This document shows positions 1 through 64,000 of a stretch of DNA of 64,000 nucleotides, piece after piece. The position numbers and the translations under genes were made by a program. The number at the start of each line of letters is the position of its first letter. Within the stretch, counting starts at the first letter, position 1. A model generated the notes under the pieces. That model was given only the letters and a program-made list of their open reading frames with translations, was not told where the DNA came from and did not search any database. This DNA comes from Paenibacillus sp. W2I17 (GTDB lineage: Bacteria; Bacillota; Bacilli; Paenibacillales; Paenibacillaceae): positions 4,464,001 to 4,528,000 of the forward strand of contig NZ_JAUSXM010000001.1 in assembly GCF_030815985.1 (NCBI RefSeq). The letters are read 5' to 3'.

Positions 1-1107
<1,107 letters not shown>

Positions 1108-1258
1108 GTATTGAAAAGAGCGATAAGCTCATTTTGAATCTGACGAGATTAAAAATCTCATTTGTGCTCCAGCCGATTCAAGCCAAGGCTTGTTTCCAAC
1201 TTTCGCGTTCATTCTGCAAGCAGAATGTTTACTCACTCGTTGTTCAGTTTTCAAAGAT
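1108..1258 (-). promoter_or_regulatory. rrn leader, conserved between both operons
   Basis: About 150 nt upstream of the mature 16S end are almost the same here and at 55359-55512, then the two copies diverge completely. This is the transcribed rrn leader that takes part in 16S processing and antitermination in Bacillota. A boxA-like element was not resolved by eye. Confidence 0.6.
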
Positions 1259-1304
1259 CAAACTTGTTTTTTCGTCACCATTTTCTCTCAGCGGCGACTT
1301 TTAT

Positions 1305-1334
1305 AATATATCATACTTCGTTTGTTTTGGTCAA
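1305..1334 (-). promoter_or_regulatory. Sigma-A promoter of the left rrn operon
   Basis: On the minus strand a -35 TTGACC (1334-1329) and a -10 TATATT (1310-1305) are separated by 18 bp, followed by an A/T-rich start region. It lies between bofA and the 16S leader. Confidence 0.6.
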
Positions 1335-1454
1335 GTGTTTTTTTGAAATTCTTTTTCGAAGTTCGTAATGAACTCCTTCATTTCATCTAAAGCATCTAAC
1401 CAAGCAAGCAAAGCAACGAGATATAATGTACCATATAAATATCCTGCGAGTCAA

Positions 1455-1724
1455 CTATCCGAACAAAGAAATTTTCAGCCCTAATAGTAACCCCACACCT
1501 GGCAATCCCAAAACAGTTACAGTCCCTATCGTTGCAGGGTTCAGCGGGATGTAGGTTCCTGTAATCCAGCCGGAATAATTCACGATATATATCCCTACTG
1601 CAGCCAGCACCAGATGAATTCCAAATGACGTGAAAAACGATAACCCTATCCGCTTTCTGAATAAAATAACGATAAGCCCCAGTAACGATATAACCAATAC
1701 ACTTCCCAGTATGATACTCTTCAT
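1455..1724 (-). CDS. bofA: BofA-family sigma-K processing inhibitor
   Basis: 89-aa membrane protein of the BofA family. In Bacillus, BofA sits with SpoIVFA and SpoIVFB in the outer forespore membrane and holds back the protease that activates pro-sigma-K. The sequence shows a hydrophobic N-terminal helix (about 4-22), a second long hydrophobic stretch (about 30-52) and the glycine-rich C-terminal block containing GLPGVGLLLGL. A GGAGG ribosome site lies 7-8 nt before the ATG. It follows a YaaL-like gene and precedes a 16S operon, the same order as yaaL-bofA-rrnA in B. subtilis. Confidence 0.9.
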   Translation of the reverse strand: MKSIILGSVLVISLLGLIVILFRKRIGLSFFTSFGIHLVLAAVGIYIVNYSGWITGTYIPLNPATIGTVTVLGLPGVGLLLGLKISLFG

Positions 1725-1758
1725 ATGTTACACCTCCGTGTTTAATGTAAACGTGACT

Positions 1759-2034
1759 CTACATACTAACCCCTCGCTGTGATGTAACATCATCATTAGC
1801 TCTGGCTCGCTTTGCTCTTCTCAAGTGGATCTGGTACTTCCGCTCAGCTGCCTCCAATACATAAATGGCATAATCAATCTCATCCTGCCCCTGTGCATCT
1901 TCAAACTGTCTCATAGCCCGTTCCCATTCCTGCTTAGCCATCTGAATATCTGCATAGATCTGATCCGCCTCAAGTTCCTTCAACATTCTGTTGTGTTTCT
2001 CTACCGAGTTCCGTGTATTTCGCCACAAAAACAT
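1759..2034 (-). CDS. YaaL-like DUF2508 protein
   Basis: 91-aa, highly charged, predicted mostly helical protein without membrane segments or signal peptide. Length, composition and position between recR and bofA match the YaaL/DUF2508 family, whose function is unknown. An AGGAGGGGG ribosome site precedes the ATG. The gap to bofA is only 34 bp, so the two are probably cotranscribed, while a terminator at 2123-2150 separates them from recR. Confidence 0.8.
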   Translation of the reverse strand: MFLWRNTRNSVEKHNRMLKELEADQIYADIQMAKQEWERAMRQFEDAQGQDEIDYAIYVLEAAERKYQIHLRRAKRARANDDVTSQRGVSM

Positions 2035-2122
2035 AAACTCTCCCCCTCCTGATCAGCACAGCATATTCTCATACTTATCAGGGAAAGGACAAACTTAGAA
2101 CTCAGGCACTCATTTTCTTCAC

Positions 2123-2150
2123 AAAAAAAAGAGAGCCCTAAGGCTCTCTT
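2123..2150 (-). terminator. Terminator after recR
   Basis: Minus-strand hairpin AGAGAGCC-TTAG-GGCTCTCT followed by eight U residues. Confidence 0.9.
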
Positions 2151-2219
2151 TGCACATCGAAACTTATTTAGCATCCGAAGTTTCCAAGGAAGTTCGCTGC
2201 GTAATACAAATTGATCACA

Positions 2220-2819
2220 CTAACGCATCTCCCTGCGCCCTTCCAACGCTTTGGAAAGGGTCACTTCATCCGCATACTCAAGATCGCCGCCTACAGGCAA
2301 TCCATGCGCAATCCGGGTCACACTGATCTCAAACGGACGCACCAAGCGGGAGATATACATCGCTGTAGCCTCACCCTCAATGTTGGGGTTCGTTGCCAAG
2401 ATGATCTCTTTTATACGTTCATCACTTAATCGAACTAGGAGTTCCTTCAAACGAATATCGTCTGGGCCAATTCCCTCCATAGGTGAAATCGCGCCCTGTA
2501 ACACATGATAGTACCCATCGAATTCCTTGGTGCGCTCCATGGCCACCAGATCTTTCGAATCCTGAACTACACAGATTACAGAGACATCCCTGGACTTATC
2601 CTGACAGATGCGACACGGGTCCGTATCAGTGATATTACAACATACAGAACAGTAATGAAGATTACGCTTCACACTTACGAGCGCTTTGGCAAAATCGATA
2701 ACGTCATCTTCCTTCATGTTAAGCACATGAAAAGCTAAACGCGCTGCCGTCTTGGGACCTACACCCGGCAACCGGGTGAAGGCATCAATCAGCTTGGCTA
2801 TTGGTTCGGGATAATACAA
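2220..2819 (-). CDS. recR: Recombination mediator protein RecR
   Basis: 199 aa, full family length. RecR helps RecO and RecF load RecA on SSB-covered gaps during recombinational repair. A helix-hairpin-helix segment contains LPGVGPKTA (residues 17-25), followed by a C4 zinc finger with cysteines 57, 60, 69 and 72, and a Toprim domain (about 80-175) starting near [10 protein letters not shown]. It is the last gene of the dnaX-ebfC-recR operon; 36 bp separate it from ebfC. Confidence 0.97.
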
Positions 2820-2855
2820 TCGATTGTGTCTCCTTTGACAGGATCAATTTTTTAA

Positions 2856-3167
2856 TTAAAATAATCCCGGAATATTCATGCCGCCTGTGAACTTGCCCAT
2901 ATCCTTGTTGGCAATCTCATCAGCTTTGGCCATTGCGTCATTAACAGCTGTCATAACGAGATCCTGCAACATTTCAACATCTTCCGGATCTACCGCCTCA
3001 GGTTTGATCGTGATAGCAAGCAATTTCTTGTGTCCGTTAACTTCAGCCGTCACTACACCGCCACCAGAAGTACCTTGGACTGTTTTGTCCGCCAGTTCCT
3101 CTTGTGCTTTCAGCATTTGCTCCTGCATTTTCTTCACTTGTTTCATCATTTGGTTCATGTTGTTCAT
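2856..3167 (-). CDS. YbaB/EbfC family nucleoid-associated protein
   Basis: 103-aa protein of the YbaB/EbfC family, small DNA-binding dimers of the nucleoid. The N-terminus is methionine- and glutamine-rich ([15 protein letters not shown]) and forms the typical long helix; the centre has the [15 protein letters not shown] strand region. Located between dnaX and recR, the standard position (yaaK in B. subtilis). Confidence 0.95.
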
Positions 3168-3208
3168 AATTGTTCATCTCCTTTGTTATGGTTATCGCGC
3201 TATGCGCA

Positions 3209-4954
3209 TTATTCTTTGATCACTACAAGGTCCTCACCAAAGAGCTGGATGGCTTCATCAATCCAAGGCTGCTTGTTGCCTGAACCGCCGTCTTCATGCT
3301 CAGGTTCAAGCTTAAAGTCCTCCTTTGGCGCTTCAGAAGCTCCCTCCATTGCTCCGGTCCAATCTTTGAGCATCATCGTCACCAATCGTGCAGGACGCCC
3401 AAGCTGTTCGGACAACACCCGCTCAATGACTTCACGGTTAGCCTGCTTCTCCGTTGTTTCACGGTGAATGTTGTTTTTAAAAGCAACCAACACATTGTCC
3501 TCAAGCAATGATACCGGCTCACCATCCACAAACCAGGCGTGAACGGTAACCCGCTCTTCCTTCACTCGTTGCAGGATCTGACTCCATTTTTTGCTGATCT
3601 CTGCGAACTCAGGGGCTCCCTTGCGCGCAACATACTGATCCAACTGTGCAGGAAGCTTCGCAGGCGAGTTGCCTCTCGATACAGGGGCCCTTGTTGCCGG
3701 ACGAGATGGAGCACTCGATGCACCTTCTCCACCAGACAAACCACTTTTCAGTGCACGATCCAACTTCTGCTCCAACTCAGCAAGCTGCTGCTTCAAGCGG
3801 TTGATCTCTCCCCCATCGGCAGGTGCTGCATGAGCTGAAGCTCCCACCTGAACAGAAGCCTCACCTTGAGCTGGAATACTACACAGTTTAAGCAATGCAA
3901 CTTCGAATAATGTCTGTGGTTGTACTGCATATTTCATTTCACTCTGGTACCGATTAAGGGTGTCTATCATGTGGAACAGTTGTTCCCTGGTGAATGACTC
4001 CGCCATATCACGGAAAGATTCCGGATTAAGTACCCGGTCCGTCAGTTTATCTGCATTAGGTACCATCTTAATCATAAGCAAATCACGGAAATAATACAGC
4101 AAATTCTCCATACACTTGTCTGCACTCTTTCCTTCATGCATGAAACCTTCAATCATCTGCAAAATATGACCAACATCACCTTTGAGCAGCGAAGCAGCCA
4201 GTTTGGCAAATTGCTCTGAAGCAATTCCACCCGTCATGTCCATAACCTGCTGGTACGTTACTCGTCCATCCGTAAATGAAGAGATCTGATCCAGCACACT
4301 AAGCGCATCCCTCATTCCACCGTCCGATAAACGGGCAATGTATTGGAGCGCATCCTGGTCAGCTTCCATGCCTTCCTGTTCACAGATCAGTGTAAGTCTT
4401 GCTGTCTGTTCTTCCAGGGATACCCGGCGAAAATCAAATCGCTGACAGCGCGATATAATGGTAGCCGGAAGGCGGTGTGGTTCCGTTGTTGCCAAAATAA
4501 ACATCACATGTGGTGGTGGCTCTTCCAATGTTTTGAGCAAAGCATTGAATGCCTCCGTTGTCAGCATGTGCACTTCATCAATAATATAGACTTTCTGCCG
4601 GACTTCGGTTGGCGCATATTTAACCTTTTCCCGAAGATCACGGATTTCCTCAACGCCCCGATTGGATGCAGCGTCAATCTCCTGCACATCCATCACAGCG
4701 CCAGTCGTAATTCTGCGGCAAGCTTCACACTCGTTACAAGGTTCAGGCGCAGGCCCACGTTCGCAGTTCACAGCTTTGGCCAAAATCTTGGCGGCACTTG
4801 TCTTTCCCGTTCCTCTGGGCCCGCTAAATAAGTAGGCATGGGAAGTCCGCTGTTCACGAATCGCGTTCTGCAAGGTCTGAATAATATGCTGTTGCCCCAC
4901 CATATCTTGAAACGACTGGGGACGCCAAGCCCGGTATAACGCGATATGCTCCAT
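3209..4954 (-). CDS. dnaX: DNA polymerase III subunits gamma/tau
   Basis: 581 aa. DnaX is the AAA+ motor of the clamp loader that opens the beta clamp and ties polymerases to the helicase. Walker A GPRGTGKT lies at 45-52, a zinc-binding cluster uses Cys64, 73, 76 and 79, and Walker B/DExH (IDEVHML) follows near 125. After the AAA+ part comes a Gly/Ser/Ala-rich linker (about 365-425) and a tau-specific C-terminal domain. No clear slippery frameshift site was noticed. First gene of dnaX-ebfC-recR; promoter at 5005-5032. Confidence 0.97.
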   Translation of the reverse strand: MEHIALYRAWRPQSFQDMVGQQHIIQTLQNAIREQRTSHAYLFSGPRGTGKTSAAKILAKAVNCERGPAPEPCNECEACRRITTGAVMDVQEIDAASNRGVEEIRDLREKVKYAPTEVRQKVYIIDEVHMLTTEAFNALLKTLEEPPPHVMFILATTEPHRLPATIISRCQRFDFRRVSLEEQTARLTLICEQEGMEADQDALQYIARLSDGGMRDALSVLDQISSFTDGRVTYQQVMDMTGGIASEQFAKLAASLLKGDVGHILQMIEGFMHEGKSADKCMENLLYYFRDLLMIKMVPNADKLTDRVLNPESFRDMAESFTREQLFHMIDTLNRYQSEMKYAVQPQTLFEVALLKLCSIPAQGEASVQVGASAHAAPADGGEINRLKQQLAELEQKLDRALKSGLSGGEGASSAPSRPATRAPVSRGNSPAKLPAQLDQYVARKGAPEFAEISKKWSQILQRVKEERVTVHAWFVDGEPVSLLEDNVLVAFKNNIHRETTEKQANREVIERVLSEQLGRPARLVTMMLKDWTGAMEGASEAPKEDFKLEPEHEDGGSGNKQPWIDEAIQLFGEDLVVIKE

Positions 4955-5004
4955 GATGCGTTACCTTCCTTCCACTTCGCATTCGAGTCCTTTGTCGTTC
5001 CCCT

Positions 5005-5032
5005 ATTATACTATATTCTAGGGTGAATCCAA
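5005..5032 (-). promoter_or_regulatory. Sigma-A promoter of dnaX operon
   Basis: Minus strand -35 TTGGAT (5032-5027), 16-bp spacer, perfect -10 TATAAT (5010-5005), about 45 bp upstream of the dnaX ATG. Confidence 0.65.
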
Positions 5033-5072
5033 ACTTTATCTGACTCATTCATGCGGTTTATTAAGACATATC

Positions 5073-5110
5073 AAAAAGACCTCTGCATACATACTACTGC
5101 AAAGGTCTCT
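5073..5110 (-). terminator. Terminator after SRP RNA
   Basis: Minus-strand stem AGACCTTTGCA / TGCAGAGGTCT followed by U residues, directly after the 3' end of the SRP RNA. Confidence 0.85.
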
Positions 5111-5125
5111 ACATTTAAAAGGTAA

Positions 5126-5396
5126 GCCGTGCACCTGCTATCGATATTTGCGATCCAAGTGGCACCCCTGAACAATAGCTCGGGCTAGGCAACCCTCCGG
5201 CACAAGAGTGATCTCACTTATGGCTGCTTCCTTCCGGACCTGACCAGGTTCATGAGTACTCATTGCGGAGGACCCAACCGTCAACACCACGTTTAGGGAC
5301 CAAACCTCACATCGGCAAAACCTCTAGCAGGAATTCAACCTCGCTATAGCGGATTGCGAGTTACAGGGCACCGCTACCTCCCCATCTAGCACGGTA
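5126..5396 (-). ncRNA. ffs: Signal recognition particle RNA, large (scRNA-type)
   Basis: On the complement the conserved SRP domain IV hairpin is present (GGTCAGGTCCGGAAGGAAGC around 5253-5228), with the GGAA tetraloop region that binds Ffh. The ends pair (CCGTGCTA near 5394 with TAGCAGGTGCACGG near 5127), giving a molecule of about 270 nt with an Alu domain, as in B. subtilis scr. It lies upstream of dnaX as in Bacillus. Ends are estimated from pairing. Confidence 0.95.
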
Positions 5397-5472
5397 AGAA
5401 ATAGTATAACGTAAGGTTATCCAAATTGCAACCAGAGGAACGCGAATGCGACTTTGCTTACATATAACATAT

Positions 5473-5499
5473 AAAAACCCCTGCCAGATCAGCAGGGGT
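5473..5499 (-). terminator. Terminator after rpmE
   Basis: Minus-strand stem ACCCCTGC / GCAGGGGT followed by UUUUU. Confidence 0.9.
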
Positions 5500-5540
5500 G
5501 TGTTGGATGCAATTAGCAGACAACTCCAAGAATTGTCCAA

Positions 5541-5738
5541 TTAAATTCCGTATTTCTTTTTGAAACGATCAACACGGCCGCCAGCATCGATAAACTTCTG
5601 TTTACCTGTGAAGAACGGGTGGCACGCGGAGCAAATCTCTACACGAAGTCCGTCTTTAACCGAACCTGTCTCAAAAGTATTCCCGCAAGCGCAAGATACT
5701 TGACCAATCGTGTAATTAGGATGAATTGCTTCTTTCAT
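5541..5738 (-). CDS. rpmE: 50S ribosomal protein L31 (zinc form)
   Basis: 65 aa, normal length for L31. It has four zinc-ligand cysteines: Cys16 and Cys18 (CAC) and Cys36 and Cys39 (CSAC), so this is the zinc-containing C+ form rather than the zinc-free paralogue used under zinc starvation. The order rpmE - radical SAM gene - rho resembles the B. subtilis rho-rpmE pair with one gene inserted. Confidence 0.96.
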
Positions 5739-5840
5739 TACCTTTCACCTCTTTCCGCCCTGAGCCTCAAGCGGACCCAGAGTAAATGGCACAACCCTGA
5801 GATTATAACACGGCCTTGTGCCTGTTGCAATCCATTATTG

Positions 5841-7115
5841 TTAAGAGGTAATCAACCGTTTTGGACGTGCCATTCCAGCTGGTGGAACATGGGTGTACGA
5901 TCCGATCACAACATCAGGCAACTCGTCTTCAAAAATCTCAATCATCTGCTTCATACCCAAGATATCACCTTGAGCAGGAGGAATTAATTCCAGATAGCTC
6001 TCCGGATCAATATTGAGATTACGCATCTGAATCAAGCGTAGATCGGTTCTTCTCGCAAACTCAATCATCGCCTCAATCTCTTCTTCACGATCTGTTACGC
6101 CTGGGAAGATCAGATAGTTAATGGACGTATATACACCCTGCTGCGCTGCGTATTTCATTGATTTCTCAACATTGGCTAAGGTATAACCACGCGGTTTATA
6201 GTAGGCGTTATAGTGGTCATCCAGTGCACTAATTGTACTTACGCGCATCAGATCCAATCCAGCATCTACAATACCTCTAATGTGGTCATTCAGACCAGCA
6301 TTGGTATTAATGTTGATATACCCCATGTCCGTTACGGAACGCACTTCGCGAATCGCTTCAATAATCAGCTTGGCCTGCGTGGAAGGCTCCCCTTCACAAC
6401 CTTGTCCAAAACTAATGATGGACTCCGGCGTCTTCAGGTGTTCCAGCATAACCTCCACAATCTCATCCACACGTGGTCGGAAGTTCATACGTGTCTGCGG
6501 GGAAACAAAGCCGCTATCATCCGGTTGCTCGGAGATACACCCGAAACAGCCCGCATTGCATGAATAGGATACCGGCACTCCACCTTCCCAACGATTCAGG
6601 AACGTGTTCGATGAAGTTAGGCATTCATATCCAAGCGCACAGTTGGATAGATGGGTGTAGAGACGGTTCTCGGGGTATTGCTCTGTCAATCGTTTAACCC
6701 CGGAACGCACATCGTCACGATCACAGTTGAGCGGATTCCATTGGTCAGGACTATCTGACTTCGCAGCCGTGACATAGAAACCGCCATCTTTCCAAACTAC
6801 TGCGGAATAGCCGAATAACGGCAATTTATACTCTTTATCCGTCTTCACATAACCAGGGAGACACAAACGAGTGAATCCCTGTGGAAGCAAAGCACCTACA
6901 GCCTGTGTGTCCGTTGGCATTGGAAGCATCTCACCTGTGTCCGGGTCCATACCAATCGGCCGGGTACTCGGGAGTCCAACCAACGTTGCACCCTCTGGCA
7001 AAGGGATGAGTTCGTCTTCCATAATCTCAACGATCATATCTCCACTGCGGGCAAGCCCGTACAGGGAAGGATGATCAAATACATTACCTTTTTCATCTGC
7101 GTATACTAAATACAT
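5841..7115 (-). CDS. Uncharacterised radical SAM protein
   Basis: 424 aa. The radical-SAM signature CNAGCFGC places the [4Fe-4S] ligands at Cys186, Cys190 and Cys193; FGQGCEGEP further on fits the SAM-binding glycine/glutamate region. An unusual 180-residue N-terminal domain precedes the core and carries three more cysteines (131, 159, 165, the last two in SNCALGYEC), which might hold a second cluster. No substrate can be assigned. It sits between rpmE and rho, separated by about 100 bp on either side, so its transcription may be independent or read through from rho. Confidence 0.8.
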   Translation of the reverse strand: MYLVYADEKGNVFDHPSLYGLARSGDMIVEIMEDELIPLPEGATLVGLPSTRPIGMDPDTGEMLPMPTDTQAVGALLPQGFTRLCLPGYVKTDKEYKLPLFGYSAVVWKDGGFYVTAAKSDSPDQWNPLNCDRDDVRSGVKRLTEQYPENRLYTHLSNCALGYECLTSSNTFLNRWEGGVPVSYSCNAGCFGCISEQPDDSGFVSPQTRMNFRPRVDEIVEVMLEHLKTPESIISFGQGCEGEPSTQAKLIIEAIREVRSVTDMGYININTNAGLNDHIRGIVDAGLDLMRVSTISALDDHYNAYYKPRGYTLANVEKSMKYAAQQGVYTSINYLIFPGVTDREEEIEAMIEFARRTDLRLIQMRNLNIDPESYLELIPPAQGDILGMKQMIEIFEDELPDVVIGSYTHVPPAGMARPKRLITS

Positions 7116-7212
7116 GATGTTCTCCTCACATCTAATGGGTTAAACCTAACGACGAGTGTATTGTAACATTCACAGCAATGCTGCAAAAAGAAAGTGATTA
7201 GTCGAACGACAC

Positions 7213-8538
7213 TTACGTCGATGTACCTGACGTTGCTGTCTGTCTAGGTGAGCGACGGGTTGTTGTTGTACCCGAATTGCTTGTCGGGCTATTACCAGCC
7301 GAATCAAATGCCGCCAAAAACTCTGCATTTGTCTTGCTGTTACGAAGTTTTTTCAGGAATCCTTCTACAAAGTCATGGGAATCATTCATGTTTTTACGAA
7401 TTGCCCAGATTGTATCCAACTCTTCCTTGCTGAGCAACACTTCTTCACGACGTGTACCCGAACGACGAATATCGATCGCCGGGAATATGCGGCGCTCTGC
7501 CAGACGACGGTCCAGATGGAGCTCCATGTTACCTGTACCCTTAAACTCTTCATAAATGACGTCATCCATACGTGATCCGGTATCAATTAATGCCGTTGCC
7601 AGGATCGTCAAGCTTCCGCCTTCCTCCACATTCCGGGCAGAACCGAAGAAACGTTTCGGACGATGGAATGCAGCTGGGTCAATACCACCACTAAGCGTAC
7701 GACCGGATGGTGGAATAACCAGGTTATATGCACGGGCAAGACGTGTAATGCTATCCAGCAGGATAACGACATCCTTTTTAGCCTCAACCAAACGAAGCGC
7801 ACGTTCAAGCACCAATTCCGCCACCTTGATATGATTCTCAGGCAGTTCATCAAATGTTGAAGCCACAACTTCCCCTTTTACCGAACGCGACATATCCGTT
7901 ACTTCCTCTGGACGTTCGTCAATCAACAGGACAAACAGTTCAATTTCAGGATTGTTAGTTGAGATGCTGTTGGCAATTTCTTTGAGGAGAAGCGTTTTAC
8001 CCGCTTTGGGAGGTGCTACGATCAATCCGCGCTGTCCCAATCCTACCGGGGCGAGCACATCCATAATTCGTGTGGACAAATGGTTGGGGGATGTTTCGAG
8101 AACCAGTTTTTTCTGCGGATACAGTGGGGTTAGTGCCGGGAAGTGAAGTCGCTCTGCAGCCGCCGATGGATTCTCACCATTTACAGCGTTGACTTGCAAC
8201 AAACCGAAGTATCTCTCGTTTTCCTTAGGCGTTCTACACTTACCTGATACGAGGTCACCTGTTCTTAGGTCAAACTTGCGAATCTGAGAAGCTGAGATGT
8301 AGATGTCTTCTGTACTTGGCAAGTAGTTAATCGGCCGAAGAAATCCGTAACCTTCAGGTAAAATCTCGAGTACGCCTTGCATGAACATCAGGCCGCTCTG
8401 TTCAGCTTGTGCGCGTAGTATAGCAAAGATTAATTCTTTCTTTTTTAACGTACCATAGTAAGGTATCTGATATTTTTTGGCCAGTTTGTAGAGGTCCGTT
8501 AGTTTCATTTCTTCCAAATCGGAAATTTGTAGATCCAT
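7213..8538 (-). CDS. rho: Transcription termination factor Rho
   Basis: 441 aa. Rho is the hexameric RNA translocase that ends transcription. Order seen: Rho_N helical domain (about 5-45), cold-shock-like RNA-binding domain with [15 protein letters not shown] (about 55-69), then the RecA-like ATPase with Walker A APPKAGKT (175-182) and Walker [16 protein letters not shown]. The C-terminal tail is rich in Ser, Thr and Arg and is probably disordered. A leader of roughly 100 nt follows the promoter at 8639-8668. Confidence 0.97.
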
Positions 8539-8638
8539 ATAATAACCACCTATTCAATTAATAAGTCCGTGTGAAATGGATAGTTTCGCTAGATGTTCCG
8601 GCTATAGAGAGCGGCGTCTGCCACAATCTCTTCTGTCC

Positions 8639-8668
8639 ATTGTACGGAATGTAACCGTTATAATGCAA
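8639..8668 (-). promoter_or_regulatory. Candidate sigma-A promoter of rho
   Basis: Minus strand -35 TTGCAT (8668-8663), 18-bp spacer, -10 TACAAT (8644-8639), about 100 bp upstream of the rho start. Confidence 0.5.
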
Positions 8669-8847
8669 ATACTTGTCTTTGAGTGTAAGTTTCCGGGTGG
8701 GATGGCCAACATTCGGCAAGATCCGCTATTGAGTGAACGATGCATTGAGGCGATCAATCCGGATAGACCGGCTATGGAGCGCAGTTCAAACAAAACCGGG
8801 GGTTGGGGATGAGAAATGATGTTCTTACAGCCATATGAAGTTTATTT

Positions 8848-8903
8848 CAAAAAAAGACCCTCCGGTAAAGGAAACAGAAACATTTCGTCTTATGCCGGAG
8901 AGA
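8848..8903 (-). terminator. Terminator after murA
   Basis: Minus-strand stem CTCTCCGG / CCGGAGGG with a loop of about 30 nt, followed by UCUUUUUUU. Confidence 0.7.
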
Positions 8904-9003
8904 CTGAGAACTCTATTAAAACAGGTTTACCTAATCACCAAAAAGATATGCAGTTCAGTTAAAATAAACATGTGTAAGACTGAATCATGCATAATACTTC
9001 CTA

Positions 9004-10257
9004 TTAATCAGTTTCCCGCCATACATCTGCACCGAGCAGGCGCAGATTAGTCACCAGATGATCATAACCGCGGTCGATATATTCGACCCCCGTTACTTCA
9101 GTCACACCTTCACTAACGGTGAGACCTGCAATCACCAGCGCTGCTCCAGCGCGAAGATCGGATGCTTTTACTTTGGCCGCATTTAATGCACTGCCTTCAA
9201 TAATCGCTGACCGTCCTTCTACTCGAATCTTTGCACCCATCCGCACTAACTCAGGCACATGCTTGAATCGATTACTGTATACAAAGTCGCTCAGGACGCT
9301 CACACCGGTTGCCTGTGTCAGAACACTGGTCATGGGTGACTGTAGATCCGTTGGGAAACCAGGATATACAAGTGCCTTCACGTCCACATGGTTATAGCTT
9401 GGTTTACCAATGACACGTATACTTTCATCCAATTCCTCAATGCCAACACCCATCTCCAGCAGCTTTGCCGTTAAAGCTTCCAGATGTTTGGGAATCACAT
9501 TGTCAATCAGAACATCCCCGCGCGTCGCCGCTGCAGCGATCATATACGTACCTGCTTGGATACGGTCCGGAATGATGGAATGACGGCAGCCTTTAAGCTC
9601 CGAGACCCCTTCAATACGGATCGTTTCGGTACCTGCACCCTTGATGCTGGCACCCATGGAATTCAGAAGTGTTGCTACATCTATAATCTCAGGCTCTTTA
9701 GCCGCGTTTTCGATAATTGTAGAGCCTTTGGCACGAGTAGCCGCCAGCATGATATTAATGGTTGCGCCGACACTGCTTACATCAAGATAGATTTTTGCTC
9801 CCCGCAGCTCTTTGGCATGCAAATGGATGGAGCCATGTTCGTTCGTTACGGTTGCGCCAAGCGCTTCAAACCCTTTGATATGTTGATCAATTGGACGAGG
9901 CTCAAAATTACAGCCCCCTGGTAAACCTATGGTCGCTTCTTTGAAACGCCCTAGCAATGCACCCATCATATAATACGAAGCACGAAGCTTCTTCACGGGA
10001 CCATTCGGCATAGGAATGGATTTGATGTCAGAAGGGTCAATCTTCATCTGACTGCCTTCCCAAGTCACATGTGCTCCGAGTTCCTCCAAAATTTCTGCAT
10101 AAACCGCCACGTCACTCAAAAGTGGCAAGTTGTCCAACACGACTTCTGACTCGGCAAGCAATGCTGCAGGAATAAGCGCAATGGCGCTGTTCTTGGCGCC
10201 GCTTATAGTTACAGTTCCCTGTAACGGACGTCCGCCACTAATCATCAATTTTTCCAT
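9004..10257 (-). CDS. murA: UDP-N-acetylglucosamine 1-carboxyvinyltransferase
   Basis: 417 aa from the ATG at 10257, chosen because the family starts MEKL and an AGGGGG ribosome site lies 12 nt upstream; an in-frame upstream extension lacks family resemblance. MurA moves enolpyruvate from PEP to UDP-GlcNAc, the first committed step of peptidoglycan synthesis. The catalytic cysteine is present at Cys116 in GGCNFEPRP, so the enzyme should be fosfomycin-sensitive. Position next to rho and fbaA corresponds to the MurZ (MurA2) paralogue of Bacillus. Confidence 0.95.
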
Positions 10258-10340
10258 AAAGCTTAATGTCCCCCTACGTGTTTTGCAGCCGATGAACGGC
10301 AATACGTGCTGTTGGCTTCCGATGTAGAAATAAGGTGTGA

Positions 10341-10380
10341 AAATGGAAAGACACCGGCTAGGCGGTGTTTTTCCATTTCA
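10341..10380 (-). terminator. Terminator after fbaA
   Basis: Minus-strand stem GGAAAAACACCG / CGGTGTCTTTCC, followed by AUUUUC. Confidence 0.75.
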
Positions 10381-10404
10381 CAGTATGGAACTGGTAAAGA
10401 TAAA

Positions 10405-11259
10405 TTACGCTTTGTTGTTAGAACCAAACTCGCGGATTTTACCTTTAACGGTTTCTTTAATTGCTTCACGGCCTGGTACGATGAATGTACGTGGATCGTA
10501 AGCGTCTGGTTTAGCTGCAAGCACTTCACGAACCACTCTTGCAAAAGCAATTTGGTTCTCTGTGTTTACGTTGATTTTGGACGTACCCAGGGAAATGGCT
10601 TTGTCGATGTCGTGTTTAGGAATACCTGTACCACCGTGCAATACGAGTGGAACTTGTACCGCGTCACGAACTTCTTCCATTTCTTTGAAGCCCAGGTTGG
10701 GCTCGCCATGGTAAGGACCGTGTACGGAACCAAGAGCTGGTGCCAATGTATCGATACCTGTTTCTTTAACGATACGGATACACTCGTTCAAGTCAGCGTA
10801 CATGATACCGCCGATAACGTCGTCTTCTTGTCCGCCTACAGTACCTACTTCAGCTTCTACAGAAACGCCTTTAGCGTGTGCATATTCAACAACTTTTTTA
10901 GTCATTTCGATGTTCTCATCGATAGAGTGGTGGGAACCGTCGATCATTACGGATGTGAACCCAGCGTCGATCGCTTCTTTACACTTGTCGAAGCTTGAAC
11001 CGTGGTCCAGGTGAATTGCAACTGGAACAGTGATTTTCATGTCGTGAATGAGTCCTTCTACCATTTTAACTACAGTGTAGAAGCCACCAATGTGACGTGC
11101 TGCGCCTTCGGATACACCCAAGATTACTGGGGATTTCTCTTCTTCAGCAGCACCAAGAATCGCTTGAGTCCACTCAAGGTTATTGATGTTGTATTGACCA
11201 ACTGCATATTTTCCTTCAAGTGCTTTGTTCAACATGTCTGTCATAGATACTAATGGCAT
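10405..11259 (-). CDS. fbaA: Class II fructose-bisphosphate aldolase
   Basis: 284 aa. Zinc-dependent aldolase of glycolysis and gluconeogenesis that interconverts fructose 1,6-bisphosphate with DHAP and glyceraldehyde 3-phosphate. Catalytic Asp85 and zinc ligand His86 lie in HLDHGSS; further zinc and phosphate sites are in [11 protein letters not shown] and LHGGTGIP. Codon use looks strongly biased, as expected for a highly expressed gene. An extended -10 element (TGG then TATAAT at 11330-11325) lies about 65 bp upstream. Confidence 0.96.
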
Positions 11260-11324
11260 GGTTTCAATCCTCCTAGGGGTTTGGGTTGTGTCTATGGTTT
11301 TTAGCCGAAATCACATACGGGCTT

Positions 11325-11333
11325 ATTATACCA
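11325..11333 (-). promoter_or_regulatory. Extended -10 promoter element of fbaA
   Basis: Minus strand TGG followed by TATAAT. No good -35 at 17 bp is seen, so this would be an extended -10 promoter. Confidence 0.45.
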
Positions 11334-11495
11334 CATCCCATGTCAAATACTAAACAAGCATTTGCAAAAATGCTGTGCTTTGCAGCACAGTTTTCATAGA
11401 CACCGCTTTATAACTTCCCCATTTCCAATATTCCCCGGATGAAGGAGTGAAATACCTCATTTTCCCACCAAGTACCTTCTATGTTCTCCACACGC

Positions 11496-11520
11496 AAAAA
11501 AATCCTGTATCAACAGGATT
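11496..11520 (-). terminator. Terminator after spo0F
   Basis: Minus-strand stem AATCCTGT / ACAGGATT followed by seven U residues; it begins within one base of the spo0F stop codon. Confidence 0.9.
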
Positions 11521-11906
11521 CAGCTGCATTTATTGGCGGTACCATTGCGAAGTTGCATATTCACAGCCACTCGCATCTCGTCGATATCAAACGGTTTCGT
11601 AAAGTGCATGAGCGCTCCGAGATCCGTGGCTTCCTTAATCATGTCCAGTTCACCATAAGCGGTCATCATGATCACCTTGATACCCGGATCAATTTCTTTA
11701 ATATGCTTCAGGATTTCCAGACCGTCCATTCCAGGAATCTTCATATCGAGCAATACCAGGTCAGGCTTGTCATTATTCACAATCTCCAGAGCAACCTTGC
11801 CGTTGGGTGCTTGAAACGTGTTATACCCCTCACTGCTGAACACTTCCATTAACAGGATTCGAATACCATTCTGGTCATCAACAATCAAAACTTTTTTATC
11901 TTCCAC
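11520..11906 (-). CDS. spo0F: Sporulation phosphorelay response regulator Spo0F
   Basis: 128-aa single-domain receiver with no output domain. Spo0F takes phosphate from sporulation kinases and passes it to Spo0B and on to Spo0A. All key positions match the B. subtilis protein: Asp10, Asp11, phosphoacceptor Asp54, Thr82 and Lys104. It lies between fbaA and pyrG as in Bacillus. A textbook sigma-H promoter is found at 11983-12009, matching known spo0F control. Confidence 0.95.
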
Positions 11907-11982
11907 TCTGTAACCTCCTAGAATTAGGAAAGCATGTACATCTTCGAATCTGGATAACTATCCCATAGTCGTCATGATAAGT

Positions 11983-12009
11983 ATTCTACCTCTTCCATTA
12001 AAATCCTGC
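11983..12009 (-). promoter_or_regulatory. Sigma-H promoter of spo0F
   Basis: Minus strand GCAGGATTT, 11-bp spacer, GTAGAATAC. This fits the sigma-H consensus RnAGGAwWW-N11-12-RnnGAAT at every fixed position and is about 75 bp upstream of the spo0F ATG. Confidence 0.7.
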
Positions 12010-12054
12010 TACCTTCACAAAATGACAAAAAGCATTTCCACCTGCTTTTTACGC

Positions 12055-12103
12055 AAAAAAAAAGGATGTTCCGGCATCCGCTATGGTTGCCAGGAACATC
12101 CCC
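12055..12103 (-). terminator. Terminator after pyrG
   Basis: Minus-strand stem GGATGTTCC / GGAACATCC with a 20-nt loop, followed by nine U residues. Confidence 0.9.
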
Positions 12104-12136
12104 AATATCTATTACGTTAAACACTAAAACCACGTA

Positions 12137-13882
<1,746 letters not shown>

Positions 13883-14035
13883 TTAAATACACGTTGTTCT
13901 ACAGCAAAAAATGGTGCAAATATTCCGATAGCCTTCATTCCATTTGGTGTTTTTGATATACAAAAACGGGCCACGAAATGTTGGCCGGGAGCATACGGAA
14001 AAAATCATTTTGCAAAATTATGCCTCTAAAAATAC

Positions 14036-14066
14036 AAAAAAAAGTACTCCCGCAGGACGGGGCACC
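14036..14066 (-). terminator. Terminator after rpoE
   Basis: Minus-strand stem GTGCCCCG / CGGGAGTAC (one bulged A) followed by eight U residues. Confidence 0.85.
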
Positions 14067-14118
14067 TTCTATAAAAAACATAAATATATTGTCGCTCATT
14101 CATAAGCCCATGCAATAG

Positions 14119-14173
14119 TTTACCCGTTACCCCGTCTGCTGTCAAGGCTGACTATTCCGGGGAAACGGGTAAA
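14119..14173. repeat. Long inverted repeat after rpoE, no U-tract
   Basis: Arms of 16 bp (TTTACCCGTTACCCCG at 14119-14134 and its complement at 14158-14173, one mismatch) around a 24-nt loop, 20 bp after the rpoE stop. It is not followed by a U-run, unlike the true terminator further on; it could protect the mRNA 3' end. Confidence 0.7.
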
Positions 14174-14192
14174 TTATAGACGTCAAAAATGA

Positions 14193-14768
14193 CTACCGAT
14201 TATCAGAATCGTCGTCAAATTCATCCTCGTTTTCGGACTCTTCTTCGTCTTCTTCGAGGTCTTCATCTTCCAGATCGTCATCTTCAACCAGCACTTCTTC
14301 TTCGCTGTCTTCTTCGTCAAAGATGTCGTCTTCGTCTTCATCTTCTTCTTCTTCTTCGTCCTTATTCGGGCTGTCGAAGTCTTCATCGCTGCTATAGCTG
14401 TCTTCTTCTTCACCGAAGTCTTCATCTTCCAGATCATCGTCTTCATCGTTGATGATACGCGGACGCTTCGCACCCGTCATGGAATCTTCTGTTCCAGCTA
14501 CCGGATACCAGCGCTTTAAGCCCCACAGACTTGTACCGACGCAAGCAAAACGGCCATCGATATTAATCTCGGTATATAGCTGGGCGATAAACTCGTTGAT
14601 TTCTTCATCAGTCATTCCGCGCTGCTTCGCTACCTCATTCATTAAGTCACGATAGTAATACGGCGTATTAGCCGCTTTCAGCACCATAAAGGCAAGGTCC
14701 ACCAAAGGGATCTCTTTTACCTTTTCTTTATCAATTTTCAAATTGAGCGAGGTACTCACTGCAGACAC
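14193..14768 (-). CDS. rpoE: DNA-directed RNA polymerase delta subunit
   Basis: 191 aa. Delta is a Bacillota-specific RNA polymerase subunit that promotes recycling and sensitivity to initiating NTPs. It has the ordered N-terminal HARE-HTH domain (about 10-90, containing VDLAFMVLKAANTPYYYRD) and an unstructured tail from about residue 105 composed almost only of Asp, Glu and Ser. The tail's low-complexity GAA/GAT codons create long spurious ORFs in other frames. Position upstream of pyrG matches B. subtilis. Confidence 0.95.
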   Translation of the reverse strand: MSAVSTSLNLKIDKEKVKEIPLVDLAFMVLKAANTPYYYRDLMNEVAKQRGMTDEEINEFIAQLYTEINIDGRFACVGTSLWGLKRWYPVAGTEDSMTGAKRPRIINDEDDDLEDEDFGEEEDSYSSDEDFDSPNKDEEEEEDEDEDDIFDEEDSEEEVLVEDDDLEDEDLEEDEEESENEDEFDDDSDNR

Positions 14769-14992
14769 TTCCTCTCACACAAATTCACTTTTTAACCCCT
14801 ACGAACTGGACTGTTACGTATAACATATCCATTAACAAACCTAAGTAAAACCTATTTAGCGTTAAAAAGCAAGTTTTTATGTACGGATGTGACGCAAATG
14901 CGGAGAGCAGCAACAATATGTCCACATATTAAACTTGAAGTGACATCGAACCCACAAGAATATCCTCTTTGTCAAAGAGACAACTCCATAAT

Positions 14993-15018
14993 AAAAAAGA
15001 CGGAGTCCCCTCCGCCTT
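14993..15018 (-). terminator. Terminator after the 45-codon ORF
   Basis: Minus-strand stem AGGCGGAG / CTCCGTCT followed by six U residues, 22 nt after the stop codon of the ORF at 15041-15178. Confidence 0.75.
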
Positions 15019-15040
15019 CTGACTGTATACCCTTGGAGGA

Positions 15041-15178
15041 TTACTCCTCACCAGGTTCCCCGCAAGAGCCCTCTAGCTCTCCATCCATCATATGTCCCTG
15101 CGCCCGTTTTGACACGAAGAGAATGTGTTTTTGTAAAAAAAGGGCAAGTTCCCCATGCGGCGGGATGAGCGCATTCAT
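15041..15178 (-). CDS. Small uncharacterised protein (45 aa)
   Basis: A 45-codon ORF, too short for usual ORF lists, running from ATG (15178) to TAA (15041). A GAGG ribosome site lies 6 nt before the ATG and a good terminator follows. The product begins MNALIPPHGELALFLQKHI and has a basic middle (VSKRAQGHMMDGE) and acidic end (SCGEPGEE). I do not recognise a family. It is divergent from the subtilase gene with only 41 bp between the starts, so the subtilase promoter would overlap it. Confidence 0.5.
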   Translation of the reverse strand: MNALIPPHGELALFLQKHILFVSKRAQGHMMDGELEGSCGEPGEE

Positions 15179-15219
15179 AGAATACCTCAGCATGTTCATC
15201 CCGAAGGGGGCTGCCCATT

Positions 15220-16374
15220 ATGGACTATACTGGTTTATTGCATCAATTGATTGACGGAATGCGACGCCCTGAACCAGAACAGGGAGGGCGATATTTGATC
15301 CGATTTGCCAAACCGCAGCAGTACGAGGCCTGTCTCGTAGAATTGTCCCGAATGCGGAATGAATTCACCGACCTTGGGGCTGTCCGTTCCTCGCGACTGG
15401 CTCGTTCCATTATCGCCCCAGTCCAACGCCCGGAGGACCTATACCGCTATGGGGATGAAATTACGATTGAAGCTGACGTTCCCATCTCCCTCCATGCCAC
15501 CGCACTCCACAGCAAACCAAGCAATGCCCAAGGCATACCCTGGGGAGTGAAGCAGATTCGGGCGCCCAAAGTATGGTCTGTGTCTACCGGACACCGGATT
15601 AAAATCGGTGTGATTGATACAGGTGCTGATTATCATCATCCTGATCTTCGTTATTCCCTGGCACGCGGAATCAATCTGTTAAACCGCAGCCTGCTTCCTC
15701 ATGATGATAACGGACACGGTACCCACATTGCGGGGACCATCGCCGCAGCCAACAGCACCGCAGGCATGATTGGTGTAGCTCCACGCTCCCTGATCTATCC
15801 GGTGAAAGCATTTGACCACAACGGATCGGCTTATGTATCCGACATTGTACTTGGCATCGACTGGTGTGTGCGCAACAAGGTCGATATCATCAATATGAGC
15901 TTTGGCATGAAAACACGCAGCAAGGCGCTTCTTGACGTTGTCAACCGTGCGTACCATGCCGGAATCGTCATTGTTGCTTCGTCAGGAAATGACGGCAAAC
16001 GCCGCAGTATTGATTACCCTGCACGGTATCCCCAGACCATATCTGTTGGGGCAACTGACAAAAACAGACGTATTGCGTCCTTCAGCAATCGTGGCGCATA
16101 TGTGGATGTCTATGCACCCGGTGATAAGATTGTCTCCTCTTGGGTACAAGGCAAACATCACGAGATGAGCGGCACCTCCATGGCGACGTCTCATGTGAGT
16201 GGTGCTATCGCCTTGCTGCTCTCCAAACATCCGGGGTTATCCCCTAGTGAAATCAAGACACTCGTCAAACGTTCTACGATTCCGCTGCGTGCCCGCAAGA
16301 CCACCACCTCAAAAAGCAAGGTGCGCGGTGGTGAAATTGATGCCCTGAAGCTAATGCAGGAGGGCGGGGAGTGA
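15220..16374 (+). CDS. S8 family serine peptidase (subtilase), probably cytoplasmic
   Basis: 384 aa with the complete subtilisin triad: Asp133 (GVIDTGAD), His166 (NGHGTHIAG) and Ser320 (SGTSMAT), plus oxyanion Asn257 (SSGND). The first 120 residues look like an inhibitor-type propeptide, but there is no signal peptide or membrane segment, so the enzyme resembles intracellular or AprX-type subtilases. A GAAGGGGG ribosome site precedes the ATG by 10 nt. It is on the opposite strand to its neighbours and converges on argS. Confidence 0.88.
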   Translation: MDYTGLLHQLIDGMRRPEPEQGGRYLIRFAKPQQYEACLVELSRMRNEFTDLGAVRSSRLARSIIAPVQRPEDLYRYGDEITIEADVPISLHATALHSKPSNAQGIPWGVKQIRAPKVWSVSTGHRIKIGVIDTGADYHHPDLRYSLARGINLLNRSLLPHDDNGHGTHIAGTIAAANSTAGMIGVAPRSLIYPVKAFDHNGSAYVSDIVLGIDWCVRNKVDIINMSFGMKTRSKALLDVVNRAYHAGIVIVASSGNDGKRRSIDYPARYPQTISVGATDKNRRIASFSNRGAYVDVYAPGDKIVSSWVQGKHHEMSGTSMATSHVSGAIALLLSKHPGLSPSEIKTLVKRSTIPLRARKTTTSKSKVRGGEIDALKLMQEGGE

Positions 16375-16560
16375 GCCAGCTCTGTCAGCCGTCAGCAGAA
16401 CTTGATTGAGGCTCGTGGCGAAACGCAGTAGCCCGGCCCAGGCAGTACGAGGGAAGTATTACGTAGCGGCTGAGACTCTAGGTTACGCCCGCTGTGATGT
16501 CAGGGCAGGCTAGTGTGCCTTGGACCAGGCATTTCGTTTTCTTCAGCTAGGGTACACAAC
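16375..16560. other. GC-rich non-coding stretch after the subtilase gene
   Basis: About 185 bp with no ORF or ribosome site on either strand. Two blocks can pair (CCCAGGCA near 16440 with TGCCTTGG near 16517; AGCGG near 16466 with CCGCT near 16490). It could be a structured RNA or a decayed remnant; nothing recognisable. Confidence 0.4.
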
Positions 16561-16615
16561 AAAAAAAGTCTCCATGTACCACGTTGAAGATGCAACGTGG
16601 ACATGGAGACTTTTT
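16561..16615. terminator. Bidirectional terminator between subtilase and argS
   Basis: Nearly perfect palindrome, stem GTCTCCATGTACCACGTTG paired across a 6-nt loop, flanked by A7 on the left and T5 on the right, so it can stop both convergent genes. Confidence 0.92.
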
Positions 16616-16653
16616 GCCTTAGGCAGAGCGGCGGCAGGCCGCGAGCCTGGAAT

Positions 16654-18333
16654 TTACATTTTGTCAGGAGCGGTTACGCCTACCAGACGAAGCGCCGTTG
16701 CGATAACGGTACGTACAGCACCGATCAGTGCCAGACGTGCTTGAGTTTGCTGCGCGTCTTCCGTAATGACACGTTCTGCACGGTAGTAGCTGTGGAATAG
16801 GGATGCCAGCTCGTATACATAACGGATGATACGATGAGGCGCATATCCTGTTGCTGCTGCCGAGATTTCCTCAGGCAGCTCTCCCATTTTGCGGAGAAGG
16901 TCATACTCGTGTTCTGTTGTCAGCTTGGACAGGTCAATCTGTGCCAATGGCAGCAGTTCAATACCTTGTTCTTCGGCCTGACGGTATACGCTGCATACAC
17001 GTGCATGCGCGTATTGTACGTAGAATACCGGATTCTCATTGGATGTCGAAATCGCAAGGTCCATGTCAAAGTCCAGATGGGAGTCCATGCTGCGCATTGT
17101 GAAGAAGTAACGGATCGCATCAATGCCGACTTCATCCATCAGATCTTCCATCGTTACAGCTTTACCTGTACGCTTGGACATCTTCACTTTTTCACCGTTC
17201 TGGAACAAGCTCACCATCTGTGCAATCAAGACCACCAGTTTCTCAGGGTCATTACCCAGTGCTTGCATCGCCGCTTTCATCCGTGGAATATATCCATGGT
17301 GATCGGCACCCCAGATGTTGATCATCGTGTCGTATCCACGAGCATATTTGTCGCGGTGATAAGCAATATCTGGCGTCAGGTAAGTATACGTGCCATCGTT
17401 CTTGATCAATACACGTTCTTTGTCGTCACCGTACTGCATCGTTTTCAACCAAGTTGCTCCATCTTGCTCATAGATCTCATTGCGGTCACGCAATTCATCA
17501 AGTACTCGCAACACTTCTCCGTTGTCGTACAGGGAAGTTTCGCTGAACCAGATGTCAAAGTTAACACGGAAGCGATTCAAGTCACGTTTGATCTTGTCCA
17601 GTTCCTTCTCCAGACCAAAGTCACGGAAATAAGCCGCACGGTCACCCGGATGCATGGACAGCAATTCGTCACCCTTTTCAGCAACAAGCTGCTTGGCGAA
17701 TCCTTTAATATCTTCACCGTGATAACCGTCTTCAGGCATCTCAGCATCCTGACCCAGCTCTTGCAGATAACGAGCTTCAATGGAACGAGCCAGATTAAAC
17801 ACCTGATTACCTGCATCATTAATGTAGTATTCACGGGTTACATCATATCCTGCGTAGTCAAGGATGTTACATAGTGCATCACCTACAGCCGCTCCACGGG
17901 CATGGCCCAGATGCAGGCTGCCTGTCGGGTTGGCACTGACAAACTCCATCTCGACTTTGCGTCCTTCTCCGATGTTAATTCTTCCGTAATCTTTACCCTG
18001 CTCCTGCACAAGCGCAAGTACTGGATAAAGGTAACTCTTGTCCAATTTGAAGTTAATGAATCCTGGGCCCGCAATCTCAGCCTTCTCGATTCCGGCTTCA
18101 GCCAGATTCAGATTGGCAATGATCTCTTCAGCAATCTGACGCGGATTGCGCTTGGCAATCTTGGTCAGCTGCATGGCAGCATTGGTCGCCAAGTCCCCGT
18201 GTGTCTTCTCACGTGGCACTTCCAATGTGATGGCTGGCAATTCGTCCTGCGTAACAATTCCGGCCGTCACAATGGCGTTGCCGATGGCCGTACTTACCCG
18301 TTCGTTAATCGTATCTAGTGGATTACGTGTCAT
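16654..18333 (-). CDS. argS: Arginyl-tRNA synthetase
   Basis: 559 aa class Ia synthetase charging tRNA-Arg. The ATP-binding HIGH motif is HLGH at 141-144, preceded by SANPTGSL, and the KMSKS-like loop reads KMSKRTGK. The C-terminal part holds the DALR anticodon-binding domain and ends in the family-typical short Met-Lys terminus. The ATG overlaps the stop of the preceding DUF1934 gene by 4 bp, so the two are translationally coupled, as with ywiB-argS in B. subtilis. Confidence 0.97.
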
Positions 18334-18755
18334 GAAATTGGTTCCTCCTGTATATGCAAACTAATCGCGAAATGTCCGGATTCTTCATCAAAGCGGTAAA
18401 AGTCGTAGCTCCACGCTGCGCGTGCGCTCAATCCCTGAATGGAAAGTTCCAGCTTCTGTGTATGCGTGGACAGGGCAAACGACATGTATGGCGATCGGTA
18501 GAAACCAGGAAGCTTCCGATTCAACTCAAAAGTCTGCTCCGATTCCACCTCACCATGACGTATAATCTTGATGGATTGTCCGCCCAGCTTCAATGTTGTA
18601 CGGGTTGTACCTCCCTCAGGTCCAACCTGCGGTTCTTCATAACGAACATAAAGAACAGACCCTTTTAACACGGCTTCACCCTGCATTTCCTGCAGCACAT
18701 CTTCACCTTCATAACGGCTGTGCAGCCGGATGTGTACCGGTCGCATGTTCGACAT
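18330..18755 (-). CDS. DUF1934 protein (YwiB-like)
   Basis: 141-aa beta-rich protein of the DUF1934/YwiB family, probably an eight-stranded lipocalin-like barrel of unknown role. GGAGG lies 10 nt before the ATG. Length and position directly upstream of argS with a 4-bp overlap are those of YwiB. No signal peptide. Confidence 0.82.
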
Positions 18756-18950
18756 GAATGTTAACCTCCATTATATTCGAGGCGACGCAAAATCAGGCAC
18801 GGCTGGTGAGAACAGCCCTTCCCGTATTGTTGTGCCGCTATACGCGCTCATATTCCCGGATAGCTCGCTATCCTACACTCTACTGTATAACTATATCCAG
18901 TTCCCTCGCTCAATTCAAATCCAAATTCAGAGTTTTTTCCTCATCAAGCC

Positions 18951-18984
18951 AAAAAAGAAGAGCCGCACCTGTAAAGTGCAACTC
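18951..18984 (-). terminator. Terminator after the DUF6171-like gene
   Basis: Minus-strand stem GAGTTGCAC / GTGCGGCTC followed by UUCUUUUUU. Confidence 0.75.
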
Positions 18985-19020
18985 CCTTTTGCTTCATTAT
19001 AATAAGATTCGTTCATCCGA

Positions 19021-19290
19021 TCAGGCCCATTGCGATTCATAAGGAAAAGGACATGTCGACTCACTCAGCTTCGCTCGCACCTGTACGAGACAACCACAAT
19101 GCCGACAAGTTGTGCCATATTGCAATCCCGGACAAGCAGAGCAGATGGATAGCCGACGTTCATATTCCTCATCCTGTACCGTCGGACGCGAACGTGAGGC
19201 AATCTCCACAAGTCTGGCCATTTTGGTATCGCTAATCTTCACATCGTACTGATCATTACAGCCCTTGCAAGGTTCCTGCCTTTTCATCAT
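19021..19290 (-). CDS. Small Cys-rich protein, DUF6171-like
   Basis: 89 aa with three cysteine groups: CKGC near the N-terminus, CSAC in the middle and CRHCGC plus a last Cys near the C-terminus. The pattern suggests one or two zinc ribbons. It resembles the uncharacterised DUF6171 family. Its ATG overlaps the TAA of the repaired arabinofuranosidase frame by one base (TAATG), so the two are translationally coupled. A GAGGG ribosome site sits inside the upstream gene. Confidence 0.7.
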   Translation of the reverse strand: MMKRQEPCKGCNDQYDVKISDTKMARLVEIASRSRPTVQDEEYERRLSICSACPGLQYGTTCRHCGCLVQVRAKLSESTCPFPYESQWA

Positions 19291-20772
19291 TAACCCTCAA
19301 CAGCGATGACCCCAACCGATGCTGGAGGAAGAACAAAACGTAAGGTGTTATTCTCCAGTGTGAGTCCTTCCCACGCCACAGGCTGAACATGATTCGGCTG
19401 TTCAAAGGTATTGAATGCACCAAAATCAGTATGGTGCAGAATCTGCCCGGTTACTTATAGCCGCTTGAGCTGCGTCCAGCTGACACACAACTTCCAACTC
19501 ATCGGTATGACTCAGATTACAAGCTGTCACATGAATGACCCCATCCTTGTTGCGGGAGGCTGACAAGCTGAGCTGAGGAATGGTTTCTTCTCCGAAGGTA
19601 TACCCAGGGCTTTCATAATTCAAATCCAGTCGCTGCGCATCCATATGAACCTGATACATATCAAATACATGATACGTAGGGGTCAGGAGCATTTTGTCCC
19701 CTTCCGTGAGCACAAGCGATTGAAGCACATTGACGATCTGCGCAAGATTTGCCATGTGTACCCGTTTATTATGTTGGTTGAAAATATTCAGGTTAACACC
19801 TGCAAGCACAGCGTCCCGCATCGTATTTTGTTGATACAGGAATCCTGGATTGGTTCCCGGCTCAACGTTATACCACGTACCCCATTCATCCACAATAATT
19901 CCGACTCTGCCCTCTGGATCATATTTGTCCATAATCTCGGAGTGCTTCACCAGTAATTCATCCATATGGAGCGTCTTTTTCAAAGTGGTGAACCATTCAG
20001 CCTCACCAAATCCTGTAGCTGCGCCTTTATCATTCCACTCCCCTGTAGGGATAGTGTAATAATGAAGACTAATCCCATCCATAAAGCGAGCAGCCTCCCG
20101 CATCAGGACTTCCATCCATTCATAGTTGCCTTCGTTGGGTCCACAAGCGATTTTATAAATCTCGTTCCCGGAATAGTTACGTACATATGTAGCATACCGG
20201 CGATATTCATCCGCATAATATTCAGGACGCATATTGCCGCCGCATCCCCAGTTCTCATTTCCCACGCCAAAATACTTCATTTTCCAAGGTTCTTCCCTAC
20301 CGTTACTCTTACGCCAGTTCGCCATCGGGGATTCGCCGTCAAACGTGATGTACTCCACCCATTCCTGCATCTCCTGCACTGTACCGCTACCCAGGTTGCC
20401 ACTAATATATGGCTCCGTGCCGAGCAACTCACATAATCTCAAGAATTCATGTGTACCAAAGTGATTGTTCTCTTCCACACCGCCCCAGTGTGTATTAATC
20501 ATACGAGCACGCTCACTCTTCGGACCTACACCATCTTTCCAGTGATATTCATCGGCAAAACAACCGCCTGGCCAGCGAAGTACTGGAATATTAAGCTTCT
20601 GCAAGGCCTTCAATACATCATTTCGAATCCCATCCGTATTCGGAATGGGTGAATCTTCTCCTACCCACAGCCCCTCATAAATACAACGTCCCAAGTGTTC
20701 GGAAAAGTGACCATATATATTGCGATTTATTAATCCTTGATCTGAATCCGCCTTTAAAATAACATCAACCAT
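19290..20772 (-). pseudogene. GH51 alpha-L-arabinofuranosidase, frameshifted near its 3' end
   Basis: GH51 enzymes release arabinose from arabinan and arabinoxylan. Start at 20772 (GGGGG 8 nt upstream). Acid/base Glu173 (GNENWG) and nucleophile Glu296 (VDEWGTW) are both intact. After residue 440 or so the frame breaks: it ends at 19426, while the +1 neighbouring frame continues [15 protein letters not shown] through PPASVGVIAVEG to a TAA at 19290, which is the normal GH51 C-terminus. One extra base near 19449-19455 explains it. The missing part is the C-terminal beta-sandwich end, so activity may be reduced, or it may be a sequencing error. No signal peptide: intracellular. Confidence 0.85.
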
Positions 20773-20852
20773 GATTTCAACCCCCATAAATTGTATTGTT
20801 ATCGCTTACAATAACTCGTTTTGGAGTAGGTTTCAACCGTTTTTATTTCTAC

Positions 20853-20900
20853 ACAAACAAACCTCTTCCTGTGTAAATGATTAGGAAGAGGCTTGTTTGT
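20853..20900. terminator. Terminator after the propeller gene
   Basis: Inverted repeat ACAAACAAACCTCTTCCT with its complement (one mismatch) across a 12-nt loop; flanks are U-rich on either strand, but it is best placed to end the minus-strand gene at 20991. Confidence 0.75.
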
Positions 20901-20990
20901 TATTGAAATTCATGCAGAGACTTACTAAATTGATTTTCATTCATTTCTAATTTGGATTTGCTCCATTGTTATTTCAGAATAACAGGCTAT

Positions 20991-22178
20991 TTAATCCTGC
21001 TCTGAAGGCAACAACATTTTTTGTGTCCAGGTCGTTCCACCATCTGTAGTCTGATAGATCGCAGGAGAGTTATCACTTGTTACTGCGAGCCAACCCATCT
21101 TGGCAGATGGGAACGAGATATGGGAACTGTATCCCGGATCTTTCAGGTCAATATTTTTCCACGTGGAACCTGTATCATAAGAACGTCCAATACCCACTTT
21201 GCCTGCTGCGGGTGAACCTGCAGACAGATAAGCTGTCTGATTACCAATCAACGCCATGTTGCCGGGATGACCACCCGGGTTGGCTGGTCCGTTTCCTTTG
21301 CCCGTACTGTTTGTACCTGGTGCAGGACCTCCCCCTGCTGTGGATTGCGCAAATACTTGGGTCCAGTTCTTGCCTTGATTACCGCTCGCATAGAGGGAGT
21401 AGGATTGTTGGGACATGCCTGCATCACCATACAGAAGGGCCCATACTTGCTGGCCATGTGCATACAGATCCGCTCCGCTCCATGTGTCTGAGACAACTCG
21501 AAGAGAGGTTGTCCAGTTCTTGCCGCCATCACTCGTTTGCTTCAGATGATACCCCGATCCGGGTACAACCACGACGGCATACCCTTGTTTCTCTGTCGCA
21601 AAGGCAGCTGCACGCGTGTTGGCAGGTGTATTCAATTTACTCCAGGTTACCCCGCCATCCTTCGTCTGATATGCACCATTATAGGTGTAACCATAACCTA
21701 CATCTTTATTGCGAAAATCAATTCGCTTGAATTGAATGCCCGGCGTATCGAGCCGCGTCCAGTGCGATCCCCCATCATGGGTACGGATCAGATAGGTTGC
21801 AGGTGAATCCTTCACTCGCGCCAGCGCGTATCCGTTCACATTATTCGGAAAATCAAGCTGTGTGAATTGCCATTGCCCGGTATATATGGACTGCCACGTA
21901 CATCCTGCATTCGAGGTGCCTATCAGGAAGCCCTCACCCCCAGCTCGTCCAGTCGTATCATTAAGAAAATCAATGTCCGTAAATTGCAGGTGTTGCTCTT
22001 CCACACCGCTGCCCTTTTTCAAAGTAGCAGATAGTCCGTGATCTCCCTTTCCACATGCCTGTGAGGATGCGGCGTTAGCACCTGATAGCGTATGTACCGG
22101 ACCCATCCCCCAAGCTAGCGTTAACGATAATGCGATTGCACCAATCCGTTTCCATGTCTTTGTACTCTTGGTTGTCAT
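20991..22178 (-). CDS. Secreted BNR/YCF48-type beta-propeller protein
   Basis: 395 aa from the ATG at 22178, chosen for a perfect AGGAGG 7 nt upstream. A signal peptide is clear: KRIGAIALSLTLAW hydrophobic core and cleavage near ANAA-SSQA. The mature part has at least five repeats ending in the Asp-box pattern (DGGSHWT, DGGVTWS, DGGKNWT, NQGKNWT, DTGSTWK, DGGTTWT), typical of sialidase-like or photosystem-assembly-factor-like propellers. A Gly/Pro/Asn-rich linker lies near residue 290. No catalytic sialidase residues are evident; function unknown. Confidence 0.8.
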   Translation of the reverse strand: MTTKSTKTWKRIGAIALSLTLAWGMGPVHTLSGANAASSQACGKGDHGLSATLKKGSGVEEQHLQFTDIDFLNDTTGRAGGEGFLIGTSNAGCTWQSIYTGQWQFTQLDFPNNVNGYALARVKDSPATYLIRTHDGGSHWTRLDTPGIQFKRIDFRNKDVGYGYTYNGAYQTKDGGVTWSKLNTPANTRAAAFATEKQGYAVVVVPGSGYHLKQTSDGGKNWTTSLRVVSDTWSGADLYAHGQQVWALLYGDAGMSQQSYSLYASGNQGKNWTQVFAQSTAGGGPAPGTNSTGKGNGPANPGGHPGNMALIGNQTAYLSAGSPAAGKVGIGRSYDTGSTWKNIDLKDPGYSSHISFPSAKMGWLAVTSDNSPAIYQTTDGGTTWTQKMLLPSEQD

Positions 22179-22261
22179 CGTAACACCTCCTTTTATGGTT
22201 TTACCCAAATATGATGATTCTAACGTAACAATCTGATTAACCCCGAGGACAATTTCGCAAG

Positions 22262-22309
22262 AAAAAAACCACCTTTACCCATGATTGGATCATGTAGGCA
22301 AGGGTGGTT
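22262..22309 (-). terminator. Orphan minus-strand terminator
   Basis: Minus-strand stem AACCACCCTTGCC / GGTAAAGGTGGTT followed by a run of U. No protein gene on the minus strand ends here; it may end the antisense RNA proposed from the promoter at 22740-22767. Confidence 0.8.
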
Positions 22310-22487
22310 CATCACCAAGCATTGTGTACTCTAAGTTAAATGGGATACGTCACCACAGCAAGGATAACAAAACTGATACTTAATAAAAGGTATAAATATT
22401 AAGATGGAGTCATGCCAAGGCAGGATATCTGCATGTACGAGCATATACTGATATAAGCAATAAATGGTAGAGACATAGGAACATACG

Positions 22488-22496
22488 TGCTATAAT
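22488..22496 (+). promoter_or_regulatory. Extended -10 promoter of the small peptide gene
   Basis: TGC followed by TATAAT; the -35 region is poor, typical of extended -10 promoters. Predicted start about 22503. Confidence 0.5.
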
Positions 22497-22571
22497 TAAT
22501 GTTATGGACTTTTGAATATCGGTGGATGTTTTCCCGACCACGGCGCAGCTTCCCGAAAGGGGGTGACGTCG

Positions 22572-22703
22572 ATGGTCAAACTTGTGGCGTTGCTTGATGT
22601 AATCCGATGGATTGCTGCGATCCTCAGTATTGTACTGAGTGGGCGAAAGCTTTACCGTTGGTTGCGCAAAAAGTTTCGTAGCAAGCGAAAACCCACCTCA
22701 TAA
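22572..22703 (+). CDS. 43-aa hydrophobic-basic peptide, candidate type I toxin
   Basis: The start is the ATG at 22572, with GGGGGTGA 6-7 nt upstream. The peptide has a 20-residue hydrophobic helix (about 3-23, ALLDVIRWIAAILSIVLSG) followed by a strongly basic tail (RKLYRWLRKKFRSKRKPTS). The ribosome site pairs with CTTCCC just upstream across a GAAA tetraloop. The stop codon lies in the loop of a 15-bp hairpin (22682-22733). These are traits of small membrane toxins of type I modules (TxpA/Fst-like), but the sequence itself is not one I recognise. Confidence 0.55.
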   Translation: MVKLVALLDVIRWIAAILSIVLSGRKLYRWLRKKFRSKRKPTS

Positions 22704-22733
22704 GGTCGGAAGCCTGACGGTGGGTTTCGCTTG
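22682..22733. repeat. 15-bp inverted repeat around the peptide stop codon
   Basis: CAAGCGAAAACCCACC pairs with GGTGGGTTTCGCTTG, one bulged A. The TAA stop of the peptide gene is in the loop. No U-tract follows on either strand. Confidence 0.85.
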
Positions 22734-22739
22734 AATAGC

Positions 22740-22767
22740 ATTATTTAGTTCATGCGCGCCGTGGCAA
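22740..22767 (-). promoter_or_regulatory. Candidate antisense promoter
   Basis: Minus strand -35 TTGCCA (22767-22762), 16-bp spacer, -10 AATAAT (22745-22740). Predicted start about 22733, exactly at the edge of the hairpin overlapping the peptide stop codon, so the RNA would be antisense to the peptide mRNA. Confidence 0.45.
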
Positions 22768-22787
22768 TCCACAGCCTTTCGGGTCCT

Positions 22788-22826
22788 AAGAGTCTTTACC
22801 GTTGACGCGGTGAAGACTCTTTTTTA
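22788..22826 (+). terminator. Terminator of the peptide transcript
   Basis: Stem AAGAGTCTTTACCG / CGGTGAAGACTCTT followed by T6 on the plus strand. Confidence 0.9.
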
Positions 22827-22939
22827 GTATATGACCGAACCCGATCACCATATACTTCACGAATGTAATATATCAATTAATATACTACTGAATACTTATG
22901 TAGTCAGTATAGCACAGCTCTGTACAAAAGTTAACAATA

Positions 22940-22989
22940 CAAAACGCCCTCCCCTGCGCAAAGTTGAAACCGCGCAGACAGAGAGCGTT
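22940..22989 (-). terminator. Terminator after speB
   Basis: Minus-strand stem AACGCTCTCTGTCTGCGC with its near-complement across an 11-nt loop, then UUGU. Confidence 0.8.
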
Positions 22990-23011
22990 ATACTTATCGA
23001 GTATTCTGTGA

Positions 23012-23881
23012 TTATTTCACGAATCCAAGTAGCATTTCACGGATCAGCTTCGCAGCTACAATCTGTGTCTGTTGTGTTGGATCATAGATTGGTGCAACTT
23101 CAACCAAGTCACAACCAACTACATTTACATCAGATCCTGCGATCATATGAATGGCTTCCAGCAGTTCCTTGGACGTAATGCCGCCCGCTTCTGCTGTACC
23201 TGTTCCTGGTGCTGCTGACGGATCAAGTACATCGATGTCGATGGTTACGTATACCGGACGATTGCCCATCTTCGGAAGAGCTTCCTTCATTGGAGCTGCC
23301 ACTTCAAATGGATAGAAGTTGATGTTCTCGCGACCATACTGGAACTCCTCACGGGAGCCAGAACGGATACCGAACTGATAGATGTTTTTGCCACCCATCA
23401 ACTCAGCCGCTTTACGCACTGGTGTGGAGTGGGACAATGGCTCGCCTTCATAGTTTTCACGAAGGTCAGCGTGTGCATCAATATGAATCAGGATAAGATC
23501 CGGGTATTTCTTGTACATCTGTTGGATGACTGGCCAAGTAACCAGATGCTCGCCACCGAGACCAACTGGGAATTTGTCGTCAGCAAGCAGACTGCCGATG
23601 TATTCATGAATTACCTCAAGGCTTCGTCCCGCGTTACCAAAAGGCAAGAGTAGGTCTCCAGCGTCAAAGTATGTCATGTCTACAATGCTTTTGTCGAGAT
23701 ATGGGCTGTACTCTTCAAGTCCAACCGATGCTTGACGGATATGAGATGGGCCGAAACGGGAACCCGGACGGAAGCTGACGGTGTAATCCATCGGCATGCC
23801 ATAGATAACCGCTTTGGAGTTCTCATAATCCTCAGAGCTGCAAATAAATACGTTTCCTGAATAAGCTTGATCCAGTTTCAT
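23012..23881 (-). CDS. speB: Agmatinase (ureohydrolase family)
   Basis: 289 aa. Agmatinase splits agmatine into putrescine and urea. Mn-binding motifs of the ureohydrolase fold are complete: GLGGEHL, HIDAHADLR and TIDIDVLDP, with the start of the family in GMPMDYTVSFRPG. It follows speE by 15 bp; speE then adds aminopropyl to the putrescine. Same order as speE-speB in B. subtilis. Confidence 0.95.
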   Translation of the reverse strand: MKLDQAYSGNVFICSSEDYENSKAVIYGMPMDYTVSFRPGSRFGPSHIRQASVGLEEYSPYLDKSIVDMTYFDAGDLLLPFGNAGRSLEVIHEYIGSLLADDKFPVGLGGEHLVTWPVIQQMYKKYPDLILIHIDAHADLRENYEGEPLSHSTPVRKAAELMGGKNIYQFGIRSGSREEFQYGRENINFYPFEVAAPMKEALPKMGNRPVYVTIDIDVLDPSAAPGTGTAEAGGITSKELLEAIHMIAGSDVNVVGCDLVEVAPIYDPTQQTQIVAAKLIREMLLGFVK

Positions 23882-23896
23882 TAATGATTTCCCCTT

Positions 23897-24724
23897 TTAT
23901 TTCGTTAAATCTTCCACGAATTTAGGAAGTACAAATGCTGCTTTGTGCAGACGCGGAGAGTAATACTTGGTATCCATCTCCGGGATTTGAGTCTCATCCA
24001 CTTCAAGCGGGTCATGTTTCTTGCTACCCATGGTGAATGTCCACAAACCACTTGGATAGGTTGGAATATTACAGCCGTACACATGTACGATCGGGAAGAT
24101 TTCTTTGACGTCTTTGTTCACCTTCTGGATCAGATCCGCCTTGAACCAAGGGTTGTCCGTTTGGGCAACGAAGATTCCGTCTTCTTTCAATGCTTCGTAG
24201 ATGCCCTGATAGAACCCACGCTCAAACAATGGCGCAGCCGGACCTACAGGCTCCGTGGAGTCTACGATGATCACATCGTATTCATTTTTATGTTCAATAA
24301 TATGCATGTAGCCGTCGTTTACGAGCACTTCAACATTAGGCTCGTCCAACTTGCCGGCGATTTCAGGCAAATATTTTTTAGAGTATTCAATAACTTTACC
24401 GTCAATTTCGACGAGAACTGCTTTTTCTACAGCAGCATGTTTAATGACTTCACGAATGACTCCGCCATCGCCGCCACCGACAACCAGAACTTTTTTCGGA
24501 TTCGGGTGAGTGTTCAGCGCAGGGTGTGCCGCCATTTCGTGATATACGAATTCGTCTTTTACAGTCGTCATCACCATGCCATCAAGAAGCAACATGTTAC
24601 CGAATTCTTCGGTCTCTACCATGGCCAAATCTTGAAAATCCGTTTTCTCTGTAACATAGGTCTGCTTAATCTTCGCGGTGATCCCGAATACCGGGGTCTG
24701 TTTCTCCGTAAACCACAATTCCAT
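23897..24724 (-). CDS. speE: Spermidine synthase
   Basis: 275 aa. Transfers the aminopropyl group of decarboxylated SAM to putrescine. It has the N-terminal strand domain ([11 protein letters not shown]) and a Rossmann core with VVGGGDGG and the catalytic loop [11 protein letters not shown]. First gene of speE-speB; a candidate -10 TATAAT is on the minus strand at 24878-24873. Confidence 0.96.
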
Positions 24725-25136
24725 AATCTCTACCTTCTTTCCGTAAAGTTAATGATCAGCCATACCCGATCAAGCGCTGTGCACTATAATCGGTTCGCCC
24801 AAGCACGTCCAGCGTTCGGCGCCATATCGCGTTATAATTGCTGGCCTGTGGGAAAGGTCCGCGGTTCACTTCATTATATAGATTAAATTGACCAGAGAGT
24901 GCAGAGCGTCTGACTAATCAATGAATCAATGACCACTCGTCTGTTCGTCCTTACGCGCTTTAGTATCTTGTGCCGAATCTTACCTTTTCATTACCCTTTT
25001 GCATTATACGCGATTGACGTTTATACTGCAAAACGGTTTTTAAGGCGGAAATGCTACATTTTGTTTGCTTATGCACCCGATTGAATATCCCTGCCAATCA
25101 AGTCCCATACTGGAAGAAAAGAGAGGAGCCCGTTCC
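24725..25136. other. Divergent intergenic region between speE and the PBP gene
   Basis: About 410 bp with no gene. It holds the speE upstream region (possible minus-strand -10 at 24873-24878) and a plus-strand promoter for the PBP (24999-25027). Confidence 0.5.
24999..25027 (+). promoter_or_regulatory. Sigma-A promoter of the PBP gene
   Basis: -35 TTGCAT (24999-25004), 17-bp spacer, -10 TATACT (25022-25027). Confidence 0.6.
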
Positions 25137-27215
25137 ATGACCAAGCCAAATCAAAAGACCCGCAAACGCGGGTTCCGTGTACGTAAATTGTTTAAAAACC
25201 TGTCTCTGCTCGCCGTGCTCGCTATACTTGCTACCGCTGCAGGATTGGTCTATCTATACGCAACCAGTCTGCCCCTAGCAGACTCTGATCGGAATTCCAG
25301 ATTACTGGACAGTCAAGGTGAAGTCATCGCTACCTTCTCTGCAGGTGGCAAAGACTCTGTACCCGTTCAACTGGAGGATATCGCTCCAGATCTGATCAAT
25401 GCCACTCTGGCTGTAGAGGACCGCAAATTCTATAATCACTACGGGTTCGATGTGCAAGGGATGGGACGGGCTGTGCTCGTTAACCTCGAACATATGCAGA
25501 TGTCGCAGGGTGCGAGTACATTGACTCAACAGCTGGCGCGTAACCTATATCTATCTCATGAGAAAACATGGACTCGCAAAGCCAAGGAAGCCATGTACAC
25601 GGCACAATTGGAGATGAAATACAGCAAGGATGAAATTTTGCAGATGTATCTGAACGAAATCTATTATGGGCATGGTGCGTACGGAATTGAAGCGGCTTCA
25701 CGAATGTATTTTGGCAAATCAGCCAAACAGCTGGATCTTGCAGAGAGTGCCATGCTGGCAGGAATCCCGAAAGGACCTACCTACTATTCACCCTATAACC
25801 ATATGAAGAATGCCAAAGACCGACAGAAAATTGTGCTGAATGCCATGGCTGATATCGGCAAGATCACCCAGGCCGAAGCGGATAAGGCCTATGAGAAAAT
25901 GCTTTCGTTCAAACCGGAAAGTGAGCGTAAAACGGTGGAAAGTGCCCCGTATTTCCGTGACTATATCCGGAATCTGGCCATCAAAGAGCTGGGAATCAGT
26001 GAAGCGATGCTGGATCATGGGGGATTGAATATCTACACCACCCTGGATCTGCGTGTACAAAAAGCAGCTGAAGATGCCATAGCGAAGGGTATGGATGCCA
26101 AAAGTGAGTTGGAGACGGCTCTGGTGTCCATCGACCCTCGGACGGGCTACATCAAAGCCATGGTGGGCGGCAAGAATTACCGCACCAATCAGATTAACCA
26201 TGTACTGGCGACAACGCGCCAGCCAGGTTCGGCGTTTAAACCCATTATGTATCTGGCAGCCCTGGAATCCAAGCAGCTCACCAGTGCATCCATATTTAAC
26301 AGTGAACCTACCCTTTTTCACTATGACAATGACCGCAAAACCTATAAACCCGGCAACTTTGGAGACAAGTATCTGGGTGAGATTGATCTAAGACAGGCGA
26401 TCGCCGCTTCAGACAATATCTATGCGGTGAACACCATTATGCAGATCGGTCCTGAGCAGGTTGTGAGTATGGCAAAAAATCTCGGCATTACAAGCAACCT
26501 GAGCGCCGTACCTTCTCTTGCACTGGGAACGTCACCTGTCAGCCCGCTGGAGATGGCGTCGGCCTTTTCCGTCATTGCTGCCGGTGGACAACGAACGCCA
26601 CCTGTAGCCATTCTGCAAGTGACAGATGCCGCAGGACGTGTGCTCTATGAATCGCCTCAGACGAAGGCTGAGACCGTGGTGGAACCTGCGGCAGCTTATG
26701 TACTGACTCGTTTAATGGAAAGTGTCTTCGAAAATGGAGGAACGGGCAACCGGGTGTCTAAGGCGATCAAACGTCCGGTAGCGGGAAAAACAGGAACAAC
26801 CAACACGGATGCCTGGCTCGTTGGATTCACACCGGAGCTTTCCACTGCTGTATGGGTTGGTTACGATCAAGGCAAAGCCATCTCGACTTCGGATGGCCGC
26901 CGGGCAGCGCCGATCTTTGCCCAGTTCACAGAGCAGGCTCTTGCGAGCGTACCACCCAAAATTTTCACCGTTCCTGATCATGTTGTAAGTGTCTATATCG
27001 ACCCTGAATCCGGCAAACTGGCAGGCAACGGCTGTGAAGAGAAACGATTGGAAGTCTTTATTGATGGTACTGAACCGACAGAGGTATGTCATGGTACGAC
27101 GGATGATTCGGATTCTGGAGAAGATGAGAAGACCCGCCAAGTACAGAATCAACAAGGCATACAGGAAGAAAAACATTCCTGGTGGAGAGATTTCAAACGT
27201 TGGTGGGTAGAATGA
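25137..27215 (+). CDS. Class A penicillin-binding protein (PbpG-like)
   Basis: 692 aa from the ATG at 25137 (GAGAGGAG 9 nt upstream). Bifunctional peptidoglycan glycosyltransferase/transpeptidase. Basic cytoplasmic start, one membrane helix (about 22-46), GT51 domain with EDRKFYNHYG and GASTLTQQLARNLYL, then the transpeptidase with SAFKP (active-site Ser), SDN and KTGTTNTDAW. A short acidic C-terminal tail with a CEEKR motif follows. The speE - PBP - ywhD neighbourhood corresponds to B. subtilis pbpG (ywhE), a sporulation-time PBP, so that role is possible. Confidence 0.93.
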   Translation: MTKPNQKTRKRGFRVRKLFKNLSLLAVLAILATAAGLVYLYATSLPLADSDRNSRLLDSQGEVIATFSAGGKDSVPVQLEDIAPDLINATLAVEDRKFYNHYGFDVQGMGRAVLVNLEHMQMSQGASTLTQQLARNLYLSHEKTWTRKAKEAMYTAQLEMKYSKDEILQMYLNEIYYGHGAYGIEAASRMYFGKSAKQLDLAESAMLAGIPKGPTYYSPYNHMKNAKDRQKIVLNAMADIGKITQAEADKAYEKMLSFKPESERKTVESAPYFRDYIRNLAIKELGISEAMLDHGGLNIYTTLDLRVQKAAEDAIAKGMDAKSELETALVSIDPRTGYIKAMVGGKNYRTNQINHVLATTRQPGSAFKPIMYLAALESKQLTSASIFNSEPTLFHYDNDRKTYKPGNFGDKYLGEIDLRQAIAASDNIYAVNTIMQIGPEQVVSMAKNLGITSNLSAVPSLALGTSPVSPLEMASAFSVIAAGGQRTPPVAILQVTDAAGRVLYESPQTKAETVVEPAAAYVLTRLMESVFENGGTGNRVSKAIKRPVAGKTGTTNTDAWLVGFTPELSTAVWVGYDQGKAISTSDGRRAAPIFAQFTEQALASVPPKIFTVPDHVVSVYIDPESGKLAGNGCEEKRLEVFIDGTEPTEVCHGTTDDSDSGEDEKTRQVQNQQGIQEEKHSWWRDFKRWWVE

Positions 27216-27336
27216 TGTAAATGGGCGATGACTTAGTTGCGTCACCTATAACCCCTGGTTATATTGAACAATTGGAAATTCACTTCGGATGAAAACTCAT
27301 AATTATTCAGATCGATGTATACGACTAATGTACAAG

Positions 27337-27388
27337 CAAAAGACCCCCAACCGAACTTTCCGGTTAAGGGGCCTTTTGCTTTTTTTGC
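27337..27388. terminator. Bidirectional terminator between PBP and ywhD
   Basis: AAAAGACCCCCAACCG pairs with CGGTTAAGGGGCCTTTT; T-rich tails exist on both strands, suiting the convergent genes. Confidence 0.88.
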
Positions 27389-27413
27389 TATACTTTGTTG
27401 AAAATGATCTGCC

Positions 27414-27917
27414 TTAGGCGAGTGCTTCCTTCAATACATCTGGAGAAGCATTCCACCAGTCTTCGTTGTGTGAGATCAGCAGCGTCTTAAGTGCAGCTCG
27501 AGCTTCGGGTCCAAGCTCATCCAGCATGAAGCGACGCTTCAAGGCATAATCCATGCGATTCACATGTTCCGCCAGCAGTTTCCATCCACGTCTTGCTTCT
27601 GTATCAATCCACATCTCACATGCCGTTGCTCCACCATACAGTTGGCCTTCCTCCGTGCGATCGACAGCTACCCACACCAGCCATACCTGGCGTCCGTTGG
27701 GCACATCCTCACGATTGGTAGAGAACTTGATATTGCGTTCCACTTTGCTCTTCGCATGCATCGCCCCGATATCGATTTTGGCTTCGCCATTATCAATAAT
27801 GACCGGGGAAAGGTTATTCAGCTCAATGGAGCCTGCACCGAAGCCTTTATGCTTGCTTTTTGCACTAACGATATTCAAGGCAATCTGTTTTTTGCCGTTT
27901 TGCTCGTTTTGGTCCAT
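27414..27917 (-). CDS. YwhD family protein
   Basis: 167 aa from the ATG at 27917 (GGAGG 8 nt upstream); nine extra upstream codons lack a ribosome site. The protein resembles YwhD, a conserved Bacillota protein of unknown function, with the segment GFGAGSIELNNLSPVIID and a helical C-terminal part rich in Trp and Leu. No signal peptide. It keeps the ywhD position next to the PBP of the spe region. Confidence 0.8.
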   Translation of the reverse strand: MDQNEQNGKKQIALNIVSAKSKHKGFGAGSIELNNLSPVIIDNGEAKIDIGAMHAKSKVERNIKFSTNREDVPNGRQVWLVWVAVDRTEEGQLYGGATACEMWIDTEARRGWKLLAEHVNRMDYALKRRFMLDELGPEARAALKTLLISHNEDWWNASPDVLKEALA

Positions 27918-28018
27918 GTTTATAGCCTCCAAGGGTTGATACAAATATTTTAACTAATAATTGCCCCATTGCAAACATATACATGCTGTAGATGCTTGTC
28001 AACGGGAGGTATTTAACG

Positions 28019-30010
28019 ATGATTCCACGACGCGCCAAGAGCTGGCTCACTGCATCCCTGGCCCTGTGTGTACTTGCCGGAGGGATATGGATCACTCTGG
28101 GTTATAATCGCTCAACTCATTCCGAATTGCCAGTACTCGCCCCCGAATCGGGCAAGCCTAAGGCAATAGCCCCAACGCCAGCACCTCCAGAAAGTGTACA
28201 GACCCCTACTGCCGAAGTGTACAGCAACCGTGTTGTGGAATATCACATGGATGTAAAACTGGTCGAAGGGAATGTACTGGAAGGGACCCAGACGATTACC
28301 TGGACACATCCAGGTAAAAAAACCGTCAGCGAGCTTTACTTTCATATGTATCCCAACGCCTTCTCTTCTGCTGACACCACCTTTATGAAGGAATCCGGTG
28401 GAAAGCTTCGGGGTGATGTCATGCCTACCAATGGTTATGGCTCCATGAACATTACCGAAATGAAAACGGAGGACGGGCTCTCTCTGCTGCACCGGATGCA
28501 GTATGTGCAACCAGATGACGGAAATATCAAGGACACCACCCTCATTAAAGTACGCTTGCCCAAACCCGTCAAAGGCGGGGAAAGCATCACGCTCCACACC
28601 CGATTTGAAGTGAATCTGCCGAAGATTTTTGCCCGGATGGGAACTGCTGATAATTTTGTCATGGCAGGTCAATGGTTTCCCAAATTAAGTGCCTATGAAC
28701 CTGTGGGCAGACGTGGACGAGCAACGGAAGGCTGGAATCTGCACCAGTACCATGGCAATTCAGAGTTTTACGCCGACTTCGGTATATATAGTGTACGTAT
28801 TCGGGTGCCTGAAACATACAAAGTTGCTGCTACCGGATTTCCGACGCAGCAAGCCGTGGTGAAGAATGGAGAAAAGGTCTATCAATTCTATGCCGATGAT
28901 GTGCACGACTTCGCCTGGGCAGCCTCACCCGATTTTGTGTACGCCGAGGAACCCTTCTCTGCACCCAATGTGCCTGGTGTACGAATCAAGTTATATCTGG
29001 ACCCAGCTCATCAGGATCTGAAAGAACGTTATTTCTACGCCGCGAAGGCCGCTCTAGCCAATTATAGCAAATGGTTTGGCCCATATCCTTACGCTACCTT
29101 ATCCATCGTAGTTCCACCCAAAGCGGGGAACGGTGCTGGAGGTATGGAATACCCTACGCTAGTTACGGCCTTTGGAGCCGATGATACTACCCCAGGTTAT
29201 GACCTGGAACGTACCGTAGTCCACGAGATCGGACACCAGTACTTCTACGGCATGGTTGCCAGCAACGAATTCGAGGAAGCCTGGCTGGATGAGGGGTTCA
29301 CCTCTTATGCAGAAGACAAACTGATGGAGCAGGAATACGGATTGATTCCGAATCTGCCGGTACAATCGGGACTGATTACTTCTCCGTCATCCTTAACACA
29401 AGAATCCTGGAAGTTCGATTCACAGAATGAGTATGCAGCCAATGTCTATACACGTGGCAAGCTTGTATTGCTTGGTATCGAACATCAAGTCGGCACAAAA
29501 AAGATGGAACGCATCCTCTCTACCTATGTGAAGAAGTACCGCTTCAAACATCCCACTTCGGCTGATTTTCAAAACGTTGTGGAACAAGTGACCCGCACTT
29601 CCTGGTCTGATTATTTTGATCAATACGTCTATGGTAACGGGATGGCTGACTTTGCTGTAGAGAAGATTCGTGTTACGCCCATACAGAAAGACGGTCAAAC
29701 ATTGTACGAGTCATCCGTGACGATCGCAAAAAAAGGCAGTGACTACAGCGCCGTTCCTGTTCGCATTGCTTTTGAAGACGGCCATATCCTCACCAAGCAA
29801 TGGAATGGCAAAGAAGATCGCATCACGTATAAATTAACTCACACATCCCCCGTATCCTGGGCCATGACCGATCCTCTGTACTCGATCGTGCTGGAGAACC
29901 ACCATATGAACAATTTCCTGAAATCCGGACTGGATGAGCGGGCGAAGTCCCGCTGGAGCATGAGTGTAACCAAACTAATAGAAGCCATATTCGGAGGTCT
30001 GTCATGGTGA
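28019..30010 (+). CDS. Membrane-anchored M1 family metallopeptidase
   Basis: 663 aa from the ATG at 28019 (GGGAGG 9 nt upstream). One N-terminal membrane helix (about 10-28) and then an external part. Zinc site HEIGH with the third ligand Glu 18 residues later (WLDEGF) is the M1 gluzincin pattern; the exopeptidase-like GGMEYP loop lies before it. Ends a few bases before the next ORF, with which it forms an operon. Substrate unknown. Confidence 0.88.
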   Translation: MIPRRAKSWLTASLALCVLAGGIWITLGYNRSTHSELPVLAPESGKPKAIAPTPAPPESVQTPTAEVYSNRVVEYHMDVKLVEGNVLEGTQTITWTHPGKKTVSELYFHMYPNAFSSADTTFMKESGGKLRGDVMPTNGYGSMNITEMKTEDGLSLLHRMQYVQPDDGNIKDTTLIKVRLPKPVKGGESITLHTRFEVNLPKIFARMGTADNFVMAGQWFPKLSAYEPVGRRGRATEGWNLHQYHGNSEFYADFGIYSVRIRVPETYKVAATGFPTQQAVVKNGEKVYQFYADDVHDFAWAASPDFVYAEEPFSAPNVPGVRIKLYLDPAHQDLKERYFYAAKAALANYSKWFGPYPYATLSIVVPPKAGNGAGGMEYPTLVTAFGADDTTPGYDLERTVVHEIGHQYFYGMVASNEFEEAWLDEGFTSYAEDKLMEQEYGLIPNLPVQSGLITSPSSLTQESWKFDSQNEYAANVYTRGKLVLLGIEHQVGTKKMERILSTYVKKYRFKHPTSADFQNVVEQVTRTSWSDYFDQYVYGNGMADFAVEKIRVTPIQKDGQTLYESSVTIAKKGSDYSAVPVRIAFEDGHILTKQWNGKEDRITYKLTHTSPVSWAMTDPLYSIVLENHHMNNFLKSGLDERAKSRWSMSVTKLIEAIFGGLSW

Positions 30011-30020
30011 GGTGGAAACG

Positions 30021-30872
30021 GTGAAAGCGAAAATACGTGAAGGCTGGTTTCTCGTCCGTCAGCATATGTTCATTGCCGCACTCTTATTTCTTTATCAACT
30101 CATTTGGGGATATTTCTTCTATCGAATGGTACAATCGGCGGTTATCCCACTACTCCTTCGCTATCCAGATGCTGATGCCGGTGAGCTGAGTACACTTTTG
30201 TTCAAAATGGAAAGTCAACTTAACCTGTCTACCCATCCGGAGGTTCATCGTTATCTTTGGATTCTCGGGGGCATGCTGCTGGTTCGCATGTTGATCAGCC
30301 CCCTCATTCAGGCAGGACTGCTCTACTCACTTCAGCACTTTAATTCTACAGAAGAGCGCATCCCCTTCGTCCGCGGAATCAAAAATCTGTGGAAACCGAT
30401 GCTGCTGCTCCACACCATACGTACTTTATTGATACTTCTGCCCGCCTACTGGCTCATACCGAAGCTCTATTCGATTCTCATGGACGGATTTCATTCCCTT
30501 CAATTACTTTTGCCTGGTATACCTTATGTTGCTGCCTGGATTGTATATGGTTGGATCATCCACCATGCCATACTCTACATGCAGTTTGGTGTGTCGGCAC
30601 CAGAAGGAGAAGGCGGGGCTCACGGTACCCTCAAAGCACTCTGGATTGCACTGCGTCATCTCAGCGCTGTAATCGGCATTGCGCTCCTGCTGGGCGGAGT
30701 AAACCTGCTCGTCTTTGGGGCATTCACTTCAGCCTCATGGTTATTAACGGGACTTACCGGACTTATACTACAACAGACGTATCCACTTGCCAGATGTCTA
30801 TTAAGTCTGTGGAAAATATGCAGCCATTTCCGATTATGGCAGTCCAAAATATCCAAAGGTGAGAGCAGATAG
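30021..30872 (+). CDS. Polytopic membrane protein of unknown function
   Basis: 283 aa from GTG at 30021, preferred because GAGGTGG lies 5 nt upstream; an earlier GTG at 30012 overlaps that site. Five or six hydrophobic helices are visible, with a long N-terminal amphipathic part. It starts 10 bp after the M1 peptidase, so the two are probably made together. I do not recognise the family. Confidence 0.7.
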   Translation: MKAKIREGWFLVRQHMFIAALLFLYQLIWGYFFYRMVQSAVIPLLLRYPDADAGELSTLLFKMESQLNLSTHPEVHRYLWILGGMLLVRMLISPLIQAGLLYSLQHFNSTEERIPFVRGIKNLWKPMLLLHTIRTLLILLPAYWLIPKLYSILMDGFHSLQLLLPGIPYVAAWIVYGWIIHHAILYMQFGVSAPEGEGGAHGTLKALWIALRHLSAVIGIALLLGGVNLLVFGAFTSASWLLTGLTGLILQQTYPLARCLLSLWKICSHFRLWQSKISKGESR

Positions 30873-30933
30873 TTTAAAAATTGTTACCATCGCATGTTAA
30901 ACTCAAGGCCTAATATGTACTTATAAATAGGCA

Positions 30934-30972
30934 AACCTCAACCTTTCCCCATCAAAGGTCGAGGTTTTTTTT
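30934..30972 (+). terminator. Terminator after the M1 peptidase operon
   Basis: Stem AACCTCAACCTTT / AAAGGTCGAGGTT followed by T8. Confidence 0.9.
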
Positions 30973-31107
30973 GCTAAATTTGTTGCTAAACGTTGCCAAA
31001 GCCGTACTCCTCTGTTACAATAATCGCAGTGAGTTTTTAGTAACAACTTTGTAATCTTTACATTCATATTTGTAACTACTTAAAATTAAATCGTCATTTC
31101 TTGATTT

Positions 31108-31243
31108 CGCAGGTGCATAACTAGCATAGCCAAATTCCTGGCACCTGGGAAGCGGGGGAACCAGTTATGGGTGAATTGATCTTGCTACAGAGGGATCATA
31201 GGGGACCTTCAACCGAATCCTTAAGCTAACCTCGCAGGCGTTG
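31108..31243 (+). promoter_or_regulatory. Cyclic-di-AMP riboswitch (ydaO/yuaA type)
   Basis: The conserved blocks of the ydaO aptamer are present in order: GGGAAGCGGGGGAACCA (31147-31163), GGGTGAATTGATC (31169-31181), CCGAATCC (31213-31220) and GCTAACCTCGCAGGCG (31225-31240). The gene downstream encodes an NlpC/P60 wall hydrolase, a common partner of this riboswitch; c-di-AMP normally switches such genes off. Only about 16 nt separate the aptamer from the start codon, leaving no room for a separate terminator. Confidence 0.92.
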
Positions 31244-31258
31244 GAAGGGGAATATCTC

Positions 31259-31729
31259 TTGTTCAAGAAGAAATTAACCGCAGCTGTACTTAGCATCACA
31301 TTCGCTTTATCGCTTGGTGCAGGTAGCGCATTCGCAGATTCAAAGATGGACACAGTAATTGATTCAGCAATGGGAACTACATACAAAAGTGGGGGAACAA
31401 CGCTTAACGGCTTTGACTGCTCCGGATTTACACGGTATGTATTCGACAAGTTGGGTATTGATTTGGCACGCCAATCCAGTTCCCAATTCGACATGGGCGA
31501 TTCCGTATCCCGCATGGAGATGAGAGCTGGCGATCTGGTGTTCTTTAATACAACAGGTAAAGGCGTATCTCATGTAGGAATCTTTGTAGGGGATGGAAAG
31601 TTCGCACACTCCTCTTCTTCCAAAGGCGTTACGATCAGTGCATTGAGTGAAAACTATTGGGCCAATCGTTATGTTGGCGCGAAACGGATTATGAGCACGG
31701 ACGCATATGAATCACTGGCCCTTGACTAG
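31259..31729 (+). CDS. Secreted NlpC/P60 peptidoglycan hydrolase
   Basis: 156 aa from the TTG at 31259 (GGAAGGGG 8 nt upstream); an earlier TTG at 31241 overlaps the riboswitch. Signal peptide MFKKKLTAAVLSITFALSL with cleavage after AFA. The catalytic domain has the nucleophile in DCSGFTRYVF and the His in SHVGIFVGDG. It has no wall-binding repeats. Such enzymes cut D-Glu to diamino acid bonds in stem peptides. Controlled by the c-di-AMP riboswitch in front. Confidence 0.92.
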   Translation: MFKKKLTAAVLSITFALSLGAGSAFADSKMDTVIDSAMGTTYKSGGTTLNGFDCSGFTRYVFDKLGIDLARQSSSQFDMGDSVSRMEMRAGDLVFFNTTGKGVSHVGIFVGDGKFAHSSSSKGVTISALSENYWANRYVGAKRIMSTDAYESLALD

Positions 31730-31795
31730 GGACAAGCTGAGCAACATGATGCTGTAACCATTAAACATACTGGAACGAAGCAAGAAGCATAACAG

Positions 31796-31841
31796 AACCG
31801 CCCGGTACATTCTCCGCAGGAATGTATCCGGCGGTTTTTTT
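31796..31841 (+). terminator. Terminator after the NlpC/P60 gene
   Basis: Stem AACCGCCCGG.ACATTC / GAATGTATCCGGCGGTT followed by T7. Confidence 0.9.
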
Positions 31842-32084
31842 GTGCTTCAATCCTTATTCATGTTGCAAGTTATACTCGGGGCATATCCTGCGACATCAAA
31901 CAGGTTCATTTTGCGTTCGTTCGTCCGTGCCCTTATGATGTTTTTACCCATCCCGTTATAATATAAACGGAATTACCGGAACTTTTGTTTCATTTTTTTC
32001 TCGGGAAGGAAGACTTGCTAAATGAACATCTCTTTTGTAGAGTGGACAAAGAGTTCTGTTTCAAGGAAAGGAGCATGCAGGTGT

Positions 32085-32579
32085 ATGAAGGAAACCCCTG
32101 TGACGTTTCACGTTGTACCTATGCGAGAAGAACATGCGGAGCTTATCTGCAGTTGGCAGTATGACCCGCCTTACAATATCTACAGCTGGCTCCCCTGGGA
32201 GCAGATGAAAGCTCTGGAAGTGGAATTCGGAGATGCACAGCTGCGGCAGGAGCAATATGCGATCGTCCTGGATCAGAACGATCGTATATGTGGGTTTGCT
32301 CAATACTTCCCACTTCAAGGGGTAACCCGGATTGGCCTTGGCATGCATCCAGAGCTGTGTGGTCAGGGTCAAGGGATAGCTTTTGTCACTGCCATTGTAC
32401 AGGAAGCCATTCGCCGAAATCCCACAAATGAGATTGATCTGGAAGTACTCACTTGGAATGCTCGTGCCATTCAAGTCTATCTGAAGAGTGGATTTGTCAC
32501 CCAGGATACATACGAACGACAGACCCCAAGCGGCTTGAAGCCCTTTCACTGTATGGTTTATGAAGGGCCTCGCGGTTAG
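32085..32579 (+). CDS. GNAT family N-acetyltransferase
   Basis: 164 aa from the ATG at 32085; AAAGGAG is about 11 nt upstream and the product then begins at the GNAT fold. The acetyl-CoA-binding loop reads LCGQGQG near the centre, followed by NARAIQVYLKSGF, the C-terminal GNAT signature. Substrate unknown. It stands alone between two terminated units. Confidence 0.82.
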   Translation: MKETPVTFHVVPMREEHAELICSWQYDPPYNIYSWLPWEQMKALEVEFGDAQLRQEQYAIVLDQNDRICGFAQYFPLQGVTRIGLGMHPELCGQGQGIAFVTAIVQEAIRRNPTNEIDLEVLTWNARAIQVYLKSGFVTQDTYERQTPSGLKPFHCMVYEGPRG

Positions 32580-32729
32580 AATCCATTGCAAAACAACCAA
32601 ATTTGCCCCTTGTTATGTGATTAGTTCAAAAAATTCCCACAAAATGCTATGATGTCAGTACAGGTTCCGTTATAATGATATGGATAGTTTCAGGTTAGAT
32701 GATCTTTCATTCTGGAGGGGACATAAGGG

Positions 32730-33086
32730 ATGCACAAATGGATCATGAGCGGAGTATTTTTTGCAGCATGCGCTTTAGCTATTGTTTTAATGTTTACGCT
32801 TCCAGGGAAAGAGGAAGTGGCTGAAGAAGCCAAACCAACCATGCCGGAAGTAACATTGGATGCCGGACAGGCTGAGGCACTGGTCAAAGCCAATTGTATC
32901 TCCTGTCACGGGGATCAGCTTCAAGGTGGCGTAGGACCTGCTCTGGCAAATATCGGTAGCCAAGATGATCTGGAGAAGATCTATTCTACGATTGTCAAAG
33001 GTAAAGGTGGTATGCCTTCCTTCAAGGGCAAACTGCAGGACGAAGAGATTGCAAATATCGCCATGTGGCTGTCAGAGAAGAAATAA
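32730..33086 (+). CDS. Membrane-anchored cytochrome c (c550-like)
   Basis: 118 aa with one N-terminal membrane helix (about 5-24), an acidic linker, and a small class I cytochrome domain. Haem is bound by CISCH (residues 56-60 region) and the sixth ligand is the Met of GGMPSF. It resembles the CccA/CccB cytochromes of Bacillus that pass electrons to terminal oxidase. GGAGGGG ribosome site upstream. Confidence 0.9.
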   Translation: MHKWIMSGVFFAACALAIVLMFTLPGKEEVAEEAKPTMPEVTLDAGQAEALVKANCISCHGDQLQGGVGPALANIGSQDDLEKIYSTIVKGKGGMPSFKGKLQDEEIANIAMWLSEKK

Positions 33087-33101
33087 TCTCTGCACACGCA
33101 T

Positions 33102-33150
33102 AACAAAGAGGCGCTTAATCCCCTTTTGGGAGAATAAGAGCCTCTTTGTT
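33102..33150. terminator. Bidirectional terminator between cytochrome c and rbsK
   Basis: AACAAAGAGGC pairs with GCCTCTTTGTT with an inner TTAATCCCC/GGGAGAATAA helix; convergent genes on both sides. Confidence 0.85.
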
Positions 33151-33160
33151 ATATCAATTA

Positions 33161-34159
33161 TTAAGCCTCTGGCGCATTCTCGGCCAGAAAGGCCTCAACT
33201 TCACGTGCGGACGGCATCCCGGACTGGGCGCCGAGCTTCGTCACGGATAACGCGGCCGCACCCATGGCGAAGCCTACGGCCGCGTCCAAAGTCTCACCGC
33301 GCGCGAGGGCTACTGCCAGCGCGCCGTTGAAGCAATCGCCAGCGCCGGTTGTATCGACGGCGCTTACGGCGTAGCCGGGCGCACGGCACGCGCCGGCACG
33401 CTCTGCTTGTACGCGGCCACCAGGCGCCGCCGCGTAAACAGCCCCCTCGGGGCCGAGCGTCGTGACGACAGCGGCCCCGAGGGATGCGGCGAGCTCTGCG
33501 ACCGCCGCATCCAGGTCTTCCGGCCGGAGATGATCCCGGCCGGTAAGCACGGCAAGCTCACTGCGGTTCGGCGTGACAACGTCGACGCACCGCAGGAGCT
33601 CCTGGGGCAGACCCGGCACCGCGGGAGCCGGGTTGAGCACCACCAGTGCGCTGCCTTCAGCCGCCAGTTGGGCGGCGCGGGTAACCGCTGGCAGCGGGAT
33701 CTCCAGCTGCAGCAGCACCGCTGCGGCTGCAGTCAGGCTTTTTACCGTATCCGCCTCTTCCAGCATCTCAGGCACCACTTGCCCATTCGCACCAGGAATA
33801 ACGATAATCCGGTTGTCTCCCCGAGAGAGCCAGATGGAAGCCGTCCCTGTAACCGTGTCTTCCAATATGCGAACCTGCGAGGCATCTGCACCACTTTCCG
33901 TCAGACTGTGCAGCAGACGTTCACCAAAACCGTCCGATCCCACCGCACCAATCATCGTAGTCTGTCCACCCAGACGCGCAGCGGCAACAGCCTGGTTGGC
34001 CCCTTTGCCACCAGCGAGGTAATGCAGCTCCTCACCGCTCACCGTCTCTCCCTCTTCCGGAATCGTGTCTGTCTTCACCACAAGATCCATATTGAGACTG
34101 CCTACGACAGTAATAAGAGGTTGTTTCTGATTATAGTCTGACATGTATGGTTCACTCAC
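33161..34159 (-). CDS. rbsK: Ribokinase
   Basis: 332 aa PfkB-family kinase phosphorylating ribose at O5. N-terminal VVGSLNMDLV and GGKGANQAVAAARLG, and the C-terminal active site VDTTGAGDCFNGAL with its catalytic Asp. The GTG at 34159 and the ATG at 34144 are both possible; the ATG version (327 aa) begins closer to the family start. The 3' two-thirds (about 33180-33740) are far richer in GC than the 5' third and the neighbours. No ribose transporter is next to it. Confidence 0.92.
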   Translation of the reverse strand: MSEPYMSDYNQKQPLITVVGSLNMDLVVKTDTIPEEGETVSGEELHYLAGGKGANQAVAAARLGGQTTMIGAVGSDGFGERLLHSLTESGADASQVRILEDTVTGTASIWLSRGDNRIIVIPGANGQVVPEMLEEADTVKSLTAAAAVLLQLEIPLPAVTRAAQLAAEGSALVVLNPAPAVPGLPQELLRCVDVVTPNRSELAVLTGRDHLRPEDLDAAVAELAASLGAAVVTTLGPEGAVYAAAPGGRVQAERAGACRAPGYAVSAVDTTGAGDCFNGALAVALARGETLDAAVGFAMGAAALSVTKLGAQSGMPSAREVEAFLAENAPEA

Positions 34160-34188
34160 TTCTGGCCGCGCGATAATAACCGACCTCG

Positions 34189-34485
34189 TTATTGCGACCT
34201 CATTTTGTCATAAGCTTCGTTATATTGCCCTGCTTCCTTGATATCTACAGATGTAATACCACCCGCATCCCATGATGTGAGACGCAGCGTAACCGTTGTA
34301 TAATCAATCGTAATAAAAGGATGATGATTGAATGCTTCCGAGATCGCAGCGACCTCATCCACAAATGCAATCCCTTTCATGTAGTTGGAGAACACGAATT
34401 TACGTACAATCCACCGTCCCTCTTCCAGTTCCCAGCCTTCCAGCCTCCCTAGATGAGCTTCGACTTCCTCTTGCGAAAAAACCAT
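34189..34485 (-). CDS. phhB: 4a-hydroxytetrahydrobiopterin dehydratase (PCD/DCoH)
   Basis: 98 aa of the pterin-4a-carbinolamine dehydratase family. The active-site motif FNHHPFITIDYTTVTLRLTSW carries the two His and the later Trp/Asp region (shown in part). It would recycle pterin after aromatic hydroxylation, or assist molybdopterin chemistry in organisms without a hydroxylase; no such partner is in this window. It is 30 bp upstream of rbsK on the same strand. Confidence 0.88.
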   Translation of the reverse strand: MVFSQEEVEAHLGRLEGWELEEGRWIVRKFVFSNYMKGIAFVDEVAAISEAFNHHPFITIDYTTVTLRLTSWDAGGITSVDIKEAGQYNEAYDKMRSQ

Positions 34486-34515
34486 GCGTTATCTTCCTCC
34501 CCATAGGATGGTACA

Positions 34516-34710
34516 TTACAGACGTGAGTCCGTATAACCACCGACACCTTCGGCGCTATCAACAGCAACCTCAAAGGCCAGGCTCACCGCCATGCGGTTG
34601 GCCCATTTCACGACTAACATCTTACCACGGACAAGCTTCAAAATCCAATCAACTACATGGCATAGAACCACTAACCATAAGGGTTTGAGGACAATTCCAG
34701 TTCCATTCAT
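34516..34710 (-). CDS. Possible small protein (64 aa)
   Basis: The ORF fits neatly into the gap between two same-strand genes (15 bp after one, 30 bp before the other). The first half is hydrophobic, the second half reads AFEVAVDSAEGVGGYTDSRL. The ribosome site is doubtful: AGGGG lies too close to the ATG. A shorter start at the internal Met (about residue 31) is possible. No family recognised. Confidence 0.35.
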   Translation of the reverse strand: MNGTGIVLKPLWLVVLCHVVDWILKLVRGKMLVVKWANRMAVSLAFEVAVDSAEGVGGYTDSRL

Positions 34711-34725
34711 ACCCCTGTAAACACA

Positions 34726-35019
34726 CTAAATTAAAGGTACAAACGTCAACTCTTCTTCTCCGATCAAAATATGAATGCGGTGCTGTTCCTTATCATGGAT
34801 GACCACGCCACTTCCAACCGGAATAACAGACTCCTCGCCCAGCGCATAGAACAAATCCTCCGCCAACGCCTCATCCACTTCAAGTTGGTCAGATGCAGCC
34901 AGTCTCTCCCACTCTTCCGCGTCCATTTCAAAGAAAACATACCGATCCGGTATGCGTCCGATTGCCGTTGTCAGATCTGTCAAAATTCCTTCATAATCCC
35001 GTCCATGCTTTACGCCCAT
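34726..35019 (-). CDS. Uncharacterised 97-aa acidic protein
   Basis: Acidic soluble protein starting MGVKHGRDYEGILTDL, with FFEMDAEEWERL in the middle and a strand-rich end (GVVIHDKEQHRIHILIGEEE). AGGAG lies about 10 nt before the ATG. Codon use is like its neighbours, so a real gene is likely. I do not recognise a named family. Confidence 0.65.
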   Translation of the reverse strand: MGVKHGRDYEGILTDLTTAIGRIPDRYVFFEMDAEEWERLAASDQLEVDEALAEDLFYALGEESVIPVGSGVVIHDKEQHRIHILIGEEELTFVPLI

Positions 35020-35085
35020 TGGCTTTTCACTCCTATTCGGCCCCTAAGGAGCGGATTTGATCTTATTATACCTGAAAATAGCCCT

Positions 35086-35112
35086 TAAAAAAAAAGGCCT
35101 TCTGGTCGATAA
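35086..35112 (+). promoter_or_regulatory. Sigma-D promoter of motAB
   Basis: TAAA (35086-35089), exactly 15 bp, then GTCGATAA (35105-35112). The sigma-D consensus is TAAA-N14-16-GCCGATAT; six of eight -10 positions match. This agrees with flagellar control of motAB. Confidence 0.65.
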
Positions 35113-35252
35113 ATACATATATGACCGTTTTAACTGTTTTAGCAACCGTAAGGAATGCCTAACATTGAACGGATTGCGGCCAAAAATTCGTCCGGAAGCC
35201 CGAACACAGCCGCTTGAAAGGATTCAATTTTATCTCATGGATGAGGTGTATG

Positions 35253-36053
35253 ATGAACATTTCAACGATTATTGGACTAATTTTGGGGCTGGTCTCCCTT
35301 GTATTTGGTATGTTCTTGAAGGGTGCGCCCTTAATCAACCTGGTTAACAATCCCGCAGCCTACATTATTATCTTTGTTGGTACGGCAGGAACCATCTTTA
35401 TCGCATTTCCGATGTCTGAAGTTAAAAAAATCCCTAAGCTTTTCGGGATTGTTTTCAAAAATCAAGTACTTATTGATCGCGTATCCCTGATCGGCACATT
35501 TATGGATTGGGCTTCCACTACCCGTCGTGAAGGTTTGCTTGCACTGGAATCAAAAGTAGAAGAGATTGACGATCAGTTCCTTCGTGGCGGTATGCGTATG
35601 ATTATAGACGGCAACGATCAGGAATTTGTAAGTGATGTACTCATGGAGGATATTCATGCTACAGAGGAGCGCCACCGTGGCAGTGCCTTGATCTTCGCTC
35701 AGGCGGGGATGTACGCACCAACGCTCGGGGTTCTCGGGGCCGTTGTAGGTCTCATCGCAGCACTTGCCGATCTCAGTGACATGGAGAAACTCTCCCATGC
35801 GATTGCGGCAGCATTTATCGCTACACTCCTTGGTATATTTAGTGGTTACGTGTTATGGCACCCGATGTCTAACAAGCTGAAACGGATGTCCAAGCAAGAA
35901 ATGGAGATCAAGCTGATGATGGTTGAAGGACTGTTATCCATACAATCCGGTGTCTCCACCATCGCCATCAACCAAAAGTTATCCGTATTCCTGACACCTT
36001 CCGAACGTAAACAACTGGAAGAGAAGGAGGGATCATCAGGTGAAAAAGGCTAA
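35253..36053 (+). CDS. motA: Flagellar motor stator protein MotA
   Basis: 266 aa from the second of two adjacent ATGs (35253; GAGG 6 nt upstream). MotA has four membrane helices and forms the H+-driven stator ring with MotB. Helices 1-2 lie near 1-50, helices 3-4 near 150-205, with the cytoplasmic loop containing RRGGMRMIIDG-type charged residues and the helix-3 motif PTLGVLGAVVGLI. The stop overlaps the motB start by 14 bp. Expressed from the sigma-D promoter at 35086. Confidence 0.93.
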   Translation: MNISTIIGLILGLVSLVFGMFLKGAPLINLVNNPAAYIIIFVGTAGTIFIAFPMSEVKKIPKLFGIVFKNQVLIDRVSLIGTFMDWASTTRREGLLALESKVEEIDDQFLRGGMRMIIDGNDQEFVSDVLMEDIHATEERHRGSALIFAQAGMYAPTLGVLGAVVGLIAALADLSDMEKLSHAIAAAFIATLLGIFSGYVLWHPMSNKLKRMSKQEMEIKLMMVEGLLSIQSGVSTIAINQKLSVFLTPSERKQLEEKEGSSGEKG

Positions 36054-36858
36054 GAAGCACGAACCACATGAAGAGCATATAGACGAGAGCTGGTTGCTTC
36101 CCTATTCCGACTTGATGACCTTGTTGCTCGCTCTGTTTATTGTATTGTTCGGTATGAGTTCAATCGATGCAGCTAAGTTCGAGCAGATGGCTTCCGCACT
36201 AAACAGTGCATTAAATGGAGGTTCCGGAATTCTGGACCATTCGTCCATGAATCCGGATACGCCAGGTGCTGATTTGGGTAAGAACAAACAGGAACCTACA
36301 GAAATTACCAAGAAAACACCAGCTCAGATTACAGATGCACAGATGGCTAAGAAAGAACAAGAAGACCTGGAGAAACTCAAAGAGCGACTCGACAAGTATA
36401 TCTCGAAGAATGGACTTTCGGACCAGCTGAACACCAAGCTGAATCAGTCTGAATTGAAGATCACCATCAGTGATAACGCCCTGTTCTCCTCAGGCCGAGC
36501 AGATGTGAAGCCTGAATCACGATCCCTGGCCAAAGCAATCTCAAGCATGCTACAGGAGTTCCCTGAATATGAAGTGGTTGTATCCGGTCATACCGATAAT
36601 ATTCCCATTTCGAACAACCAATATAAGGATAACTGGGATCTAAGTGCAGATCGTGCGCTCAACTTCCTGAAAATCCTGTTGCTGAACTCGCAATTGGACC
36701 CTTCCAAATTCACACCAAGTGGTTATGGAGAGTATCACCCGATTGCCAGCAATGACACCAATACCGGACGGGCACAGAATCGCCGTGTAGAGGTATCTAT
36801 CATTCGGAAGTATCAAAGTAACAATACAAATGTAAAAGCCGTTGGCGGAGGAAACTAG
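36040..36858 (+). CDS. motB: Flagellar motor stator protein MotB
   Basis: 272 aa, GTG start overlapping motA by 14 bp, so coupled. One membrane helix (about 20-40) preceded by SWLLPYSDLMTLLLALFI, whose Asp is the conserved proton-carrying residue. A coiled linker follows (about 70-135) and a C-terminal OmpA-like peptidoglycan-binding domain with SGHTDNIP and SADRALNFL. The FVLFGM-like context and no sodium-type signature favour the H+ form. Confidence 0.94.
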   Translation: MKKAKKHEPHEEHIDESWLLPYSDLMTLLLALFIVLFGMSSIDAAKFEQMASALNSALNGGSGILDHSSMNPDTPGADLGKNKQEPTEITKKTPAQITDAQMAKKEQEDLEKLKERLDKYISKNGLSDQLNTKLNQSELKITISDNALFSSGRADVKPESRSLAKAISSMLQEFPEYEVVVSGHTDNIPISNNQYKDNWDLSADRALNFLKILLLNSQLDPSKFTPSGYGEYHPIASNDTNTGRAQNRRVEVSIIRKYQSNNTNVKAVGGGN

Positions 36859-36879
36859 AGGCCTGCAGCGATTCATTAA

Positions 36880-36924
36880 CCAAAGACCGTTCTCCAGTTA
36901 CAAGGAGAACGGTCTTTGGGGTTT
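36880..36924 (+). terminator. Terminator after motAB
   Basis: Perfect 16-bp stem CCAAAGACCGTTCTCC / GGAGAACGGTCTTTGG followed by GGTTT. Confidence 0.85.
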
Positions 36925-37003
36925 ATATAAGGCTTATGCCTGGTTCATCTACATATTTGCGTACTATTCGGTATTATTGACCAGTCTTCATTAAATCTGC
37001 ACC

Positions 37004-37039
37004 AAAAAGCCCTGCGCTCCTTTTCGGAAAGCAGGGCTT
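37004..37039 (-). terminator. Terminator after rluF
   Basis: Minus-strand stem AAGCCCTGC / GCAGGGCTT then UUU. Confidence 0.8.
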
Positions 37040-37069
37040 CAATCAGTTAATTAGTCGAACTCGAATCAA

Positions 37070-37771
37070 CTATTCCAGCGAATAGTCCAACAGACCGCCC
37101 AGCTCCGCTTTTTCAGCAGGGGTAAGCTCTCTCCATGAACCTGTCGCCATTTCTCCAAGATGGATGTTCATGATCCGAATACGCTTCAACTTACGAACCT
37201 CGTAGCCAAAGGCACTACACATCCGCCGAATCTGACGGTTCTTTCCTTCAGTCAGGATGATACGGAATACTCGATCCGTCATCCGGGTCACTGTACAAGG
37301 CAGGGTCATTTCACCCAGGATCTTCACCCCAGTGCTCATACCTCTAAGGAAACTCGGGGTTACAGATCGATCAACAGTAACGATATACTCTTTCTCATGG
37401 CGCCCTTCTGATCTAAGAATCCGGTTAACGATATCACCATCATTGGTCATCAGGATCAAACCTTCCGAGTCCTTATCCAGGCGCCCAATTGGAAAGATAC
37501 GTTCATCGTGTCCGACAAAATCAACGATATTCCCCTGAATATGCTGCTCAGTTGTACTTGTGATTCCAATCGGTTTATTCAGCGCAATATATACGTGTTT
37601 TCTCTTTTCCTTGATCGGTTTGCCATTAATTCGTACATCGTCGCCTTCTTCTGCCTGACTGCCCAGTTCAGCCTTAACTCCATTAATGGTTACCTGACCA
37701 CTATCCACCAACTTGTCTGCTTCGCGCCGGGAGCAATAACCTGTTTCACTAATAAATTTATTAATACGCAA
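37070..37771 (-). CDS. rluF: 23S rRNA pseudouridine synthase, RluF type
   Basis: 233 aa. An S4 RNA-binding domain (1-50) precedes a RsuA/RluB/E/F-family catalytic domain. The catalytic Asp is Asp99 in GRLDKDSEGL, and RQIRRMCSAFGYEV is the conserved RNA-binding motif. The wording of GRLDKDSEGLILMTNDGD and the short domain spacing fit RluF (which in E. coli modifies U2604) better than RluB. Its stop is close to the kinase gene upstream, whose terminal part it follows by 18 bp. Confidence 0.85.
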   Translation of the reverse strand: MRINKFISETGYCSRREADKLVDSGQVTINGVKAELGSQAEEGDDVRINGKPIKEKRKHVYIALNKPIGITSTTEQHIQGNIVDFVGHDERIFPIGRLDKDSEGLILMTNDGDIVNRILRSEGRHEKEYIVTVDRSVTPSFLRGMSTGVKILGEMTLPCTVTRMTDRVFRIILTEGKNRQIRRMCSAFGYEVRKLKRIRIMNIHLGEMATGSWRELTPAEKAELGGLLDYSLE

Positions 37772-37789
37772 AAGGTAATCTCACCTCAT

Positions 37790-40177
37790 CTATTTCTCTT
37801 CATCTGTAAGTGGTTGATCCGTTACCTGATCTACCTCAATAACATCCGGTTGTTGCTCGGATGCAGGCAGTTCAATAATAACCGTTGTACCCTTGTTCAT
37901 GACGCTTTTAATATCCATCATGCCCTTATGTGATTGAATAATGCGCTGACTGACCATCAGGCCAAGCCCTGTCCCAGACTCTTTATTCGTAAAGAAAGGC
38001 TCCCCGAGCTTGGGCATCATCTCTTCCGGGATACCGACCCCTTCGTCCCTGATCTCAATTCTGACGCGTTTCGACTGTTCGTCATGCTTGAGCTTGATAT
38101 GGATGCTTCCTCCATTTGGCATGGCCTCCATACCATTTTTCAGCAAATTGATGAATACCTGCTTCAGCTGGTTCTCTTCACAGTGTACCATAGCCGAATC
38201 GGATGAGGCACGCAGTACAAATTCTACACCATGCAGATGCGCCTGACTATCCAGTAATGAGATGACATCGCCAAGAATAAAACGAATATCCCGATTCTGA
38301 AAATGAACCGCCTGCGGTTTGGCCAGAATCAGAAATTCACCAACGATAAGGTTGATGCGATCCAACTCCGATAACATCAGATCCAGATGACGATGATTCA
38401 GCTTGTTGCTCTCTTGCTGTAACTGTAGGAATCCGCGCAGCGTGGTCAGTGGATTACGAATCTCATGTGCCACACCTGCTGCAAGCTGGCCTACAGTTGT
38501 TAGCTTCTCAGAACGTCTCAGCAGCTCTTCCATCCGATTACGGCTTGTAATGTCCCTGGAGACACTAATGAGCGCGGTAATCTCTCCAGCCTCGTCTCGT
38601 ACCGGAGCCGTACTGACACTGACCTCTACTCGGGTCCCGTCTTTCTTCATCCAGGTAGTTTCGTTGGACGTAATGGACATCCCTTCAACGAGTTGGGCAT
38701 GCTGACGTTTCATTTCTTCTTCTGCCTCTGGCGGGATGATCTTCAGATTACGACCTTCCACCTCACGACTTCGAAAGCCATATAATTGTTCAAATGCACG
38801 GTTAACCCGCAGCACTTTTCCTTCAAGATCCGTAATGTGAATGGCATCGGCTGTCTGATTGATAATGGACTCCAGATGTTCTTTCACCGCCCGATTCTCT
38901 TCATACATCTGTTTCAGACGGCTCGTATAATGGCCCAGATTACGAATCATGGCATTAATACGATTGGCCAGTTGGCCAAGTTCATCCTTCCTCCGTACTT
39001 TCAGACGGAAATCAAAGTGCCCTTCCGCTACATCATTCACTTTGCCCAGTATGGATTGGATCGGACGCGTAATATACCCTGCGAGCAGATAGCTGCCAAA
39101 GATCACAATCTCCAGCAAAACCAACGATATGGAGGCATGGCTCACCAACTGCTCAGATACCATGGAGGATATTTGCTTATAGTCCATGACAATACTGATC
39201 ACATAGGAAGACTGATTGGGTGTGAAAATGGGAATAAAACTCTTCAGTACCTTCTGTTCGTGCGTTTCACTGACAAAAGATACATTTTGCCCTGTTCGAA
39301 TGGCGCGCACCACAGCACGATGATCCTCATCCGTAGAACCATACTGGTATGTACCAAAACGAATCGGTCTGTTATTCAACTTGCTAAAGTTCGAATCTCT
39401 TCCGTCATCACCCATGTTTGGGCTGCCAAAAGTCAACGGATTGATGCCTGTAATCTCCAGAATGGAGGGATTGACCTCACGAATTTTATTTAAAATCTCA
39501 TCCGGACTAGAGATTTTCACATAGTCATCAACTTCCGTATTATTATAGAAGGGATTGATTATGTAGTTTCTCTTTCCATCATGGTAATAACCCCAGATAT
39601 CAATATCCGAAGGACTGGATGTCGAATATTCGAATCCATCTGACCAGAAATGCTCCAACTTCTGCCCTTGGGGAATCGTCACCTGTTGTTTTTCAAACAA
39701 TTGCTTAAAGGCCTGATACCAATAAGTCATGGATTTGGTGGACAGCCCGATTTCTCTCGGATCTGAGGAGCGGCTAACAACGATGTCATCATCCGTCTGC
39801 TCCATTAACGAAATATGTGAGACGCCGACCTTTTGGCTCAAGCGTACAAGTTCTTCATTTGTGATATTATTAATATCCGGGTCCAATTCTTCCGCTGCCA
39901 TGACAGCAGCAAGCCACAGATTGTTTCCAATCTGCCGCTTTACATAATCCGAACTGTATTGATTCTGTTCGACAGCAATTGCAATCTGCTTTGCAGTGAG
40001 TACCATCTTGGTTTCACTGTCCTGCCTCAGATTCTCTTCTGTAGTATAATAACTCAGTGCGATATTCAACACTAAAATAACGAGCACTGAGCACGACATA
40101 ATCATGGATAATTTCGTTTTAATAGACAAGTTTTTTTGTTCACCTCTCGGCTTGTACCCTCTGGCGATATATGGCAA
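37790..40177 (-). CDS. Orphan sporulation-type sensor histidine kinase
   Basis: 795 aa if it starts at the TTG at 40177; a TTG at 40129 (AGAGGTG 11 nt upstream) would give 779 aa. Helix about 24-44, a large external sensor region (45-340), helix about 348-368, HAMP (about 370-425), a PAS domain (435-545), then HisKA with phosphorylated His571 in AHEIRNPLTTLRGFLQLQ and an HATPase with NLLKNGMEAMP, DEGVGIP and GTGLGLMVS. That H-box wording is typical of KinA-KinE kinases, which phosphorylate Spo0F. No response regulator gene is adjacent. Confidence 0.88.
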   Translation of the reverse strand: MPYIARGYKPRGEQKNLSIKTKLSMIMSCSVLVILVLNIALSYYTTEENLRQDSETKMVLTAKQIAIAVEQNQYSSDYVKRQIGNNLWLAAVMAAEELDPDINNITNEELVRLSQKVGVSHISLMEQTDDDIVVSRSSDPREIGLSTKSMTYWYQAFKQLFEKQQVTIPQGQKLEHFWSDGFEYSTSSPSDIDIWGYYHDGKRNYIINPFYNNTEVDDYVKISSPDEILNKIREVNPSILEITGINPLTFGSPNMGDDGRDSNFSKLNNRPIRFGTYQYGSTDEDHRAVVRAIRTGQNVSFVSETHEQKVLKSFIPIFTPNQSSYVISIVMDYKQISSMVSEQLVSHASISLVLLEIVIFGSYLLAGYITRPIQSILGKVNDVAEGHFDFRLKVRRKDELGQLANRINAMIRNLGHYTSRLKQMYEENRAVKEHLESIINQTADAIHITDLEGKVLRVNRAFEQLYGFRSREVEGRNLKIIPPEAEEEMKRQHAQLVEGMSITSNETTWMKKDGTRVEVSVSTAPVRDEAGEITALISVSRDITSRNRMEELLRRSEKLTTVGQLAAGVAHEIRNPLTTLRGFLQLQQESNKLNHRHLDLMLSELDRINLIVGEFLILAKPQAVHFQNRDIRFILGDVISLLDSQAHLHGVEFVLRASSDSAMVHCEENQLKQVFINLLKNGMEAMPNGGSIHIKLKHDEQSKRVRIEIRDEGVGIPEEMMPKLGEPFFTNKESGTGLGLMVSQRIIQSHKGMMDIKSVMNKGTTVIIELPASEQQPDVIEVDQVTDQPLTDEEK

Positions 40178-40317
40178 AACCTATCTCCATCATAACGCTT
40201 GTATGTCTTTTTGAAAAGGATAATTGACCTGTGTCCAAAAGTTACCGAATGACTGAAAAGCTCGAAATTCGTTGTTTTTTGCATTTTCGAACTCTACAAT
40301 GAAATTAATCACTATAT

Positions 40318-40399
40318 TTATCCACATACCCACAGGCTTGTGGATAGTTTGTTTATAACTATGTGAGCAACTACACGGTTATCCACAATTCTATACACA
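40318..40399. promoter_or_regulatory. DnaA-box cluster upstream of tadA
   Basis: Two perfect DnaA boxes TTATCCACA (40318-40326 and 40379-40387), one inverted box with a single mismatch (TGTGGATAG at 40339-40347), and a weaker CTATACACA (40391-40399). They lie in an A/T-rich gap between the kinase (minus) and tadA (plus). Random expectation for a 9-mer is far below this density. Confidence 0.75.
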
Positions 40400-40461
40400 A
40401 CATGTTAACAACCCGAATATTTGTTCGCTGAATAAACGATTTTGGAAGGAGTTATATAGTA

Positions 40462-40968
40462 ATGAATGACCATTCTCCCCAGCCCGATCTTGGGAATTTA
40501 TCTGAAGAGGCTCAACATGAGCACTGGATGCGAGAGGCCATTGCCGAGGCCTACAAGGCTGAGGCTCTTGGGGAAGTGCCGATTGGAGCTGTAATCGTAC
40601 AAAATAACCAAATTATTGGTCGGGGATACAATCTGCGTGAAACTACACTGGATTCCACCGCCCATGCAGAGATGGTGGCTATTCGTCAGGCCAGCGAGAC
40701 CATCGGAGCTTGGCGTTTGTTGGATTGTTCTCTGTACGTCACATTGGAACCTTGTCCAATGTGTGCAGGTGCAATTGTACAATCCAGGGTCCCCCGCGTA
40801 ATCTATGGTACGGCTGATCCCAAGGCAGGCTGTGCAGGTACACTAATGAACCTGCTGCAAGAGCCTCGTTTTAACCATCGTACCGAGGTTATTGCGGATA
40901 TTCTCCAACCTGAATGCTCCACGATGCTAACTCAATTTTTCAGACGTCTGCGCCAAAAGTTAAAGTAG
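40462..40968 (+). CDS. tadA: tRNA-specific adenosine deaminase
   Basis: 168 aa. TadA converts A34 of tRNA-Arg(ACG) to inosine. Zinc and catalytic motifs are complete: HAEMVAI with the catalytic Glu and PCPMCAGAIV with two cysteine ligands. AGGAG lies 9-10 nt before the ATG. The extended N-terminal part (NDHSPQPDLGNLSEEAQ) is longer than usual. In Bacillus tadA lies next to scr-dnaX; here it has been separated by about 35 kb. Confidence 0.95.
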   Translation: MNDHSPQPDLGNLSEEAQHEHWMREAIAEAYKAEALGEVPIGAVIVQNNQIIGRGYNLRETTLDSTAHAEMVAIRQASETIGAWRLLDCSLYVTLEPCPMCAGAIVQSRVPRVIYGTADPKAGCAGTLMNLLQEPRFNHRTEVIADILQPECSTMLTQFFRRLRQKLK

Positions 40969-41013
40969 TCACCGACTACAAACATCCCAATTAGAAAGGA
41001 AGTGTGCTGTGTA

Positions 41014-41583
41014 ATGGCACTAACACTCTATGATACAGCCAATGGCATAAGCCTTCGGTTGCTCACCCCCCAGGATACACAGTCCTATCTGGACCTGATT
41101 CAGATCACACGCGTCCCATACCAGTCTGTAGAACCCGTGCGAGACGATGAATTCTATACACTGGATGCTCAGACTCGGCGGATTGAGGATCGGGTCAAGG
41201 CAGCAGAAGAAGGTACAGGATATCAATTTGGAATCTATACCATTAAAGACAGCCTGTTGATTGGACAAGTAAGTATCAACAATGTCGTGTTGGGCGTTGC
41301 CAATTATGCGGATATGGGTTACTTTATCCATCCGGATTATCAGGGTGGCGGACGAATGACAGCAGCGGTTAAACTGGCCGTAGCTTATGGCTTCCGTGCA
41401 TTGAAGTTAAATCGGGTTCAGGCTGCGGTATTACCCTCCAACAAAGGTTCACAGCGCGTAATGGAGAAGAACGGATTCCAGTTTGAAGGTACTGCTCGCA
41501 AATACCTCAAGATCAACGGCAAATATCAGGATCATCAGATCTATGCTGTACTTGCTGAAGACTTGGACGAACTTACGAATTAA
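41014..41583 (+). CDS. RimJ/RimL-like GNAT acetyltransferase
   Basis: 189 aa from the ATG at 41014. It begins MALTLYDTANGISLRLL and has the RimJ/RimL-like GNAT core with MGYFIHPDYQGGGRMT (acetyl-CoA loop) and LPSNKGSQRVMEKNGFQFEG. Such enzymes acetylate N-termini of ribosomal proteins or small molecules; substrate unknown. A GTG at 41002 is an alternative start. Confidence 0.85.
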   Translation: MALTLYDTANGISLRLLTPQDTQSYLDLIQITRVPYQSVEPVRDDEFYTLDAQTRRIEDRVKAAEEGTGYQFGIYTIKDSLLIGQVSINNVVLGVANYADMGYFIHPDYQGGGRMTAAVKLAVAYGFRALKLNRVQAAVLPSNKGSQRVMEKNGFQFEGTARKYLKINGKYQDHQIYAVLAEDLDELTN

Positions 41584-41650
41584 TTGATTTAGAAGCTTCC
41601 CCATTAAGCTGTCTGTATTCCCAATTTAACTATTTACAAATTTAATATTC

Positions 41651-41697
41651 AAAACCGCACTACCCTAGTTATGTAGGAGAGAGTGCGGTTTTATTTG
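41651..41697 (+). terminator. Terminator after the GNAT gene
   Basis: Stem AAACCGCACT / AGTGCGGTTT followed by TATTT. Confidence 0.8.
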
Positions 41698-41770
41698 TAT
41701 AGATATCACCAGCCACAATTCAAAATCAAAGATCAATTATTTTGCGGATATCCCCTCTTACGCTGTGTAA

Positions 41771-41832
41771 CAAAAAAACCGCCTGTACCCAAGCGGAAGG
41801 AGATTATCCTTCACTTGAATAACAAACGGTTT
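41771..41832 (-). terminator. Terminator after the lipoprotein gene
   Basis: Minus-strand AAACCG ... CGGTTT closing an inner CAAGTGAAGGA/TCCTTCCGCTTG hairpin, then seven U residues. Confidence 0.8.
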
Positions 41833-41850
41833 GATTTGGACTCGACGAGA

Positions 41851-42945
41851 TTAGTATCCGTACGAAGCGTTCATCAGTTCTTCGAACTCTTGCATAGTAA
41901 TTACGTCATCGCCAGTAGGGATGTTGATTTTGAATGCTGCTTTTTCGTTAATCTTGGTGTACGTATTGGAACCGGTAAATGCCAATTTAACTTCGTCTTT
42001 TGTACCTTCTGGCTTGATCAGCACATCAGCGACCATCTTTTGATATACAGGGAAGTCGTTTTTGTCCAATGCGAAATCGATGTTGAATTGGTTGATTGTC
42101 AGAACATCTTTCAATTTATCCAAGTCTTTAGCCATTTCAGCCTGATCTGCTTCAGTGATCTTCAGATCTTCTTTAGCTTTGTCGATATCAGCCTGATCCA
42201 TTTGCAGCATTTCACGATATTCCTCTTTGGACAGAATATCCAATACTTTAGGCATAGCTTTTGTTACCAGTACAGTAACTGCTTCTTTAACATTGTCATT
42301 ATTCACCGAGAATTGTACAACCTGCTTCGCATCTACACCTTCAGGAAGTTTTGCATCTTTGGTGTCTAGATTTTTGAAGAATTTAGCTTGATCGTACTCG
42401 CTCAGCACTGCGTCCATGACTTCGTTGCTCAGCTTTTGCGTTTTGGCTGCGTCCATAGCATCAGGGTTCCATTCTGTACCCTCTTGCTCAGCCAGTTCTT
42501 TCAGGTCAAGTTCCAAGAATTTGCCTACAACGTTCTCCGGAATCGGGAAGAACGGAATATTCGGCACTTTCACATAGAGTTTCTCTGCCGTCATCACCAT
42601 TGGGATATTAAAGGTCATACCCATGTCGCCTTTAAGCTCGATGCCAAGAGTCATCTCTGTCTGCATTGGCTCACTTTGGTATACACCTGTTACATTCAAC
42701 TGAGCATCCTTCAGCATGCTCATAAACTGAGTCATGGTAGGATCAGTTTGTGAAGTATCCCCAGGTTTATAGCTCAATTCATTAATTGTAAAGTTGGAAC
42801 TCATCTCATACGAAGTCAATTTGGAAGCATTGGCCGCAGCCGTCTTCAATGCCTCTTTTGGTTCCTGCTTGCTGCTACATGCTGTCAATGCCATAGATAC
42901 GGTCAACAGCAATGTAAGAAGAAGCGCCCCCATACGTTTAGTCAT
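41851..42945 (-). CDS. Uncharacterised lipoprotein
   Basis: 364 aa from the ATG at 42945 (AGAGGAG upstream); the longer ORF extends into the untranslated leader. Signal peptide with lipobox LTAC, so the mature protein is lipid-anchored at Cys22. The rest is a beta-rich module (LTSYEMSSNFTINEL, VYQSEPMQTEMTLGIELKG) followed by charged helices, reminiscent of LolA/LppX-like or DUF6612-like proteins. Function unknown. A stand-alone gene. Confidence 0.82.
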   Translation of the reverse strand: MTKRMGALLLTLLLTVSMALTACSSKQEPKEALKTAAANASKLTSYEMSSNFTINELSYKPGDTSQTDPTMTQFMSMLKDAQLNVTGVYQSEPMQTEMTLGIELKGDMGMTFNIPMVMTAEKLYVKVPNIPFFPIPENVVGKFLELDLKELAEQEGTEWNPDAMDAAKTQKLSNEVMDAVLSEYDQAKFFKNLDTKDAKLPEGVDAKQVVQFSVNNDNVKEAVTVLVTKAMPKVLDILSKEEYREMLQMDQADIDKAKEDLKITEADQAEMAKDLDKLKDVLTINQFNIDFALDKNDFPVYQKMVADVLIKPEGTKDEVKLAFTGSNTYTKINEKAAFKINIPTGDDVITMQEFEELMNASYGY

Positions 42946-43127
42946 TTGTTTCTCTCCTCTCGTGATAACCCCAAAAAAAAGTAATTCAATATCAATGATA
43001 TACCATATCACCAGATACCGAAACCTAATTTGGGAAAAATGTGATCTTTCCTCTTTAAAATGGCTACAAAGACCTAGGTTAGCTTTGGGAATAACCATGC
43101 GCCTGTCTTTATATATGTATGAATACG

Positions 43128-43160
43128 CAAAAGCCCCCTGTTAGGTAACAAGGGACTTTT
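43128..43160 (-). terminator. Terminator after sspP-like gene
   Basis: Minus-strand stem AAAAGTCCCTTGTTA / TAACAGGGGGCTTTT, followed by GCG; it closes the three-gene unit at 43181-43899. Confidence 0.75.
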
Positions 43161-43180
43161 GCGTGAATCTGTTTCTTCTA

Positions 43181-43333
43181 TTAACCTTGGGGATTCAAAT
43201 GATCCACATGATTTTGATTTTTTACTTTTTTGGAACCGGATAATGGTTCCTGCATGGAAGAGCGTTTGGATGAATGACGATGCTGTTCGGATGCTTGTGC
43301 TTCCGGTACGGGAATTGTTTTTGGTTTGCTCAT
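43181..43333 (-). CDS. sspP: Small acid-soluble spore protein P-like (SspP/CotL)
   Basis: 50-aa ORF missed by length filters. The product contains EPLSGSKKVKNQNH, which closely matches the conserved EPLSGSKKVKNRNH segment I remember from B. subtilis SspP. SspP is a minor, forespore-made small protein of the spore core. GAGGGGG lies 8 nt before the ATG. It is the last of three small same-strand genes and is followed by a terminator. Confidence 0.75.
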   Translation of the reverse strand: MSKPKTIPVPEAQASEQHRHSSKRSSMQEPLSGSKKVKNQNHVDHLNPQG

Positions 43334-43354
43334 ATTATTGCCCCCTCATCATTG

Positions 43355-43531
43355 TTAGGAATGGGATGGGTCCCTGTCTTCCGTTTTGTCATGATTCAGT
43401 GCATCCTGATGACGGCGATCATTAATATCTTGCTGAATTTGCTGGGCTTGATGACTGTTTACGGCAGGCTGCTCCAGATCATCGACTACATTTTGCAGGT
43501 TTTTGTCTACTCCCGCTTTGGCTTTAGTCAA
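43355..43531 (-). CDS. Small uncharacterised protein (58 aa) next to sspP
   Basis: 58 codons from a TTG start at 43531 with AAGGAG 9 nt upstream; an in-frame ATG is absent. The product begins MTKAKAGVDKNLQNVVDDLEQ and is hydrophilic, rich in Gln, Asp, His and Asn, like many small spore proteins. It sits between a 112-aa gene (29 bp upstream) and sspP (21 bp downstream). No family recognised. Confidence 0.6.
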   Translation of the reverse strand: MTKAKAGVDKNLQNVVDDLEQPAVNSHQAQQIQQDINDRRHQDALNHDKTEDRDPSHS

Positions 43532-43560
43532 TTGAGTTCACTCCTTCAGATTTCAGGCTA

Positions 43561-43899
43561 TTATCTCGTCTGGGATTGTAACGACTGTGCGCATTCATGA
43601 ATGTGCCGTGTATAATCGTGAGCCAGTTCCTGAATCGGTTCTGTACGCTCATCCGTCGTTCGTCCATCCCGTTCCACATCAATCAGCTGTACGCTGACTT
43701 CACGGGAATCGACATATGCACATTTGAAATCAAAAGAGTACATCTCGTGCCCTGCTGTAGCAATGTGTATCCGAATCGCCTGCTGATCGGCTTCATCGGC
43801 CATTACCTGAGCCTGGTCTCCAACATTCAGGACTTGAGGCAAACGTTCTTGCCAAGCCCCTACAAGCTCTGTCTGATCGATGTTTAACTCGCGGTTCAT
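43561..43899 (-). CDS. Uncharacterised 112-aa protein
   Basis: Start at 43899, where GGAGGTGG lies 5-6 nt upstream; the longer ORF is not plausible. Acidic, soluble, begins MNRELNIDQTELVGAWQERL and contains HEMYSFDFKCAYVDSREVS. First of three small genes ending with sspP. A TGAATA box (43964-43959) with a loose CATCTTC 19 bp on resembles a sigma-F/G promoter but the -10 is imperfect. Family not recognised. Confidence 0.65.
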   Translation of the reverse strand: MNRELNIDQTELVGAWQERLPQVLNVGDQAQVMADEADQQAIRIHIATAGHEMYSFDFKCAYVDSREVSVQLIDVERDGRTTDERTEPIQELAHDYTRHIHECAQSLQSQTR

Positions 43900-44042
43900 C
43901 TTACCACCTCCACTCCTATAAAGTGCGGCGATGAAGATGTTTTTATACATATTAGCCTTATTCAAAATATAACGTTGTACTGAGCAACGTATACATCGGT
44001 CTCCAACCTGTATGCTCACTACGCTGGACAAAATCAAAACGC

Positions 44043-44075
44043 AAAAAAGGACCCGAGCGAGATCGCTCGAATCCT
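44043..44075 (-). terminator. Terminator after tRNA-Ser
   Basis: Minus-strand stem AGGATTCGAGCGA / TCGCTCGGGTCCT followed by six U residues. Confidence 0.9.
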
Positions 44076-44091
44076 TGTTATAAGTGTAGTA

Positions 44092-44180
44092 TGGCGGAGA
44101 GGGTGGGATTCGAACCCACGTGGAGTTGCCCCCTAACGGTTTTCAAGACCGCCCCGTTATGACCGCTTCGGTACCTCTCC
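44092..44180 (-). tRNA. tRNA-Ser (anticodon UGA), CCA encoded
   Basis: 89 nt on the minus strand with all features of a class II tRNA: acceptor GGAGAGG / CCTCTCC plus encoded CCA, anticodon loop CUUGAAA with anticodon UGA, a long variable arm, and T loop GTTCGAATC. It sits 200 bp downstream of serS, as the Ser tRNA does in Bacillus. Confidence 0.97.
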
Positions 44181-44302
44181 AGGGAATTAACTTTTATAAA
44201 CTTGCCACGAAAAGTATCATACCACATCTCGGCATTATAATGCAACCTTTTTATATTAAAAATGATGATCCCGTATCAGACAACTGCCTCAGTTATACAA
44301 AA

Positions 44303-44336
44303 CACTCCAATCCGCCATTCCAAAATGACGGATTGA
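44303..44336 (-). terminator. Terminator after serS
   Basis: Minus-strand stem CAATCCGTCATT / AATGGCGGATTG, then GAGUGUUUUGU. Moderate because the U-tract is short. Confidence 0.55.
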
Positions 44337-44377
44337 ATTTGTATTCCCCTTGATGAGGATGGTTAGCTAACTCTTAC

Positions 44378-45661
44378 TTAAGAGCGACGTGCAATCACAC
44401 TTGCACCGCCCATATAAGGACGCAATGCTTCAGGAATAACAACCGTACCATCTTCCTGTTGATAGTTCTCCAGGATAGCGGCTACCGTCCGTCCAACGGC
44501 CAATCCTGACCCGTTCAATGTATGCACAAATTCCGGTTTGGCTTTTGGCTCTCTGCGGAAACGGATATTGGCACGACGTGCTTGGAAGTCCTCACAGTTG
44601 GAGCACGAAGAAATCTCACGATAAGTGTCGCTCTCAGGCAACCACACTTCAATATCATACGTTTTAGCTGAAGTGAAGCCCATATCTGCCGTGCACAATG
44701 TCAGGACGCGATATGGCAAGCCCAACAATTGAAGCACACGCTCCGCATTTTGAGTCATTTGCTCCAACTCTTCATACGAAGTCTCCGGAGTAGAGAGCTT
44801 GAGCAGCTCTACTTTGTTGAATTGATGCTGACGAATCAAGCCGCGTGTATCCCGTCCAGCCGAACCGGCTTCAGAGCGGAAACAAGAGCTGTATGCCACA
44901 AAGTGCTTAGGCAATTGATCTACATTCAGAATCTCTTCGCGATGATAGTTCGTTACCGGAACTTCAGCAGTAGGGATCAGATAATATTCGGTATCTTTCA
45001 ACTTGAACAGATCTTCTTCGAACTTAGGCAGTTGACCTGTTCCAAACAAGCTGTCCCGATTAACGATGTATGGAGGCAGAATCTCTTCATATCCATGTTG
45101 ATCGCTGTGCAGATCCATCATGAAGTTGATCAATGCACGTTCCAGACGCGCACCCAGACCTTTATAAAAGGTAAAACGGGAACCCGTTACTTTGGCAGCC
45201 GCTTCAAAATCAAGAATATCGAGATCCTGCGCAATTTCCCAGTGTGCTTTTGGTGCAAAAGTAAATGACTTCGGCTCTTCCCAACGACGAATCTCAACAT
45301 TGTCGTCTTCAGAAGCTCCAATAGGTACACTTTCGTTAGGAATGTTCGGAATCGCCATTGTGAGATCATTGATCTTCACTTCCAGTTCCCGAACTTCCTC
45401 GTCCATGGCTTTGATTCGATCAGAGACTTCACGCATCTCCACAATCAGATCATCAGCATTCTCACGATTCTTCTTCAGTCTAGCAACTTCCGCGGAGACC
45501 GTATTCCGACGACTCTTCAGTGTTTCACTCTCTTGAAGCAATTCCCGACGCTTGGCATCCATCTCGGTAAATCCAGCGATAAGATCCAGCGATTTGCCAC
45601 GTTTAGTCAATGCTTCTTCTACACGCGCATACTCATTCCGCAATATTTTCACATCAAGCAC
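44378..45661 (-). CDS. serS: Seryl-tRNA synthetase
   Basis: 427 aa, GTG start at 45661 with AGGAGGGG upstream. Class II synthetase: long N-terminal coiled-coil (about 5-105) that reads the tRNA-Ser long arm, then the catalytic core with motif 2 [15 protein letters not shown] and motif 3 [16 protein letters not shown]. The anticodon UGA tRNA lies just downstream. No T-box was seen upstream (see rejected list). Confidence 0.97.
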
Positions 45662-45767
45662 GATATACCCCTCCTAATTAACCTCACAACGTGAAGCCTT
45701 ATGTTAAAATCCATTCTCAAAACTCTACTGTATATACCTACTATATACTTATCGGAACCTGTAACCC

Positions 45768-45926
45768 AAAAAACAACCTATATCCCCGGTGTCACCCTCC
45801 GCTGCGATTCCCGCTTTGAAGCAGATACAGGCAACATCAGGCATCCGTTCAGATGCAACTGCCATCCAGCGGCCTTACACGGCTTCTGGGGAAGTGATCC
45901 GATGACCGGGAGATCATAGGTTGTAC
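45768..45926 (-). other. Long rod-like structured element between pdxT and serS
   Basis: On the minus strand, ACAACCTAT...CCCGGT (45924-45905) pairs with ACCGGGGATATAGGTTGT (45790-45773). Further inside, TCACTTCC pairs with GGAGGGTGA and CCGCTG with CAGCGG. Small hairpins (GCATC/GATGC) form the tip. A run of six U follows, so it could be a very large terminator, a stable RNA or a serS leader. It begins 9 nt after the pdxT stop. Confidence 0.65.
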
Positions 45927-45934
45927 ATCATGCA

Positions 45935-46525
45935 TTATTTAGAGTCTACCGTGTGTTTGTAGGATCTGGCCATGTCTACAAAATAAGTATGCAGACGATA
46001 GTCATCCGTCAATTCCGGATGGTAGGAGCAAGCCAACAAATGTCCCTGACGAGCCGTAACAATCTCATCCTTGTATGTGGAGAGAACCTCCACCTGGTCT
46101 CCGACACTCTCGATCAAGGGTGCCCGTATAAACACAGCTCTTACCGTTTCCTCAATGCCTTTGACTGGCAAATCCGTCTCAAAACTCTCTCTCTGCCGCC
46201 CAAATGCATTTCGGGATACAGTCATATCCATTAGCTCCAAATGAGCTTCTTCTTGCCCTGCAATGTGTTTAGCCATAACGATCAAGCCAGCACAGGTACC
46301 AAATACCGGTTTGCCCTCAGCAGCAAACGCCCGAATGGCATCCATAAACCCATACTTGCGCATCAGTTTACCGATCGTTGTGCTTTCCCCGCCAGGAAGG
46401 ATAAGACCATCCAAGTCCTCCAATTGCCGAACCTGTTTGATAGCTATACCTTCTGCTCCAGCACGTTCAATACTTCGAATATGCTCTGTGACAGCTCCTT
46501 GAAGTGCTAAAACGCCGATCTTCAT
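45935..46525 (-). CDS. pdxT: PLP synthase glutaminase subunit
   Basis: 196 aa. PdxT releases ammonia from glutamine for PdxS, which builds pyridoxal 5'-phosphate. The class I glutaminase triad is visible: the nucleophile in GTCAGLIVMA, His in SYHPE with Glu two residues on, and the start MKIGVLALQGAV with GGEST. GAAGGGG precedes the ATG. Its partner gene pdxS should lie immediately upstream but is deleted (see next entry). Confidence 0.95.
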   Translation of the reverse strand: MKIGVLALQGAVTEHIRSIERAGAEGIAIKQVRQLEDLDGLILPGGESTTIGKLMRKYGFMDAIRAFAAEGKPVFGTCAGLIVMAKHIAGQEEAHLELMDMTVSRNAFGRQRESFETDLPVKGIEETVRAVFIRAPLIESVGDQVEVLSTYKDEIVTARQGHLLACSYHPELTDDYRLHTYFVDMARSYKHTVDSK

Positions 46526-46543
46526 ACGCTCATTCCCCTTCTC

Positions 46544-46567
46544 TTACCAGCCACGATCTTGCATACG
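46544..46567 (-). pseudogene. pdxS: Residual 3' end of pdxS (deletion scar)
   Basis: Reading the minus strand just before pdxT, the codons spell RMQDRGW then TAA. PdxS proteins end in RMQ(E/D)RGW. The stop is 18 nt before the pdxT ATG, which is the normal pdxS-pdxT spacing. The other roughly 290 codons are missing: only about 200 bp separate pdxT from dacA and they hold no other pdxS sequence. Confidence 0.75.
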
Positions 46568-46597
46568 GTAAACGAACATTGTACTTTTTCACTTCAT

Positions 46598-46626
46598 CAT
46601 ACGTGAATTCTAACTTGATATTTTAC
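46598..46626 (-). promoter_or_regulatory. Candidate sigma-A promoter left upstream of pdxT
   Basis: Minus strand TTGTAT, 17-bp spacer, TAAAAT, located about 80-100 bp before the pdxS scar. It may be the former pdxST promoter now driving pdxT alone. Confidence 0.4.
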
Positions 46627-46742
46627 CGGAAAAATTGTAAATATACAATCCATCCGGTCGGAATAACTTGTATTTTGTCAATGATATGACCATGTAAACA
46701 TTAAAATCATGATCATACTCTTTTCATGAAGTTTGTTATGGA

Positions 46743-48131
46743 CTAAAACAGGTTTTTAATCCCGTCAAAAAGATCCACAAAGAAATCCTTCACAGCACGG
46801 AAGAACAAACGGAACCATCCGCCTTTTTCAGCCTCTTCAGCAGTGATCAAGTTCACTGTTTTTTCCTGTGGCTCAATTCCCTCTGCTTTATACGTGTACG
46901 TTACCGTACCAACCTTTGTACCTGCCTTGAGTGGTGCTACCAACTTGTCAGCCTCAGTTACGTTGGCTTTGAACGTCACATCCAGATTCTGAGTACCTTT
47001 GGGAACAACAAAATTTACAGCATTATCTGTTACGACAGGAACTGTTGTTTCTTTACCTTTTTTCAAAGGTACCGCTTCCCAGCCCGTCACTTTGGTCTTG
47101 CCTGCGACAGCCTGTTTCACTTCAAAGTTGTTAAATCCATAGTCCAATACCTTTTTAGTTTCTCTGAAACGTGCGGATTCCGAATCTGTGCCCATAACAA
47201 CACTAATTAGACGCATACCGTTACGTTCTGCTGTACCTGTAAAGTTATTACCTGCGTTCGTGGTATGGCCTGTTTTCATTCCATCCAGACCTTCATACGC
47301 ATAGCTTTTGAAATTGGTTATATTTTTATTCGCTTCCAGCATCCAGTTGTAATTGATAATTGGAGCTTTATCATTTGGACGGAACTTATAGGATTGAATC
47401 GTTGTGAATTCTTTGTAGTCCGGGTGATCCATAATGATATATCTGCACAGAATCGCAGCATCCAGTGCGGACATCACTGTTTCCTTGTCTTCAGCTGGAC
47501 GGAAGTCAGCAGGCATATCTGCTCGATCGAGACCGGAAGAGTTAATGAAGAACGTATCCTTCATGCCCATACGTTTCGCTTCATCATTCATCATTTTCAC
47601 GAAAGCTTCTTCCGAACCGGCAACATACTCAGCCAAAGCAACCGTAGCATCATTGGCAGAGCCAACAGCCATAGCAATATATAGATCCTTGACTGTGTGC
47701 TCGTCACCTTCTGCCAGGAAAATACGTGATCCAACACTTTGTGCAGCATTCTTTTTAACAGGTACAATATCGTCCCAACCGAATTTTCCTTGTTTGACTT
47801 GTTCTGCGACAATGTACTCTGTCATCATCTTGGTCATACTTGCAGGTGGCATCGCTTTATCCGCATCGACATTTAGTAGAATCTGTCCCGTCGAGGCTTC
47901 CATAAGCACCGCTGATCTAACCTCAAGCCCAAGTGAGTCTACCCCAGGCACCTGTACGGCTTTCTCCGTCTTCGTTGTTGTTGCCGCAGCAGTCAGAACC
48001 TGACCGGAGTTATCCGCAGCAACCATGACCGGCATTACTGCAGACATGCAAAGCATGTTAATTAGCATTACCGAGGCTACGCTCTTTTTGAGCATTTGGC
48101 GTTTCTTTTTATTCATGTGTTTGGCTTTCAA
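46743..48131 (-). CDS. dacA: D-alanyl-D-alanine carboxypeptidase (PBP5-like)
   Basis: 462 aa from the TTG at 48131 (AAGGGAG 9 nt upstream). It trims terminal D-Ala from peptidoglycan. Signal peptide: basic start KKKRQMLKKS and a hydrophobic core to about residue 38. The S11 catalytic motifs are SMTK, a SAN-type second motif in VGSANDATVAL and KTGHT. A C-terminal PBP5 domain and an amphipathic membrane-anchoring helix (FRLFFRAVKDFFVDLFDG) complete it. Order guaB-dacA as in B. subtilis. Confidence 0.95.
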   Translation of the reverse strand: MKAKHMNKKKRQMLKKSVASVMLINMLCMSAVMPVMVAADNSGQVLTAAATTTKTEKAVQVPGVDSLGLEVRSAVLMEASTGQILLNVDADKAMPPASMTKMMTEYIVAEQVKQGKFGWDDIVPVKKNAAQSVGSRIFLAEGDEHTVKDLYIAMAVGSANDATVALAEYVAGSEEAFVKMMNDEAKRMGMKDTFFINSSGLDRADMPADFRPAEDKETVMSALDAAILCRYIIMDHPDYKEFTTIQSYKFRPNDKAPIINYNWMLEANKNITNFKSYAYEGLDGMKTGHTTNAGNNFTGTAERNGMRLISVVMGTDSESARFRETKKVLDYGFNNFEVKQAVAGKTKVTGWEAVPLKKGKETTVPVVTDNAVNFVVPKGTQNLDVTFKANVTEADKLVAPLKAGTKVGTVTYTYKAEGIEPQEKTVNLITAEEAEKGGWFRLFFRAVKDFFVDLFDGIKNLF

Positions 48132-48483
48132 TGATGAATACTCCCTTCGATCCAAAGCATTATTAATTGCTTCAGTGCAGCTTATGCTGCGATTTTCTTG
48201 TTCCCTAACCTGCGTGGTTGATGTATGAGATGTGTGCTATATGCGCTGTATCGAACGAGCAATATTATTGCTCCTAAAGTTCGTTATCGATTGTCACTTA
48301 GTCCGCATTTTGCAAATGCTTATGTAAAAGGACGTCCGCGCTTCTGTTTAGCTGGCAGCCATTTCTGGCACTGCAGTTGCTTTTCAAAACCATATTCATA
48401 GATTCACGTCAAATAGCCGCCGCAACGCCTTAATCCACCTATGGATCGTCACCGCTTGTTCTATTCTATCACAGGGGTATCTG

Positions 48484-48522
48484 CAAAAAAAGACAGACCC
48501 GGTGAAAATCACCGAGCCTGTC
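48484..48522 (-). terminator. Terminator after guaB
   Basis: Minus-strand stem GACAGGCTCGGTG / CACCGGGTCTGTC followed by seven U residues. Confidence 0.92.
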
Positions 48523-48547
48523 CTGGAAATGATTAACTCTCTTCAGA

Positions 48548-50029
<1,482 letters not shown>

Positions 50030-50221
50030 TCAGCTTTACGGTCCAAAACCCGAAGATTCCAGGCTGTATTTTACGCCGAAAATACGTTTTCTGAAAAATT
50101 TATTATTGCCATCTTAGCAAAGCGATATTTAGACTGTCAAGGAAAAGTACTTGGTTATATCAGGTGTATTGCCTGATGAACACAACTGTTTTTCCAGAGC
50201 GGACAAGTCTAGTTATTACGC

Positions 50222-50252
50222 AAAAAAACGTCAATTCGTATCGAATAACGTT
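50222..50252 (-). terminator. Second terminator after the rrn operon
   Basis: Minus-strand stem AACGTTATTCG / CGAATTGACGTT followed by seven U residues. Confidence 0.8.
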
Positions 50253-50333
50253 ACATTTATACATCCTATTGTGCTGATAAATTACCAAATTCAATCTGTA
50301 TTTTAATCCCATACTGCATAATAAAACTATATA

Positions 50334-50368
50334 ATAAAAACCACCACCGAATAACATCGGCAGTGGTT
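50334..50368 (-). terminator. First terminator after the rrn operon
   Basis: Minus-strand stem AACCACTGCCGAT / ATTCGGTGGTGGTT followed by UUU, directly after 5S rRNA. Confidence 0.88.
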
Positions 50369-50372
50369 CTTT

Positions 50373-50489
50373 GCTTGGCGGCGTCCTACTCTCCCAGGAC
50401 CCTGCGGTCCAAGTACCATCGGCGCTAGAGGGCTTAACGGTCGTGTTCGGGATGGGTACGTGTGGAACCCCTCCGCCATCGCCACCAAA
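50373..50489 (-). rRNA. rrf: 5S ribosomal RNA
   Basis: 117 nt on the minus strand with the conserved GTTCCCATACC-type loop (here ACGTACCCATCCCGAACACG) and pairing ends GTTTGGTGGCG / CGCCGCCAAGC. Confidence 0.97.
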
Positions 50490-50576
50490 CGCATAGCTTA
50501 GCTTACATACAGAGTTGTTGTTCTCTGAAAACTAGATTCGAAACGAAACATGCGATTTACAACTTGCTAATTGGAT

Positions 50577-55358
<4,782 letters not shown>

Positions 55359-55555
55359 GTATTGAAAAGAGCGATAAGCTCATTTTGAATCTGACGAGAT
55401 TAAAAATCTCATTTGTGCTCCAGTCGATTCAAGCCAAGGCTTGTCTCAAACTTTCGCGTTCATTCTGCAAGCAGAATGTTTACTCACTCGTTGTTCAGTT
55501 TTCAAAGATCAAACTTATTTCATTACCGAATGTCGTTCTCTTCAGCAACTTTTAT

Positions 55556-55584
55556 ATCTTATCACATCCGAACCAACTTTGCAA
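55556..55584 (-). promoter_or_regulatory. rrn promoter P2
   Basis: Minus strand -35 TTGCAA (55584-55579), 17 bp, -10 TAAGAT (55561-55556). Confidence 0.6.
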
Positions 55585-55666
55585 GCTCTTTTTTTTAAGT
55601 TTCTTTCGAAGCTTATTTCATTTGCTTGCCGCACCGTGTAAACCGTGTTTTCTTGGCCGGACTTAG

Positions 55667-55695
55667 AATATACCATGTACAGATTTTGAATGCAA
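55667..55695 (-). promoter_or_regulatory. rrn promoter P1
   Basis: Minus strand -35 TTGCAT (55695-55690), 17 bp, -10 TATATT (55672-55667). Together with P2 this forms the usual tandem rrn promoter pair; the region holds no gene. Confidence 0.65.
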
Positions 55696-55796
55696 GTCTT
55701 TTTTTGAAACTATACTAACAATCGGTTTGATTTAATACGGACGTACATATTGTACTCTTCCAATTTAGCAAGTTCATACGCACGTCCATTTTCACT

Positions 55797-56348
55797 TTAA
55801 TGTTTAACATTCCTAGCAGGAACCTTTCTTGGCCATAAACTGTAACTAAAGCTTATCAGAAAATCGATTCCGAGTATCATTCCCCACACTCTGATCAGAT
55901 TATTGAAGGCAGCTGTACGTTCAGCATCTCCAATCCACCATATCATGGCCAATAAAAAGGCACTTCCTATAGCCCAAGCCAATAGATGTCTAAACCATCC
56001 ACTACGTTCACGACTCGCATGTTCTCTACCATATAACTTGTTGCTGCGAGGATTCTCTCCACCCTTGAACCAATAAAGGAAATATCGATCCGCCCAAGCG
56101 ATCATCTGATGACCATAAGCAATACTTGCTCCTATATACACCGCAGCTATACCATGAATCATACTTGCTGTAGCTCCTCGCTGTAGATCCATAACTGTAG
56201 CTACCAGCAATAACAGATCGATAACCGGCGTTGCCATTAACAAACCGATGCCTAACCGCTTCATGCCAAGGAGATACCTGACACTCAGACCCGTGAACAC
56301 AAACACCCAAAAGGCAATCTCACAACCTATAATGAAATAACCAATCAT
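55797..56348 (-). CDS. YmcC-like integral membrane protein
   Basis: 183 aa with five hydrophobic helices (near 3-25, 32-52, 63-80, 125-142, 150-172) and a basic loop in the middle. It pairs divergently with a PksA-like TetR gene; in B. subtilis ymcC and pksA are also neighbours, which supports the name. Function unknown. AAAGGAGGGG ribosome site. Confidence 0.72.
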   Translation of the reverse strand: MIGYFIIGCEIAFWVFVFTGLSVRYLLGMKRLGIGLLMATPVIDLLLLVATVMDLQRGATASMIHGIAAVYIGASIAYGHQMIAWADRYFLYWFKGGENPRSNKLYGREHASRERSGWFRHLLAWAIGSAFLLAMIWWIGDAERTAAFNNLIRVWGMILGIDFLISFSYSLWPRKVPARNVKH

Positions 56349-56394
56349 TTCAGCCCCTCCTTTTTTTGATAAAAATGTATTAAATCTAATTTAG

Positions 56395-56436
56395 CACGTG
56401 TGTATTATAATAATCAACAGTGATATAATACACCTA
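56395..56436. promoter_or_regulatory. Palindrome with two fully overlapping face-to-face promoters
   Basis: Perfect inverted repeat GTGTATTATA (56400-56409) and TATAATACAC (56424-56433). Each strand reads TGTATT, 17 bp, TATAAT, so the -35 of one promoter overlaps the -10 of the other. It is the likely TetR operator. Confidence 0.75.
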
Positions 56437-57026
56437 TGCCTAAAATTGTTGATCATGATAAACAACGTGTGCTCGTAGCCGAGGCGGCTTGGCGTATTAT
56501 ACGAAGAGATGGCATGGAACAGGCCTCTGTTCGGAATATTGCTGAAGAAGCTGGAGTTTCGGTCGGTTCGATGCGTCACTACTTTTCTACACAGTCGGAA
56601 CTACTACTATATGCCATGAATTTGGTATCTGAACGGGTGTCTCATCGAGTCCAAAAAATGTCCTTCACCGGCTCTCCCATGGACAATATGAAGCGCCTAT
56701 TGCTCGAATTCTTACCAAACACGGAAGAAAAACTGGCCGAAATGGAGGTGTGGTACGCTTTTACAGCCAGATCGAAAACCGATCCTACACTCAAAGAACT
56801 TGCTAATACCGTATATGACGAACTCAGACAAGCTGTAGGTTCTATTATCAACTACCTGATAAAGCTCGACCTCTCCAGACCCGATCTGGACAAAGAACTG
56901 GAGATCGAGAGATTGTATGCACTGGTGGATGGCTTAGGCATACATAACGTACTTAGACCAGATCAGATGAACGCCCAGCTCATGGACGATGTTCTCACTT
57001 TGCATCTTGCTTCCTTGTGCCGTTAA
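56436..57026 (+). CDS. TetR/AcrR family regulator, PksA-like
   Basis: 196 aa. N-terminal helix-turn-helix with SVRNIAEEAGVSVGSMRHYF (about 30-50) and a BetI-type C-terminal ligand domain. The start MPKIVDHDKQ matches the B. subtilis PksA start I remember. The ATG is only 7 nt after the -10 TATAAT, so the mRNA is probably leaderless. It likely represses itself and the divergent ymcC-like gene through the palindrome at 56400-56433. Confidence 0.88.
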   Translation: MPKIVDHDKQRVLVAEAAWRIIRRDGMEQASVRNIAEEAGVSVGSMRHYFSTQSELLLYAMNLVSERVSHRVQKMSFTGSPMDNMKRLLLEFLPNTEEKLAEMEVWYAFTARSKTDPTLKELANTVYDELRQAVGSIINYLIKLDLSRPDLDKELEIERLYALVDGLGIHNVLRPDQMNAQLMDDVLTLHLASLCR

Positions 57027-57028
57027 AC

Positions 57029-57107
57029 CAAAAAAACCGCAGCACATTCATTGTGACTAAGGCCCGTTACGATAACAGGAGTTAGTTCTGAATGTCTGAC
57101 GGTTTTT
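57029..57107. terminator. Bidirectional terminator between tetR and ktrB
   Basis: AAACCGCAGCACATTCA pairs with TGAATGTCTGACGGTTT around a 40-nt loop; T-runs on both strands serve the convergent genes. Confidence 0.8.
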
Positions 57108-57111
57108 CCTT

Positions 57112-58449
57112 TTATCCGATAATGATCCGGCCTTCCGGATGACGGTACAGTTTCTTCTCTTTGCGAGGACGAAGGGCATACGCGATGGTTAATGGCCCAA
57201 TCCGGCCTACAAACATGGTAAAGGTAATAATGATTTTTCCCCAATTGGTCAACTCATCAGTCACTCCCACAGAAAGACCCACGGTACCGATTGCGGATGC
57301 AGCTTCAAACATCAGTGAAAGGAATGGCGCATCCTCTGTCGTAAGCAGAAGCATCACCACGATCATGAATATGATCAGCGAAACCATAATAATGGTCAGC
57401 GCCCTCATCAGCAGTTCTTTCGGAACACGCTGGCGGAAAAACACAATATCCTTATTTCCCCGGATCATGGCATACACTGCACCAATCATGATCAGGAATG
57501 TAGTTGTCTTGATCCCACCCCCGGTCGATCCCGGGGAAGCCCCGATAAACATCAGCAGAATGAAGAAGAATTGGGTAGCCTGCCTCATCTCCGTGATATC
57601 GATGGTACTTGTTCCGGACGAGCGTGTAGAGACAGACTGGAAAAAGGACGCATAGATCTTCTCGCTCCAGGTGAGTGAAGCCAGTGTATGTCCATTGGTG
57701 AATTCAAAAACAAACAACACAATCGCTCCTATACCGATCAGCGCTCCGGATACAGACAGCACCAGTTTGGACTGAAGAGATAAACGGCGGCGTTTGCGAT
57801 ACTCAAACAGGTCATTCAATACAACAAATCCAAGTCCACCAGAGACAACAAGCACAGAAGCGGTCACATTGAATATCCAATCTCCAGTGTAGTATTGAAA
57901 GCTGTTGCCAAACAGATCAAATCCGCCATTATTAAATAATGAAACAGAGTGGAATATTCCATAGTATACGGCCTGGCCCAATGGCATCTCCGTTGCCCAG
58001 CGCAGCGCTAGTATGACAGCAGCCACCCCTTCAATGGTAAAAGAGAAAATCAACACCTTGCGGATAATGCGTACTATCCCTTCCATACTGTCTGCATTAA
58101 TGGCTTCTTTGAGTAATAGCCTGTCCTTGAGTGAGATTCTTTTGCCCAATACAAGCGCAAAGAGGGTGGCCATGGTCATGAATCCGAGTCCACCAAGCTG
58201 CATCAATACCATAATGACGATCTGACCAAACAAATTAAAGGTCGTCCCAACATCCACAACGACAAGTCCAGTTACACATGCGGCAGAGGTTGATGTAAAG
58301 AGCGCGTCAATAAACGCCAAATGCATACCGCTTTGGTTGGAGATTGGCAACATGAGAAGCACCGTTCCAATCGCAATGATAAGCAGAAAACCACCGACCA
58401 GAATTAACGGAGGAGATAAGAATTTGGCAAAGTGAAGCCTGAACTTCAT
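57112..58449 (-). CDS. KtrB/TrkH family potassium transporter
   Basis: 445 aa from the ATG at 58449 (AAGAGGTG 6 nt upstream). KtrB-type pore subunit: four M1-P-M2 repeats with filter-like TSAACVTGL, NNGGFDL, STRSSGTST and SAIGTVGLSVG. It would work with a KtrA/KtrC RCK subunit, which is not encoded nearby. No c-di-AMP riboswitch was found upstream. Confidence 0.9.
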   Translation of the reverse strand: MKFRLHFAKFLSPPLILVGGFLLIIAIGTVLLMLPISNQSGMHLAFIDALFTSTSAACVTGLVVVDVGTTFNLFGQIVIMVLMQLGGLGFMTMATLFALVLGKRISLKDRLLLKEAINADSMEGIVRIIRKVLIFSFTIEGVAAVILALRWATEMPLGQAVYYGIFHSVSLFNNGGFDLFGNSFQYYTGDWIFNVTASVLVVSGGLGFVVLNDLFEYRKRRRLSLQSKLVLSVSGALIGIGAIVLFVFEFTNGHTLASLTWSEKIYASFFQSVSTRSSGTSTIDITEMRQATQFFFILLMFIGASPGSTGGGIKTTTFLIMIGAVYAMIRGNKDIVFFRQRVPKELLMRALTIIMVSLIIFMIVVMLLLTTEDAPFLSLMFEAASAIGTVGLSVGVTDELTNWGKIIITFTMFVGRIGPLTIAYALRPRKEKKLYRHPEGRIIIG

Positions 58450-58578
58450 GAAGGGCACCTCTTTTAACAAAAATACGAACAGGTTAATCTAACAAATTCA
58501 AGACGCGGTGTTACCCTAATGGTGTGCTGTGAGCAAGGGCTTTCTGACAAACTTTATTTTTAGCGTCTATGTAAACCT

Positions 58579-58626
58579 AAAGAGGAACTTGCCCCAGCAT
58601 GATACTGAACGGCAGGTTCCTCTTCT
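58579..58626 (-). terminator. Terminator after lysS
   Basis: Inverted repeat AGAGGAACCTGCC / GGCAAGTTCCTCT with a 17-nt loop; short U-tract. Confidence 0.65.
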
Positions 58627-58653
58627 ATTATGAACGTATCCTACGTTCCTTAT

Positions 58654-60174
<1,521 letters not shown>

Positions 60175-60229
60175 TCATCTCCTTATTTACATTGCAGGCA
60201 TCGCGAGAGGACGTTTTCCTCTAATGTTG

Positions 60230-60254
60230 AAAAAGCTTCCCTAAGGAAGCTTTT
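60230..60254 (-). terminator. Terminator after greA
   Basis: Minus-strand stem AAAGCTTCC / GGGAAGCTTT followed by UUC. Confidence 0.75.
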
Positions 60255-60280
60255 GTTTACCGTGCCCAACTGCTTCGTTG

Positions 60281-60760
60281 CTATAGCTTTTTAATGTCCA
60301 TAATTTTATATTGAATTACGCCAGCAGGCACACTTACATCAACAACTGTACCTTTTTTCTTGCCGAGAATCGCTTTACCTACAGGGCTCTCATTCGATAT
60401 CTTGTTCTGAAGCGGGTCTGCCTCCGCAGTACCTACAATCGTATATTCCGTGATGTCGCCAAACTCCAGATCTTCTACAGTGACGGTTGCACCCACGCTT
60501 ACGGCATCGGTATCGATCTCGTCGCTGTTAATAATCCGCGCGTTACGAAGCAATTTCTCCAACGTGATTACACGTCCTTCAATGAAAGCTTGCTCATTCT
60601 TCGCGTCTTCGTATTCAGAGTTTTCACTGATATCTCCATACCCGATGGCTACCTTAATCCGTTCAGCCACTTCGCGGCGCTTCACTGATTTCAATGTTTC
60701 CAATTCTTCTTCCAGCTTCTTGAGTCCTTCTGGTGTAAGGATAACTTCCTTGTCGCTCAT
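60281..60760 (-). CDS. greA: Transcription elongation factor GreA
   Basis: 159 aa from the ATG at 60760 (AGGAGA 11 nt upstream). GreA restarts backtracked RNA polymerase. N-terminal coiled coil (about 8-75) with the acidic tip [16 protein letters not shown], then the FKBP-like domain with [12 protein letters not shown]. Confidence 0.96.
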
Positions 60761-61011
60761 CTCAACCGATTCTCCTGTCATGGGAATAAATTTGATTGTA
60801 CGGCAACGGAATCAGTGCTTGTTACAGAGCTCCGCTCGCATACATCTTCAAAACTATATGAAGTTCTCCAGAGAAATAGAATATTCCTCCTGATGCTATA
60901 GCCTTATTAACGCACATGGCGAATTTATACTGAGAAATTATAGGGGAACGATCTCGAAAAGTCAATGTTACGTCCCCTATAGGTGTAAACGTTTTACAGA
61001 TGCGTTTATAA

Positions 61012-62031
61012 TTAAGATGCATTTCCGGCGATTACCGGTTCTGACTCCAAATTACCTTCGCTTTTTAGCTGACTCACAAAGTTCTCCAGAATCTGTACCA
61101 TCTCGTCCCGCTTGGTTCCTTCCATAATAACATCCTTAATGCGGGCAGACCCTTTCAAACCTTTCAAATACCAAGCCAGATGTTTGCGCATCTCGCGTAC
61201 GGCAACCGTCTCATTCTTCAATGCGATCAGGCGATCCATATGCAGGATGGCAACACGGATCTTCTCTTCGCCATTCGGGTCAGGAAGCAATTCCCCCGTG
61301 CTTAAGTATTGAATGGTACGATACAGCATCCATGGGTTGCCCAGGGCAGCACGACCGATCATAACTCCGTCACAACCCGTTTCATCCAGCATACGGCGTG
61401 CATCCTCTGGTGTATGGACATCACCATTGCCGATCACTGGGATAGAGACAGCTTCTTTTACATCTTTGATGTGTGACCAGTCAGCTGTGCCTGTATAGAG
61501 TTGCTCACGCGTACGGCCGTGTACACTTACCGCCTGTCCACCAGCACGTTCAACCGCGAGCGCATTCTCCACCGCGAAGATATGCTCGTTATCCCAGCCG
61601 ATACGCATCTTGACCGTCACCGGCTTCTCCACCGCGTCCACGACAGCGGATACCATCTCATAGATTTTGTTCGGATCAAGCAACCAACGTGCACCGGCAT
61701 CACATTTCGTTACCTTTGGCACAGGGCATCCCATGTTAATGTCGATGATGTCTGCATTGGTTTCTTGGTCCACGATTTTGGCTGCTTCTACGAGGGAATC
61801 ACGATCTCCCCCAAAAATCTGAAGGCTCAGCGGTTTCTCACGCTCATCTACAAACAACATCTCACGTGTACGCTGGTTGCCATGGACAATGGCTTTGCCA
61901 CTCACCATCTCCGCGCATACGAGGCCTGTTCCGAATTCTTTTGCGATCAAACGAAAAGCCGGATTACATACGCCAGCCATCGGCGCAAGTACGACCTGGT
62001 TTTTCATTTCAATGCCACCAATGTTAAGCAC
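61012..62031 (-). CDS. dus: tRNA-dihydrouridine synthase (DusB type)
   Basis: 339 aa, GTG start at 62031 with AGGAG 12 nt upstream. FMN-dependent enzyme reducing U20-region uridines. [15 protein letters not shown] at the start, catalytic Cys in [11 protein letters not shown], and the phosphate site [10 protein letters not shown]. Order folK - yazB-like - dus - (greA) - lysS matches the B. subtilis folate-lysS cluster with greA added. Confidence 0.94.
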
Positions 62032-62127
62032 GGTAGTCGTTCCACTCCTTTTTTAATTCTGTATATATCACGATATAAAGTTCGATCGGTGTCTTGGTTG
62101 TTGTAACATGGCGAAACCGAAACGGTC

Positions 62128-62331
62128 CTAGTTGCCCCGCAACTCCTCGATACTGATTGCCAGTACACCAGCAATTCGATCGAGCTCTTGCTGTGATACC
62201 TTACGGTTTCCCCGTTCAATGGTTCCCAGAATGGCCAGCGAGATGCCGGTCTCGGCCGCAAGTTCATGTTGTGTTAAACCTTTCAGCTTCCGGAATGCCC
62301 GGATTCGGTTGGCCAATTGCATGTTTTCCAA
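62128..62331 (-). CDS. XRE-family helix-turn-helix protein (YazB-like)
   Basis: 67 aa with a single Cro/C1-type HTH (about 8-62: LTQHELAAETGISLAILGTIERG). Its start overlaps the end of folK by about 40-50 bp. YazB holds the same spot in the B. subtilis folate operon. Start is the TTG at 62331 or the ATG at 62322. Target unknown. Confidence 0.88.
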   Translation of the reverse strand: MENMQLANRIRAFRKLKGLTQHELAAETGISLAILGTIERGNRKVSQQELDRIAGVLAISIEELRGN

Positions 62332-62831
62332 AGCTGTATTCCATCCTTTCCATCCAGTACAGACAACGATGAGTGTACAAAGGTATACAAACCTGAAATC
62401 TCGCCCTCCGGTACGATATCCGACAGTGGGACCAGCACAAAAGCCCGTTCTCCCATACGAGGATGAGGCAATTGAAGCAATTCGGTATCTCGCGTCTCAC
62501 CCTGCATCCAGAGCAGATCCAAATCAACGGTGCGCGGTCCCCAGCGAATATCACGAACACGTCCAAGCCGGTTCTCGATATCCAGTAATTCCGTGAGCAA
62601 CTGCTCTGGTGTCAGCATCACCTGTACGGCGACTGCCATATTCAGAAACGCAGGCTGATCTACATATCCTACAGGCTCCGTCTCATATAGTGCAGAACAA
62701 CGCAGAACGGATATATGAGGGTGTTCATCCAGCAAAGACAATGCTTCAAGCAACGTCTGTTCCCGGTCACCCAAATTGGCCCCTAAAGCAATATAAGCCT
62801 CTGAAGATTCAGAGGTCGAATGTGCAATCAT
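62283..62831 (-). CDS. folK: HPPK, 6-hydroxymethyl-7,8-dihydropterin pyrophosphokinase
   Basis: 182 aa. Attaches pyrophosphate to hydroxymethyl-dihydropterin in folate synthesis. AYIALGANLGDRE, YETEPVGYVDQPAFLN and the metal site DIRWGPRTVDLDLL are complete, with HPRMGERAFVLVPL near the end. It follows folB by 9 bp. Confidence 0.96.
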   Translation of the reverse strand: MIAHSTSESSEAYIALGANLGDREQTLLEALSLLDEHPHISVLRCSALYETEPVGYVDQPAFLNMAVAVQVMLTPEQLLTELLDIENRLGRVRDIRWGPRTVDLDLLWMQGETRDTELLQLPHPRMGERAFVLVPLSDIVPEGEISGLYTFVHSSLSVLDGKDGIQLWKTCNWPTESGHSGS

Positions 62832-62840
62832 GATCGGTTC

Positions 62841-63203
62841 TCACTTTCTTGTGCGGCGAAGCTCTACCGTTACGCCCTCAAAATGAATATCGAATGGCGG
62901 ATGTGGCTTCGTCACCTTGACTGTCAATGCATTGATAATAGTATAAGTGTCTAGTAAAGAAGATGCAATATGTTCGCCCAAAGCTTCAATTAACTGGAAC
63001 GATTTATTCTCAACAATCTGTTTTACCAGCTCATGGATCTCCGCATAATTAATCGTTTTGGTCAGATCATCGTTACGTCCAGCTTCACCCAGGTCCATAT
63101 CAATCTCCAGATCAATATAGTACCGCTGCCCCAGCTTCCGTTCTTCTGCAAAAACGCCATGATATCCGTAATACTCCATACGATGCAATACCATTCTATC
63201 CAT
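62841..63203 (-). CDS. folB: Dihydroneopterin aldolase
   Basis: 120 aa. Cuts dihydroneopterin to hydroxymethyl-dihydropterin and glycolaldehyde. GYHGVFAEERKLGQ at the start (active-site Glu) and the Lys of VKVTKPHPP near the end fit the family. Second gene of the folP-folB-folK run. Confidence 0.95.
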   Translation of the reverse strand: MDRMVLHRMEYYGYHGVFAEERKLGQRYYIDLEIDMDLGEAGRNDDLTKTINYAEIHELVKQIVENKSFQLIEALGEHIASSLLDTYTIINALTVKVTKPHPPFDIHFEGVTVELRRTRK

Positions 63204-63320
63204 ACGATCCGCCTGCCCTCTATATATATTGAAATTTTAATCTATTTGAAGTTATCCCTTTGCTTTGCCTTTGAAAAAACGCTACGCGTCCACTGGACGG
63301 GTCACCAGGGACCCGCCACA

Positions 63321-64000
63321 TTATTTCCTCCGTATACCCGGAGAAGCATACAACATGGCATCACACATGTCTGCCGTCCGCCGAATCGGCTTCACATCAT
63401 GAACCCGAACCATTTGGCATCCTTGGGCGATGCCAAATGCAACGGTGGCAGCCGTTCCTTCCAGCGCATCATCCGCCCCGACATCCAAGGTGTTCTGGAT
63501 GAATCTTTTACGTGAGGTGGCTAGCAGAACGGGATATCCCATTTCATTGAGCAAACCGAGCGATGACATGAGCTTCAGATTTTCTCCGAGATCCTTCACA
63601 AAACCAATACCCGGGTCCAGAATAATTTGCTCTGCTTTCACGCCGGCTGTTAACGCTATTTGTATACTCTCCTGCAAATCGCTGACGACACCACTCAGAT
63701 AATCGGTATAGTTTCGCTCCTGCCGATTATGCATCAAAATGATGGGACACCCCAGCTCTGCTGCCGTGCGGGCCATATCTGGATCTGCCTTGGCACCCCA
63801 CACATCATTAATAATATGAGCACCTGCCAGAATAGCCTGACGTGCAACATCGGCCTTATACGTATCTACGGATATTGGAATGTGCGGGGCTTGCTGATGC
63901 AATGCTTCAATAACCGGAATAATCCGACTAAGCTCTTCATCGGCGCCCACGACATCTGAACCTGGCCGGGTGGACTCCCCGCCGATATCAATCAGGTCCG
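63321..64000 (-). CDS. folP: Dihydropteroate synthase, 5' end cut by the window edge
   Basis: At least 226 codons; the frame runs on to the right edge, where it reads DLIDIGGESTRPGSD, the conserved DHPS pterin-site block, so the first 50 or so residues lie outside. It joins hydroxymethyl-dihydropterin pyrophosphate to p-aminobenzoate and is the sulfonamide target. Later motifs ILDPGIGFVKDL and LATSRKRFI are present. An internal Met (63950) is not the real start. Confidence 0.95.
   Translation of the reverse strand, partial: DLIDIGGESTRPGSDVVGADEELSRIIPVIEALHQQAPHIPISVDTYKADVARQAILAGAHIINDVWGAKADPDMARTAAELGCPIILMHNRQERNYTDYLSGVVSDLQESIQIALTAGVKAEQIILDPGIGFVKDLGENLKLMSSLGLLNEMGYPVLLATSRKRFIQNTLDVGADDALEGTAATVAFGIAQGCQMVRVHDVKPIRRTADMCDAMLYASPGIRRK

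Follow-up and report, generated by a model that had tools for sequence, protein, structure and literature searches.

The question raised by this locus is what became of pdxS. In Bacillus, the pdxS-pdxT (yaaD-yaaE) operon adjoins dacA and serS. In the stretch of DNA analysed here (the window, 64,000 nucleotides, positions 4464001-4528000 of the 7.01 Mb single-contig genome of a Paenibacillus soil bacterium), dacA, pdxT and serS are present, and pdxS is not found between dacA and pdxT. The PdxT of the window matches those of Paenibacillus xylanexedens and P. amylolyticus strains at 98-99%, which identifies these as close relatives. The genes dacA and pdxT, both on the minus strand, are separated by 217 bp (46526-46742), in agreement with the distance of about 200 bp given in the initial annotation, which proposed that an internal deletion had left the last codons of pdxS in front of pdxT. 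In the direction of transcription, the locus consists of the following parts:

46743-48155, minus strand: dacA, D-alanyl-D-alanine carboxypeptidase, the upstream neighbour (open reading frame; Pfam Peptidase_S11 and PBP5_C)
46605-46649, minus strand: promoter-like block of the former pdxS-pdxT operon, now 5' of pdxT alone (from conservation)
46568-46604, minus strand: remnant of the pdxS 5' leader, up to the deletion junction (from alignment to the intact relative G071)
46544-46567, minus strand: last seven codons of pdxS and its stop, RMQDRGW-stop (from the sequence and the alignment given below)
46526-46543, minus strand: spacer with a putative pdxT ribosome-binding site, GAGAAGGGG (by eye)
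45935-46525, minus strand: intact pdxT, for the PLP synthase subunit with glutaminase function (TIGR03800 of NCBIfam, 270 bits, cut-off 106)
44378-45661, minus strand: serS, the downstream neighbour (open reading frame; name taken from the initial annotation; used as a tree marker)

The minus strand of 46544-46567 reads CGT ATG CAA GAT CGT GGC TGG TAA and is followed by the 18-bp spacer and the ATG of pdxT. In G071, 1145 bp lie between dacA and pdxT, with the whole pdxS inside. The 40 nt across the tail are 95% identical to the 3' end of this intact pdxS (E = 1.2e-13) and have the same neighbours, and the 167 nt 5' of the tail, which make up most of the first 175 nt of the gap, match the G071 pdxS leader (86%, E = 1e-52). 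By this alignment, the RMQDRGW tail is a non-chance remnant of pdxS, as had been proposed, and the view that a candidate upstream promoter and pdxT were spared also holds, with a promoter-like block and an intact pdxT both in place. The deletion itself is likewise borne out, but not its estimated size of roughly 860 bp: the net loss relative to G071 is 928 bp (1145 minus 217) and includes the pdxS start codon. At the junction, about nt -69 of the pdxS leader is joined to about nt 859 of the gene (here and below, nt 1 of a relic is the A of the pdxS start codon). Since the start codon and about 286 codons are missing, a full-length product is impossible, and the remnant, homologous to pdxS at the orthologous place, is a pdxS pseudogene or relic.

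The whole-genome search for PdxS and PdxJ suggested in the initial annotation found one full pdxS, on the same contig at about 1.18 Mb, about 3.3 Mb from the window pdxT. Thus, among the explanations put forward at the outset, the presence of pdxS elsewhere proved to be correct. The product of the relocated gene (NF003215, 526 bits, cut-off 395; PF01680, 355 bits) matches PdxS 2nv1 over the full length, with identical motifs GVIMDV, VMAKARIGH and RTKGEPGTG, which we take to surround the catalytic residues Asp24, Lys81 and Lys149 (B. subtilis numbering). A second explanation was that the strain no longer makes B6 de novo and relies on uptake. The pdxS-pdxT pair is indeed broken in the window, and PdxJ was not found in the genome search, in which the controls were positive in 4 of 14 genomes. 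However, such dependence is very improbable in view of the full PdxS at about 1.18 Mb and of the low dN/dS of pdxS and pdxT in the pairs tested (see below); auxotrophy is not required, and the absence of pdxS beside pdxT must not be taken as a sign of it.

The relocated pdxS points away from a gene for a 507-aa protein, which scores as PdxR with the NCBIfam model NF052282 (440 bits, cut-off 320) and has a GntR DNA-binding domain (PF00392) and an aminotransferase domain (PF00155), as in the MocR subfamily. No pdxT follows the relocated pdxS; a terminator-like hairpin is seen there instead (by eye). The window pdxT is the sole match of the genome at E <= 1e-50, and the second PF01174 match scores 28 bits (cut-off 27). 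We also observed, adjoining the relocated pdxS (L004 4750-7263), a gene for an 837-aa protein that combines an AraC-type regulator domain with one of the GH39 glycosyl hydrolases.

Comparison with relatives, which had also been suggested, showed that the loss is not private to this strain. In a set of 69 named PdxT loci, the native pdxS was lost in 14, and all 14 genomes had a full second pdxS, each beside a PdxR homologue. P. xylanexedens DSM 21292 (L006) and P. amylolyticus Heshi-A3 (L070) belong to the class of the window's strain, and P. amylolyticus 27C64 has an intact pair. Paenibacillus sp. JCM 10914 (L043) was counted as intact in this set; its pdxT-linked pdxS (3104-3981) lies in two pieces in different frames, by a frameshift or a sequencing error, and no other pdxS was found in that genome. 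A systematic set comprised 75 genomes grouped as the same genus, all of which have pdxT and one or more pdxS matches above the cut-off. The pdxT-linked pdxS is kept in 42 of these and lost in 33, and every one of the 33 has a full pdxS elsewhere, which is beside pdxR in 31; among the 42 keepers a further copy occurs in 11, beside pdxR in 5. The association of the loss with having another full pdxS is strong when the kinship of the genomes is ignored (Fisher p = 6e-12). A PdxR ortholog (>= 79% identity) is encoded in 36 genomes, 5 of which keep both copies while 31 are without the pdxT-linked one. The 39 genomes without pdxR comprise 31 with the pdxT-linked copy alone, 6 with this and another copy, and 2 (G044 and G045; L229 and L230) that have lost it and have no PdxR ortholog. 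Therefore, PdxR is not required for the loss. The second pdxS of G044 and G045 is a different one, located 3' of a gene whose product is 30% identical to PdxR, and represents an independent relocation.

The relics at the lost loci fall into several types. R1 includes 18 genomes, the window's own among them; R2 consists of G049, G050, G089, G090, G091, G092 and G107, and R3 of G046, G056, G081 and G106. The remnant of the window class (145-218 bp) is found in 13 of the 75 genomes, including the window's own, and the other 20 losers have different relics. These counts bear on the third initial explanation, that an assembly or sequencing error dropped a segment between dacA and pdxT. Many draft contigs of the group do end a few kb from pdxT; the same remnant, however, is shared by 13 genomes, several of which are single-contig assemblies (G036, G070, G075 and G085), and the relics have diverged rather than been clipped, so that an error of this kind is next to inconceivable.

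The founding deletion of R1, from about -11 to 790 with everything from 790 onward kept, is seen in G104, G083, G086 and G039, and nested enlargements of it are found in G063 and the 13 genomes of the window class, with a further 5' deletion in G085. The single internal deletion of the initial annotation was thus right as to the removal and not as to its course, which was stepwise: G104, G083, G086 and G039 have a smaller deletion, of which that of the window is a nested enlargement. R2 has deletions from 33 to 235 and from 443 to 837, and every member except G089 has lost an additional piece; G055 has deletions from about -70 to 461 and from 553 to 789, with 461-553 kept; R3 has one from about -79 to 737, with 737 onward kept; and G066 one from 166 to 811, with everything up to 166 kept. 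Because a relic that keeps a segment cannot derive by deletion from a relic that lacks it, R1, R2, G055, R3 and G066 represent five founding deletions. The mutually exclusive contents of the relics require at least this number whatever the tree, and the deletion in G044 and G045 (about -100 to 827) is a sixth, judging from the phylogeny and their different second copy. On the tree of dacA, pdxT and serS there are 6 changes between lost and kept; when regain is barred, the same tree gives 7 losses (counted by hand), the extra one being G107. This genome shares the R2 junctions with the G089 group though its tree sister G100 is intact, and therefore recombination is likely to be behind its relic.

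As for the origin of the PdxR-linked copy, the 36 pdxS genes linked to pdxR form one clade on the pdxS tree (SH-aLRT 97), separate from the copies resident in these genomes. The displacing copy thus has a history different from that of the resident copy, as expected for xenologous displacement. Among 394 genomes of the wider family, PdxR was found at E <= 1e-180 in 39, namely the 36 and G180, G281 and G282; these three have a complete pdxR / pdxS-pdxT divergon and no other pdxS. G281 and G282, which belong to another genus, join the PdxR-linked clade (support 99/96), while G180 stands apart, and a position of G281 and G282 outside the clade was mildly rejected (AU p = 0.042). The sister of the clade including G281 and G282 is formed by the resident copies of G065 and G099. 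We do not claim a single arrival of the cassette, since monophyly of the three main pdxR-bearing clades was rejected on the pdxT-locus tree (AU p = 6e-116). On this tree, G105, which is without pdxR and has kept its native pdxS, is the sister of R3. In all 34 genomes of the three main pdxR-bearing clades (R1-R3), the contig with pdxR also has a helicase gene within 30 kb of it (24 bp to 29 kb in the 17 of 34 for which the distance was computed), and therefore the cassette is in a comparable region throughout; the same helicase is also present in five genomes without pdxR. The shared helicase neighbourhood suggests one ancestral cassette site, and a single arrival followed by loss in some lineages and linked transfers are both possible. 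In G076 (L244), the PdxR-linked pdxS falls inside the R1 copies and the pdxT locus groups with G054 in R2, which suggests transfer or conversion between clades.

At the second loci, pdxR is divergent from pdxS with conserved repeat boxes between them in 36 of 36 cases. The boxes in these spacers are PdxR-like, AAGTGGTACA being found within 1 mismatch and TATTGGATCTTTTT exactly in all 36. The motif of C. glutamicum PdxR is AAAGTGGW(-/T)CTA in direct repeat, according to PMC4494728, and PMC5320631 describes apo-PdxR as the activator of pdxST and PLP as an anti-activator. At the 75 pdxT loci, 230 nt scanned at each contained no close match to the boxes (at best 2-4 mismatches to AAGTGGTACA and 3-6 to TATTGGATCTTTTT). 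We also asked whether the palindrome CCGGAtggATTGTAtatTTACAATtttTCCGG of the old promoter might be a PdxR site and rejected this, because several genomes that lack pdxR have a near form of it, its conservation does not extend over the genus, and the pdxT loci have no close match to the boxes. Beside the 36 pdxR-linked pdxS genes of the genus, no pdxT match at E <= 1e-6 was obtained in the stretches fetched; alignments of 18-28 residues in G090, G091 and G092 were too weak (E 0.05-0.5) to be counted as pdxT remnants. A pdxT relic 3' of the second pdxS was sought at all 44 second loci and found in G096 and G097 (L257 and L258) only. Here the situation is a mirror image: after the second pdxS comes a pdxT in decay, of which about 40 N-terminal residues and a C-terminal piece are left; the native pdxS-pdxT pair is present and there is no PdxR ortholog.

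All 33 lost loci retain a recognisable promoter block, the ribosome-binding region of pdxT and the last few pdxS codons, the last of these partly mutated in some. The block at 46605-46649, which to judge from its elements is probably a promoter, consists of TTGTAT, 17 nt, TAAAAT and then ATCAAGTTAGAATTC. Mismatches to its 36-nt core number 0-2 at each of the 30 lost R1-R3 loci and 8-9 in G044, G045 and G066. These three nonetheless keep the downstream half (the GTAAAATATCAAGTTAG part), and G066 has as many mismatches as its intact sister G099. Among the 13 genomes of the window class, only 1 of 45 columns of the block varies. Pairs of these genomes differ on average by 0.143 in the sequence preceding the promoter and by 0.036 in the 25 nt that adjoin the block on its 5' side, compared with 0.003 for the block itself; the averages for the leader relic, the 18-nt tail and the spacer are 0.075, 0 and 0.103. 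The dN/dS of pdxT is 0.009-0.082 in six pairs in which both loci are lost and 0.102 for G066-G099, compared with 0.017-0.109 in seven pairs with intact pdxS; that of pdxS was low in the pairs tested, 2 of 15 being unusable (G054-G100, probably because of a codon shift, and G044-G071, because of saturation). Thus, both remaining genes, pdxS and pdxT, are under purifying selection. A shortened pdxT match was obtained at one lost locus, that of G039, whose pdxR and helicase genes also look broken.

The end of the relic itself varies in several ways. Its stop has changed from TAA to TCA in five R1 genomes (G035, G036, G074, G075 and G084; among L148, L149, L187, L188, L196, L197 and L199) and to TAT in G083 and G086, within the last 60 nt before pdxT. 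In G074, G084, G083 and G086, the relic MQDRGW is in frame with pdxT as a possible N-terminal extension, and an inserted nucleotide shifts it out of that frame in G035, G036 and G075 (frames and insertion by eye). Possibly by chance, the 18 nt ATGCAAGATCGTGGCTGG (46547-46564) show no variation across all 13 window-class genomes, beside relic sequence that does vary. One could suppose that the tail persists because it has itself acquired a function, as a short leader open reading frame (ATG CAA GAT CGT GGC TGG TAA) coupled to pdxT translation, and this invariance, next to 8 varying columns among 40 flanking ones, would fit. We nevertheless regard such a function as improbable: the ATG is broken in 3 of 4 R3 genomes, the tail of G104 has a 1-nt deletion, the stop is lost in 7 of 18 R1 genomes as listed above, no good ribosome-binding site is visible 5' of the ATG (by eye), and 18 invariant columns would arise at the flanking rate with a chance of roughly 2% (by hand).

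The displacement of the native pdxS by the PdxR-linked copy is well supported by gene presence and absence, deletion junctions, two-copy relatives, the single clade of PdxR-linked copies and purifying selection. Very probably, the operon was split in this way, and PLP synthase would now consist of a PdxR-controlled PdxS and a separately expressed PdxT. In the course of events that we propose, an ancestor would have had a second pdxS elsewhere on the chromosome (arrived or arisen there), divergent from pdxR and without pdxT. With two pdxS genes, the pdxT-linked copy would have become dispensable and been removed by internal deletions, tolerated only where the old promoter and the translation start of pdxT survived; the promoter and the ribosome-binding region would be kept because pdxT has no other copy. 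The enzyme would then be assembled in trans, with PdxS from the PdxR-linked gene and PdxT from the old promoter, and the unlinked subunits would presumably form the usual complex. To judge from the boxes and promoters, PdxR may activate the lone pdxS when PLP is low, with pdxT expressed outside PdxR control.

Why the native copy was lost so often is a separate question. One explanation is neutral reciprocal loss, in which either of two redundant pdxS genes could go and the regulator was irrelevant to which one survived. G105 kept its native gene without pdxR next to R3, G044 and G045, whose second pdxS is not accompanied by a PdxR ortholog, lost theirs, and G096 and G097 show decay on the opposite side. 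However, among genomes with a second copy, the native pdxS is lost in 31 of 36 that have pdxR versus 2 of 8 that do not, a weak comparison that ignores kinship. We give neutral loss slightly less than an even chance. It is possible, though doubtful, that selection for control and not mere redundancy drove the repeated loss, PdxS being under PLP feedback by PdxR and PdxT outside it, so that the subunit ratio shifts with PLP demand. The displacement of pdxS leaves 33 of 75 genomes with a split operon which, together with the living two-copy intermediates, form a natural experiment on whether complex assembly depends on co-expression from one operon, and the genus offers ready strains for testing the control of one subunit by PdxR.

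These loci can be compared with three known systems. The PdxR-pdxST divergon of C. glutamicum, L. monocytogenes, S. pneumoniae and B. clausii likewise has a MocR-type PdxR divergent from pdxS, with AAGTGG-like boxes between them; in contrast, the unit of this genus ends at pdxS, with no convincing pdxT beside it in 36 of 36 cases and pdxT at another locus. The pdxS-pdxT operon by dacA and serS has the same neighbours, promoter block and pdxT, and 42 of the 75 genomes keep its pdxS, whereas in the window this gene is cut to its last codons and in 33 genomes it is lost. Bacterial PdxS and PdxT form a 12:12 complex and are textbook partners in one operon; the proteins of Plasmodium reportedly form a large 12:12 complex as well. 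The split was unmentioned in the titles and opening lines of abstracts among the papers listed on PdxS, PdxT and PdxR in Paenibacillus or on their horizontal transfer, with few subscription journals covered. Finally, as in xenologous or paralogous gene displacement, the place of a decaying resident gene is taken by a homologue with another history, and there are intermediates with both copies. Here, however, displacement affects just one of the two subunits of an enzyme and thereby splits the operon, through at least five founding deletions in one genus. Although gene displacement by a homologue is known, the repeated splitting of the operon of a two-subunit enzyme within one genus is, as far as we have searched, new.
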